Both the position numbers and the translations under genes were made by a program. Shown in pieces: positions 1 through 46,033 of a DNA stretch of 46,033 bases. This DNA is from an uncultured Gammaproteobacteria bacterium (GTDB lineage: Bacteria > Pseudomonadota > Gammaproteobacteria > Arenicellales > JAANXG01): assembly GCA_945787105.1 (NCBI GenBank), contig CALZGZ010000029.1:1-46033 (forward strand), given 5' to 3'. The notes beneath the pieces are model-generated. The model was given only the letters and a program-made list of their open reading frames with translations. It was not told where the DNA came from and ran no database searches. How positions within the stretch are numbered: position 1 is the first letter of the stretch; each line of letters starts with the position of its first letter.

Positions 1-554
1 AGGACCTGAGCCGCTATGTCACGAATAAGATTCGCCCTGAGTTTGTCGCCTATGGCCTGGACGTCACCAAATTGTTGGTCGAAAACATTTCCCTGCCACC
101 AGTGGTCGAACAGGCTTTGGACCGGCGCACCAGCATGGGTATGGTGGGGAGTCTGCGCGACTATGCCAGCTTCCAAGCGGCCGAGGCGATGACCGCAGCC
201 GCGAATAATCCTGGCGGTAGTGCGGCGGCGGGCATCGGCTTGGGGATCGGTTTTGCCATGGCTAATAAGATAGCGGAGTCCATGTCGCCACCGTTGTCGC
301 GCAAGGATTATCTGCAGTTGCCTGACAGCGGTACGGGAAAACAGTCGCAGGAAGATAAATACTTCATCGAAGTCGACGGCCGTCAGGAAGGTCCGGTAGA
401 TATCGCGGACCTCGAAGAAAAGGTGCGATCCGCGGAAGTGGTTCGGGAAACGCTGATCTGGAGTCAGCCGCTGGTTGATTGGACCCCGGCCGGTCAAGTA
501 GAGGCACTGGACGAGGTGTTCGCCAAGTTACCGCCACCACTACCCACGGGTTAG
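1..554 (+). CDS. SPFH-domain / virion-core-like protein with C-terminal GYF_2 domain (5' truncated)
   Basis: The reading frame is already open at the left edge (first whole codon at position 3), so only the last 183 or so residues are present. The visible part has the end of the SPFH (band 7) region followed by the family hallmark RTSMGMVGSLRDYASFQAAE, a Gly/Ala-rich stretch (AAAGIGLGIGFAMA), and a C-terminal GYF_2-like domain starting at YFIEVDGRQEGPVD and ending in PPPLPTG. This arrangement is known from YdjI-type proteins, which are thought to act at the membrane in stress-related scaffolds; the exact role is unknown. The next gene encodes the zinc-ribbon membrane protein that usually accompanies it, although here a dispersed repeat separates them. 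The family call is firm; the function is inferred. Confidence 0.8.
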   Translation, partial: DLSRYVTNKIRPEFVAYGLDVTKLLVENISLPPVVEQALDRRTSMGMVGSLRDYASFQAAEAMTAAANNPGGSAAAGIGLGIGFAMANKIAESMSPPLSRKDYLQLPDSGTGKQSQEDKYFIEVDGRQEGPVDIADLEEKVRSAEVVRETLIWSQPLVDWTPAGQVEALDEVFAKLPPPLPTG

Positions 555-654
555 ATTGTTCGCAGGTTTACTGTTCAACGAGTCACGCACGGCGGGGGCT
601 GGCCCGCGCATCGCAGCAAGCCGAGCAAGCCGGGACGGGTCCAACTATGCGGGG

Positions 655-952
655 TAGCCCCGCATATTGCACCAAGACGCCCCGCGACTATTCATGGTGC
701 CCAGCTAAGAGCTTCGCAGTGTCACTCAGGTGAAATGGCAACATACGAGTCTCCAGGATCTTTAGGGAGAATAGTCGCGGGGCTATCCCGGCTCTGGCTC
801 GGTCTCGAACGCCCGGACTTGCGCTTCACTCAAGCCATAACTACGGCTATGCATTTTGCTCCAGCGCGTCGTCCAGCCGCCCGATCCTGCGACACCGCGC
901 AGGACAAGTCTCTTCCCCATCATCCGGGATCCTAGGCGTAACATGCAGGCTA
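655..952 (+). repeat. Dispersed TIR element, copy R1
   Basis: Left end TAGCCCCGCATATTGC and right end TAACATGCAGGCTA are imperfect inverted repeats. Inside, CCCCGCGACTATTC (680-693) is exactly complementary to GAATAGTCGCGGGG (769-782), giving an inner stem-loop module of about 100 bp. It is followed by the family's conserved segment (TCGAACGCCCGGACTTGCGC) and the CATCATCCGGGATCC block before the right end. It fills nearly all the gap between the SPFH gene and the zinc-ribbon gene. The left end also forms a palindrome with the bases just before it (TATGCGGGG TAG CCCCGCATA, 648-668). The bases between the SPFH stop and 647 show nothing recognisable. Confidence 0.8.
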
Positions 953-2073
953 GTGAGTCGAAACAACCGAGCCGGCAACAGTTTCCCTGCAGCCAGTGCG
1001 GAGGCCTGCTGGGCTATGCCCCGGGAACCGACTTCCTGGAATGTGGTTACTGCAGGCACAAAGAACCCGTTCCGTCACTGCTTGCACACATCAAAGAACA
1101 TGATTTTCGAAGCGCGCTGAATGAACTCGTTGCCGCGCGCCGAACCGATGCCGTTCGTCAACCTATTCAGGTAACAAACTGTGACGCCTGTGGGGCATCG
1201 TTTGAATTTGATAACGATATCCATTCCGGCGAGTGTCCATACTGTGGCCATGCCATTGTCCTTGAAACCGGTGCGGAAAAACTACTCAAACCGCAGTCGT
1301 TGTTGCCATTTAAGATCACGGAGGCGCAGGCGAAGCAACATTTCCGTGGATGGATCAATAGATTGTGGTTTGCACCCAACGGTATCAAGAAATATGCGCG
1401 AGATGATAATCGGCTTTCCGGTGTCTACTTGCCCAATTGGACGTACGACAGTAATACCGACACCAACTACATTGGTGAGCGCGGTGACGCTTATCAAGTG
1501 CCGCAAAAGGTGGTTCAGGTGATAGATGGCAAGCGAGTTGTGAGAACCGTGATGGTGACCAGGATCAGGTGGACACCAGTACGAGGTATGGTGGCGAGAT
1601 TTTTCGATGATGTATTGGTCGGCGCGAGCCGTTCCTTGCCGCGCCAGATTACGGATCGCCTCCAACCATGGGATCTAGAAAACCTAGTTCCGTATCAGGA
1701 ACAATATCTGAGCGGGTTTGGAAGTCAGGCTTATCAAATCGAGTTGGATGAAGGTTTCGAATACGCCCGTGAAACCATGAACAGTATCATTCGTGGTGAC
1801 ATCGCCCGCGATATCGGTGGTGACGCACAACGTATACATCGCTTTGGCACCAGACACAGCAACACCACTTTCAAGCACATTCTGCTTCCAATTTGGACTG
1901 CGGGTTTTCGATTCAAGGACAAGGCCTTTCATTTCGTCGTCAACGGGCGAACTGGAAAGGTGCAGGGCGAACGGCCATATAGTCCATGGAAAATCGGTAT
2001 CGCCATCCTCATAGTGATCATATTGATCCTAGGTGGAGTGTATCTGTTTGATTATTATAGCCAATATCAATAG
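943..2073 (+). CDS. Zinc-ribbon membrane protein, partner of SPFH/YdjI protein
   Basis: A 376-residue protein with two zinc-ribbon-like knuckles: CSQCGG with CGYC near the N terminus, and CDACGA with CPYCGH around residue 80-100. A long soluble middle region follows (GVYLPNWTYDSNTDTNYIGE and similar), and a single hydrophobic helix (IGIAILIVIILILGGVYLF) at the C terminus anchors it. Relatives are often misnamed primosomal protein N'; there is no helicase motif here. The family is regularly found next to SPFH/GYF proteins, as here. The ATG at 943 is chosen because the protein family starts shortly before the first CxxC; the frame extends further upstream only through repeat sequence. That ATG lies inside the right inverted repeat of element R1, and the only ribosome-binding candidate (TAGG) is also repeat DNA. 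Confidence 0.8.
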   Translation: MQASESKQPSRQQFPCSQCGGLLGYAPGTDFLECGYCRHKEPVPSLLAHIKEHDFRSALNELVAARRTDAVRQPIQVTNCDACGASFEFDNDIHSGECPYCGHAIVLETGAEKLLKPQSLLPFKITEAQAKQHFRGWINRLWFAPNGIKKYARDDNRLSGVYLPNWTYDSNTDTNYIGERGDAYQVPQKVVQVIDGKRVVRTVMVTRIRWTPVRGMVARFFDDVLVGASRSLPRQITDRLQPWDLENLVPYQEQYLSGFGSQAYQIELDEGFEYARETMNSIIRGDIARDIGGDAQRIHRFGTRHSNTTFKHILLPIWTAGFRFKDKAFHFVVNGRTGKVQGERPYSPWKIGIAILIVIILILGGVYLFDYYSQYQ

Positions 2074-2193
2074 ACCCATCCCCTCCGCATGCCACAGATT
2101 GCCCCTGAAATCTACCGTTAGTAACCCCTTATCTTGCTCGCAAGGGCATCGGGCTTGACCCGGGGTCAGATCAAATCCAGGGCATGAGCAGGG

Positions 2194-2754
2194 TCAATGC
2201 TTACCCTTGAGGTGCAAATCGACGACGATCTCAACCTCGAACCCAATGATTGGGTCGGATTCCCACTCACCGATTCCGATCTTATAGTCTGTGCGCTGCA
2301 ATATGGTTTTACCCTTGAGTCGTGCACCATTGTCAACCCCGCTCCACGCAAAAGGTAACCCAATACTGTGGGTGATACCTTTTATGGTAAGCCGCCCGGC
2401 TACTTCGAAGGCCCCGGCTCCAGTTTGACGGAAACCGGTGGATACAAATCGAGCCTGGGGAAATTTCTTGGCGTTGAACCACTCTAACCCGAGCATGCCC
2501 TCGTCCCGGTCGGCACTGTCGCTGTTGACGGAAGTAATATCCACGACCACATCAAAAACCCCCTCCTCGGGGTGCTGGGGGTCAAACCGAATACGGGCTT
2601 CGAAGTGCTCAAAGCGGGCCTCCAAGCCAACGCCGTCATAAGTCGCAATGAATCCCAATCGGCTGTGGTCGTTATCGACGATCCACTCGGTTGCAGCAGC
2701 CGTCGCGCTGAACACGCTGCAAATCAGCATTGTTGCCGCCGGCTGCAAAGACAT
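2194..2754 (-). CDS. YceI family periplasmic protein (first of two)
   Basis: A 186-residue protein with an N-terminal signal peptide (MLICSVFSATAAA then TEW) followed by a complete YceI domain: the family opening W-x-VDNDHSRLGF, the GEF-like region (EARFEHFEARIRFDPQHPEE), the FDVVVDITSVNSDSADRDE segment, FPQARFVST, and the GRLTIKGITHSIGLP motif. YceI proteins are lipocalin-like beta barrels that bind isoprenoid chains in the periplasm. It is the last gene of a minus-strand cluster; its ATG overlaps the TGA of the cytochrome b561 gene by one base (TGATG), which suggests translational coupling. The pairing of YceI with cytochrome b561 is common and suggests a quinone-related role (inference). 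Confidence 0.9.
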   Translation of the reverse strand: MSLQPAATMLICSVFSATAAATEWIVDNDHSRLGFIATYDGVGLEARFEHFEARIRFDPQHPEEGVFDVVVDITSVNSDSADRDEGMLGLEWFNAKKFPQARFVSTGFRQTGAGAFEVAGRLTIKGITHSIGLPFAWSGVDNGARLKGKTILQRTDYKIGIGEWESDPIIGFEVEIVVDLHLKGKH

Positions 2755-3374
2755 CAGTCCGCCGCTTTCCGCAAACGTCGCGTTGTTCCGGGCAACATAC
2801 GCGTCAATATCTCATCCCGTTGCACGAAGTGATGCCAAAGCGCGGCCCCAATATGCAGCAGCAGCAATGCGACAAGTATCCAAAAAAACGTGAAATGTAC
2901 GAGTTCGGCTTGGGTCTGTAAGGCCTTGCCTGCGGGCGCAATGTTTGGCAACCGGATCAGACCATATAGCTTTAACGGAAAGTTTGCGGCGGAGTTGATT
3001 ACCCATCCGCTCAACGGCATCGTCACCATCACCAGGTACATCAGCATATGGCTCGTGTGGGCCAGGCGTCGTTCCCAGGTTCGCATATGATTTGGTAGTG
3101 CCGGAGTCCGGTCAGTCAGGCGCCAAGCTATTCGCAACAGCACGAGGATGAGTATGCTGATACCGAGTGATTTGTGCCAAACAAACAATTTGATCTTGGT
3201 GGGTGACATCGGGTAATTCACTGCGATCCAACCAAGCACAAACATGCCAAGGATCATCACCGCGATCAGCCAGTGCAACGTCTTGGCGATTCGGCCCCAG
3301 CTGTGGTCACTGTTGCGAACTGCCAACCTTTTGTTCGAGGATGCCCTCGACCTCCAGACGGATATGTACCTCAT
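2754..3374 (-). CDS. Cytochrome b561 family membrane protein
   Basis: Four hydrophobic helices carry the histidines expected for two b hemes: LHWLIAVMILGMFVLGW, FVWHKSLGISILILVLL, HTSHMLMYLVMVTMPLSGW, and VHFTFFWILVALLLLHIG followed by HH. The CybB-type proteins move electrons from the quinol pool in the inner membrane. The longest frame gives 206 residues but overlaps the upstream YceI gene by 68 bases, and its first 17 residues look unlike the family. An in-frame TTG at 3326 (about 20 bases overlap) is a plausible real start, so the N terminus is uncertain. It lies between two YceI genes and is coupled to the downstream one. Confidence 0.88.
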   Translation of the reverse strand: MRYISVWRSRASSNKRLAVRNSDHSWGRIAKTLHWLIAVMILGMFVLGWIAVNYPMSPTKIKLFVWHKSLGISILILVLLRIAWRLTDRTPALPNHMRTWERRLAHTSHMLMYLVMVTMPLSGWVINSAANFPLKLYGLIRLPNIAPAGKALQTQAELVHFTFFWILVALLLLHIGAALWHHFVQRDEILTRMLPGTTRRLRKAAD

Positions 3375-3903
3375 CGCCGACCCACTTGAGGTCCGACGTC
3401 ATACCAAATTCCGAACGCTTAATCACAGAGTTTCCCGAAAAACCGGCGATGTATGTCCGCGATAATGGATGTATCCCCGCCCGATTGAAACGCATGTTCA
3501 ACACTACGGGTCTGGTCACGCCCAGCATGGTCAAGTCACCATGCACGTTGGCGGATTTGGGTCCCGTGAGCTCGATCCGTGTGCTGACAAATCGGATTTT
3601 CGGATAGTGTTCGACATCGAAGTATTTACGTCCTTTGAGTCGGGCGTTCCATTTGTTGTCATCCATGTCCAGGCTCTCCGTATCAATGGAGACCATCACT
3701 CGTGTGTCGCCGAAACGATTTTCGTTGAACATGAGTTCGCCATCAAATTTCAAAAATTCACCCTGAGAGTTAGAAAATCCTAGGTGACTCACAAAGAACA
3801 GAATTTGGGTGTGGACGGTATCGAAGCGATAGAGGTCCTGCCCCGATGTCGACGCAGAATAGACGATGGCCACGATTAACAAACTTCGTATCATGTTGTG
3901 CAT
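3307..3903 (-). CDS. YceI family periplasmic protein (second)
   Basis: A 198-residue YceI domain protein with a signal peptide (MIRSLLIVAIVYSASTSGQ). Domain features run in order: LYRFDTVHTQILFFVSHLGF, GEFLKFDGELMFNENRFGDT, the ARLKGRKYFDVEHYPKIRF block, and the GDLTMLGVTRPVVL motif. The ATG at 3903 is preferred over the in-frame GTG at 3915 because GGAG sits six bases upstream of the ATG. It follows glnS by 83 bases on the same strand and runs into the cytochrome b561 gene. It is clearly diverged from the other YceI protein two genes on, so this is not a recent tandem duplication. Confidence 0.9.
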   Translation of the reverse strand: MHNMIRSLLIVAIVYSASTSGQDLYRFDTVHTQILFFVSHLGFSNSQGEFLKFDGELMFNENRFGDTRVMVSIDTESLDMDDNKWNARLKGRKYFDVEHYPKIRFVSTRIELTGPKSANVHGDLTMLGVTRPVVLNMRFNRAGIHPLSRTYIAGFSGNSVIKRSEFGMTSDLKWVGDEVHIRLEVEGILEQKVGSSQQ

Positions 3904-3986
3904 TGAGATCTCCACCTCCGCATAGTCCAGATCAAATGCTAACGGAAACCCGGCGCCGAGGTACGCAATATTGGGACCGGCTGAAC

Positions 3987-5675
3987 TCAGGATCCAGCTG
4001 TTTTTTCGATCTTCGCCCAGGTGTCGCGCAGGGTAACCGTGCGGTTGAACACCGGATGGTTGCGGCTATGATCTTGGCGATCGGCACAAAAATATCCTTG
4101 CCTTTCAAATTGAAACCGCGCTTCAGGTTGTATATCAACGAGGCCTTGTTCCACTTTGCAACCAGTAAGCACGATCCTCGATTGAGGATTGAGGTGTTCG
4201 AGAAAATCAGCCTTGGCGGCGGGGTTGGGCACCCTAAACAGGCGGTCGTATAGTCTTATTTCTGCGTTTGCGGCGTGATCCGCAGAAACCCAATGGATGG
4301 TTCCTTTGACCTTCCTGCGGTCCGCGGATGATCCACCCTTAGTGGCCGGATCGTAGGTGCAGCGGATCTCGATCACCTCACCCTGGTTATCTTTGATGAC
4401 TTCGGTGCAGGTGATGTAGTAGGCATAACGTAAACGCACTTCGCGGCCCGGTGCGAGGCGAAAGAACTTTTTCGCCGGGGTTTCCATAAAATCACTGCGT
4501 TCGATGTATATGACTCCTGAGAAAGTTAACGGCCGCTGTCCCATCTGTGGATTCTTCGGATGATTACTCGCGGTTACCGTTTCAGTCTGACCTTCAGGAT
4601 AATTCTCGATCACCACTCGCAGCGGATCGAGTACACCCATTCTGCGCGGCGCCCATTGGTCTAGATCCTCCCTAATGCTATTTTCCAATACACTCATTGC
4701 GATGGTCCCCTGTTTCTTGGTCACGCCGATGCGTTCGCAAAAATCGCGTATTGACTCTGGGGTGTAGCCGCGGCGCCGCAGTCCTGAAATCGTTGGTAGA
4801 CGTGGATCATCCCATCCTGAAACGTGGCCTTCATCGACCAGCCGATTAAGTATGCGTTTGCTCATCACCGTATGTTCGAGATTCAAGCGCGCGAATTCGA
4901 TCTGCTGTGGATGACTGGGTACATCCAGCTGGTCTAATACCCAATCATATAGGGCGCGATTATCTTCGAACTCTAAAGTACATAAAGAGTGTGTGATGTC
5001 CTCTATGGCGTCGGAGACGCAGTGCGTGTAGTCGTACATCGGATAGATACACCAGCGATCGCCGGTCCGGTAGTGCGAAACATGCCGTATGCGGTACAGG
5101 ATCGGATCGCGCAAATTAATGTTAGGTGATGACATGTCGATCTTCGCGCGAAGTACATGTTGTCCATCTTCAAATTTGCCGGCACGCATTGCCACGAACA
5201 GTTTTAGATTTTCCTCCACGGTACGACCACGATAGGGACTTTCCTTGCCGGGTTTTGTCAACGTGCCCCGGTACTCGCGGATCTCGTCGCCGGTCAAGCT
5301 GTCAACGTACGCTTTCCCTTGTTTAATTAGCTCGATCGCGTAGTCGTAGAGTTGTTCGAAGTAATCGGATGCGAAGCGTAGGGCGCTCCATTGGTAGCCC
5401 AACCATGTAATGTCATCGCCTATGGATTGGACATACTCCAAGCTTTCTCTCTCGGGATTGGTGTCGTCAAAGCGCAGATTGCAGGTACCCTGATAATCCT
5501 TGGCGATGCCGAAATTGAGGCAGATGGATTTTGCGTGTCCGATGTGCAGGTAACCGTTTGGTTCCGGCGGAAACCGAGTGGCTACCCGGCCTTGGTTTTT
5601 GTTTTGAGCCAGGTCAGTATCAATGGTGTTACGAATAAAATTGCTAATTGCGGATTTTTCCACTGTACGCGACAA
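3987..5675 (-). CDS. glnS: Glutaminyl-tRNA synthetase
   Basis: A full-length 562-residue class Ic aminoacyl-tRNA synthetase that charges tRNA-Gln with glutamine. The ATP-binding HIGH motif is at residues 44-47 within [15 protein letters not shown], and the KMSKS-like motif appears as VMSKR about halfway. GlnRS-type signatures such as [24 protein letters not shown] and the two C-terminal anticodon-binding beta barrels (ending near [13 protein letters not shown]) are all present. The end [21 protein letters not shown] region is typical of bacterial GlnRS. Presence of GlnRS, rather than only GluRS plus GatCAB, fits a gammaproteobacterium. It is the first gene of the minus-strand cluster with the YceI and cytochrome b561 genes. 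Confidence 0.97.
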
Positions 5676-6117
5676 AATCGTTGTTTCCGATGAGTGTAAA
5701 CGCTTACTTTTTCGTACTGTTTGTGTTATCGACTGTAACGGTTAGATTGGTCAGTTTATTATAACCTGAGAATGGCGCACGGGATTGCACACGAGTTGCT
5801 GCGGTTTTGTGCTGATAAGATGCATCGAGTGATGGACGTGACGATATGTCTAACTAGGGTCAGAACGCAGCAGAGTAACGGCCACGTGAGTGGGGATTTA
5901 TTGCGGAACAAAAACCCGTGCATGAGCACGGGGATGGACGCGGTGCCCGCACGGTGTCGTGCGGGCCACGGACGAGGCCGGGCGCGGCTTTGTCGACGGC
6001 CGGCCGAGTCCAGTGTATCCCAGCTTGGCCGGGATGATTCCCAGCGCGTAAGCGCGGGGAGATTCAACAAGACGGAGTCCGACTGGATGGCAAATCAGAC
6101 CAATTAGGATGTAAGTG
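5676..6117 (+). other. Intergenic region with a cluster of strong hairpins
   Basis: No convincing gene is seen. Three stem-loops lie close together: CCCGTGC-ATGA-GCACGGG (5915-5932), GCCCGCAC-GGTGTC-GTGCGGGC (5945-5966), and CCCAGCGC-GTAA-GCGCGGGG with one mismatch (6040-6059). The surrounding bases are GC-rich, unlike the AT-rich start of the region next to glnS, where the glnS promoter should lie on the minus strand. The hairpins recall type I-E CRISPR repeats but the spacing is irregular. The function is unknown. Confidence 0.5.
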
Positions 6118-6540
6118 ATGTGGCGGCAATACAAATTTAGTGTAGGCAGTCGCGGTAGGGGCACCTACGACATTACGCGGGAAATTAGCAGTCGTCTGTC
6201 GCAGGCTGAGATCATCACCGGACTCGCACATGTGTTCGTACATCACACCAGTGCATCCCTTATTCTCTGTGAGAACGCGGACCCGGCGGTGCACCGTGAT
6301 CTGGAGACTTTCATGGCGCACACGGTGCCGGATGGCGATCCGATGTTCGAACATATCTCTGAGGGTCCCGATGACATGCCGGCTCACGTGCGAAGCGTAT
6401 TGACTCAGAATGGTTTGGCCATACCGATAACCGGTGGCCGGCTCGCGCTTGGCACTTGGCAAGGGATTTACCTGTGGGAGCATCGCAGACAGTCGCATTC
6501 GCGCTCGGTGACGGTGACCTTCCACGGCGACAACGGGTAA
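6118..6540 (+). CDS. yjbQ: YjbQ family (UPF0047) protein, secondary thiamine-phosphate synthase type
   Basis: A 140-residue single-domain protein covering the whole UPF0047 fold. Family landmarks are the ITGLAHVFVHHTSASLILCE strand-helix with its histidine pair, the ENADPAVHRDLE segment, the DDMPAHVRSVL helix, and the end GTWQGIYLWEHR. Members form trimers; E. coli YjbQ has weak thiamine-phosphate synthase activity, but the cellular role is not settled. ATG at 6118 is chosen because AGGA lies eight bases upstream; a GTG at 6115 is also in frame. It stands alone between a hairpin-rich gap and element R2. Confidence 0.9.
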   Translation: MWRQYKFSVGSRGRGTYDITREISSRLSQAEIITGLAHVFVHHTSASLILCENADPAVHRDLETFMAHTVPDGDPMFEHISEGPDDMPAHVRSVLTQNGLAIPITGGRLALGTWQGIYLWEHRRQSHSRSVTVTFHGDNG

Positions 6541-6545
6541 CTTTT

Positions 6546-6855
6546 GGGCCTACCGGCGTATTGCACCACGGCGGCCCGCCCCAATTTATTCCAAGCAAGC
6601 TGAACAATCGAGTGTCGCTAATTCATCGATGCGACGCTGCGGGCCTCTCCGATGCAGACCATGAATAGCGGCAGGACTATCCCGGCGCTAGCTCGGTCTC
6701 GAACACCTGAACTTGCGCTTCACGCAACGCATAGCTCGGCTATGCATTTGGCTCCAGCGCGGCGCTTGTCCCCGCACAGCAGGGGGCTTGTCCCCGCACA
6801 GCAGGGGAACAGCAGGGGAACCCGCTGCCTGACACTGCTCAAGTGGTAATACCGC
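6546..6855 (+). repeat. Dispersed TIR element, copy R2 (right end degraded)
   Basis: It begins with GGGCCTACCGGCGTATTGCACCA, a diverged left end, and contains the conserved internal segments GGACTATCCCGGCGCTAGCTCG, TCTCGAACACCTGAACTTGC and the stem GCATAGC-TCG-GCTATGC. Two exact 22-bp units (CTTGTCCCCGCACAGCAGGG plus GG, 6765-6786 and 6787-6808) follow, then shortened copies. The normal right end is not recognisable past about 6855. The remainder of the gap to phaC is promoter-like DNA. Confidence 0.7.
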
Positions 6856-6927
6856 GACTGCGGTTGCCAAAAGCCGGCGGCTACATGCTGGTGTCGGTGC
6901 GCTGGCCACGGCCTGGGTTTTTTTGGC

Positions 6928-6956
6928 TTGTTGTGGTGCGGAGTTTTGACTATATT
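6928..6956 (+). promoter_or_regulatory. Candidate sigma-70 promoter for phaC
   Basis: TTGTTG (6928-6933) and TATATT (6951-6956) are separated by 17 bases and lie about 50 bases before the phaC start. The match is by eye. A nearby TTGACT at 6946 has no properly spaced -10 box. Confidence 0.35.
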
Positions 6957-7003
6957 AACGGTGTTATGGTGCACTGCAACAAAAATCAGTCCGCGACTAG
7001 CCG

Positions 7004-8809
7004 ATGAGCGATTCACGGGACCCGGTCGCCATGCCCTTCAATCCATTGGAGATGTACGAGGCGTGGCTGGATATGGCCATGCGCAGTCAGCGTGTCGCGT
7101 GGCAGGTGATGTCCGAACAGCTACAACATCCGCACTCCCACACGCCCGATCCCTTTAATCTTGCTACCGCCTACAGCAAGCTGGTGTCCAGCCTGTTGAG
7201 CGATCCCACAAGCTTGTTGGAGTCCCAGATCGCGTTTTATCGTGATTCGCTTGCTTTGTGGCAAAGCACCGTTAAGCGGATATTGGGGGCCGACGGACTG
7301 GAACCGGTGATAGCACCCAAGGCTGGCGACAATCGTTTTCGTGACGAGCAATGGTCGGACCACTTTTTGTTTGACCACGTCAAACAGACTTATCTGTTGG
7401 CGGCGCGCTTGATCGAATCTGCGGTGGACAAAACCAACGGTTTGGATCGCGATGAGGCCGAAAAGCTGCAGTTTTTCACCCGCCAGCTTATCGATGCCTT
7501 GGCGCCCTCCAACTTTGCCCCGACCAATCCTAAAGTGGTGAGGGAGACTGTCCAGTCTCTAGGTAAAAATCTCATCCGTGGCATGAACAACCTATTGGGA
7601 GATATAGAAAAGGGTCGTGGACAACTGCGCATCAGCATGACCGATGTCGATGCGTTCAAGTTGGGCGCGAACATCGCCACCACGCCAGGTAAGGTCGTCT
7701 TTCAAAACCGGATGTTTCAACTCATTCAATACTCGCCGACCACGGACGAAGTATTCAAACGTCCATTACTCATCGTCCCACCGTGGATTAATAAATACTA
7801 CATAATGGACCTGCAGCCGAAAAATTCGCTCATTAAATGGCTGGTCGCCCAGGGACATACCGTATTTGTTATCTCATGGGTAAACCCCGACGAATCCTAT
7901 GCCGATACCGGTTACGATGAATATGTGTGCGAAGGTTTTTACACCGCGTTAGATACTGTCGAGCGAGGTACCGGCGAGCAGGAGATTAACGCCATTGGTT
8001 ACTGTCTAGGGGGCACGTTGCTGGCCTCGGTCCTGGCACACATGGCAGGAAATGGCGAACAGCGGGTAAAAAGCGCCACTTTTTTTACTTCGATGATCGA
8101 TTTCGAGGAACCCGGCGAGCTTGGAGTATTCATTGATGACCAGCAGGTGACCGCATTGGAAGAACGCATGCAGGAAACCGGGTATCTGGACGCCACTTGC
8201 ATGGCGTCCACCTTCAATATGTTGCGAGCCAATGATCTGATTTGGACTTTTGCCATCAATAACTATCTGCTGGGTCAGGATCCGTTAGTATTTGATCTGC
8301 TATATTGGAATTCAGATTCCACGCGTATGCCGGCAGCGATGCATAGTTTCTATCTACGCACAATGTATCTCGAAAACCGGTTGCGGGAACCGGGCGGAAT
8401 TACTATTACCGGAACGCCTATCGATATTCGCGACATTGATATCCCGGCTTATTTTCTATCCACACAAGATGATCATATCGCGCCATGGAAATCTACCTAC
8501 GCCGGGGCAAAACTACTGGCCGGGCCCGTTCGTTTCGTGTTGGGGGCGTCGGGCCATATCGCCGGCGTCATCAATCCTCCGGCAGCCAATAAGTATCATT
8601 ATTGGACCGGCAAGCGGAATCCATTGCCTGACAGCGCCAAACAGTGGTTGGACTCGGCAGTCCAGAACGACGGTTCCTGGTGGACCGACTGGGCCTCGTG
8701 GGTGGACCAACAGTCCCCGGAAAAGGTGCCGGCCCGTAGCCCCGGAGACGGTGAGCTCGAGGTCATCGAGGACGCGCCCGGCAGCTATGTTTCCAAGCGC
8801 ATCACTTAA
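7004..8809 (+). CDS. phaC: Class I polyhydroxyalkanoate synthase PhaC
   Basis: A 601-residue enzyme, the usual size for class I synthases, which polymerise 3-hydroxyacyl-CoA into storage polyester at the granule surface. The lipase-like box reads GYCLGG with the catalytic cysteine at residue 334. The other triad members are Asp490 in TQDDHIAPW and His518 in SGHIAGVINPP. The N-terminal PhaC_N domain (AFKLGANIATTPGKVVFQN and PLLIVPPWINKYYIMDL) is intact. No phaA, phaB, phasin or phaE/phaR-type subunit lies next to it, so precursor supply is encoded elsewhere. No clear ribosome-binding site precedes the ATG. The next gene is a convergent DsrE-like protein. Confidence 0.97.
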   Translation: MSDSRDPVAMPFNPLEMYEAWLDMAMRSQRVAWQVMSEQLQHPHSHTPDPFNLATAYSKLVSSLLSDPTSLLESQIAFYRDSLALWQSTVKRILGADGLEPVIAPKAGDNRFRDEQWSDHFLFDHVKQTYLLAARLIESAVDKTNGLDRDEAEKLQFFTRQLIDALAPSNFAPTNPKVVRETVQSLGKNLIRGMNNLLGDIEKGRGQLRISMTDVDAFKLGANIATTPGKVVFQNRMFQLIQYSPTTDEVFKRPLLIVPPWINKYYIMDLQPKNSLIKWLVAQGHTVFVISWVNPDESYADTGYDEYVCEGFYTALDTVERGTGEQEINAIGYCLGGTLLASVLAHMAGNGEQRVKSATFFTSMIDFEEPGELGVFIDDQQVTALEERMQETGYLDATCMASTFNMLRANDLIWTFAINNYLLGQDPLVFDLLYWNSDSTRMPAAMHSFYLRTMYLENRLREPGGITITGTPIDIRDIDIPAYFLSTQDDHIAPWKSTYAGAKLLAGPVRFVLGASGHIAGVINPPAANKYHYWTGKRNPLPDSAKQWLDSAVQNDGSWWTDWASWVDQQSPEKVPARSPGDGELEVIEDAPGSYVSKRIT

Positions 8810-8931
8810 CCGCTCCCGTAACCAGAATCTGAAGCCGCACACTCCGGCACGAAGTGTCACATCGTGTATCGAATACTTTTTCGGAAACAACTTTTCAGCT
8901 CCTTTGTTGCCGCCGTGGTGCACAATACGGG

Positions 8932-9426
8932 CTAAGGTTGAATGTACCGATAATCGTCGGCTTGGAAATCGGCGATGGCGGTGACGCCCGAGGTTACGAA
9001 CCTGACACCGGAAATAACTTGTAAGGTTCGTACATTTTTCTTGCGGGCTGTGTTCAAACAGAAAAAAACATGGATATTTCGCCGCAATAGATCTTCCATA
9101 TCTGCTTGGAAGGGATTGGCGGTCTGGTGACGCTCCGTGGCGTTGTTATCTAAGATGAGTGGCCAGCCCTCGGCATGAACAATGGCAACGAGGTCGTAAT
9201 CTTGCGCAACCATGCCGTGATTCTGGAAATCAGATACGGTGTTTAAGATATTTTCAACCGCAAACGGCTGCGTTTGCGCGGGGTCTTTGTAGAGTTGGTT
9301 GACTTGAAACAAGAACCTGACATGACGCGTATGGCTTAACGGCCGCGTTTTTTCAGCGGTTCCGGGCCCAAATTCCTCGTCGATGGTCTTGGCCAGTTCG
9401 GGGAGGCACTCTTGTACATACTTCAC
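8932..9426 (-). CDS. DsrE/DsrF-like family protein
   Basis: A 164-residue soluble protein with a DsrE-like pattern: a central LVAIVHAEGWPLIL strand and loop, a helix with NPFQADMEDLLRRNIHVFFC ending in a conserved cysteine, and a C-terminal GVRFVTSGVTAIADFQ segment closing with YRYIQP. DsrE-like proteins take part in sulfur relay or sulfur-compound binding, but many members have no known function. AAGGAG four bases before the ATG fixes the start. It converges with phaC and is divergent from the glutathione transferase gene. The assignment to the superfamily is good; a sulfur role is inference. Confidence 0.7.
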   Translation of the reverse strand: MKYVQECLPELAKTIDEEFGPGTAEKTRPLSHTRHVRFLFQVNQLYKDPAQTQPFAVENILNTVSDFQNHGMVAQDYDLVAIVHAEGWPLILDNNATERHQTANPFQADMEDLLRRNIHVFFCLNTARKKNVRTLQVISGVRFVTSGVTAIADFQADDYRYIQP

Positions 9427-9711
9427 ATTGCGCTCCTTCTTGCGGTGATTGCGCGAGGCTCAGATTGTACCAATTACAGGCGGACCCAATGCTTTGTGGA
9501 ATCGTTGATGACGGTGCAGTCTTTTGAATGTGATCAGGAGGTTATTGCATAACGAATGACAGCTTTCACCACGCCACGCCCAGGGGGTTGAGTAATCTAG
9601 TAGCAATGCTCTACTCGTCTTCTCATTCGGGTACGAATCCCGCGAGTTGCCGTGCCTGGGGTTTTTGGTTAATTTCGGTGCGAGTCCATCTTCCAAGCTT
9701 ATTGAAGCCCA

Positions 9712-10317
9712 ATGCTCAAGCTGTTCGATCTACACCGTTCTGGCAACTGTTACAAGGTCAGACTGCTGTTAGCTTTTTTGGGAGTTGCCTATGAGAAGAT
9801 CCCCATCGATGCCAATGCCGGAGAACACAAGACCGCAGCGTTTCTCAACATCAGTCCTCGCGGGCAGCTACCGGTCCTACAAGACGAGGCGCGAGTGATA
9901 TGGGATTCGATGGCGATACTGGTGTATCTGGCTGTTCGGCATGGAAGAGGACAATGGTTGCCCGCAGACCCCAATGGGATGGCAGCCACGATGCAATGGT
10001 TGGCGCTCGATCAAAACGAGGTTCGCTACGGCTTGGGTCGAGCCCGGGCGATTACACTGGGCAACCCGACGCGATTCGCGCAACTGGGGAATCTGGAAGA
10101 ATGCCGGGAGTTTGCGCACACCGCGCTAGAGGTGTTGGCAGGGCGGTTGCAGACGAACGAGTGGTTAGTAGACGACGCGCCCACTATCGCGGATGTGGCC
10201 TGCTACCCCTACGTGGCCATGGCCTCCGAAGGCAACATATCCACCGCGCCGTTCCCCGCGGTACGTCGATGGCTCGCGCGTATCGAAACACTGCCCGGAT
10301 ATGTCCCGCTACCTTAG
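9712..10317 (+). CDS. Glutathione S-transferase family protein
   Basis: A 201-residue protein with the two GST domains. The N-terminal thioredoxin-like domain has the opening LFDLHRSGNCYKVRLLL, the cis-proline loop SPRGQLPVL and the glutathione gamma-glutamyl contact DSMAILVYLA. The C-terminal all-helical domain contains the N-capping motif region APTIADVACYPYVAM and ends with the usual WLARIETLPGYV. Such enzymes conjugate or reduce substrates with glutathione in the cytoplasm; the substrate cannot be told. The upstream 285 bases contain no gene but some base-pairing potential. Element R3 follows directly. Confidence 0.9.
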   Translation: MLKLFDLHRSGNCYKVRLLLAFLGVAYEKIPIDANAGEHKTAAFLNISPRGQLPVLQDEARVIWDSMAILVYLAVRHGRGQWLPADPNGMAATMQWLALDQNEVRYGLGRARAITLGNPTRFAQLGNLEECREFAHTALEVLAGRLQTNEWLVDDAPTIADVACYPYVAMASEGNISTAPFPAVRRWLARIETLPGYVPLP

Positions 10318-10327
10318 CATTGGTACG

Positions 10328-10500
10328 TAGTCCGCATGCCGCGTCACGGCGGCAAAGAAAACAGCTAATGCTGTTTGCGATAATAAATTCGATAAAGGTT
10401 CGAGGCTGCGTTTTGCACCCGGAATTGGCGCTATCACGGCGCTGGCTTGGGCTCGCACGCAGGTGTTCGTGCCTGGGAGGCATTGGGCATTATTGCCCGG
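10328..10500 (+). repeat. Dispersed TIR element, degenerate copy R3
   Basis: It starts with TAGTCCGCATG and then aligns with copy R7, including TTTGCGATAATAAATTCGAT (R7: TTTGCAATAAGAAATTCGAT) and CGGCGCTGGCTTGGGCTCG. The later segments are lost; it ends near the small palindrome GGGCATTATTGCCC. It lies between the GST gene and the convergent GGYG-repeat gene. Confidence 0.55.
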
Positions 10501-10515
10501 GACCATGAAGCCCTG

Positions 10516-10926
10516 TCAACGCGGGTCGTCGGGTTCGGCGTCGAGCTGTAGCCGCCGATAGTATTCTTCCATCTCTCTACCGACGTCCTCAGCCGGGGTG
10601 CTTGTTGCCGCTGCACCTTGCCCGGTTTCGTCGGGGCTCGCTCCGGTGGCAATGCCGTAGCCGCCGGTCTCGGCGCCGATGGCGGCGTCAGCATCGTCGC
10701 CGGCCGCGCCATAACCCCCGGTTTCTACAGCAGCTCCGGAGGTAACAGGGGTCTCGGCGTCATCGGAGGCCGACCCGTAACCCCCTGCCTCAACCTGCGG
10801 GTCAGATTCGCCGGCGACCGGCGCCGGCGAGGAACGGCGGTACTGGCTGTGATCGAGGGCCACGAACATCGCGCCCAACACGATGGCCGCGCCCATAATC
10901 CCGCGGTTACGACGCTTCACCGACAT
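10516..10926 (-). CDS. Small membrane-anchored GGYG-repeat protein, function unknown
   Basis: A 136-residue protein beginning MSVKRRNRGIMGAAIVLGAM, a short basic stretch and one hydrophobic helix, which suggests an N-terminal anchor with the rest outside the cytoplasm. The remainder is low-complexity, acidic and Ala/Gly-rich, with three imperfect repeats of about 21 residues built on GGYG (AGGYGSASDDAE, TGGYGAAGDDAD, TGGYGIATGASPDE), then a helical tail (GREMEEYYRRLQLDAEPDD). I do not recognise a family. The ATG at 10926 is chosen because it overlaps the TGA of the YeeE/YedE gene by one base (TGATG); upstream in-frame starts would overlap that gene more deeply. The coupling suggests it works with the transporter, which is inference. 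Confidence 0.65.
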   Translation of the reverse strand: MSVKRRNRGIMGAAIVLGAMFVALDHSQYRRSSPAPVAGESDPQVEAGGYGSASDDAETPVTSGAAVETGGYGAAGDDADAAIGAETGGYGIATGASPDETGQGAAATSTPAEDVGREMEEYYRRLQLDAEPDDPR

Positions 10927-12122
10927 CAACGCGGCGGCGGGTCCAGATGCATGCGCACGCGCAATCGGACGCCGACCACACTGCCGGTGAATCCCGCTAC
11001 CAGCCACAGCCAACCATGCATGCTGCCCGATCCGATGCCGGCCAGCAACGCGCCGATATTGCAGCCGAAGGCAAGTCGGGCACCGTAACCGAGGAGCAAA
11101 CCCCCAATTATCGACGCCACAAGACGTTCGCGTTTGATACGGTCCTCGGGCGCGAACTTACCGGCGAGCGCTGCGGCCAGCACTGCGCCAAGAATAAGCC
11201 CGAAGTTCATGATCGAGATGTTGTCGGCCAACACGCTGCGCGACAGGGCGACAGCGGGGTATCCGGAACTCCAATACGGCCACGAGGCAGCATCACCACC
11301 GATCGCCGTCCAGATCTTCGCGCCCCACAGGCCGAAGGCGAAGGTGATTGACCACGGATGCCCGGCAATCAGCAGGGTCAGCAGGTTGAATGCCGCCAAA
11401 CCGATCACCCCCCACAACAACGGCCAGGGACCCAGAATCAACCGGTCGGTAAAGCTGCTATCTGCGGTTTTCGCGGCAAACAGTGGTTCAATGTTTCCAT
11501 GACGTTGCCGTTCTACCGCTAGCACCACGGCATATAAGGCGATCAGACACAACCCTTGCGCCACCAGCGCAGGACCCCAACCCAATGCGGTGATGAGGGA
11601 TAGCTTGCCGAAGCTGGGTAGGGCCAGCCACCAGTGAAGATGGGCGGACGCGACGGTGGCGCCGATAATGAAGAACACCAAGGTGACAAGCATCGCGACG
11701 TGACCACCGCCGACGGTGAACAGGGTCCCGGATCCGCAGCCACCACCCAGCTGCATACCGATGCCGAACATAAACGCGCCGATCAGCACCGAAAGGCCCA
11801 CCGGCGCGACCGCCGCTTGCGCGTTGATGCCGGGAAACAACTGGCCGAGCACCGGGAAAAACAACGTGGACGTCAGGCCCAGCAAGAGTATCTGGGCACG
11901 CGCACTCGTGCTGCGGCGTTCGCGGATCAAACGTCGCCAGCCGCCTGCGAATCCGAACGCGGCATGCAGCAAGGTCACACCGAGTCCGGTACCGATCAGA
12001 AACAGCAGTGATTGCCGAGTCTGAAACTCGTTCTGCAGAAACAGACTGACCGCTAACAGGGCCAATAGCGTCATCAATGCTACGGGTTTGTCAGGTGTCA
12101 CTACAGAAGCGGATGTTTGCAT
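10926..12122 (-). CDS. YeeE/YedE family transporter (thiosulfate/sulfur-compound uptake type)
   Basis: A 398-residue membrane protein with many hydrophobic helices and the two pseudo-symmetric signature loops of the family: QLGGGCGSGTLFTVGGGH in the first half and GYGARLAFGCNIGALLAGIG in the second, each with a conserved cysteine. Family members such as TsuA carry thiosulfate across the inner membrane using these cysteines; others are linked to selenium or other sulfur species. The length fits the full-length, single-chain form rather than split short YeeE proteins. It is the first gene of a two-gene unit with the GGYG-repeat protein, and it diverges from an ABC importer plus sulfotransferase operon across a 741-base gap. 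The exact substrate is inferred. Confidence 0.9.
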   Translation of the reverse strand: MQTSASVVTPDKPVALMTLLALLAVSLFLQNEFQTRQSLLFLIGTGLGVTLLHAAFGFAGGWRRLIRERRSTSARAQILLLGLTSTLFFPVLGQLFPGINAQAAVAPVGLSVLIGAFMFGIGMQLGGGCGSGTLFTVGGGHVAMLVTLVFFIIGATVASAHLHWWLALPSFGKLSLITALGWGPALVAQGLCLIALYAVVLAVERQRHGNIEPLFAAKTADSSFTDRLILGPWPLLWGVIGLAAFNLLTLLIAGHPWSITFAFGLWGAKIWTAIGGDAASWPYWSSGYPAVALSRSVLADNISIMNFGLILGAVLAAALAGKFAPEDRIKRERLVASIIGGLLLGYGARLAFGCNIGALLAGIGSGSMHGWLWLVAGFTGSVVGVRLRVRMHLDPPPR

Positions 12123-12863
12123 GAGTCGAACTCGCTACAGTGGTTATAGACAACGAGTGTGCTGCAGGCTATAGCAAGCGCAACCCGACATCAAGCTATT
12201 TGAATCGCAGCGTCAAGCAACAGCGATGTCAGGCATGGCCGAGGGTCTGATGCACTGCATCAGTGCCACACTAGACGCCTGCGAAAATTTGTTGCAAAAA
12301 ATTTCACGGCCCAAATAAGTGTTGGCAGGGCCACGAAAGGATTGGTGAGCGCGGCGACCGCTATACCCCGCTGGGGTTGTGCGCTAGCAGCAAGCTAATG
12401 CGTTGTTAAGCCGTCCGGTACGCAGATATTGTCCGGGCTGTAATGTTCACAGACGACGCGATGATGCCAAATTTATTCCCTAAAAACTTGCTATTTGATT
12501 GGTTTTTATATTGATTTCCGAGGGGTATAGTATGTATCTCGGACGTCGTCGCGGCGCGATTAAAATGTGGGATGTCGTTCCCCGCGCAGACCGCAAGGCA
12601 TGAATGGCTGCGGTTGTCACGGTGGCTTGCAGCGCAAAAAGATTTGTTAATAAAGGGCAAAGATGTTTTGAGAGTTAGGTTCAACGCAGCAGTTACTACC
12701 GTGGAAGCGGATCGAAGTTCAAACATCATTGCATTTAGGCACAACAAAAAATAGTTGTCTGTTACATAAGTCATCATAACAATCCATAGCCGTGCCGAAG
12801 GCCCGATGACCAGGTACGAAAGGGTCGACCATGGCGCGTTAAAGTAAAGTAAGGAGGGCATCT
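12123..12863 (+). promoter_or_regulatory. Divergent control region between transporter loci, with a 17-bp palindrome
   Basis: This gap of 741 bases has no credible gene. At 12247-12263 lies a perfect dyad CTGATGCA-C-TGCATCAG, about 125 bases before the YeeE/YedE start, a plausible operator. A second inverted pair TCCGAG/CTCGGA spans 12517-12543. The part from about 12400 on is more AT-rich than the flanks. A strong ribosome-binding site (AAGGAGGG) sits just before the ABC substrate-binding gene. No riboswitch family was recognised, and promoters could not be placed with confidence. Confidence 0.45.
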
Positions 12864-13892
12864 ATGACATTTCAATTGAAAACGTTTTCTAAAATTCTGC
12901 TAGCGGCCACGCTTATCGTGGGCGTGTCGGGCCAGGCCCGCGCCAGAACCACGCTCGAGATGGCCTACATGCCGATCGTTCCGTGCAGCCAACTTTTCGT
13001 GATCGAAGGTATGGGCTGGGCCAAGGATGCCGGGATCGATCTCAAGCTGACGCGGTTTCCCAACGGCCCGGCGATCGTCCAGGCCATTGCCTCCGGCAAG
13101 ATGGACGTCATGTGTTTCGGCATCGGGCCCGCCATGGTCACCCGCGGCAAGGGCATCAAGCTCAAGGTCATCGCCGCCGGCATCGTCAATCAGATCGGTG
13201 TCATTGCTCAGGGTGATCTGGTCGAGTACTTCGAAAAGCACAAGAATGGGAAGGATGCACTGATGGCTTTTGCCAAGGACAAGGGCCGCAAACCCAAGAT
13301 TGCGAGCTTTCCCAAGGGCTCGGTCCCCGATACGGTGACTCGTCACTGGCTGCTGCGCTCGCTGGGAATGCAGCTAAGCGATGTTGAATTGATCGGCATG
13401 GGCGCCGCCCGCGTGCAACAGGCGCTGTTGTCGCGCTCCGTGGATGCTGCCGGGATCTTGGAGCCGATCCTGACCATCGTCGAGAGCAAGCTGCCGGACG
13501 CCAAGGTGGTTGCCCGGGCAACGGAAATGATGGACGGTCAGCCCGGTTCCACCATCGCCGCCCGTGAGGGCGTCATTGCCAATCACCGCGATGCGCTCGT
13601 CAAGCTTATCGAACTGCATATCAAGGCCACCGAGCTATTGAAGAACGACCCGGCCAAGGCGGCGCCGCATGTGAAGAACTTCGTCGCCAAGGGTCTGATC
13701 GACGTAGAGACCATACAAAAGTCCCTTGAGTCGCCGTCGTCCAACTTCAAGGCCAATCCAGAAGAAATTAAGGACGGCACCCAGTACATGCACGACTTTC
13801 AGAAGAGCGAGAAGATTAAGACCAACGTGTCCGTTGACGGCTTGTTCGACTTCAGCATCTACAAGGATGCCGCTAAGAATCTCGGCATGTAG
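12864..13892 (+). CDS. ABC transporter substrate-binding protein, NitT/TauT (NMT1-like) type
   Basis: A 342-residue periplasmic binding protein with a signal peptide cleaved after about residue 27 (LLAATLIVGVSGQARA, then RTTLEMAY). The family pattern is clear: YMPIVPCSQLFVIEGMGWAK, the GKMDVMCFGIGPAMV loop, and the hinge segment SFPKGSVPDTVTRHWLL. This type delivers nitrate, sulfonates, taurine, aromatics or pyrimidine precursors to an inner-membrane permease. It is followed by a matching permease and ATPase and then by a sulfotransferase, and a sulfur-transporter gene lies upstream in the opposite direction. A sulfur-containing or sulfated substrate is suggested by this context only. AAGGAGGG upstream indicates strong translation. 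Confidence 0.9.
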   Translation: MTFQLKTFSKILLAATLIVGVSGQARARTTLEMAYMPIVPCSQLFVIEGMGWAKDAGIDLKLTRFPNGPAIVQAIASGKMDVMCFGIGPAMVTRGKGIKLKVIAAGIVNQIGVIAQGDLVEYFEKHKNGKDALMAFAKDKGRKPKIASFPKGSVPDTVTRHWLLRSLGMQLSDVELIGMGAARVQQALLSRSVDAAGILEPILTIVESKLPDAKVVARATEMMDGQPGSTIAAREGVIANHRDALVKLIELHIKATELLKNDPAKAAPHVKNFVAKGLIDVETIQKSLESPSSNFKANPEEIKDGTQYMHDFQKSEKIKTNVSVDGLFDFSIYKDAAKNLGM

Positions 13893-13931
13893 CGACGCCG
13901 TTTTGCAGAAGAGACAACGTCGGCCGTTAAT

Positions 13932-14684
13932 GTGAAATCCAGCACACGGTATTTCCTGTCGGCTGTTGGGCTGGTCGGGTTCCTGTTGATCTGGGAGGGC
14001 ATCGCGCGCAGCGGGTTGTTCGCAACCTACCTGCTGCCTCCGCCCAGCACCATTCCGGCCGCCTTGATTTCAGAGATCCGCGAGGGTATCTGGCAGGTGA
14101 TGGTGGTCGCCAGCCTGCGTCACTATAGCGTCGGATTTGTGCTCGGTTCGGTCCTCGGTGTTGGCCTGGGGGTCATGGTGGCCTTATTCCCGCGGATCGA
14201 GGCCGGCCAGGCCTGGCTGGCCCGGGTCCTGCGTCCGATTCCGCCGTTGGCGTGGATTCCGTTTGCCATCATTTGGTTTGGGATCACGGAGACGGCGGCT
14301 GCGTTCATCATCTCCATCGGCATCTTCTGGATCAACTATTTTACCGCCATGGGTGCGGTCCAGGCGGTGGACAAGGATCTGATCGAGGTCGCCCGCGCCT
14401 TCGGCCACCGTTCTTTTCCGGCGCTGCTGCGTAAGGTCATCTTGCCGGGCGCCGCGCCGGGTATCCTTAGTGGGCTGCGCGCCGGTCTGGGCCAGGGTTG
14501 GATGACAGTGGTGGCGGCGGAGCTGTTTGGGATTCAAGGTATCGGCCAACGCATGATAGAGGCCTCAGGTCTGCTGGCGTCGAACGTGGTCATCCTCTAC
14601 ATGTTCTCCATCGCCTTACTCTATGGGGTCAGCGACTACGTATTCGTGCTCGTTCAAAAAAGGATCCTGGCGTGGCAAAGATAA
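13932..14684 (+). CDS. ABC transporter permease, NitT/TauT type
   Basis: A 250-residue permease with about six hydrophobic helices. The cytoplasmic EAA loop that docks the ATPase is visible as EVARAFGHRSFPALLRKVIL followed by PGAAPGILSGLRAGLGQGW. The RPIPPLAWIPFAIIWFG stretch is typical of the SsuC/TauC/NrtB group. It starts at GTG 13932, shortly after the binding-protein gene, and the ATPase gene starts inside its last codons. It would form the channel as a homodimer with the neighbouring ATPase. Confidence 0.92.
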   Translation: MKSSTRYFLSAVGLVGFLLIWEGIARSGLFATYLLPPPSTIPAALISEIREGIWQVMVVASLRHYSVGFVLGSVLGVGLGVMVALFPRIEAGQAWLARVLRPIPPLAWIPFAIIWFGITETAAAFIISIGIFWINYFTAMGAVQAVDKDLIEVARAFGHRSFPALLRKVILPGAAPGILSGLRAGLGQGWMTVVAAELFGIQGIGQRMIEASGLLASNVVILYMFSIALLYGVSDYVFVLVQKRILAWQR

Positions 14685-15442
14685 TCGAAACCCAGGATCT
14701 GGCCGTCGCCTTTGCCGAAGGGGATGGCCACAATATTATCTTCCGTCACTTGAACGTGAGCGTTGAGAAGGGAGAATTCGTGACCCTGGTCGGTGTATCG
14801 GGAGCGGGTAAATCCACGTTACTGCGGGTCATTGCCGATCTCATCCCGCCCTACGAGGGATCGGTCAAGCTCGATGCGGCACACGACCCGACGCGACGAC
14901 CGATCGCAATGGTTTTTCAGGCGGCGTTGCTGATGCCCTGGCGCAAGGTTGGGGACAACATCTCGCTCGGCTTGGACGGCATCGACGTGCCGGCGGCGGT
15001 GAAAAAGGAAAGGGTGGAATGGACTCTCGAGCTCGTCGGCCTTGCCGGCTATGAGGACCGCTGGCCGTATCAGCTATCCGGCGGCCAGCGCCAGCGCATT
15101 GGCATCGCCCGGGCGTTGGCCGTTGACCCGGCTATCCTGCTGATGGATGAACCGTTCGGGGCGCTCGACGCCATTACCCGCACCGGTCTGCAGGACGAGT
15201 TGCTGCGCATCTGGCAGGAGACCCATAAATCTATCCTGTTTGTCACCCACGACATTGAGGAAGCCGTGTATCTTGGGGATCGGGTGCTACTACTGGGCGA
15301 CAAGCCGGCACATATCGTCAACGAATACCACATTAACGTGGATCGCGATCAGCGCCGTGAGAGCGAACAATTTCTACTCATGGTCGACGAGGTAAAGGCC
15401 GGCCTGTTGGCGGCTATGGCCTTGAGTAACGGCAGTGGGTAG
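14672..15442 (+). CDS. ABC transporter ATP-binding protein, NitT/TauT type
   Basis: A 256-residue ATPase with Walker A GVSGAGKST, Q-loop MVFQAALLMPW, signature LSGGQRQR, Walker B ILLMDEPFGALD and the switch histidine in FVTHDIEEA. These match the SsuB/TauB/NrtC-D group. The GTG start at 14672 is chosen because it begins the family's N terminus, has AGGA about seven bases upstream, and overlaps the permease end by 13 bases, which is typical coupling. The frame continues upstream but that part is inside the permease gene. It energises import by the preceding two gene products. Confidence 0.93.
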   Translation: MAKIIETQDLAVAFAEGDGHNIIFRHLNVSVEKGEFVTLVGVSGAGKSTLLRVIADLIPPYEGSVKLDAAHDPTRRPIAMVFQAALLMPWRKVGDNISLGLDGIDVPAAVKKERVEWTLELVGLAGYEDRWPYQLSGGQRQRIGIARALAVDPAILLMDEPFGALDAITRTGLQDELLRIWQETHKSILFVTHDIEEAVYLGDRVLLLGDKPAHIVNEYHINVDRDQRRESEQFLLMVDEVKAGLLAAMALSNGSG

Positions 15443-15486
15443 ATCACCGGTACGCCCGTTACCAACGTTTGGGGGTAAATGTAACT

Positions 15487-16647
15487 ATGTCTTTGACGCT
15501 TAACGAACGTCCCGTCTTCGTTCTCGGTTCCGAACGCTCGGGGACGACCTTGATCATGGCGATCCTCGGCTGCCATCCCCGTCTTGCGGTACCGGAGGTC
15601 GCCTGGTACTACCCCCGTTTCCGGCCGTACCTGTTCACCTATGGCGACCTGAGCGAAATCGAAAATTTCCGCACCCTGTGTCGTGAAATGGCCTATGGCC
15701 TGCGCACGCCGTTTTGGGGTATGACGGTGAACCCCGCCACATTTGGCGATGAGATCGCACAACGCGCACTCGCCCTGGAGCCGAGTTTCGCCGGTGTCTA
15801 TGCAGCCATGCTCGAGCGCTATGCCGAACAGCAGGGCAAGCCGCGTTGGGGCGAGAAGACCCCTTACAACCTTTTTTATGTGGAGCAGATTCTGGAGGAC
15901 TTTCCCAACGCCCAGTTCGTCTTTATCTACCGCGACGGACGCGACGTCAGCGCGGAGTTCCTGGATTCCTCGTTTGGCCCCACCAACATCTATAGCGCCG
16001 CGGAGCTGTGGCTGATGGGCCAAGCGGCGGTGAAGCCATGGCGGGAGGCATTGCCGGCCGATCAGTGGTTCGACATCAAATACGAAGACTTCGTGCGGGC
16101 CCCGGAGGAGCACCTCAAACGGCTGTGCGCTTATCTGCAGGAAGACTACAGCGACGCGTTGATGGGGTTTCATACCACCCCGATCGCCAAACGGCGCGGC
16201 AAGACCAAGGACAATTGGGCGGTGGCCGAGCCCATATCGGGCAAGCACGTGGGGATCTACAAAGATTTGTTGAGCATCCGCGATCAGCGGATCATGGCCG
16301 CGGTGGCCGGTGATGCACTGCGAGAATTCGGCTATGACAACGTTCTCGAGCCGCTGGACCTGAGCCCCGAGCAAATTGCTTTGATGGATGAAATGGATGG
16401 GCGCTACCGGGCGGCCACACTCGATGGCCCCGGCGGTTGGATTGTGATCGAAAGTTACAACGACTGGCTCCTCGATCAACGTGCGGCCCGCCGTGCAGCG
16501 GGTCTGTGGTCTCAGATTCCGGATCCGCCGCCATTTCCCATTGGCCACAAGCACGAGGAATACCTTTCCGGCATGCGCGCCAAACGCCAATGGAAGGACC
16601 ACTTCTGCATCAAACGGGAATACTCGCGCGCAAAGGCAGTGCTCTAA
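15487..16647 (+). CDS. PAPS-dependent sulfotransferase family protein
   Basis: A 386-residue protein with the 5'-phosphosulfate-binding loop GSERSGTT at residues 14-21 and the 3'-phosphate-binding region FVFIYRDGRDVSAEF with Arg149. Such enzymes move a sulfuryl group from PAPS onto hydroxyl or amino groups; the Sulfotransfer_3-type subgroup is common in bacteria. The serine that usually lies eight residues after the arginine is a glutamate here (a serine sits two residues earlier), so strict PAPS use should be treated with some caution. The ATG at 15487 is preferred to an upstream TTG at 15469. It begins 44 bases after the ABC ATPase gene and is probably in its operon; the acceptor is unknown. 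Confidence 0.85.
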   Translation: MSLTLNERPVFVLGSERSGTTLIMAILGCHPRLAVPEVAWYYPRFRPYLFTYGDLSEIENFRTLCREMAYGLRTPFWGMTVNPATFGDEIAQRALALEPSFAGVYAAMLERYAEQQGKPRWGEKTPYNLFYVEQILEDFPNAQFVFIYRDGRDVSAEFLDSSFGPTNIYSAAELWLMGQAAVKPWREALPADQWFDIKYEDFVRAPEEHLKRLCAYLQEDYSDALMGFHTTPIAKRRGKTKDNWAVAEPISGKHVGIYKDLLSIRDQRIMAAVAGDALREFGYDNVLEPLDLSPEQIALMDEMDGRYRAATLDGPGGWIVIESYNDWLLDQRAARRAAGLWSQIPDPPPFPIGHKHEEYLSGMRAKRQWKDHFCIKREYSRAKAVL

Positions 16648-16809
16648 CCGCGATTCGGCGCGCAGGCCACTCGAGCTACGTGCCCTGTTAAGCAACCGTT
16701 GAACACAATGGTGATCGAAAATTTGGGTCACAGGTGGTGACGCCGTCCCGGAGTGATGCGGTTGTGATATATTTTTGTAGTGATTAGCCCGCAACAGCAA
16801 CTTGTGTTC

Positions 16810-17457
16810 GTGAGCCAAATTAGTTTCCGCATTCGCACGCTTGGCATGGGGATCGTCGCCACAGCCGCGGCAGCATTGGTGGCGTCCTGTGTCAGTACCG
16901 CGCCCAAATATCCCGCCCCCGTGGTTGCCCCGCTACCAGAGCCAGCCCAGGTCACCAAGGCCTATCCTGTCGAGCGATCCCCCGCAGTTGTTGGTGAGGA
17001 GCTCAAGGGTGGCGTATTGCCGGATACAGCAGGACCTGGGGCATTGCTGGGTATATCGCTCAACGGGACACCCGTGTATCTGTCCGATTATCACGGCAAG
17101 GTCGTCGTTGCGAGTTATTGGGCGAGCTGGTGTCCACCGTGTTGGACCGAGCTACCCCAGTTGGAAGACATTCGCACCGAGTACAACGGCCGAGCTGTTG
17201 AGATCATTGCGATAAATGTCGGCGAAGTCCGATCCGCCATCGACAGCTTCTTGCAACAGCAACAAAAACCGTTGCGATTCACCATCGTGTCTGATCGCGC
17301 TGGGCAGGCATCCGTCATCCACGGGGTCAAGGCGGTACCCAGCACACTCATTTTCGATGCCGAGGGAAAGGTATCCAAGCGATACGCCGGGGCGTTTGGA
17401 TTCAACGCCCAACGGATACGCAGCGACATCGACACACTGCTCAGTCATCGGGGTTGA
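16810..17457 (+). CDS. Thioredoxin-like (TlpA/ResA type) lipoprotein
   Basis: A redoxin-domain protein with an N-terminal lipobox VASC after a basic and hydrophobic stretch (RIRTLGMGIVATAAAALVASC). It therefore should be a lipid-anchored, cell-envelope protein. The catalytic motif is WCPPC in SYWASWCPPCWTELPQLE, and the cis-proline region is GVKAVPSTLIFDAEGKV. A proline-rich linker of about 40 residues follows the lipobox. TlpA-like proteins reduce disulfides, for instance during cytochrome c maturation; two c-type cytochrome genes lie just downstream. The start is uncertain: GTG codons at 16780, 16804 and 16810 are in frame and none has a good ribosome-binding site. Confidence 0.85.
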   Translation: MSQISFRIRTLGMGIVATAAAALVASCVSTAPKYPAPVVAPLPEPAQVTKAYPVERSPAVVGEELKGGVLPDTAGPGALLGISLNGTPVYLSDYHGKVVVASYWASWCPPCWTELPQLEDIRTEYNGRAVEIIAINVGEVRSAIDSFLQQQQKPLRFTIVSDRAGQASVIHGVKAVPSTLIFDAEGKVSKRYAGAFGFNAQRIRSDIDTLLSHRG

Positions 17458-17466
17458 GTTTTGATC

Positions 17467-18474
17467 ATGCGAGACAAATCCGTCATGGATCGGCAGCCGC
17501 TCCTGGACCGTACGGTATCGGTGGCGCCGATGATGGAATGTACCGACCGGCACGACCGTTATTTGTTGCGGTTGATCTCCCGGCGGACGTTGCTGTACAC
17601 GGAAATGATACCGGCCACGACGCTTATTTACGGTAATCGCGATCGTTGCTTGGCATTCCATAGGTTTGAGCAACCGGTGGCCTTGCAAATCGGCGGCAGC
17701 GATCCCTCGCAAATGGCGCTAAGCGCTCGATTTGGTGAGGACTACGGCTACCAAGAAATCAACATGAACGTCGGTTGCCCCAGCGATCGCGTGCGATCGG
17801 GTCAATTCGGTGCTTGCCTGATGGCACGGCCGGAGCGCGTAGCTGAATGCGTACATTCCATGGTCCACTCCGTTGGCTTGCCGGTGACGGTGAAATGCCG
17901 AATCGGCATTGATGATCAAGATTCACTGGAAAATTTGTGCGCGTTTATTGACGTTGTTTCCAATGCCGGTTGTGACGTGTTTGTCATCCACGCACGCAAG
18001 GCGTGGCTAAATGGGTTGAGTCCGAAACAAAATCGTACCCTCCCACCGTTACGCTACGACATCGTTCATGCGATCAAGCGTGAATTTCCCCGTCTCACTA
18101 TCGTGATCAACGGAGCGATCACCAGCCTGGATGCGGCAGCGCGGCAATTAGACTCGGTAGATGGGGTGATGATCGGACGCCAAGCCTACGCCAATCCGTA
18201 TCTATTGGCCGACGTGGACCGGCGGTTCTATGGTGACCGTCAGCCGGCACTGAGCCGCGAGTCGGTGCTCGAGCAATACATGGAATATTGTGCCCGGCAG
18301 TTGGCGGCTGGCTGCCGGTTGCATTGGCTCACTCGGCATATAATGGGGCTGTTTCACGGGCAACCGCGGGCCAAGGTTTGGCGGCGCTACCTGAGCGACC
18401 ACGTTAACAATCCGGGGGCCGGCGTAGAAGTCATTCGCGACGCGGCGCGGAAAGTATTGCCGCATGCGTCGTAA
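17467..18474 (+). CDS. dusA: tRNA-dihydrouridine(20/20a) synthase DusA
   Basis: A 335-residue FMN-dependent enzyme that reduces uridine 20/20a in the tRNA D-loop. The DusA-type start SVAPMMECTDRHDRYLLRL, the QIGGSDP flavin loop, the catalytic cysteine at residue 104 in NVGCPSDRV, VKCRIGIDD, the HARKAWLNGLSPKQNR segment specific to DusA, and the TRHIMGLFHG(Q)P end are all present. ATG 17467 is chosen over TTG 17461. It starts nine bases after the thioredoxin-like lipoprotein gene ends and may be cotranscribed with it. Length and motifs are normal for the family. Confidence 0.95.
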   Translation: MRDKSVMDRQPLLDRTVSVAPMMECTDRHDRYLLRLISRRTLLYTEMIPATTLIYGNRDRCLAFHRFEQPVALQIGGSDPSQMALSARFGEDYGYQEINMNVGCPSDRVRSGQFGACLMARPERVAECVHSMVHSVGLPVTVKCRIGIDDQDSLENLCAFIDVVSNAGCDVFVIHARKAWLNGLSPKQNRTLPPLRYDIVHAIKREFPRLTIVINGAITSLDAAARQLDSVDGVMIGRQAYANPYLLADVDRRFYGDRQPALSRESVLEQYMEYCARQLAAGCRLHWLTRHIMGLFHGQPRAKVWRRYLSDHVNNPGAGVEVIRDAARKVLPHAS

Positions 18475-18555
18475 GATCGGGAAACTTGTTTACGATTGCC
18501 GCGGTCAAACCCAGCCGTTTGAAGCCAAATTTTAACCACAAAGGAGAACACAGTG

Positions 18556-19017
18556 ATGCACATTGTGAAAGCTACTCGTTCGAGCATATGTTTATTGATT
18601 GTCGCGATCTGGGCGATCACGGCGACGGCGGCGGAGACCGAGGACATCATCAAGTACCGGCAAGGGGTCATGACGTCGATTAGCGGGCACATGGCTGCAG
18701 TCTCCCAGATCGTGCGCGGTAAAGTCGATTATGCCGACGATCTTATGTACCACGCAGAATCGATCGACCGCAGTATGCAGACTGTCGAGTCCCTATTTCC
18801 CAAGGATACGGATTTTGGGGAGACCCGTGCGTTGGATGCCATTTGGTCCCAAGCCGACAAGTTCAAGAAGGTGTCCGACGAGGCCAAGGCGGCGACATCG
18901 GCGTTTCGCGACACCGTAAAGGCCAACGATAAGGCCGCATTGGTCGCAAAATTCAAGACGGTGGTGGATTCATGCAAGGCGTGCCACAAGGATTTTCGCG
19001 AACAGAAAGACCAATAG
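18556..19017 (+). CDS. Cytochrome c' (class II c-type cytochrome)
   Basis: A 153-residue periplasmic protein with a signal peptide (SICLLIVAIWAITATAA) and a heme-attachment motif CKACH at residues 140-144, near the C terminus as is typical of class II cytochromes. The four-helix bundle features, including the N-terminal IIKYRQGVMTSISGHMAA and the helix before CxxCH (KFKTVVDSC), are visible. Cytochrome c' binds NO or CO and is linked to nitric oxide tolerance or, in some sulfur oxidisers, to electron flow. AAAGGAG precedes the ATG at nine bases; a GTG three bases earlier is also possible. Element R4 follows. Confidence 0.92.
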   Translation: MHIVKATRSSICLLIVAIWAITATAAETEDIIKYRQGVMTSISGHMAAVSQIVRGKVDYADDLMYHAESIDRSMQTVESLFPKDTDFGETRALDAIWSQADKFKKVSDEAKAATSAFRDTVKANDKAALVAKFKTVVDSCKACHKDFREQKDQ

Positions 19018-19029
19018 TAGCGATCCCGG

Positions 19030-19354
19030 GCCTAGCTGTGAATATTGCGCCAAGGCGCCCCGCCCCTATTCCTGACTGAACGCCGCGGAGCACCGCAGCG
19101 TTGCTTCCATGAAATGACGGTATTCGATATTAAAGTGGCCTTGGCAATAATAAGGGCCGGACTATCCCGGCCCTGGCTCGATCTCGAACGTCTGCACTTG
19201 CGCTTTACTCAACAGAAAAATAGGGGTCAGAGTCTGTGACTTCGACCCCTATTTTTCATCGTTCCGGCGCGGCGTTGAGCGGTCCGACAATGCGACTACG
19301 CGCAGCACGAGCCTGTTCGCCAGCCTCCGGGATCCTTGGTGTAATATCCGGGCT
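19030..19354 (+). repeat. Dispersed TIR element, copy R4
   Basis: Left end CCTAGCTGTGAATATTGCGCCAAG and right end TTGGTGTAATATCCGGGCT are imperfect inverted repeats. The inner module has the shared CCCCTATTCC start and the GGACTATCCCGGCC flank, followed by CTCGATCTCGAACGTC. The middle is interrupted by a separate A/T-flanked hairpin (19216-19256). The right end overlaps the N-terminal coding part of the diheme cytochrome gene. Confidence 0.7.
19216..19256 (+). repeat. Perfect hairpin in R4, REP-like; possible bidirectional terminator
   Basis: AAAAATAGGGGTC (19216-19228) is exactly complementary to GACCCCTATTTTT (19244-19256), with a further inner AGTC/GACT pairing. The A-tract on one side and T-tract on the other allow termination in both directions. 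The GGGGTCAGAGTC core resembles hairpins that are common in proteobacterial genomes and associated with REP-type elements. It lies between the cytochrome c' and diheme cytochrome genes. Confidence 0.6.
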
Positions 19355-20252
19355 CGCCCGTGGCTTGATTCTGTTGTGCGTGATTTTGGCCGGCGCGGTC
19401 CCGGTGACGCACGGTGCTGCGTTGCTTGAACGCGGCGAGTACCTGGTCCGCGCCGGCGGTTGCACTAATTGTCATACCGATGAGCAGGGTGCGTTCCTCG
19501 CCGGGGGACGCGCGCTGAACACCCCCTTTGGGACCTTCTATGCCCCCAATATAACGCCGCATCGGCGGCATGGAATCGGCGCTTGGACCGACGCGGAATT
19601 TTTGCGCGCCATGAAAGCCGGCTTGGCACCGGACGGCACCAATTATTATCCCGCATTTCCCTACGTGGCCTACGCCGGGATGCGGCGGGAAGATGTGTTG
19701 GCGGTGAAGGCATATTTGGACAGCATCCCGCCCGTGGCGCAGCCCAATCGGCCGCACCAGTTGCCCTGGTATTTGCGTTTTCGCCCTGGACTGTGGTTAT
19801 GGAAGTGGCGATATCTGTCACTCCCCGCACCCGGGACGACGCGTGACACTGATCCGCTACGGCAACGAGGCGCCTATCTTGTTAACGCGTTGGCACATTG
19901 TGGCGAGTGTCATACGCCGCGGGATTGGTTCGGGGGCTTGATCGATGCTCGGCGCCATGCGGGAACCGTGAACGGTCCTGATGGCGATGTGGTGCCGAAT
20001 ATAACGCCGGACCGCAAAACCGGCATCGGTAAATGGTCCAACGATGATTTGTTGTTTTATTTACAGACCGGTCTCACCGCCGATGGCGATTCCGCCGGCG
20101 GTCCAATGGCGGAGGTGATCGATAATATTACCAGCCGCTTGACGAAAGCAGATCAACAAGCGATTGTGCGTTATGTGCTGTCGCTGCCGCCCATCGAGAA
20201 CTCGTTGCAGTCGAGTCGGGCAAAAACCGAACGCGACCCATATGAATATTGA
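19290..20252 (+). CDS. Periplasmic diheme cytochrome c
   Basis: A 320-residue protein with two c-type heme sites: CTNCH at residues 58-62 and CGECH at 204-208. Each lies in a similar domain with a following NITP motif (FYAPNITPHRRHGIG and VPNITPDRKTGIG), which shows an internal duplication. This layout is that of cytochrome subunits that take electrons from membrane or periplasmic dehydrogenases (alcohol, gluconate, nicotinate types), but no dehydrogenase gene is adjacent. A hydrophobic signal segment (GLILLCVILAGAVPVTHG) precedes the first domain. The start is uncertain: ATG 19290 lies in element R4, so the first 20 or so residues would be encoded by repeat DNA; TTG near 19362 is an alternative. 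Confidence 0.88.
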   Translation: MRLRAARACSPASGILGVISGLARGLILLCVILAGAVPVTHGAALLERGEYLVRAGGCTNCHTDEQGAFLAGGRALNTPFGTFYAPNITPHRRHGIGAWTDAEFLRAMKAGLAPDGTNYYPAFPYVAYAGMRREDVLAVKAYLDSIPPVAQPNRPHQLPWYLRFRPGLWLWKWRYLSLPAPGTTRDTDPLRQRGAYLVNALAHCGECHTPRDWFGGLIDARRHAGTVNGPDGDVVPNITPDRKTGIGKWSNDDLLFYLQTGLTADGDSAGGPMAEVIDNITSRLTKADQQAIVRYVLSLPPIENSLQSSRAKTERDPYEY

Positions 20253-20400
20253 ACGTTAAATATTGTGAGCCGGCGGAAAGTCACCGAACATCAGTCAAGT
20301 GAATTTGTATACTTCACCGGTCACCGCCGCGCATCCATGAGACCAGTGCCAGAATCAGGCCGTTGTCTTAGTTACTTACATCTGCAATAAGCGTATCAGC

Positions 20401-22668
20401 ATGAAAAGACTCATAAAGATCATTTTCTGGTTATTGGGCGTTATTGTCGTCCTGGTGCTGGGACTGGCGATTCTTGTGCCGCAGTTTATCGATCCCAATG
20501 ACTACAAGCAGGAGATTGCCGGACTCGTGAAGAAGCAAACCGGGCGCGACTTGACTATCACCGGAGACCTCAAGCTGTCCGTGTTTCCGTGGTTGGGCAT
20601 CGAGACCGGTGAACTTGCGTTGTCAAACCCTCCTGCGTTCGGTGATGAACCGATGCTCACAGTGAAGCGCGCGGATATCAAGGCGAAGCTGCTGCCATTG
20701 CTGCGTCAGGAATTACAAGTGGATACCGTTATCCTCGAAGACCCAACGGTGCATTTGATTATCGATCCCAAAGGTGGCACCAACTGGGACGACCTCGCCG
20801 CTGGCGCCGCGGAACCCGCCGACAAAGAAAAGCCCGGTGCGGCACTGGCGGCACTTGCGGTGCAGGGAGTGAAAATCAAAAACGGCCGCATTCGTTGGGA
20901 AGACCGCAAGGCGGGTTCCGTCTACACGGTCAGCGCACTCGATTTGAATACCGGGAAGATACTGGCCGGTAAGCCGGTTCAAGCGACCGCGAAATTCGAT
21001 TTCAAGGACCGCAACTTACCGCAGTCGGTGTCCGTCGATTTAGACGCGATGGTGGCGTTGGATCTTGATAAGGGCGGTGTTGCGCTGCGCGATGTGGTCG
21101 TGAACACCGCGTACAGCGACATCAAGGCAAGCCTGAATTCGCCGGACCTGGCCTTCGACCAGAATACCGCTACGTTAACTACGAAAAGGTCGGTGGTCAA
21201 AGTAACCATGGCCGGGATTGAGGCGAGTGTGAGATGGTCGGGACTCAACTTCGCTGTGGATAAACAGGTGCTGACGATGTCGGAGGCGGAGGTGACAGGT
21301 GCTGTGCAGGGCCGCATGGTCACGGCATCGCTGCCGAAATTGGCTTTGAATCTAACGTCGCAACACCTGGACATACCTCAACTGAGCGCCGCCGTCGACG
21401 CTATGCAGCTGTCTGCGGTAATAAAAGGCACCAAGGTAATCGATCGACCGACATTCGCGGGACGCATTGAGACCAAACCGTTTGACCTTCGTCCGATATT
21501 GAAAGATCTCGAATTGGCGGTGCGGACCCAGGACCCGAACGCGTTGTCGCAGGTTGTGGTGGGCGCTGATTTCAACGCCACCTTGAACTCCATCGATGCC
21601 CAGAAAATGTCTTTGCAGATCGATGACACCCAGGTGACCGGATCGCTGGCGATATCCGATTTCGCGAATCCCAAATATGGCTTCGACCTGAATGTCGATC
21701 GCATCGATGTTGACCGTTATTTACCGCCTGCCGAGGCGCAGGCGGGTGATAAGACCACAACTCCGCCGGTTGCCGCGAGTGGGGCGGTATTGGTGCTGCC
21801 CCTGGGGTTATTTCGCGGTCTTCACGCCAACGGGCAACTGCGCGTCGGGAAGATGATGCTGTCCGGTTTGGCCACCCACGAGATACAACTTGGGGTGCAT
21901 TCTACCCCGGGAAGTGTGACCGTGGAGCCGCTGCGCGCCAGCCTATACGGCGGCACCCTGAGCGGAACCATGCAGTTCGTGGACAAACAGGATGTAGTCC
22001 GCCTCGACGTCCGTCAGTCAGTGTCTGCTGTTGAGTTGGGTGAACTGCTCAAGACCCTCGAGATCACCAGTGATGTAGTGGGTAAAGGCGATCTAAGCAT
22101 GGACATGGTGGCGCAGGAGCGTGGCGGTGCACAAACCGTGAATGGCACTGCTCGTTTTCAGATCCGTGACGGGACAGTCAAAGGTGTGAACCTGCGTAAG
22201 CTCGTGATGCAGGCAAAGCAGATCTATAACCAGGTAAAGGGCAGGGAGGCGGAAGTTGAGATGGAAGACAAAGATGAGTTCCAGTTCACGGAGATGACCG
22301 GCACCATCAAGTTCAACGAAAAGATCGCTACTAATGATGACCTTAGTGTTAAATCACCTCTGTTGCGGGTGACCGGCAACGGTCAGGCAGATCTCGTGGC
22401 CAGCACCTTGGATTACCTCATTAGGATCAATGTAGTAGAGACCAGTAAGGGTCAAGCTGGCGAGGAATTGGCGGACCTCAAGGGAGTCACGATACCGGTG
22501 CGTGTGAAGGGCAAACTTGAGGATCCCACATACCGGCTCGACGTCGAGACGTTGCTCAAGGACGCAGCTAAACGTGAGGTCGAGAAAAAGCTCGACGAGA
22601 AAAAAGAAATACTCGAAAAGAAGCTCGACGAAAAACTGCAGAAAGGGTTGGAAAAACTGTTTAAATAG
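20401..22668 (+). CDS. AsmA family protein
   Basis: A 755-residue protein with one N-terminal membrane helix (IIFWLLGVIVVLVLGLAILV) followed by the AsmA signature (FIDPNDYKQEIAGLVKKQTG, then DLTITGDLKLSVFPWLGIE). The long middle is beta-rich, and the AsmA_2-like C-terminal part has GTLSGTMQFV and DGTVKGVNLRKL. It ends in a charged coiled coil rich in KKLDEK-type repeats. AsmA-like proteins belong to the bridge-like lipid-transport group that links inner and outer membrane; this fits an envelope role. The size is close to typical AsmA. A small START-like gene follows after seven bases. Confidence 0.92.
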   Translation: MKRLIKIIFWLLGVIVVLVLGLAILVPQFIDPNDYKQEIAGLVKKQTGRDLTITGDLKLSVFPWLGIETGELALSNPPAFGDEPMLTVKRADIKAKLLPLLRQELQVDTVILEDPTVHLIIDPKGGTNWDDLAAGAAEPADKEKPGAALAALAVQGVKIKNGRIRWEDRKAGSVYTVSALDLNTGKILAGKPVQATAKFDFKDRNLPQSVSVDLDAMVALDLDKGGVALRDVVVNTAYSDIKASLNSPDLAFDQNTATLTTKRSVVKVTMAGIEASVRWSGLNFAVDKQVLTMSEAEVTGAVQGRMVTASLPKLALNLTSQHLDIPQLSAAVDAMQLSAVIKGTKVIDRPTFAGRIETKPFDLRPILKDLELAVRTQDPNALSQVVVGADFNATLNSIDAQKMSLQIDDTQVTGSLAISDFANPKYGFDLNVDRIDVDRYLPPAEAQAGDKTTTPPVAASGAVLVLPLGLFRGLHANGQLRVGKMMLSGLATHEIQLGVHSTPGSVTVEPLRASLYGGTLSGTMQFVDKQDVVRLDVRQSVSAVELGELLKTLEITSDVVGKGDLSMDMVAQERGGAQTVNGTARFQIRDGTVKGVNLRKLVMQAKQIYNQVKGREAEVEMEDKDEFQFTEMTGTIKFNEKIATNDDLSVKSPLLRVTGNGQADLVASTLDYLIRINVVETSKGQAGEELADLKGVTIPVRVKGKLEDPTYRLDVETLLKDAAKREVEKKLDEKKEILEKKLDEKLQKGLEKLFK

Positions 22669-22675
22669 GTGCGAT

Positions 22676-23257
22676 GTGCCAGCCCGGTCAGCGTGTGTCA
22701 GTTGTCTAACAGCGGGTTTTTTGAGTTTGCCATCGACGCCGCTCGTGGCGGCAGATATTCTCAGCGCCGTGGTACGCTATCAGGCACCGGCATACACGGT
22801 GTCGTTTGAAGCCGTACTCGACGCCCACCATAAACATGTACGTCGTCTGGTTACCGACTACGAAAACCTGATCGATCTGTCACCCACGGTAGTTCACAGC
22901 GATGTCATCAGTTCGACACCGGATGGTCACTCTCGTGTGAAGCTCGTGTTGAGGCCATGCTTTTTGATAGTCCTGTGTAAGCGCATAATCAAAGTGACCG
23001 ATTCATCTGTGTCCGGGCACGGTGATGTGATACATGTGACCGTGCCGGCGGTCAGCGATTTCCACCAAGCCCGTGAACAGCTGTCGATAACGCCGGATGC
23101 GAACGATACCGAGCGAACACGGGTCAGTTATCGTGGATATTTGGTGCCGAAATTTAGCGTTCCGCCCATTATCGGCCCATGGATCATCCGGCGTCAGATT
23201 ATCAACGAGTTGACAGTCACCGCTCGGCGGGTGGAAAGTTTGGCGCAACTCATGTAA
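22676..23257 (+). CDS. Exported SRPBCC (START-like) family protein
   Basis: A 193-residue protein. A weak signal peptide (CLTAGFLSLPSTPLVAA) is followed by a domain that resembles coenzyme Q-binding/polyketide cyclase proteins: SFEAVLDAHHKHVRRLVTDYENL at the start, a central beta segment, and the C-terminal helix IIRRQIINELTVTARRVESLA. This fold binds hydrophobic ligands in a central cavity. The GTG at 22676 is chosen because it comes seven bases after the asmA stop with TAGG upstream; the frame stays open further into asmA, but that would be a long overlap. The link to AsmA suggests a lipid-related envelope role (inference). Confidence 0.7.
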   Translation: MPARSACVSCLTAGFLSLPSTPLVAADILSAVVRYQAPAYTVSFEAVLDAHHKHVRRLVTDYENLIDLSPTVVHSDVISSTPDGHSRVKLVLRPCFLIVLCKRIIKVTDSSVSGHGDVIHVTVPAVSDFHQAREQLSITPDANDTERTRVSYRGYLVPKFSVPPIIGPWIIRRQIINELTVTARRVESLAQLM

Positions 23258-23276
23258 CCGTGTGCAGAGTTCCGTT

Positions 23277-23903
23277 ATGAAGCCTGAGCTGCGGGTCACC
23301 GTGTTCTCCGATTACATATGCCCCTTTTGTTACATCGGACATCTGCGCCTGGCCAAACTGCGCGACAGCTATGATCTCAAGACTAATTGGCGTTTTTTGG
23401 AAATCCATCCGGATAATCCACCCGAGGGGCGGCCCTTGTCCGAACTCGGTTATCCACCGGAACAGTGGCGGCGGATGATGGAGAATCTACGGAAGATGGC
23501 AATCGAAGAGGGCGTCGAGTTGGCGGAACGCACCTTTACCACCAACTCCCACCAGGCATTGTTGTTGGCCGAGGCCACAAAGGCTGCGGGTGCACAGACG
23601 TTTTACCGGCTGAATGCCGGTTTATTTACGGCCTACTTTTTGCGACAACAAAACCTCGGAGACCCACAGGTGCTGCGTGGAATTGCTAAACAGGCCGGTG
23701 TGGAGGACATGGTGGTCGAGCAAGCGTGGAACGACCCGCATTATAACGATATATTACAGGCCAACCTGCGTGATGCGGCACGTTTGGGAATCAACGGTAC
23801 CCCAGCTTTCATAATCGGAAACCGTATCGCTGCTGGGGCGGTGCCGGTATCGACCTTGAGAGATATGGCGGGTATCGCGGATATTCAGCTCCGACCGGCT
23901 TAG
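23277..23903 (+). CDS. DsbA family oxidoreductase, FrnE-like
   Basis: A 208-residue cytoplasmic thioredoxin-fold protein with active site CPFC in VFSDYICPFCYIG, and the family's helical insertion (RTFTTNSHQALLLAEATKAAG) and cis-proline loop GINGTPAFIIGN. FrnE-like proteins have disulfide isomerase or related activities, and no signal peptide is present. The ATG at 23277 follows the SRPBCC gene by 19 bases; a GTG at 23262 is possible. Its stop codon TAG is the first three bases of the left inverted repeat of element R5, so the repeat forms the end of the reading frame. Confidence 0.9.
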   Translation: MKPELRVTVFSDYICPFCYIGHLRLAKLRDSYDLKTNWRFLEIHPDNPPEGRPLSELGYPPEQWRRMMENLRKMAIEEGVELAERTFTTNSHQALLLAEATKAAGAQTFYRLNAGLFTAYFLRQQNLGDPQVLRGIAKQAGVEDMVVEQAWNDPHYNDILQANLRDAARLGINGTPAFIIGNRIAAGAVPVSTLRDMAGIADIQLRPA

Positions 23904-24243
23904 CCCGTAGATTGCGCCAACGCGCCGCACCCCTATTCATGGCTATACACCGGTGAAAGCCGCAGCGTCTCCTCCAGTAAATGACGACATTCGATGCTGC
24001 AGATTGTTTGGTCACAATAGGGGCGGGACTACCCAGGTGCTGGCGAGGTCGCGAACGCCCGGACTTGCGCTTCACTCAGCCCATAACACGGCTAGGCATT
24101 GTCCCCGCCTTGTCCCCGCACAGCAGGGGCACAGCAGGGGGACAGCAGGGGAACTGCAGGGGAACCAGCCGCCCGACCCGGCACGTAGTCACAGAGCAAG
24201 TCCCTCCGCGATCATCCGGGATCCTTGGTGCAATGTACGGGCC
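23901..24243 (+). repeat. Dispersed TIR element, copy R5
   Basis: Left end TAGCCCGTAGATTGCGCCAA and right end TTGGTGCAATGTACGGGC are inverted repeats differing at only two of 18 positions over GCCCGTA-ATTGC-CCAA. The inner module is bounded by CACCCCTATT and AATAGGGGCG. A run of shortened repeat units (TCCCCGCACAGCAGGGG and ACAGCAGGGG variants) precedes the right end block ATCATCCGGGATCC. The rest of the gap to the Gld-type genes holds the Fur-like promoter. Confidence 0.8.
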
Positions 24244-24277
24244 GGAGGTTTGTAGCGACGAGATTCGTTGACCTGGG

Positions 24278-24309
24278 TTGACTTAAAGCCGATGATTATT
24301 ATCATTATG
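24278..24309 (+). promoter_or_regulatory. Promoter overlapped by a Fur-box-like operator
   Basis: TTGACT (24278-24283) and TATCAT (24300-24305) are separated by 16 bases. The 19 bases at 24291-24309 read on the minus strand as CATAATGATAATAATCATC, which matches the Fur consensus GATAATGATAATCATTATC at 16 of 19 positions. The box covers the -10 element, so binding would block transcription of the ABC genes that start 88 bases later. Confidence 0.55.
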
Positions 24310-24397
24310 TCGCGCCTGCGAACCGATGGCGGGCGGTGACCCCGCGTTGTGGTTCTAAACTCCTTGATTTAATTGATGTGATATATGCAGTAACAGC

Positions 24398-25339
24398 ATG
24401 GCTGCGCTGGTAGAAATAAACCACTTGACCAAGCGATTTTCGTTCCTCACCGCGGTGGACGATATCTCCTTTGGTGTCGACAAAGGCGAAGTGTTGGGCT
24501 TTTTGGGTCCCAACGGTGCCGGTAAGTCGACGACCATGAAGATGATTACTGGATTCCTGACCCCAGATGCGGGAAAGGTTCAGATTGGTGGTGTCGATAT
24601 CGTTGACCAGGCGGTGGCAGTCAAGAAACGGATCGGCTATTTACCCGAAGGCGCGCCGTTGTATCCGGATATGACCCCAGCAGCATTCTTGCATTTTGTC
24701 GGCGCGGTGCGCGGCTTTAGCGGCGAAGAACTACGTAAGCGTATCCGTGATACCGTCGACAAAGTGCACCTGACGTCGGTGCTCGAGCAATCTATCGGGA
24801 CCTTGTCCAAGGGTTTCAAGCGGCGCGTAGGAATCGCCCAGGCGATTCTGCATGATCCGGAAGTGCTGATTCTGGATGAGCCAACCGACGGACTGGATCC
24901 CAATCAAAAACAAGAAGTGCGGGCCTTGATCCGGAATATGGCTACAGACAAGGCAATCATCCTGTCCACCCATATCCTGGAGGAGGTGGACGCCGTGTGC
25001 AACCGGGTCATCATTGTTGCCGATGGTAAGATCGTTGCCGACGGTACACCTTCACAGTTAGAGGCCAAATCGCCACACCACAACGCGGTGACTTTGGTGG
25101 TGAGCGATGTCGATCAACGCCATGTCCAGCAACAGCTCGAGCTGTTAACGGGCGTTGCCTCAGCCCAGTGTGTAGTGCAAGACAACTGTGTTCACTGTAC
25201 GGTTTATCCCGCGAACGGTAATCCCATATTGGCTGCGGTCAGCGGCATCGCGCGTGAACGGGCGTGGAACGTGGAAGAACTTCACGTTCAACGGGGTCGC
25301 CTGGACGATGTTTTCAGAACAATTACCACTAAGGAATGA
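24398..25339 (+). CDS. ABC transporter ATP-binding protein, GldA type
   Basis: A 313-residue ABC-2-type ATPase: Walker A GPNGAGKST, Q-loop region IGYLPEGAPLYPDM, signature LSKGFKRR, Walker B VLILDEPTDGLDP and ILSTHILEEVDA. The C-terminal 90 residues form an extra domain found in the NatA/GldA group. With the permease, the GldG-like protein and the DUF4340 protein that follow, it forms the Gld-type transporter operon. Gld proteins serve gliding motility in Bacteroidetes, but the same gene set is widespread in non-gliding proteobacteria, where the cargo is unknown. A Fur-like box lies upstream. Confidence 0.92.
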   Translation: MAALVEINHLTKRFSFLTAVDDISFGVDKGEVLGFLGPNGAGKSTTMKMITGFLTPDAGKVQIGGVDIVDQAVAVKKRIGYLPEGAPLYPDMTPAAFLHFVGAVRGFSGEELRKRIRDTVDKVHLTSVLEQSIGTLSKGFKRRVGIAQAILHDPEVLILDEPTDGLDPNQKQEVRALIRNMATDKAIILSTHILEEVDAVCNRVIIVADGKIVADGTPSQLEAKSPHHNAVTLVVSDVDQRHVQQQLELLTGVASAQCVVQDNCVHCTVYPANGNPILAAVSGIARERAWNVEELHVQRGRLDDVFRTITTKE

Positions 25340-25362
25340 ACGCAAGAGGCTAAGGAGGCGTG

Positions 25363-26097
25363 ATGTCGAGTGTGTGGATTATTGCCAAGCGGGAGTTGTC
25401 CGGATATTTCACGACTCCCATCGCATATGTATTCATCGTCATTTTCCTATTCTTGAATGGCGTATTCACATTTTACTTGGGAAGTTTTTTCGAGCGCGGT
25501 CAGGCCGACTTGATAACCTTTTTTGGTTTTCACCCATGGCTTTACTTGGCGCTCATCCCGGCGTTGACGATGCGACTGTGGGCGGAGGAGCGTAAGGCTG
25601 GCACCATCGAATTGCTGTTAACTCTGCCCGTATCAATGTTCGAAGCGGTGCTAGGCAAGTTTCTTGCGACTTGGATCTTCGCGGCGATCGCCCTGTCGCT
25701 GACGTTTCCCATGTGGTTGACGGTGAATTACTTGGGCCAACCTGACAATGGCGTCATCTTAGCGAGTTATTTCGGCAGTCTGCTCATGGCTGGCGCCTAT
25801 ATCGCCATCGGCTCGTGCATATCCGCACTAACCAAAAATCAAGTTATTGCCTTTGTGATCACCGTAGTGATTTGTCTCATCTTTCTGCTCAGTGGTTTTC
25901 CGCTGGTACTTGATTTTTTCAGTGGTTGGACTCCGGAGATTTTGGTGCGGGCAATCAGCGGATTGAGCTTTCTGACTTATTTCGATGATATCAGCAAGGG
26001 GATCATTGAATTGCGCGACATTGTTTACTTTGTATCGTTGATAATTTTCTGGTTGTTTGCGAACGCCGTTCTCATCGAAGTCAAAAAGGCAGACTGA
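25363..26097 (+). CDS. ABC-2 type permease, GldF-like
   Basis: A 244-residue inner-membrane permease with about six helices. Family landmarks are IIAKRELSGYFTTPIAYVFI at the N terminus, PALTMRLWAEERKAGTIELL (the conserved E-G-T-E-L loop after helix 2), and the YIAIGSCISALTKNQVIAF segment. ATG 25363 has GGAGG four bases upstream; an in-frame GTG at 25360 is too close. It begins 23 bases after the ATPase gene and pairs with it. Confidence 0.92.
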   Translation: MSSVWIIAKRELSGYFTTPIAYVFIVIFLFLNGVFTFYLGSFFERGQADLITFFGFHPWLYLALIPALTMRLWAEERKAGTIELLLTLPVSMFEAVLGKFLATWIFAAIALSLTFPMWLTVNYLGQPDNGVILASYFGSLLMAGAYIAIGSCISALTKNQVIAFVITVVICLIFLLSGFPLVLDFFSGWTPEILVRAISGLSFLTYFDDISKGIIELRDIVYFVSLIIFWLFANAVLIEVKKAD

Positions 26098-26107
26098 TTA
26101 ATTAGCA

Positions 26108-28054
26108 ATGTCATCCACTAAGCAATTCTTGACCATTACCAGCCTGGTCGTCGCCACCGTGCTTTTATTGGCGGTAAACATATTGAGTAATGCGACGTTT
26201 ACGTCGACCCGGCTTGACCTGACGGCGTCCAAGTTATTCACATTGACTGAAGGCACGACCAATATTCTCGGTAAACTCGATGAGCCGATTACGTTACGGT
26301 TGTTTTTGTCTCAACGGGAGGCGGCTCGTTTACCGGGTATCAACAGTTATACGCAGCGAGTCAAGGAGCTGTTGGAAGAATATGAACGAATCGCAAACGG
26401 CAAGATCCGACTGCAGATCATAGACCCTGAACCCTTTTCCGAACAGGAGGACCGTGCCGTCGGTTATGGATTGCGTGGTGTCGGCTTGGACGGGGATGTG
26501 GTTTTTTATTTCGGCCTCGTGGGCACGAATTCTGTCGACGACCAGGAGGTCATCCCATTCTTTTCGCCCAATCGAGAGGAGTTCCTGGAGCACGACATCA
26601 CTAAGCTCGTCTATCAACTGACCACGCTCGAAAAAAAGATCGTCGGTATTATGAGTACGCTGCCTATTGACGGTGGAATGGCAATGCCTGGACGTGGGAT
26701 GGCGGCTCCGTGGGCGGTAATGGACCAAATGCGTCAACTGTTCGAGGTGAGGACGGTGGCGACTGATGCCACATCAATACCGGCCGATATCGACGTATTA
26801 ATGTTGGTGCACCCCAAGAACCTGTCGCAATTGTCCTTGTACGCGATCGACCAATTCATCTTGACCCGAGGGCGGGCGTTGATCTTCGTCGATCCAAATT
26901 CTGAGTCTGATCAACCCGGTGCGATGCCGACGTTGGGCGGTGCGCCCAGTGGATCAGATCTGCCGGAGTTGTTCGCGTCATGGGGGATACATCTGGTCGA
27001 TGGCAAGGTGGTGGGTGATTTACGCGTTGCCGAGCAGGTGCGCTATGCGGACCAGGCCCGTGCCGCGGTGGCGGAATACCCGGTATGGATGAACCTGCAA
27101 CCGGATCAGTTTAATGCCGACGATATCATTACCGCCAAACTAGGGAACCTGGTCTTTGCAACGTCGGGCATTTTGGAAATCAAGCGTTCCGAGAAAACTA
27201 AAGTTGAACCCCTTGTGGAGACTACGCCTGGCGCGATGCAGATTGATGCCGCGCAACTGCGTTTTCTCAACGACCCAACTATTTTGTTGCGGCAGTACCG
27301 ACCCGGAGGAAAAAAATTGATGCTGGCGGCACGGGTTTCCGGCCGCTTGAATACCGCTTTTCCAGATGGCAGGCCGGAATCGAAACTCGAGCAAGACCAA
27401 ACCGATAATGCCACCAAGGAAGATGGTGATTCGCAAGCCAAACGTGCTAAAGACGCCCCGCATCGCGCGGAGTCTGTGGAGAATGTCAATCTCGTAGTCG
27501 TAGCAGACACCGATCTGCTCAGTGACCGCTTTTGGGTACGTGTTCAAAACTTTCTGGGTAGTCGCATCTTAATACCTTCGGCCGCTAACGGTAATTTTGT
27601 CATCAATGCATTGGAGAGCCTAACGGGAAGCAATGACTTGATCAGCGTGCGCAGCCGTGGCCGTTTTGCACGGCCGTTCACCAAGGTCGCGGAAATCCAG
27701 CAGCAGGCAGAACTGCGATATCGGCAAAAAGAGCAGGAATTGCTGACTCGATTACGCGAGACCGAGAACAAGTTGCTTGAACTCGAGGATAGAAAGCAGG
27801 GTGATGAGGCGGTTATTCTGAGTGAAGAACAACAAACAGAAATCGAGAAATTTCGGCTGGAAAAAATCCGTATCCGCAAGGATCTCCGTACCGTACGCCA
27901 TCAGTTGCACAAGGATATTGAAGGTCTGGCGTCGTGGATGAAGTTCGTCAATATCGGCTTGATGCCGATATTAATTGGTGCCGGCGGTATCTTTATTGCC
28001 TTGCAACGGGCGCGGCGTCGTCAAATCAGCCACGGCCGAAAGCAGCCATCATGA
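26108..28054 (+). CDS. GldG-like auxiliary protein of the ABC transporter
   Basis: A 648-residue protein anchored by a helix at each end (FLTITSLVVATVLLLAVNIL and IGLMPILIGAGGIFIALQRA). The periplasmic part contains the ABC_transp_aux region with LDLTASKLFTLTEGT and LRLFLSQREAARLPG at the front, and PIDGGMAMPGRGMAAPWAVM and ALIFVDPNSESDQPG in the middle. A long charged coiled coil (QQQAELRYRQKEQELLTRL region) precedes the last helix. It follows the permease by ten bases, and its stop overlaps the start of the DUF4340 gene (ATGA). The architecture matches the intact GldG-type family, not a fragment. Confidence 0.9.
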   Translation: MSSTKQFLTITSLVVATVLLLAVNILSNATFTSTRLDLTASKLFTLTEGTTNILGKLDEPITLRLFLSQREAARLPGINSYTQRVKELLEEYERIANGKIRLQIIDPEPFSEQEDRAVGYGLRGVGLDGDVVFYFGLVGTNSVDDQEVIPFFSPNREEFLEHDITKLVYQLTTLEKKIVGIMSTLPIDGGMAMPGRGMAAPWAVMDQMRQLFEVRTVATDATSIPADIDVLMLVHPKNLSQLSLYAIDQFILTRGRALIFVDPNSESDQPGAMPTLGGAPSGSDLPELFASWGIHLVDGKVVGDLRVAEQVRYADQARAAVAEYPVWMNLQPDQFNADDIITAKLGNLVFATSGILEIKRSEKTKVEPLVETTPGAMQIDAAQLRFLNDPTILLRQYRPGGKKLMLAARVSGRLNTAFPDGRPESKLEQDQTDNATKEDGDSQAKRAKDAPHRAESVENVNLVVVADTDLLSDRFWVRVQNFLGSRILIPSAANGNFVINALESLTGSNDLISVRSRGRFARPFTKVAEIQQQAELRYRQKEQELLTRLRETENKLLELEDRKQGDEAVILSEEQQTEIEKFRLEKIRIRKDLRTVRHQLHKDIEGLASWMKFVNIGLMPILIGAGGIFIALQRARRRQISHGRKQPS

Positions 28055-29103
28055 TTAACGCAAGGGTACTGGGCGTTCTTGTTGTGACAGCCGGCGTTGT
28101 GTTGGCCGGTGTATTTTACAATCAGCGGAGCCAGCAACACGCCTCTGCGGTGGTGGTTACGCATTTTCCCGCGTTGATGGATCAGGCCAATCAGGTCGCC
28201 AAGGTGCAGATTGAGGTGGGCGAAACGGCGATCACCTTAGTTAAGGGGGAGCCACGGTGGACGGTGGAACAAAAAGGCAATTATCCGGCCGCACCGGATA
28301 AGATTAGGTCCCTTATCCTTGGACTCGCCGAGCTGCAACGAATTGAGCCCAAGACCAGCAACCCAGTACTGCATGCCAAACTGGGGTTATCTAACAATGA
28401 CCCGCAGTCTGCGTCGATGTTGATACGGCTCAAGGATCAAGATGAAAGCGAAATCCTTGCTGTGATGATAGGTAAACAAAAGCCTGCTGCTGTGGGCGGT
28501 AATCGCAGTCAGTATTATGTGCGTGTCCCAACCGATCCACAGGTGTGGCTGACCGAAGGCAAGTTACCATCGGGCCGCACTCCTGCTGCATGGATCGACC
28601 AACGAATACTGGGGCCAGAGGTGGATAATATCCAGTCGGTCAAAGTAGTTCATGCAGACGGTGAGCAACTGCAAATTCGCCGCGCGGGCAAGGCCGATCA
28701 TGATTTCGCGCTTTTGGGGCTCTCCGAGGAAGAGGAGGTTGAATCGATTTATTCGATCAATAATATCCCGCAGACACTGCAATCACTGACCGCCGATGAC
28801 GTAATTCCCGTCGATAACATTCAACTCGGCACCAAACCGATTAACGTGCAAATCGATACCTTTGAGGGGGGCCAGATCAATATTGCGTTTTTCAAGCAAG
28901 ACGACAAGGTCTACGCGCGGTTGACTGCGGCCGATCCCACGCACGAAGTCGATTCAGCCCCGGCGATTGAAAAGATCGGCGTCCGCAAGGCCCGCTGGCA
29001 GGAGTGGGTATATGTCATCCCGGAACACCAGTACGATGCCGTCGCGATTAAGAAGACAGATCTGATTACGGCAAGCGGTGCAACACCCGAGCCGAGGACT
29101 TAA
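28051..29103 (+). CDS. DUF4340 domain protein
   Basis: A 350-residue protein with an N-terminal anchor (VLGVLVVTAGVVLAGVFY) and a periplasmic domain with the DUF4340 features: WTVEQKGNYPAAPDKIRSLI, the LGLSNNDPQSAS turn and the WIDQRILGPEVDNIQSV segment. It is the usual last gene of Gld-type ABC operons and presumably assembles with them. The ATG at 28051 overlaps the gldG-like stop by four bases (ATGA); the frame extends further upstream but inside the preceding gene. The biochemical role is not known. Confidence 0.88.
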   Translation: MINARVLGVLVVTAGVVLAGVFYNQRSQQHASAVVVTHFPALMDQANQVAKVQIEVGETAITLVKGEPRWTVEQKGNYPAAPDKIRSLILGLAELQRIEPKTSNPVLHAKLGLSNNDPQSASMLIRLKDQDESEILAVMIGKQKPAAVGGNRSQYYVRVPTDPQVWLTEGKLPSGRTPAAWIDQRILGPEVDNIQSVKVVHADGEQLQIRRAGKADHDFALLGLSEEEEVESIYSINNIPQTLQSLTADDVIPVDNIQLGTKPINVQIDTFEGGQINIAFFKQDDKVYARLTAADPTHEVDSAPAIEKIGVRKARWQEWVYVIPEHQYDAVAIKKTDLITASGATPEPRT

Positions 29104-29110
29104 GCTTATT

Positions 29111-29140
29111 TTGCTAAGGGTGCGCAGTATTGCCTACAAT
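29111..29140 (+). promoter_or_regulatory. Candidate sigma-70 promoter for ilvD
   Basis: TTGCTA (29111-29116) and TACAAT (29135-29140) are 18 bases apart and lie 30 bases before the ilvD start. Matched by eye. Confidence 0.4.
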
Positions 29141-29169
29141 TCATCATTTCCTCTTGCACTGATCGACTT

Positions 29170-30846
29170 ATGGGTAAACTGAATCGCTATAGTTCCCGCG
29201 TCACCCAGCCGAAATCTCAGGGTGCGTCTCAGGCCATGCTTTATGGGGCTGGTCTCTCCGATGACGATATGTCGAAAGCCGAGGTAGGCATCGCCAGTGT
29301 GTGGTTTGAAGGCAACACGTGCAACATGCACCTGAACGATCTCGCCGTGCATGTACGTGCCGGCGTTAACGATGCCGGTATGATGGGTATGCGGTTTAAT
29401 ACCGTCGGCGTCAGTGACGGTATTTCCATGGGGACCGACGGCATGAGTTATTCGCTCCAGTCGCGAGACCTGATCGCTGATTCAATAGAGACGGTGATGG
29501 CGGCGCAGTGGTACGACGCAAACATTTCGATCCCCGGTTGCGACAAGAATATGCCTGGTTGTTTGATCGCCATGGGCCGGTTGAACCGCCCTTCGTTGAT
29601 GGTCTACGGGGGCTCGATCAAACCGGGACATTGGCAGGGAAAAGTATTAGATATCGTATCGGCATTTCAAAGCTACGGAGAATATCTCGCCCACGCTATC
29701 GACGATAATCAGCGCAAAGAGATCGTCAAGCATTCCTGCCCCGGACCGGGGGCTTGTGGCGGGATGTACACCGCGAACACCATGGCCAGTGCGATCGAGG
29801 CGATGGGAATGTCACTGCCCTACAGTTCGTCGACCCCGGCGGTGGATCCGGGGAAAGTAGAAGAGTGCCGCGCGGCGGGACACGCGGTCGGCAAGCTGTT
29901 GGAGAAGGACATCAAGCCGCACGACATCATGACCCGAGCGGCCTTTGAAAATGCGATGGTGATTGTCACCGCGCTGGGCGGATCGACCAACGCGGTGTTG
30001 CACTTGATCGCCATCGCGCGATCGGTCGGCGTGATGCTGACCATTGATGACTTTCAGTCGGTCAGTGACCGGGTTCCATTTCTCGCTGACCTCAAGCCCA
30101 GCGGGCGCTACGTCATGGAGGACCTGCATAACATCGGCGGGACACCGGCGCTGATGAAATACCTGTTAGATGAGGGCTTGATCAATGGCGATTGTATGAC
30201 GGTGACCGGAAACACGGTGGGTGATAACCTGGCACAATTGGCTGGCCTGGCGGCGGGGCAGGAGGTCATTAGACCGTTGGAAAATCCGATTAATCACTGC
30301 GGACACATCCAAATCTTGAAAGGCAATCTGGCGCCGGGGGGTGCGGTGGCAAAGATCACCGGCAAAGAAGGGGAACACTTCACGGGGCCGGCCCGGGTCT
30401 TCGACTGCGAAGAAGAAATGCTCCAGGCGCTGGAGCGTGGCGAGATTCAATCCGGTGAAGTGATCGTGATTCGCTACGAAGGACCCAAAGGGGGGCCGGG
30501 CATGCCCGAGATGCTCACGCCCACTTCGGCGATCGTGGGCGCGGGACTTGGAGATAAGGTGGCGTTGATTACCGATGGCCGCTTTTCCGGCGGTTCCCAT
30601 GGATTCATCATCGGTCATGTGGTGCCCGAGGCCCAGGAAGGCGGTCCCATTGGTTTGCTTCGCGATGGCGATATCATCAGCATCGATACGACGAATAATA
30701 CCTTGGATGTTGAATGGTCGGACTCGGAGCTGGCCGAGCGCAAGCGGAACTGGGAGATGCCGCCATATAAGGTGACACGCGGCACGCTTTACAGATATAT
30801 AAAGACCGTCAAAGACGCGAGCCTGGGATGTGTTACCGATGAATGA
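29170..30846 (+). CDS. ilvD: Dihydroxy-acid dehydratase
   Basis: A 558-residue enzyme that dehydrates 2,3-dihydroxy acids to 2-oxo acids in valine, leucine and isoleucine synthesis. The three cluster-ligand cysteines are Cys51 in [11 protein letters not shown], Cys124 in GCDKNMPGC and Cys196 in [12 protein letters not shown]. The closing motif [20 protein letters not shown] is intact. The length, below that of the roughly 615-residue E. coli enzyme, fits the shorter group that includes [2Fe-2S] enzymes of cyanobacteria and many autotrophs (inference). It stands alone after the Gld-type operon, with its own promoter candidate. Confidence 0.96.
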
Positions 30847-30932
30847 GTGTACCGCGTGACGGCGCGGATCATTATCTTGGTGTATATAGCGAGCTTTGTT
30901 AACCATTTCCAATCGTTCGGTGACTCATCGTG

Positions 30933-31619
30933 ATGGTCTTGAAAACGCTGATTTTCTTATTTGTTGTCCCGCTGCTGTTAGTGGACCCCGCGTTCGCCGA
31001 AACTCGGTTCGTGACCGATCAAGTGAAAATAACCTTGCGCAGCGGTGAGAGTACCGAGCATAAAGTGATGCAGATGTTGCCAAGCGGATTGCCGTTGGAA
31101 GTGCTCAGCTCGAACGAAGAGACGGGATATTCCTACGTGCGTACCGAAGAAGGTGACACGGGTTATGTGCTGAGCCGATTATTAATAGGACTGCCGAGCG
31201 CAAGACAGCGGCTCGCAGCGGCAGAACAACGTCTGGCCGAGCTGCAGCAGGAACCCGAAAAACTGGCCAGTAAACTGGTTGCGTTACAAACCCAATATGA
31301 TGGGTTGAAGGCCACTTACGAGACAGCCGAGAGCGACAACCGCAATCTCAAGGCTCAGTTGGAGGAGATTCGGTCCGCCGCTACCAATGCAGTCAGCATT
31401 GCTGATGAAAGGAATATGTTGCGTAAACGGGTCGCGGCATTGAACGGGGAGGTCGGGGAGCTGAAATTGGACAATCAGGACCTGCGCAACCAATCAGAGC
31501 GAAAGTGGTTCATGATGGGCGCCGGCGCCATCATCGTGGGCATTTTGCTGGGGCTAATTCTCCCGCGGTTGCGCTTCCGCCGGCGCCGTGATACTTGGGG
31601 TTCTTTATCCGGATTTTGA
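30933..31619 (+). CDS. SH3 domain protein of TIGR04211 (YgiM) type
   Basis: A 228-residue envelope protein. A signal peptide (TLIFLFVVPLLLVDPAFA) is followed by a bacterial SH3 domain (VTDQVKITLRSGESTEHKV through GYVLSRLL), then a coiled coil from about residue 85 to 190 (RLAAAEQRLAELQQEPEKLA, and so on), and a C-terminal membrane helix (GAGAIIVGILLGLILPRL) with a basic tail. This order is exactly that of E. coli YgiM. The function is unknown; the SH3 domain should lie in the periplasm and may bind cell-wall peptides (inference). A GTG three bases upstream is also possible as start. Confidence 0.9.
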   Translation: MVLKTLIFLFVVPLLLVDPAFAETRFVTDQVKITLRSGESTEHKVMQMLPSGLPLEVLSSNEETGYSYVRTEEGDTGYVLSRLLIGLPSARQRLAAAEQRLAELQQEPEKLASKLVALQTQYDGLKATYETAESDNRNLKAQLEEIRSAATNAVSIADERNMLRKRVAALNGEVGELKLDNQDLRNQSERKWFMMGAGAIIVGILLGLILPRLRFRRRRDTWGSLSGF

Positions 31620-31707
31620 GCAAAATCGGGGTTTTCGTGGCCGATTCTGGATTCTTGGACTAGAATAAAAACCATCATTTATCGCTCAAAGTCGAAAGGG
31701 GGCGAAG

Positions 31708-32427
31708 GTGTTCGTATTAAAAGAGTCATCTCGGGATCGCTGGCTGCTAGGTCTGGTGGTGCTGATGAGCGTCGCCGCGAATCTACCAGAAAGCATGACC
31801 CAGTATTTCGCGATCGATAAGAAGTGGCTGTTGGTAGGGTTGCTGGTTATCGTCGCCGTTTCCCTGGTTCGCTACGTTCGCACCGGCTTAATCCTGGTGA
31901 CCGCAGTCCTGGTCCTGGGCGCAAATCTGCCGGCGGAACTGGCCCAATTCTTCAACCTCGATCCCGCGGTGATGCTGTACACCCTGGGGATCATGATTGC
32001 GATTCCTTTGGCGAACCGCTATTTCAAATTGCCTACCGGCCTGGAACCGAAGCAAGTGGCAAAAACTGCATACGGTGCCAAGGCATTGTTTCATGCGGTG
32101 CTCAAGGGAAACGTACCGGTGGTTCAATCGCTGATCGATTCCGGCGTCAACGTCAATGTCCGCACGGTGTCCGGTAAAACGCCGTTGATGGCGTCAGCCT
32201 TTCGAGGTTATACCGATATCGCGCAATTACTGATTGCTGCAGGCGCGGATATCCATTCGATGGATCGTGAAGGTAGTACTGCATTGACGGTGGCGCAAAA
32301 TCACGGATTTTCTCGGATTGTTGCATTGCTCAAGATCGCCAACGAGAAAGAAAGAGAAAAAGCCAAGGAAGCCCCGATCGATGTCCGAACCATGAGTGGT
32401 TCGGCCAAAGTTGCCGCCAACGGTTGA
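31708..32427 (+). CDS. Membrane protein with ankyrin repeats
   Basis: A 239-residue protein in two parts. The first 110 residues hold four hydrophobic segments that seem to be an internal duplication: ANLPESMTQYFAIDKKWLL is echoed by ANLPAELAQFFNLDPAVML 50 residues later. The second part has about three ankyrin repeats (ALFHAVLKGNVPVVQSLIDS, TPLMASAFRGYTDIAQLLIA, TALTVAQNHGFSRIVALLKI), followed by a charged tail. Ankyrin repeats bind other proteins; a cytoplasmic location is likely. GTG 31708 with GAAAGGGGG upstream is the start. I do not know its partners. Confidence 0.75.
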   Translation: MFVLKESSRDRWLLGLVVLMSVAANLPESMTQYFAIDKKWLLVGLLVIVAVSLVRYVRTGLILVTAVLVLGANLPAELAQFFNLDPAVMLYTLGIMIAIPLANRYFKLPTGLEPKQVAKTAYGAKALFHAVLKGNVPVVQSLIDSGVNVNVRTVSGKTPLMASAFRGYTDIAQLLIAAGADIHSMDREGSTALTVAQNHGFSRIVALLKIANEKEREKAKEAPIDVRTMSGSAKVAANG

Positions 32428-32462
32428 TCTCATACGGCTTGCCGGCTTGGTTCGCACCGCCG

Positions 32463-34286
32463 TCAGAAGTTGTAGATCGTTGGCAGCAACCAGCTCAAGG
32501 TCACCCACATGATCAAAGTGAGCGGGACCCCAACCCGGACGAAGTCGCTAAACGTGTAGTTTCCGGCGTTCATTACCAGCAAATTGGTTTTATAGGCCAT
32601 GGGGGTGGCGTAACTCATATTTGCCCCGAACAATACCGCCAACACGAAGGCCTCAGGGGGTAAGTTCAACTGTTGTGCGATGTTCGCCGCGATCGGTGTG
32701 CCAATGACCGCAGCCGCGTTGTTTGAAACGATATTGGTCAATACTGCCATTAGCAGCATGAGGCTACTGAATATGACCGTTGGCGAGGTGCCCGCGGTGA
32801 TTGCCAGAAATACATCCGCCAAGTAAACCGTCGCGCCGGTTTTGGTCAACGCAGATCCTAGCGCAAGACTCGCTACCACGATCAAAATGACCGATGTGCT
32901 CAATGCATGTTGCAGATCGCGCCAGCCAAGGCACCCGGTGATGATCATCAACAGCGCGCCGCACGTGGCACTGATCGCAATCGGTAACAGCCCCACTGCC
33001 GAGACCAAGACGATTCCCGCCATAATCATCAGTGACAGCGGCGCTCTTTTTGTGTGTGGCAGATCCGCGGTGGCGTCCAGCACCAACAGGCGGCCATCCC
33101 GCTTGATCTCGGTGATCCGTTCGCGCGCACCTTGAACCAACAGTACATCGCTGATTTGCAATATCTGTTTGTCCAGCCCCTGGGACAGGGATTCGACAAC
33201 GCGTCCCGCGCGGTGAACAGCGAGTACCGCCAGCTGGTAGCTGTCGGTAAAACGCATCTCATCCAGCGTGGTGTTTTGTAATGGCGAACCCTGCACCACG
33301 ACTATTTCCGCCAGCTGCTGGTCCTCCGCCATTAACGGGTGATCGTCATCCACTGGGTGGTCCTGGGAATACAGGGTCGCGCCCAATACTTGCTCGTACT
33401 CCTTGAGCCGCTGCGGGGTGTCCCGCACGGTGAGGCGGTCGCCAGCGCTGATCGCCGCATCTGGGAGCGGTACGGTATAATTATTTGCGCCTTTTCGGAT
33501 TCTCAGCACGCGCATGTTCCCATCCGTCTTCTTCATCACCTCTGATAAGGTCTTGCCATCGGCAAAACTATCCTCGGGGATATGCAACTGGGCGGTGAAG
33601 ATTCGCGGTGATGTGTCGGCGAGCACTGGGGTGCGATGCGGCAGGATACGCGGCGCGATTAACCATAAATACAGAATACCGATTCCACCAGCCAAAATGG
33701 CTGGGAGAAAAAAGTCGAACATGTCGATACGACGCAAGCCCAGATCCGCCGCCACGCTGACCACCAGCAGGTTCGTAGACGTACCGATCGTGGTGCTCAT
33801 ACCGCCCACCAGGGTGGAGAAACCCATCGGCATGAGCACAGATGACGCGTCAGACTGGGTTCGCAGCGATACGCTCACCAGTATTGGCAGTAACAGCACA
33901 ACGATCGGAGTGTTGTTGACGAAGGCGCTCAGCAGGCCGCCGACCACTAATGTCAAAAGCAGCGATGCTTGAGGACTGACACCCCACAAACGTGCCAGCA
34001 CGCGGCCAATGGGTTCCAGGGCTCCGGTGCGCGCCATGCCGGAACCGGCAATCATGAGCGCACATACTGCTACTAGAGCTTCGTGTCCAAATCCGGAAAA
34101 AAAATCCAGGGTGCGTAGCTGACCCCCGGATCCGTGATAAGGAAACAACTCAAAACCGACCGTCAATATCACTAGTACCGACAGACTGGATGTTTCCAGC
34201 GGAATTCGCTCGCGGGTGAACAGGAACAGCGCCAGCAAGGTTAAGATTAGCACCGCCGCGGCGTGGGCATTGGGAATATCTGGCAT
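32463..34286 (-). CDS. SLC13-type permease with two TrkA-C (RCK) domains
   Basis: A 607-residue transporter of the divalent anion/sodium symporter type. The N-terminal membrane half has NNTPIVVLLLPI (the SNT-like loop) and the second half has the mirrored NNAAAVIGTPIAANIAQQ loop. Between them, about residues 200-400, lie two cytoplasmic RCK-C domains (ITEIKRDGRLLVLDATA region and others). Proteins of this build carry sulfate, dicarboxylates or related anions; the substrate cannot be assigned from sequence, though a sulfate role would fit the surrounding sulfur genes. It is convergent with the ankyrin gene and stands alone. Confidence 0.9.
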   Translation of the reverse strand: MPDIPNAHAAAVLILTLLALFLFTRERIPLETSSLSVLVILTVGFELFPYHGSGGQLRTLDFFSGFGHEALVAVCALMIAGSGMARTGALEPIGRVLARLWGVSPQASLLLTLVVGGLLSAFVNNTPIVVLLLPILVSVSLRTQSDASSVLMPMGFSTLVGGMSTTIGTSTNLLVVSVAADLGLRRIDMFDFFLPAILAGGIGILYLWLIAPRILPHRTPVLADTSPRIFTAQLHIPEDSFADGKTLSEVMKKTDGNMRVLRIRKGANNYTVPLPDAAISAGDRLTVRDTPQRLKEYEQVLGATLYSQDHPVDDDHPLMAEDQQLAEIVVVQGSPLQNTTLDEMRFTDSYQLAVLAVHRAGRVVESLSQGLDKQILQISDVLLVQGARERITEIKRDGRLLVLDATADLPHTKRAPLSLMIMAGIVLVSAVGLLPIAISATCGALLMIITGCLGWRDLQHALSTSVILIVVASLALGSALTKTGATVYLADVFLAITAGTSPTVIFSSLMLLMAVLTNIVSNNAAAVIGTPIAANIAQQLNLPPEAFVLAVLFGANMSYATPMAYKTNLLVMNAGNYTFSDFVRVGVPLTLIMWVTLSWLLPTIYNF

Positions 34287-34348
34287 TTTAGGAACGGACC
34301 CGAGTGGCGGCGGTGATTATAGGGGAACGCGCCGAATTACGAAAATTC

Positions 34349-34745
34349 TAACCCACATAGTGCACCAAGAACCTGGATGATGGCGACGCGACTTGCCCTG
34401 CGCGTAGTTCCCCTGCTGTGCGGGGACAAGGCGGGGACGAGCCCCCTGCAGTGCGGGGACGAGCCCCCTGCAGTGCGGGGACGAGCCCCCTGCAGTGCGG
34501 GGACAAGCCCCCTGCGGTGCGGGGACGAGCGCCGCGCTGGAGCGAAATGCATAGCCTTAGCTATGCGCTGAGTGAAGCGCAAGTGCTGGCGTTCGCGGTC
34601 GAGTTAGCGCCGGGATGGCCCCGCGACTATTCTCCCTAAATACCCTGGAGACTCGTATGTTGCCATTTCATCGAAGTGACACTGCGAAGCGCTTGGCTGG
34701 GCACCATGAATAGTCGCGGGGCGCCTTGCTGTAATATGCGGGCTA
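34349..34745 (-). repeat. Dispersed TIR element, copy R6 (reverse orientation)
   Basis: The element lies in reverse: the left boundary TAACCCACATAGTGCACCAAG corresponds to the family's right end, and the right boundary TGTAATATGCGGGCTA to its left end. The inner module CCCCGCGACTATTC ... GAATAGTCGCGGGG (about 34620-34722) is almost the same as in R1. The stem GCATAGC-CTTA-GCTATGC is present. A 22-bp tandem array sits in its middle. It occupies most of the gap before the phosphoribulokinase gene; the rest (34746-34869) shows no clear promoter. Confidence 0.8.
34433..34520 (+). repeat. 22-bp tandem repeat, four units, inside R6
   Basis: Units start at 34433, 34455, 34477 and 34499. The first three read GGGGACGAGCCCCCTGCAGT plus GC without change; the last has two substitutions (ACAAG, GCGGT). 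There are no spacers between units, which rules out a CRISPR array. Each unit can fold as CCCC...GGGG. Confidence 0.85.
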
Positions 34746-34869
34746 AAGGTCCTAATGCGACGGGAAACCAAATGTGATAAATCTGTGTTAGGCGAGGATA
34801 AATTTGTCTGCCGCTGGCCAGGGCTGTTTTCGGTTATGCTGGCGTGCGAAAAAATAATACCTAGCATTT

Positions 34870-35760
34870 ATGTCTACACGATATCCCATAGTTGCGATTA
34901 CTGGGTCTTCCGGCGCAGGGAGTTCCCAAATTATTGCCGCATTTGAGCATATTTGCCGCCGCGAGCAGGCCAGGATGGCGGTGGTTGATGGCGACGGTTT
35001 TCACCGTTACCACCGCGCCGACTTCGCGAAGATCGTGGCGGATGCCGATGAAGTGGAGCATCCCAGCCACTTCAGTCCCAAGTACAATATGTTCGACAAG
35101 TTGGAAGCGTTGCTGAACGACTATTCCCATAGCGGGTCTGGACAACATCGACGGTACTTACACGATGAGATCGAGGCCGCTAGATTCAATCAGGAGCCCG
35201 GCACCTTCACCCCCTGGATGTCGGTTCCGGAGCATACGGATCTTCTCTGTTATCAAGGCCTGCATGGCTGTTTCGTCGATCACGAATACAACATCGCGAG
35301 TTATATGGATCTTAAAATCGGCGTGGTGCCGGTCGTCAATCTGGAGTGGGTTCGAAAGATTCATAGGGATATTCGCATGCGTGGATACCGGCCCGGTGAT
35401 GTTACCGAGACCATATTGCGACGTATGCCAGATTACCTTAATTATATTACTCCCCAGTTTTCTCACACCGACATCAATTTCCAGCGTGTGCCGATGGTTG
35501 ATACTTCCAACCCGTTCATTGCGCTGGATGTACCGCTGGAGAAAGAGACGGTCGTCGTGATCCGCGTCGCTCAGCCAGAGCAGTTAAACGTGGATTTCTT
35601 ATACCTTCTCAACATGGTTCCCAAATCGTTCATGTCGCGACGTAATTCCATTGTCGTTCCCGGGGATGAACTGGGCTATGCGATGGAACTGATTTTTACA
35701 CCGATCATGCACGTTTTACTTCAAAAACGGCGCGATGCGATCAGCGACCCAGTCGACTGA
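34870..35760 (+). CDS. prk: Phosphoribulokinase, class I
   Basis: A 296-residue kinase that makes ribulose 1,5-bisphosphate for the Calvin cycle. Its size and motifs match the class I (proteobacterial, octameric) enzyme: P-loop GSSGAGSS at residues 12-19, the DGDGFHRY segment with the catalytic-base region, HFSPKYNMFDKLE, the TPWMSVPEHTDLLCYQGLHG segment and KIHRDIRMRGY. The P-loop has SS where many relatives have TT. It stands alone, with no Rubisco, cbb or other Calvin genes nearby, and is flanked by copies R6 and R7 of the dispersed element. It is the strongest marker of autotrophy here. Confidence 0.95.
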   Translation: MSTRYPIVAITGSSGAGSSQIIAAFEHICRREQARMAVVDGDGFHRYHRADFAKIVADADEVEHPSHFSPKYNMFDKLEALLNDYSHSGSGQHRRYLHDEIEAARFNQEPGTFTPWMSVPEHTDLLCYQGLHGCFVDHEYNIASYMDLKIGVVPVVNLEWVRKIHRDIRMRGYRPGDVTETILRRMPDYLNYITPQFSHTDINFQRVPMVDTSNPFIALDVPLEKETVVVIRVAQPEQLNVDFLYLLNMVPKSFMSRRNSIVVPGDELGYAMELIFTPIMHVLLQKRRDAISDPVD

Positions 35761-35842
35761 GCGGGTATTTCCGATCAACCCCTTTCCTTGGGAATCACCG
35801 GCTGTGTAAGCTACGCCCTGTAGGTAAGGGTCTGACCCTAGC

Positions 35843-36146
35843 AGCCCGTAAACTGCACCAAGGCGGCGAAAAGAAGGGCTAACGATTTGTTTGCAATAAG
35901 AAATTCGATAAATGTCGGGTGTGACGCTGGGTACGCGAGTAGGTGCCTATCCCGGCGCTGGCTCGATCGCGAATGCCTGCGGTTCACTCAATCCATAGCC
36001 ACGGCTGTGGATCTTGCCCCAACGCGGCGCTTGTCCCCGCACAGCAGGGGGCTTGTGCCCCCTTGTCCCCGCACAGCAGGGGAACTACGCGCACGACACA
36101 AGACCCGTCGCCATCATCCGTGATCCTAGGTGCAATATAACGGGCT
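35843..36146 (+). repeat. Dispersed TIR element, copy R7
   Basis: Left end AGCCCGTAAACTGCACCAAGG and right end CCTAGGTGCAATATAACGGGCT are imperfect inverted repeats. The inner portion shares TTTGCAATAAGAAATTCGAT with R3 and CTATCCCGGCGCTGGCTCG with the family. The conserved stem is extended: ATCCATAGCC-AC-GGCTGTGGAT. Two 22-bp-type units are present. Just upstream is the small palindrome AGGGTC-T-GACCCT (35827-35839). It ends about 60 bases before livH. Confidence 0.75.
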
Positions 36147-36209
36147 CTAGAGAATGACAAAACGCGATCACCAGCCTTAACCAACCCTGTTTTTGACGAG
36201 GTAACGGTC

Positions 36210-37124
36210 ATGGAATACTTCATTCAGCAGCTTATCAATGGAATGACGCTCGGTATGATCTATGGACTGATCGCCATCGGCTACACCATGGTCTACGGCA
36301 TTATCGGGATGATCAATTTTGCCCATGGCGAGATATTCATGATTGGCGCCTTCGTGTCCATTATCACCTTCCTGATGTTGGGAATACTGGGTGTAGGTTG
36401 GATGCCATTGGCGGTGCTGATTGTGATGATTGTCACGATGTTGTTGACTTCGGTTTACGGTTGGGCGCTGGAACGAGTGGCGTATCGGCCGTTGAGAAAT
36501 TCTCCGCGTCTGGCGGCGCTGATTACCGCCATCGGCATGTCGATTTTTCTGCAAAACTACGTCCAGCTGCTGCAGGGTGCCCGGATCAAGCCCCTGCAAC
36601 CGGTGATCGCCGGCGGTTTCCGGTTCATGCAGGAATCGGATTTTGTTGTCACCCTCAGTTACCTGCAGGTATTTATTATCTTGTTGACCCTTATTCTCAT
36701 GGCGGTTTTCACGCTGGTCATTAACAAGACCGCGCTGGGACGCGCCCAGCGGGCATGTCAACAAGATCTCGGTATGGCCGCTTTGATCGGCATCAATGTC
36801 GATCGCACCATCTCGCTGACCTTCGTTTTGGGTGCGGCAATGGCGGCGGTGGCGGGGCTGATGTTTCTGATGAACTATGGGGTGATTGATTTTTACATCG
36901 GTTTCTTGGCCGGGATAAAGGCTTTTACCGCGGCGGTGCTGGGCGGTATCGGTTCATTGCCGGGAGCGATGCTTGGAGGGCTGTTGATCGGCTTGATAGA
37001 GGGGTTCTGGTCGGCCTACTTCACCGTGGAATACAAAGACGTCGCCGCATTCTCAATTTTGGTGTTGGTGTTGATTTTCCGCCCCACCGGGTTGCTGGGC
37101 AAACCGGATATTGAGAAGGTCTAG
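36210..37124 (+). CDS. livH: Branched-chain amino acid-type ABC permease LivH
   Basis: A 304-residue permease with about eight helices. The family start [20 protein letters not shown] and the conserved [34 protein letters not shown] and the end [11 protein letters not shown] are all present. GAGG lies about nine bases before the ATG. It is the first gene of a six-gene operon (livH, livM, livG, livF, DUF6867, livK), which imports amino acids or related compounds such as amides or urea. The true substrate is not readable from sequence. Confidence 0.94.
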
Positions 37125-37128
37125 CGGG

Positions 37129-38646
37129 ATGGCCACTCCGTCTTCCGAACAACTCAAAATGCAGCCGCTGGATCTGCCGGCACTATTCAAGGAGGCAGGC
37201 TATGTCGCGGTGGTCGTCTTGGGATTGACCATTGGATTGGTTGGATTCAAGACCGAAGATGTGCCCGGGGGCCTGGATATCGTTACCCGATTCGGACAAG
37301 TGATCTTGGCGACAGTGGTAGCGTTCGCCGGACGGGTTGGATTTATCCTGCTGCGCGAACGGCGGTTCATACCGGTACTCATCGGTGCTGGGGCATTCAG
37401 TGCCGCGATGTTGGTGTTGCTGATTGGCAACATCGTTGATGCCGATCAAGGAGTGGGGCGGTTTCTGCCCTTTGAAAGTCTGGTAGTTAACTGGCTGATA
37501 ATGTTGTTCGCGCTGGTTCTGGCGGGTCGCGCCGCTTGGTTGTGGTCGCATACGCGCCGGTCGCAGTTTGTTGTAGACCGCGAGGCGGCGATGGACCGCT
37601 TCAGCGCCCGGGTGCAACAGGGGGCGAAATTCTTCGGGCCGCTGATGCTCGGTGTGGCCATAATACTGCCATTTCTCCCGGTGGCGGACCGCCGATTGTT
37701 GGATATCGCGATCCTGGTCGTGACCTATATCATGCTGGGTTGGGGCCTCAACATCGTGGTCGGCTTGGCGGGCTTGTTGGACTTGGGTTATGTGGCGTTT
37801 TACGCCGTCGGCGCCTACAGCTATGCGCTGTTGGCAACGTATTTGGACCTTGGGTTCTGGACCTGCCTGCCGTTTGCCGGAATCATGGCGGCATTTGCGG
37901 GGATCGTGCTCGGTTTTCCGGTGCTGCGCTTGCGCGGTGATTACCTGGCCATTGTCACGCTGGGATTCGGCGAGATGGTGCGCGTCATTCTGCTCAACTG
38001 GTATGAATTTACCAAGGGTCCCGACGGTATATCGGGAATTCCACGGCCGACATTCTTCGGTTTGCCGTTGGTCCGCAGTCCCCCTGAAGGCACGGAGTCT
38101 TTTCACGAGTTTTTCGGGCTCACCTACTCACCACTGGACCGCATCATTTTCTTGTACTACCTGATCCTGGCGATGGCGCTGGTCACCAATTTTTTCACGC
38201 TGCGTATCCGCAAGTTGCCTGTGGGTCGTGCTTGGGAGGCGTTGCGCGAGGATGAGACTGCCTGCCGCAGCATCGGTATCAATCCGCGTAATACCAAACT
38301 GACCGCGTTTGCCATCGGCGCCATGTTTGGGGGCTTCGGCGGTTCGTTCTTTGCCACCCGGCAAGGATTCATCAGCCCGGAAAGTTTTACGTTTATCGAG
38401 TCCGCCATCATCCTGGCCATCGTCGTGTTGGGCGGATTCGGCAGCCAGATCGGTGTGGTTTTGGCGGCGATCTTGTTGATCGGCTTACCCGAGTTTTTCC
38501 GCGAACTGCAACAATACCGCATGCTGGCGTTTGGGGCGGCGATGGTAACGATCATGGTATGGCGGCCCAGCGGCCTGCTGGCACACCGCGAGCCAACCAT
38601 CCGTTTGTACCCCCATGGACCGCCAAAAGAGGAGGGCCAGTCGTGA
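37129..38646 (+). CDS. livM: Branched-chain amino acid-type ABC permease LivM
   Basis: A 505-residue permease. The core has the LivM pattern: [60 protein letters not shown] and the end [14 protein letters not shown]. The N-terminal 180 residues are an extension with about four additional hydrophobic helices, as in the long LivM forms of alphaproteobacteria. The ATG at 37129 is five bases after livH; a second ATG ([10 protein letters not shown]) is possible. The stop overlaps livG. Confidence 0.93.
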
Positions 38647-39512
38647 CTGCCCCCGCGCATGAACAGGGTGGGCCGCTGATATCGGTGGAGCACCTGACCA
38701 TGCGTTTCGGTGGCCTGGTGGCGATCGACGATGTGTCGTTTAGCGGCGACAATAGCGAAATCACCGCGATCATCGGGCCGAACGGCGCCGGCAAGACCAC
38801 GGTATTCAACTGTCTCACTGGATTTTACAAGCCGACGGTGGGCAGGTTGACCCTGAATCATCCGGCTAAGGGTGAATTGTTGCTGGAGCGCATGGAGGGT
38901 TATCAGATCCCGGCACACGCCGATGTGGCGCGCACCTTTCAGAACATCCGTTTATTCCCAGCGATGTCGGTGCTCGAAAATTTGATCCTCGCGCAACACA
39001 ATGAATTGATGCGCGCATCGGGTTTTTCGGTGGCGGGTCTGTTGGGCATGCGTCGGTACCATGATGCCGAACAGAAGGCGGTGGAGCGTGCCAGATATTG
39101 GCTGGATCGCACAGGGTTAACCACGCGCGCTGACTGGGACGCGGGCAATCTGCCCTATGGCGACCAGCGCCGCTTGGAGATCGCCCGTGCGATGTGCATC
39201 AGACCTGTATTGTTATGCCTGGATGAACCGGCTGCGGGATTGAATCCGAAAGAGTCCGCCGAGTTGAACGAGCTACTGCGCTATATACGCGATGAACATC
39301 AGATCGGTTTGTTGTTGATTGAACACGACATGTCGGTGGTGATGGAGATCTCTGACCGCATCATTGTGCTCGATTATGGCCGTAAGATTGCAGCCGGCAC
39401 CCCGGATGAAATCAAAGACAATCCCGATGTCATTCGCGCTTATTTGGGCGAGACCGAAGAGGAGGCGCTGCCGGAAGTTGTCGCCCAAGACCTCGAGCAC
39501 CCGGTGTCGTAG
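38643..39512 (+). CDS. livG: ABC ATPase LivG
   Basis: A 289-residue ATPase. Walker [11 protein letters not shown]-loop [18 protein letters not shown], a family signature [14 protein letters not shown] in place of LSGGQ, and Walker [15 protein letters not shown] are present. The end [12 protein letters not shown] is typical of LivG. The GTG start at 38643 overlaps the livM stop by four bases (GTGA) and has AGGAGG upstream. It works as a pair with LivF. Confidence 0.94.
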
Positions 39513-39514
39513 GC

Positions 39515-40234
39515 ATGAACTTGCTCAACGTGTCCGGTATTCATACGTTTTATGGTCGTATCGAGGCGCTGCGCGGGGTGGATGTAGAGATCAACGAAGG
39601 TGAGATTGTGACCCTGATCGGCGCCAACGGCGCGGGTAAATCCACCTTATTAATGACAATTTGCGGTAATCCGCGCGCGTCTGCGGGCACCGTCGAGTTT
39701 GACGGCGCCGATATAACCCGATTGTTGACGCACCAGATCATTCGCTGCGGGATCGCGCAGTCACCGGAGGGACGGCGCATCTTTCCGTTTATGACCGTGC
39801 TCGAAAACCTACAAATGGGCGCGGCGATTACCGATCCAGCGTACTTCGATGAAGATCTGGCGCGGGTATTCACCTTGTATCCGATTTTAAAGGAACGGCA
39901 GCACCAGCGGGGTGGCACACTGTCGGGGGGTGAGCAGCAGATGTTGGCGATTGCCCGGGCATTGATGAGCCGGCCACGGTTGTTGTTGCTGGATGAACCG
40001 TCTTTAGGGCTCGCGCCGTTGTTGGTAAAGCAAATCTTTGCGGTTATCAAAGAGATCAACGAAAAACAGGGGGTCACCGTGTTTTTGGTGGAACAAAATG
40101 CCTTTCATGCCTTGCGTTTGGCACATCGAGGTTACGTCATGGCCAATGGCCAGATTATTATGTCCGGGACCGGTCGAGAGTTGTTGGCCAACAAGGAAAT
40201 CCGCGCGGCGTATCTTGAAGGGGGGCATAAATGA
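39515..40234 (+). CDS. livF: ABC ATPase LivF
   Basis: A 239-residue ATPase with Walker A GANGAGKST, signature LSGGEQQMLAIARAL, Walker B LLLLDEPSLGLAP and the LivF-specific CGIAQSPEGRRIFPFMTVLE and VFLVEQNAFHALRLA. It starts two bases after livG ends and overlaps the DUF6867 gene by four bases (ATGA). The length is normal. Confidence 0.95.
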   Translation: MNLLNVSGIHTFYGRIEALRGVDVEINEGEIVTLIGANGAGKSTLLMTICGNPRASAGTVEFDGADITRLLTHQIIRCGIAQSPEGRRIFPFMTVLENLQMGAAITDPAYFDEDLARVFTLYPILKERQHQRGGTLSGGEQQMLAIARALMSRPRLLLLDEPSLGLAPLLVKQIFAVIKEINEKQGVTVFLVEQNAFHALRLAHRGYVMANGQIIMSGTGRELLANKEIRAAYLEGGHK

Positions 40235-40596
40235 ATACGATGCCGCTGTTGGGGACTTCGATGTCGGTGTTTCTGGGTTTGACTATCGTGGTCATAGGCT
40301 TTGCCGCCTTCATGACCGGCCAAGCCCTGGCTAACACCTGGAAACCGGTTTGGCACGCGGTGATCTACAGCGTATTGTTGGGTATTGCCGACCGCTTTTT
40401 AACCTATGCCTTGTTCGACGGTGAATTGCTGTCGATCACCGGTTACCTCATAGACACTGCGGTATTGATTGTCATCACCGTGTTTGCATATCGACTGACA
40501 CTGGCCCGGAAAATGGTGAGTCAGTATCCTTGGCTGTACCGGCGTGTGGGACCGTTCGGCTGGAAGTCGATAGATCCGACCGACACCGGCGGCTGA
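40231..40596 (+). CDS. DUF6867-type small membrane protein of the liv operon
   Basis: A 121-residue protein with three hydrophobic helices (VFLGLTIVVIGFAAFMTGQA, AVIYSVLLGIADRFLTYALF, AVLIVITVFAYRLTLA) and a soluble end YPWLYRRVGPFGWKSID. I recognise it from liv operons of alphaproteobacteria, where the tail QYxWLYxRxGPFGW is conserved. Position between livF and livK and the ATGA overlap argue that it belongs to the transporter. Its role is unknown; assembly or regulation of the permease is possible (inference). Confidence 0.75.
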   Translation: MNTMPLLGTSMSVFLGLTIVVIGFAAFMTGQALANTWKPVWHAVIYSVLLGIADRFLTYALFDGELLSITGYLIDTAVLIVITVFAYRLTLARKMVSQYPWLYRRVGPFGWKSIDPTDTGG

Positions 40597-40720
40597 GTAT
40601 CGAAGCGGATTTCGCGCGGTAATCACATATGCTACATTTACCCACACTTTGCCAGGGATGCGCCGTGTTGCGGATGGAGTCGACATTTAAGAAAACCCCC
40701 ATTTGCAGGAGACTTTACTG

Positions 40721-41821
40721 ATGAGAAAACTGACATTTGCAGTATTCGTAACCGCACTGGCCGCGCTGTTTGGTGGTTCGGGGGCGATGGCGGACATCAA
40801 GATCGCCGTCGCCGGTCCGATGACTGGCCAGTACGCTTCGTTCGGTGAGCAAATGAAGCGCGGAGCGGAATTGGCGGTGGCGGATATCAATGCCGCCGGT
40901 GGTGTTATGGGTCAAAAGCTCCGGTTGAGCATCGAAGATGATGCCTGTGACCCGAAACAAGCAGTGGCGATAGCTAACAAGATGGCCAGCGACGGCGTAG
41001 TATTCGTGGCCGGGCATTTCTGCTCCGGATCCTCGATCCCGGCCTCCAAGGTCTACGAAGAGGAGAACATGCTACAGATTTCGCCGGCGTCCACCAACCC
41101 GAAACTGACCGAAGAGGGTGGGCCCAATGTGTTCCGCACTTGCGGCCGCGACGATCAACAAGGCCTCGTGGCCGGTAACTTCCTCGCCGACACCTATGCC
41201 GGGAAAAAGATTGCGGTTCTTCATGACAAGACCGCGTACGGTAAAGGCCTTGCCGATGAAACCAAGAAACAGCTCAACAAGCGGGGCATGAAAGAGGCCA
41301 TGTACGAGGCCTACACCGCCGGTGAGAAAGACTATTCGGCATTGGTCTCCAAGATGAAAGGTGCCGGTATAGATGTGTTCTATCTCGGTGGTTACCACAC
41401 CGAGGCCGGTCTGATGATTCGGCAGGCGCGCGAGCAGGGTTACAATGTGCAGTTGGTGTCAGGCGACGCTCTAGTGACCGACGAGTTCTGGAAAATCACC
41501 GGTAAGTCCGGGGCAGGCACGCTGATGACCTTTAGTCCCGATCCGCGCAAAAACCCATCCGCGGCGCCGGTAGTGAAGAAATTCCGCGATGGAGGTTATG
41601 AGCCGGAGGGATACACCCTGTATACCTATGGGGCGATCCAGGCTTGGGTGGATGCCGTCAACAAGGCGGGTGGCACGGATACCAACAAGGTGGCCGACGC
41701 GCTGCGTAACAACCAGTTTGACACCGTGCTCGGAAAGATCGGCTTCGACGCAAAGGGCGACGTCACGGCGCCCGGTTATGTGTTCTACATCTGGAAGGAC
41801 GGTACCTACGACTACATGTAA
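40721..41821 (+). CDS. livK: Branched-chain amino acid-type ABC substrate-binding protein LivK
   Basis: A 366-residue periplasmic binding protein with a signal peptide (LTFAVFVTALAALFGGSGAMA, cleaved before DIKIAV). The type I fold is clear: VAGPMTGQYASFGEQMKRGA, the VVFVAGHFCSGSSIPASKVY loop, FRTCGRDDQQGLVAG, and the CD pair in the first lobe (EDDACDPKQAV). ATG 40721 with CAGGAG ten bases upstream is preferred over earlier in-frame codons. A 124-base gap follows the DUF6867 gene, which may hold an extra promoter to raise expression of the binding protein. A strong terminator follows. Confidence 0.94.
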   Translation: MRKLTFAVFVTALAALFGGSGAMADIKIAVAGPMTGQYASFGEQMKRGAELAVADINAAGGVMGQKLRLSIEDDACDPKQAVAIANKMASDGVVFVAGHFCSGSSIPASKVYEEENMLQISPASTNPKLTEEGGPNVFRTCGRDDQQGLVAGNFLADTYAGKKIAVLHDKTAYGKGLADETKKQLNKRGMKEAMYEAYTAGEKDYSALVSKMKGAGIDVFYLGGYHTEAGLMIRQAREQGYNVQLVSGDALVTDEFWKITGKSGAGTLMTFSPDPRKNPSAAPVVKKFRDGGYEPEGYTLYTYGAIQAWVDAVNKAGGTDTNKVADALRNNQFDTVLGKIGFDAKGDVTAPGYVFYIWKDGTYDYM

Positions 41822-41845
41822 GGCGCGACCAGTTTGAGTCACCGG

Positions 41846-41880
41846 GCCCGGCGGCTAACGCGCTTGCCGGGCCTTTTTTG
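41846..41880 (+). terminator. Rho-independent terminator of the liv operon
   Basis: Stem GCCCGGC (41846-41852) pairs with GCCGGGC (41866-41872) across a 13-base loop, followed by CTTTTTTG. It lies 24 bases after the livK stop. Confidence 0.9.
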
Positions 41881-41894
41881 TTTTAGCGGGGAGT

Positions 41895-42155
41895 TAGCCC
41901 GCATATTGCTCCAGTCGGACACCGACCTTGCGGTAAGTTATTGATAAACCATTTGCATATATCGAATCTAGAACATTTTTCTTGGGTATACTTTGTACGC
42001 GGCCGGTGTCCTATCCGGGCTCTGGCTGGTCCAGGCACGCTTGAACTTGGACTTCACTCTAGCCATAGCTACGGCTATGCCTTTCGCTCCAATCCGGCGT
42101 TCAACCGCACCTGTCCTGCGCCAACTTCCCGGATACTGATGCAATATGCGGGCTA
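41895..42155 (+). repeat. Dispersed TIR element, copy R8 (best-preserved ends)
   Basis: The ends are a perfect 15-bp inverted repeat: TAGCCCGCATATTGC (41895-41909) and GCAATATGCGGGCTA (42141-42155). At 261 bp it is the shortest complete copy, without the 22-bp units. The conserved stem CATAGC-TACG-GCTATG is present, and CTATCCGGGCTCTGGCTGG matches the family. It lies between the liv terminator and the end of ispG, transcribed towards each other. Confidence 0.85.
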
Positions 42156-42176
42156 GCTGTTGCCACATATCAACTA

Positions 42177-43319
42177 CTATTGGTTGGCTTTTGCCGCGAT
42201 CAGCCCATCCAATTCTTGTTTCAAGCGTACCAATATTTCGTCGTATTTGTAGGCGCCGACCTGCTGCCGGCCCCGTTTCAGATTGACGTACTTGGGACCA
42301 CACCACAGTCCGAGATCGGCGTCATCGGTTTCGCCCGGACCATTGACCCGGCACCCCATCACCGCAATGGTGATTGCGTACCGCTGTGCATACTCAGTCA
42401 TTGCTTTGACCTGTTGCGCGAGGTCAACGAAGGCTTCGTTTTCGACCCGCGAACAGCTTGGGCAACTGATAATGTTTAATTTTTTACTATCATACCGCAC
42501 CACGCTGCGCACGCGCCCAGCGTAGATATCCTTGAGAATATCGTGACCGACACCGACTTCATCGGCTTTGTTCGCGTTGGGCAAAGTGAGCGACACGCGC
42601 ACGGTGTCACCGATACCTATGCCAATCAATTGCTCAAAAGCGATACGCGTCTTCACGACGCCGTCCGGCGGCATGCCGGCCTCGGTGACACCCAGATGCA
42701 GGGGGACGTCGGGCCGCTGCGCGGCAAAACGGCGGTTGGCATCGATGACATGGTTGGGATTCGAGTCTTTCAGTGACACGCAATACCGGCTAAAGCCGAT
42801 TGAGTCGAGCAGATCACAATGTTCCAGGGCGCTGTCCACCATCGGAGAAACGGCATCGTCGGTTGGATATTTATTGCGCTTTTCGGGATCGACGGATCCA
42901 CAGTTCACGCCTACCCGCAGCGCACAGTCGTTGTCGCCAGCAACATCTACCAGATACCCCACTTTGTCCTGCCAGGGTTTGTGTTTCTCGTGGTGGTACA
43001 AGTGCCCGGGGTTATAGCGAATCTTGTCGACGTGGGACGCCACTAATTCCGCCATGCGATAGTTCTCCTGAAGATCCACGGAGAGCGTGATGTCGGTCTT
43101 TTGTCGAATCATCGTTAACGCATGCGCATCTTTGCGGTTGTCTACCGCGATACGCACAATCCCGGCACCGGCGGCTGCAAGGTCATTGACCTGGGACACG
43201 GTCGCGTCAATATCCTGGGTGCGGGTGGCGCACATGCTCTGTACTACAATAGGATGATGCGACCCAATCGTCACCTGCCCGATTGACACGGACCGTGTCG
43301 GGTTGCGAGAGATGCGCAT
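42177..43319 (-). CDS. ispG: 4-hydroxy-3-methylbut-2-enyl diphosphate synthase (IspG/GcpE)
   Basis: A 380-residue iron-sulfur enzyme of the MEP isoprenoid pathway. The N-terminal TIM barrel opens with [20 protein letters not shown]. The cluster cysteines are in ISCPSCSR and in [10 protein letters not shown], with the glutamate after it. The C-terminal segment [21 protein letters not shown] is the longer variant seen in several other phyla, and unlike the E. coli-type end (NGPGEALVSTLG). It is a single gene, on the strand opposite to its neighbours. Confidence 0.95.
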
Positions 43320-43402
43320 AGGCTACATGATGTGTTGGATTCGCGGGGATCGTAAACTAATCGGTTCTGCCGCCGGACGCAATAGTCGGATGGCCGCGGG
43401 TC

Positions 43403-44446
43403 ATGGAAATGCCGACAAATACCAAGTTTCCTGACACATTAGAATCAATACCAGACACCGTGTCTAACCAAAGCAGAAACCGATTACTCGCATTGTTGAG
43501 TAATGGTGAACTCACCTCAGGAACAGTCCTAGGCGAACGCCTCAATATTTCCCGCGCGGCGGTGCACAAACATGTGCAGGCGCTGATGCGCCAAGGAGTC
43601 CCGATTCACCGGGTGCCAGGCCGTGGTTATAGGTTGTCCCAATATGTGCAATTACTTGATTCGACCCTGATTCGTGGCGGGCTGGATGCAGATATCACTA
43701 ATCAGCTGAGTCACATCACCGTATTGCAACAAGTCGATTCGACCAATAACTGGTTGCTGAAGCGACAATCACAATCCGGCATTCACGGGCATGTGTGCGC
43801 CGCCGAAGCACAATCAAAAGGTCGGGGCCGGCGCGGACATGATTGGGTGGCGTCTCCGTATCGCAATGTGATGTTTTCTGTTGGGTGGGAATTCGCGGCT
43901 TGGCCCGAGTCCGTCACCGGTCTCGGGCTGGCGGCTTCGGTGGCGGTGGTCCGGGCGTTGCATAGATTATCCGTCACTGGTGTCGGGATAAAATGGCCCA
44001 ATGATCTGATTATCGGCGACGCTAAACTCGGCGGCATACTGATCGACGTCAATGGTGAGTCCGCTGGAAGATGTATCTCTGTTTTGGGGATCGGCATCAA
44101 TGTGCAGCTGGCAGGATCAGATGCCGGTCTCATTGACCAACCATACACGGATCTCAACGCAGTAACCGGAATGGTGACTGATCGAAACCAATTGATCGCC
44201 CTCTGCTGCTCCGAGATAACCCGGATGCTGGGGCGTTTTGGAGCCCTTGGTTTTCAGGCTTTTAGGGCCGAGTGGGAGCGCATGCATGTGTATACCGGTC
44301 GCCGCGTCAGATTGGTTGGTCATCGTGGCGAGGTTCGTGGGCTCGTATCGGGTGCCAGCGAATTCGGCGCATTACTGGTAGTGGATGATAATGGGCACAC
44401 GCATCGTTTTTTGTCTGGTGATGTTCGGTTGCGGTTGGAACAATGA
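43403..44446 (+). CDS. birA: Bifunctional biotin ligase / biotin operon repressor BirA
   Basis: A 347-residue protein. An N-terminal winged helix-turn-helix (RLLALLSNGELTSGTVLGER, then LNISRAAVHKHVQAL) is followed by the ligase domain with SKGRGRRGHDWVASPYRN (the biotinyl-AMP loop), KWPNDLIIGDAKLGGIL and the small C-terminal SH3-like domain. It adds biotin to carboxylase carrier protein and, with bound biotinyl-AMP, can repress transcription. The first 20 residues before the HTH are extra compared with E. coli; ATG 43409 is an alternative. It overlaps coaX by four bases. Confidence 0.94.
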   Translation: MEMPTNTKFPDTLESIPDTVSNQSRNRLLALLSNGELTSGTVLGERLNISRAAVHKHVQALMRQGVPIHRVPGRGYRLSQYVQLLDSTLIRGGLDADITNQLSHITVLQQVDSTNNWLLKRQSQSGIHGHVCAAEAQSKGRGRRGHDWVASPYRNVMFSVGWEFAAWPESVTGLGLAASVAVVRALHRLSVTGVGIKWPNDLIIGDAKLGGILIDVNGESAGRCISVLGIGINVQLAGSDAGLIDQPYTDLNAVTGMVTDRNQLIALCCSEITRMLGRFGALGFQAFRAEWERMHVYTGRRVRLVGHRGEVRGLVSGASEFGALLVVDDNGHTHRFLSGDVRLRLEQ

Positions 44447-45180
44447 ATCTACTGATTGACGTCGGTAACAGCTATGTAAAGTGGGCGACGGTTGAGGACG
44501 GTCATTGGGATGGTGGATATCGCACCGCGATATCGGGCGCCATATCCGAATTGTTTGAATCATGTTGGGGCTATTTACCGGCGCCACGTAGAATCATGGT
44601 GTCCAACGTGCAAGGAGAGCAGTTCGAGTCCGATCTCGTGAAATGGTGTCAGAGCTACTGGCGGGTTCGGCCAATGTTTCTCGAGCCCACGGAAACCGCA
44701 TGCGGTATTGTCAACAATTACCATAACCACAAACAGCTCGGACCAGATCGCTGGGCAGCGTTGATTGGCGCCCGCACACTAGCAGATGGTGCCTTAGGAG
44801 TCATTGATTGCGGCACCGCAATAACCGTAGATGCATTGAGTGCGGATAATGTATTTTTGGGTGGCGCTATCCTACCGGGATTGAAACTGGCCCACGATAG
44901 CCTGTTAACGAACACGCGCGGTGTCAACGAAAGCGAGTCAGATCTTGTATCGGTGCTCGGGCGTTCCACGGCGGACTGTGTAGGTAGTGGCGTTTACTAT
45001 GGATTAGCCGGTGGCATTGACCGGCTTGTGTCTGAGATTGAAAAAACTCTGGTACAACGCCTAAGATTATATGTGACGGGAGGAGACGCGATACGCCTGC
45101 AGCCTCTGTTGACGGCGCAAACCATCCTGGAGCCAGAATTGGTGTTGAAAGGATTATTGGAAGTGCTGAATAGACTATGA
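44443..45180 (+). CDS. coaX: Type III pantothenate kinase CoaX
   Basis: A 245-residue ASKHA-fold kinase, the first step of coenzyme A synthesis. Motifs are the N-terminal phosphate loop LIDVGNSYVKWA, GPDRWAALIGA with the catalytic Asp, and IDCGTAITVDAL. Its insensitivity to CoA feedback is a family trait. The ATGA overlap with birA and again with the next gene shows a tight three-gene unit, which is the usual order in this class. Confidence 0.95.
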   Translation: MNLLIDVGNSYVKWATVEDGHWDGGYRTAISGAISELFESCWGYLPAPRRIMVSNVQGEQFESDLVKWCQSYWRVRPMFLEPTETACGIVNNYHNHKQLGPDRWAALIGARTLADGALGVIDCGTAITVDALSADNVFLGGAILPGLKLAHDSLLTNTRGVNESESDLVSVLGRSTADCVGSGVYYGLAGGIDRLVSEIEKTLVQRLRLYVTGGDAIRLQPLLTAQTILEPELVLKGLLEVLNRL

Positions 45181-45806
45181 AATGGTTTTTCGCATTGCTG
45201 GTGCTTGCGAATGTCGGTATGTATCTGTGGGCGACCGGCCATAAGACTAGCGATTCACCGCCGGTCCGTTCCTTGGTGAATGCCAATGGAATGAGGCTAC
45301 TCAATGAGCTGCCTGCGGCGCGCAACGATCGTAGTGCCAATTCTTGTTATCGCATCGGCCCGTTCTCCGATGAAAGTGGATCCATTCAAGCAGGGGAGTC
45401 CCTCAACGAATTATCAGTACCGTATACCGCATTGACTATCAAAAAACGTGAAGTGCGCGCATATCGGGTATACCTCGGTCCGTTCAATACCTCTGAGCAG
45501 ATTGAGCGACAACGGAACATACTGCGCAGCAGCGGCATTAACGAGCACTACGTTAAGAGCGAGCGCGCCGCCCAGGACTTGATCTCGTTGGGCCTTTTTT
45601 CCCAGCAGGCCAGGGCCGATGAGTTCATGCGGGAGTTGATCAATAAGGATGTCCGCGCTAAGACGCGCCCTGAGAACCGAACGCTGGGTCCGACGTACTG
45701 GTTGGAGCTTCACGATGTCGAGTCAAACCAGGCGGTGTTGGGGGTCCTGCGTGAAATACAGTGGGCGGGTGACCGCGCGCGGCTGAGGGTTTTTCCCTGC
45801 ACCTAG
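45177..45806 (+). CDS. SPOR domain protein
   Basis: A 209-residue protein with one N-terminal helix (FFALLVLANVGMYLWATG) as membrane anchor and a SPOR-like domain around residues 55-125 (CYRIGPFSDESGSIQAGESL, then YRVYLGPFNTSEQIERQRNIL). A second, weaker copy of the pattern lies further on (SLGLFSQQARADEFMREL). SPOR domains bind denuded peptidoglycan at division sites. Its stop codon TAG is the first part of TAGCCCGCAT, the end sequence of the dispersed element. Confidence 0.82.
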   Translation: MKWFFALLVLANVGMYLWATGHKTSDSPPVRSLVNANGMRLLNELPAARNDRSANSCYRIGPFSDESGSIQAGESLNELSVPYTALTIKKREVRAYRVYLGPFNTSEQIERQRNILRSSGINEHYVKSERAAQDLISLGLFSQQARADEFMRELINKDVRAKTRPENRTLGPTYWLELHDVESNQAVLGVLREIQWAGDRARLRVFPCT

Positions 45807-45825
45807 CCCGCATTATGCGGGTCGG
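45804..45825 (+). repeat. Minimal palindrome made of two element ends
   Basis: TAGCCCGCATTATGCGGGT combines a left and right end of the dispersed element with nothing between, giving the hairpin CCCGCA-TTA-TGCGGG. No T-tract follows, so it is not a classical terminator. It may be a deletion remnant. Confidence 0.5.
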
Positions 45826-45918
45826 CCGGCAAGTTTCCGCGCCACGGGGCGAAAACGGGGGAGCGGCGCGCTGGCATGTTGCGGTCAGGGGCCGGATCTG
45901 AGGCCAGATTTGGGGAGG

Positions 45919-45947
45919 TCGACTCGCAACCGGTTTCTTCCTACAAT
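45919..45947 (+). promoter_or_regulatory. Promoter of the tRNA operon
   Basis: TCGACT (45919-45924) and TACAAT (45942-45947) are 17 bases apart. The next bases (CCGCCCCC) form the GC-rich discriminator typical of stable-RNA promoters under stringent control. The tRNA starts 19 bases after the -10 box. Confidence 0.6.
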
Positions 45948-45965
45948 CCGCCCCCTGGTGGCATG

Positions 45966-46033
45966 GCCCGCATAGCTCAGCTGGTAGAGCAGCTGATTTG
46001 TAATCAGCCGGTCGGGGGTTCGAGTCCCTCTGC
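45966..46033 (+). tRNA. tRNA-Thr (anticodon TGT), truncated by window end
   Basis: The acceptor strand GCCCGCA is followed by a D-arm (GCTCAGCTGGTAGAGC), the anticodon arm GCTGA-TTTGTAA-TCAGC with anticodon TGT, and the T-arm GGGGGTTCGAGTCCCTC. The 3' acceptor half is cut off after TGC. In gammaproteobacteria this tRNA-Thr often begins a tRNA cluster before tuf. Confidence 0.93.

Follow-up and report, generated by a model that had tools for sequence, protein, structure and literature searches.

A small membrane-anchored protein with GGYG repeats encoded next to a YeeE/YedE transporter belongs to a family of proteins with variable, mostly cysteine-containing tails

The gene pair and its products

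The stretch of DNA analysed here (hereinafter, the window: 46,033 nucleotides of contig CALZGZ010000029.1 from an uncultured gammaproteobacterium) encodes, on the reverse strand, a 398-residue transporter of the YeeE/YedE (Sulf_transp) family (10926..12122) and, directly after it, a protein of 136 amino acids (10516..10926), the ATG of which visibly overlaps the transporter stop codon in the sequence TGATG. The small protein, with all its features on the same strand, contains one hydrophobic, predicted membrane segment near the N-terminus (residues 9-24; 10855..10902), directly followed by Asp25-His26 (10849..10854), a family signature as discussed below; three GGYG motifs (residues 48-51, 70-73 and 88-91; 10774..10785, 10708..10719 and 10654..10665, respectively); and a C-terminal MEEYYRRL motif (residues 119-126; 10549..10572) that resembles the ends of small proteins encoded in a TusA-linked YeeE operon. 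It contains no cysteine. The original prediction had described this pair of open reading frames with one membrane anchor, three GGYG repeats and the TGATG overlap, and all of these are confirmed in the sequence.

The AF2 model of the small protein (mean pLDDT 56.2) is of low confidence except for a membrane helix spanning residues 3-31; the tail is predicted to be disordered, with pLDDT below 50 at residues 42-97 and 99-106, and a low-confidence helix (residues 112-129) spans the MEEYYRRL end. In agreement with the original prediction, which assigned the protein to no described family, it matched none of the Pfam and NCBIfam families (for Pfam, nothing was listed even at E values up to 10) and no PHROG significantly (best E 0.63). 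The GGYG motif is reminiscent of sulfur globule and keratin-like proteins, an affinity that was rejected given the three spaced motifs beside a transporter and the absence of a Pfam match. The sulfur-carrier arm of SoxY carries GGCGG, so that the glycine-rich, flexible tail could be likened to this arm, with GGYG standing for GGCG and tyrosine for cysteine; however, this is a resemblance only, the small protein having neither a Pfam match to SoxY (PF13501) nor a cysteine.

The repeats themselves are maintained by selection. None of 200,000 shuffled versions of the tail contained three or more GGYG motifs. When the window genome was compared with four of its five congeners (the more diverged G002 was omitted), the GGYG codons showed pS of 0.241 (9 changes per 37.3 sites) and pN of 0.010 (1 per 97.7), as opposed to pS of 0.317 and pN of 0.166 (131.6 changes per 792.2 sites) in the remaining tail codons. 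The GGYG codons are under purifying selection: they change synonymously but hardly otherwise, whereas the rest of the tail drifts, so it is the motif itself that is kept, beyond mere composition. The acidic spacers between the motifs are weakly conserved; in G003, one motif reads TSGYG instead of TGGYG; and the MEEYY[KR]RL end is present in five of the eight GGYG members, being missing from G002, G007 and G370.

The transporter is readily assigned to PF04143 (221.6 bits against a cut-off of 27), its AF2 model is confident (pLDDT 87.8), and all five PDB matches at E <= 0.001 are to TsuA/YeeE (TM 0.60-0.64 by query). It scored below the cut-offs of both NCBIfam TsuA models (NF052577, 64.8 against 400 bits; NF041049, 37.4 against 645) and of the YedE/FdhT selenium transporter model (NF033796, 137.1 against 350 bits). 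According to structural work on TsuA, the sulfur path leads from C293, the first cysteine, through C91, the second, and C22, the third, to C17 of YeeD as the fourth (PMC11073785). The window transporter retains the first two, as Cys354 (11061..11063) and Cys129 (11736..11738), each of which is a cysteine in 52 of 52 transporters aligned; in place of the third, at the YeeD interface, it has Gly57 (11952..11954), invariant in 29 of 29. Thus, the system shares with the TsuA-TsuB (YeeE-YeeD) thiosulfate uptake system the transporter family, the fold and the first and second channel cysteines, but differs from it in the third cysteine and in the identity of the partner, which is a small membrane-anchored tail protein. 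No relative of TusA/YeeD was found in the window (best TusA E 0.32 over 18 residues) or, with six TusA queries from the second operon described below, at 163 loci of the window's transporter type. In addition, all 28 transporters with a partner have W237, F261 and Y288, residues that occur in only two, none and one, respectively, of the 24 others; judged by these alignment columns, irrespective of their spatial position, the residues behave as a contact surface would.

Conservation of the small gene and the DH-tail family

The original prediction made conservation of the small gene beside the transporter in close relatives the point on which the pairing should stand or fall. Among 60 genomes, the window's own included, 13 encode the transporter, and the small gene directly follows it in all five congeners and in a sister genus (G007), so that the pairing stands. 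The same arrangement was found in a distant genus (G370); altogether, a GGYG small gene comes after the transporter at eight loci. No such gene follows the transporter at L009, L010, L011 and L013, and at L012 and L014 it is not assessable, the contigs ending at the transporter. The small protein is a genuine partner gene of the transporter. A contig scan yielded four further loci like these in MAGs (L015-L018), as well as one from the isolate HyVt-448 (L019), where the small protein has a similar N-terminus and SPCSL repeats replacing GGYG. Across the class, a search for the transporter with a threshold of E 1e-60 retrieved 26 of the 369 genomes.

The small proteins form what we call the DH-tail family, defined by a short N-terminal membrane segment that ends in Asp-His and by a tail of low complexity. 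Their genes directly follow those of a single clade of YeeE/YedE transporters with two cysteines, and the window protein has both the position and the Asp-His end. The segment ends in Asp-His in 37 of the 38 listed members and in Asp-Tyr in the remaining one (L020), a signature that is partly by construction because the family scripts searched for D[HY]. The start codon overlaps the transporter stop at 8 of 8 GGYG and 9 of 20 Cys loci, and at the other 11 lies within 21 bases of the first base of the stop codon. None of five members scanned had a Pfam match above the cut-off (best E 0.21) or a listed NCBIfam match.

The tails differ foremost in cysteine content. The eight GGYG forms, including that of the window, have none and therefore lack the Pro-Cys repeats that mark the Cys types, whereas the other 30 members have between 1 and 28 cysteines, most of them following proline. 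The Cys types comprise SPC[SG]L repeats; the ACAPCGAPCPS type, seen among others in Marinobacter L061 and Halomonas L080; SPCGM at the extreme end (the alphaproteobacterium L020 and Pelagibacteraceae L040, with L231 similar); and NPCAA/NPCGA repeats with 20-28 cysteines (L222, L226 and L227). The last three members come from a single family (f252) in another class of the phylum and carry their 20-28 Pro-Cys repeats in a single tail. The hydrophobic segment of SPC-type members terminates in AVA-like residues and may thus be a cleaved signal peptide; arginine and histidine also follow the membrane segment, so that charge favours neither orientation.

Profile searches delimited the family. Profile A1 matched 22 of the 109 genomes of the order at E 0.05, seven of them strongly and all seven known GGYG genomes; the 15 other, short matches (E 0.008-0.05) were treated as noise. 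Profile A3 matched 31 of 369 class genomes at E 0.01, with 19 at 3.9e-5 or better and then a gap to 1.7e-3, beyond which the 12 matches were taken for noise; 15 of the 19 were rows of the profile, so that for these adjacency to the transporter is by construction. Among the four others, the genes of G180 and G262 were already known beside the transporter, that of G175 lies beside a transporter truncated at the end of its contig, and that of G301 has no adjoining transporter in the stretch covered. Among named records, Cys forms are found, for example, in Marinobacter sp. F3R11 (L061), in one MAG each of Pelagibacteraceae (L040) and Halomonas (L080), and in pSymB of Sinorhizobium meliloti (CP130053.1; L279). 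The latter has rhodanese matches, a YeeE/YedE gene (WKL29911.1), a Cys-tail open reading frame at 4655, which is absent from the itself incomplete PLSDB gene table, and a DUF6969 match; the rhodanese matches (2415-3327) fall in two reading frames, and the gene may be broken in this record.

A secreted rhodanese accompanies the Cys tails

Clustering of 20 neighbourhoods brought out two conserved components, a two-domain rhodanese (PF00581) with a signal-peptide-like N-terminus and DUF6969. The rhodanese is encoded beside the transporter at 25 of 26 assessable Cys-tail loci, as opposed to none of the eight GGYG loci and 1 of the 103 that lack the small gene; some loci may represent one species in two collections, and the flanks of part of the loci, about 1.5 kb, could miss a more distant rhodanese. 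The script, which allowed tails of up to 420 amino acids, scored 140 loci and called 25 with a Cys tail and the rhodanese, three with a Cys tail only, 103 with neither gene and one with the rhodanese only (L143). Of the three exceptions, L019 ends too early, L062 is false, its small gene being by eye a wrong-frame reading frame and hence counted as none, and L125 is real; L012 and L014 were not assessable. At L143, the rhodanese lies beside a divergent transporter, and the small gene was not found. In a sample of 26 loci from across the phylum, scored after the rule had been noticed (two further matching genomes gave no locus), all seven loci with the rhodanese have a Cys tail, and all 19 without it have no small gene.

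The same partition holds for whole genomes: close relatives of the rhodanese (E 1e-35 or better) are encoded in 15 of 17 Cys-tail genomes and in none of the eight GGYG genomes, which have only distant rhodaneses (best E 7.4e-25). The window itself contains no rhodanese (best E 0.077 over 25 residues) and no DUF6969 match of note. Two genomes, G465 (L125) and G301 (L161), encode Cys tails without a dedicated rhodanese, so the two are not strictly tied.

DUF6969 (PF22308), a His-rich protein encoded after SPC-type small genes (L182-L190, L161, L210, L279 and others), accompanies each of the 14 SPC/NPCSL-type small genes compared, that of the transporter-less L161 among them, and also occurs at the S. 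meliloti locus; it was not found at GGYG, ACAPC or SPCGM loci. A partial match occurs at L137, which has no small gene. No paper on DUF6969 was found in the open literature searched.

Direction of change

Four changes, the minimum, account for the distribution of the tail types on the transporter tree (52 sequences); none of 200 shuffles gave so low a value. The partner-bearing clade comprises 29 rows (support 97/85), with L143, on a long branch, as the single exception. Within it, the GGYG forms make up one clade inside SPCxL, with moderate support (94/80) and recovery in 92% of 200 bootstrap trees. Given this nesting, the Cys tail is most simply taken as ancestral and the GGYG tail as the derived state; by the same token, the association of GGYG with loss of the rhodanese counts as one event rather than many.

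Two candidate correlates of the switch from Cys to Tyr were rejected. SoxY is encoded in 7 of 8 GGYG, 11 of 12 SPC-type and 0 of 5 ACAPC genomes, so its presence does not account for the switch; and dsrA does not separate GGYG from SPC either (8 of 8, one below the cut-off, and 10 of 12, respectively, against 0 of 5 for ACAPC). G000, G001, G004, G301 and G465 each have two dsrA matches, with clearly unequal scores in the first three.

A second YeeE/YedE operon with TusA

The pattern E[AT]GGYG has three matches in the window's genome, all inside the small gene. Six related genomes additionally have it in another small membrane protein, TGVEPGFFELPEAGGYG...MEEYYKKLLE, the gene of which lies after those of TusA and of a 490-residue YeeE/YedE transporter in which the three cysteine motifs are complete; single matches in stretches of 16 and 12 codons (G001 and G003) were disregarded. 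This second transporter is present in 8 of 8 GGYG genomes versus 3 of 17 Cys-tail genomes, two of the latter being G465 and G301, those without the dedicated rhodanese. Its flank is assembled in seven of the eight GGYG genomes and there includes TusA and a small membrane protein with GGYG or GSYG and a YYKxL end; in the window's own genome, the gene ends 64 bases from a contig end, with the neighbours out of view. Among the 25 genomes, ten have the 490-residue transporter only, 14 the rhodanese only, one both and none neither, a near-exclusion with a Fisher p of 3.4e-6, or 2.1e-3 after close relatives were collapsed to leave 17 genomes, in lineages that are not independent.

The second small-protein family was found in 9 of 369 class genomes, all nine with the 490-residue transporter and TusA. 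Its motif is GGYG, AGYG, GSYG, GAYG or ASYG, and all nine members end in YY-x-x-L; in eight genomes, a tandem relative precedes the gene, and five of these eight relatives end in M[EK]xYY. YeeE-TusA operons with one or two small membrane proteins are seen at L262-L268 and L269-L278; at L262, a gene a few reading frames away matches DsrE marginally (22.8 bits against a cut-off of 22.7).

A putative extracytoplasmic arm

The original prediction also suggested that the protein could be a periplasmic accessory that binds the sulfur substrate or a metal, or a partner for a sulfur carrier. The accessory part stands, in that the partner gene is real and its product is probably extracytoplasmic; sulfur binding by this protein itself through GGYG is not supported, given that it has no cysteine and that the Cys-bearing forms are relatives in other lineages. 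We consider it an evenly balanced proposition that the small protein is a tethered extracytoplasmic arm, a dedicated partner that presents sulfur, or a sulfur-loaded donor, to the importer. The N-terminal segment, a predicted helix, would anchor the protein, presumably with the N-terminus inside and the tail outside, and the flexible tail would extend into the periplasm and offer its cargo at the outer mouth of the YeeE/YedE channel, near the first conserved cysteine. In the putative ancestral form suggested by the tree, the Pro-Cys tail would take sulfane sulfur as a persulfide from the co-encoded secreted rhodanese and hand it to the channel, acting as an extra cysteine ahead of the channel's first. 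In the window lineage, cysteines and rhodanese are both absent and the tail consists of E-x-G-G-Y-G repeats, with the MEEYY[KR]RL end in five of eight members. A form devoid of cysteine cannot carry sulfur on a thiol; with the rhodanese gone and the tail resembling that of the second transporter's partner, the GGYG tail is most simply read as docking another donor. It would then serve only as a docking strip, probably for one donor common to the two transporters. Exchange of tails between the two partner families, or convergence, would account for the likeness.

A more general proposal, that many YeeE/YedE importers use such an undescribed arm, with an ancestral thiol relay from rhodanese through the Pro-Cys tail to the channel cysteine, rewired in the window lineage to a docking code free of cysteine (ExGGYG, frequently combined with a YYKxL-type end) that is common to the partners of two distantly related transporters served by one donor, is put forward tentatively, and we regard it as doubtful in its entirety.

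Other roles can be envisaged. The small protein could be a structural subunit whose membrane helix stabilises or assembles the transporter while the tail stays outside sulfur handling; Asp-His being the most constant feature of the family (in part by construction), the wide variation of the tails in length and sequence and the clade-specific W237, F261 and Y288 of the transporter all fit such a role, but the far stronger constraint on the GGYG codons than on the spacers speaks against it, and it leaves unexplained both the recurrence of Pro-Cys repeats and the association with the rhodanese, so that we deem it unlikely. The rhodanese link is equally compatible with sensing, whereby the tail would plug or sense the channel mouth and regulate import, with the Cys tails responding to sulfane sulfur or redox state; indeed, SoxT1B of Hyphomicrobium is tied to signalling in the text available to us (PMC11582611). 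Up to 28 cysteines in one tail are, however, in our judgement better suited to carriage, and we find a gate or sensor rather improbable.

A RiPP-like arrangement, in which an enzyme modifies the repeats, as DUF6969 might those of the SPC type, draws on the restriction of DUF6969 to the SPC/NPCSL-type genes and the S. meliloti locus; with a partial DUF6969 match at a locus without the small gene (L137), and with the GGYG and ACAPC forms doing without this protein, such a role appears quite unlikely. The repeated cysteines of the relatives might also suggest a metal-binding or metal-sensing tail, but the window form is cysteine-free, its acidic spacers are weakly conserved, and the partner encoded with the Cys types is a rhodanese, all of which makes this highly improbable.

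Relationship to known sulfur import systems

Published systems offer partial parallels to the tethered arm. SoxT1A and SoxT1B of Hyphomicrobium denitrificans are, like the window transporter, YeeE-like sulfur importers and occur in a sulfur oxidiser, but their neighbours in the text available are DsbA and Rhd442, and DsbA or SoxS is proposed there to release sulfur from SoxYZ for the transporter (PMC11582611). A small protein encoded near soxT1A, Hden_0678, is described in the same text as an unassigned single-helix protein of 56 residues without cysteine and, compared by description only, may already point to partners of this kind in the published record. The YTD cluster (yeeE-tusA-dsrE-like), known from cable bacteria and disproportionating bacteria, resembles the second operon, which likewise combines YeeE with TusA and has a marginal DsrE gene nearby; the second operon further encodes small membrane tail proteins, one or two in number, which are unmentioned for YTD in the accessible parts of the two reports (PMC13047784, PMC13293266), and the window locus differs from this cluster in the absence of TusA.

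The transporter family is already known, whereas the partner family, the Cys-to-GGYG switch and the rhodanese link were not found in the literature; outside subscription papers and preprints, neither the Cys-tail family nor an operon combining rhodanese, YeeE and tail gene was mentioned in the sources available. Cytoplasmic sulfur import in sulfur oxidisers is termed poorly understood in the abstract of the SoxT study (PMC11582611). A small, widespread partner family coupled to an importer and, in its Cys form, to a secreted rhodanese provides concrete genes for this step, and the natural switch from Cys to GGYG offers a ready contrast for separating sulfur carriage from docking.

Several other genes of the window deserve mention. 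Downstream of the pair, past a convergent GST-like gene, a DsrE/F-like protein (PF02635; 8932-9426, reverse strand) is encoded, which is found near the pair in the five congeners too and possibly belongs to the same sulfur pathway. On the other side lies a divergent ABC operon (12864-15442, forward strand) resembling sulfonate/taurine systems, with an SsuA-like binding protein, a permease and an ATPase, followed by a sulfotransferase (15469-16647) and then a TlpA/ResA-like thioredoxin (16780-17457).
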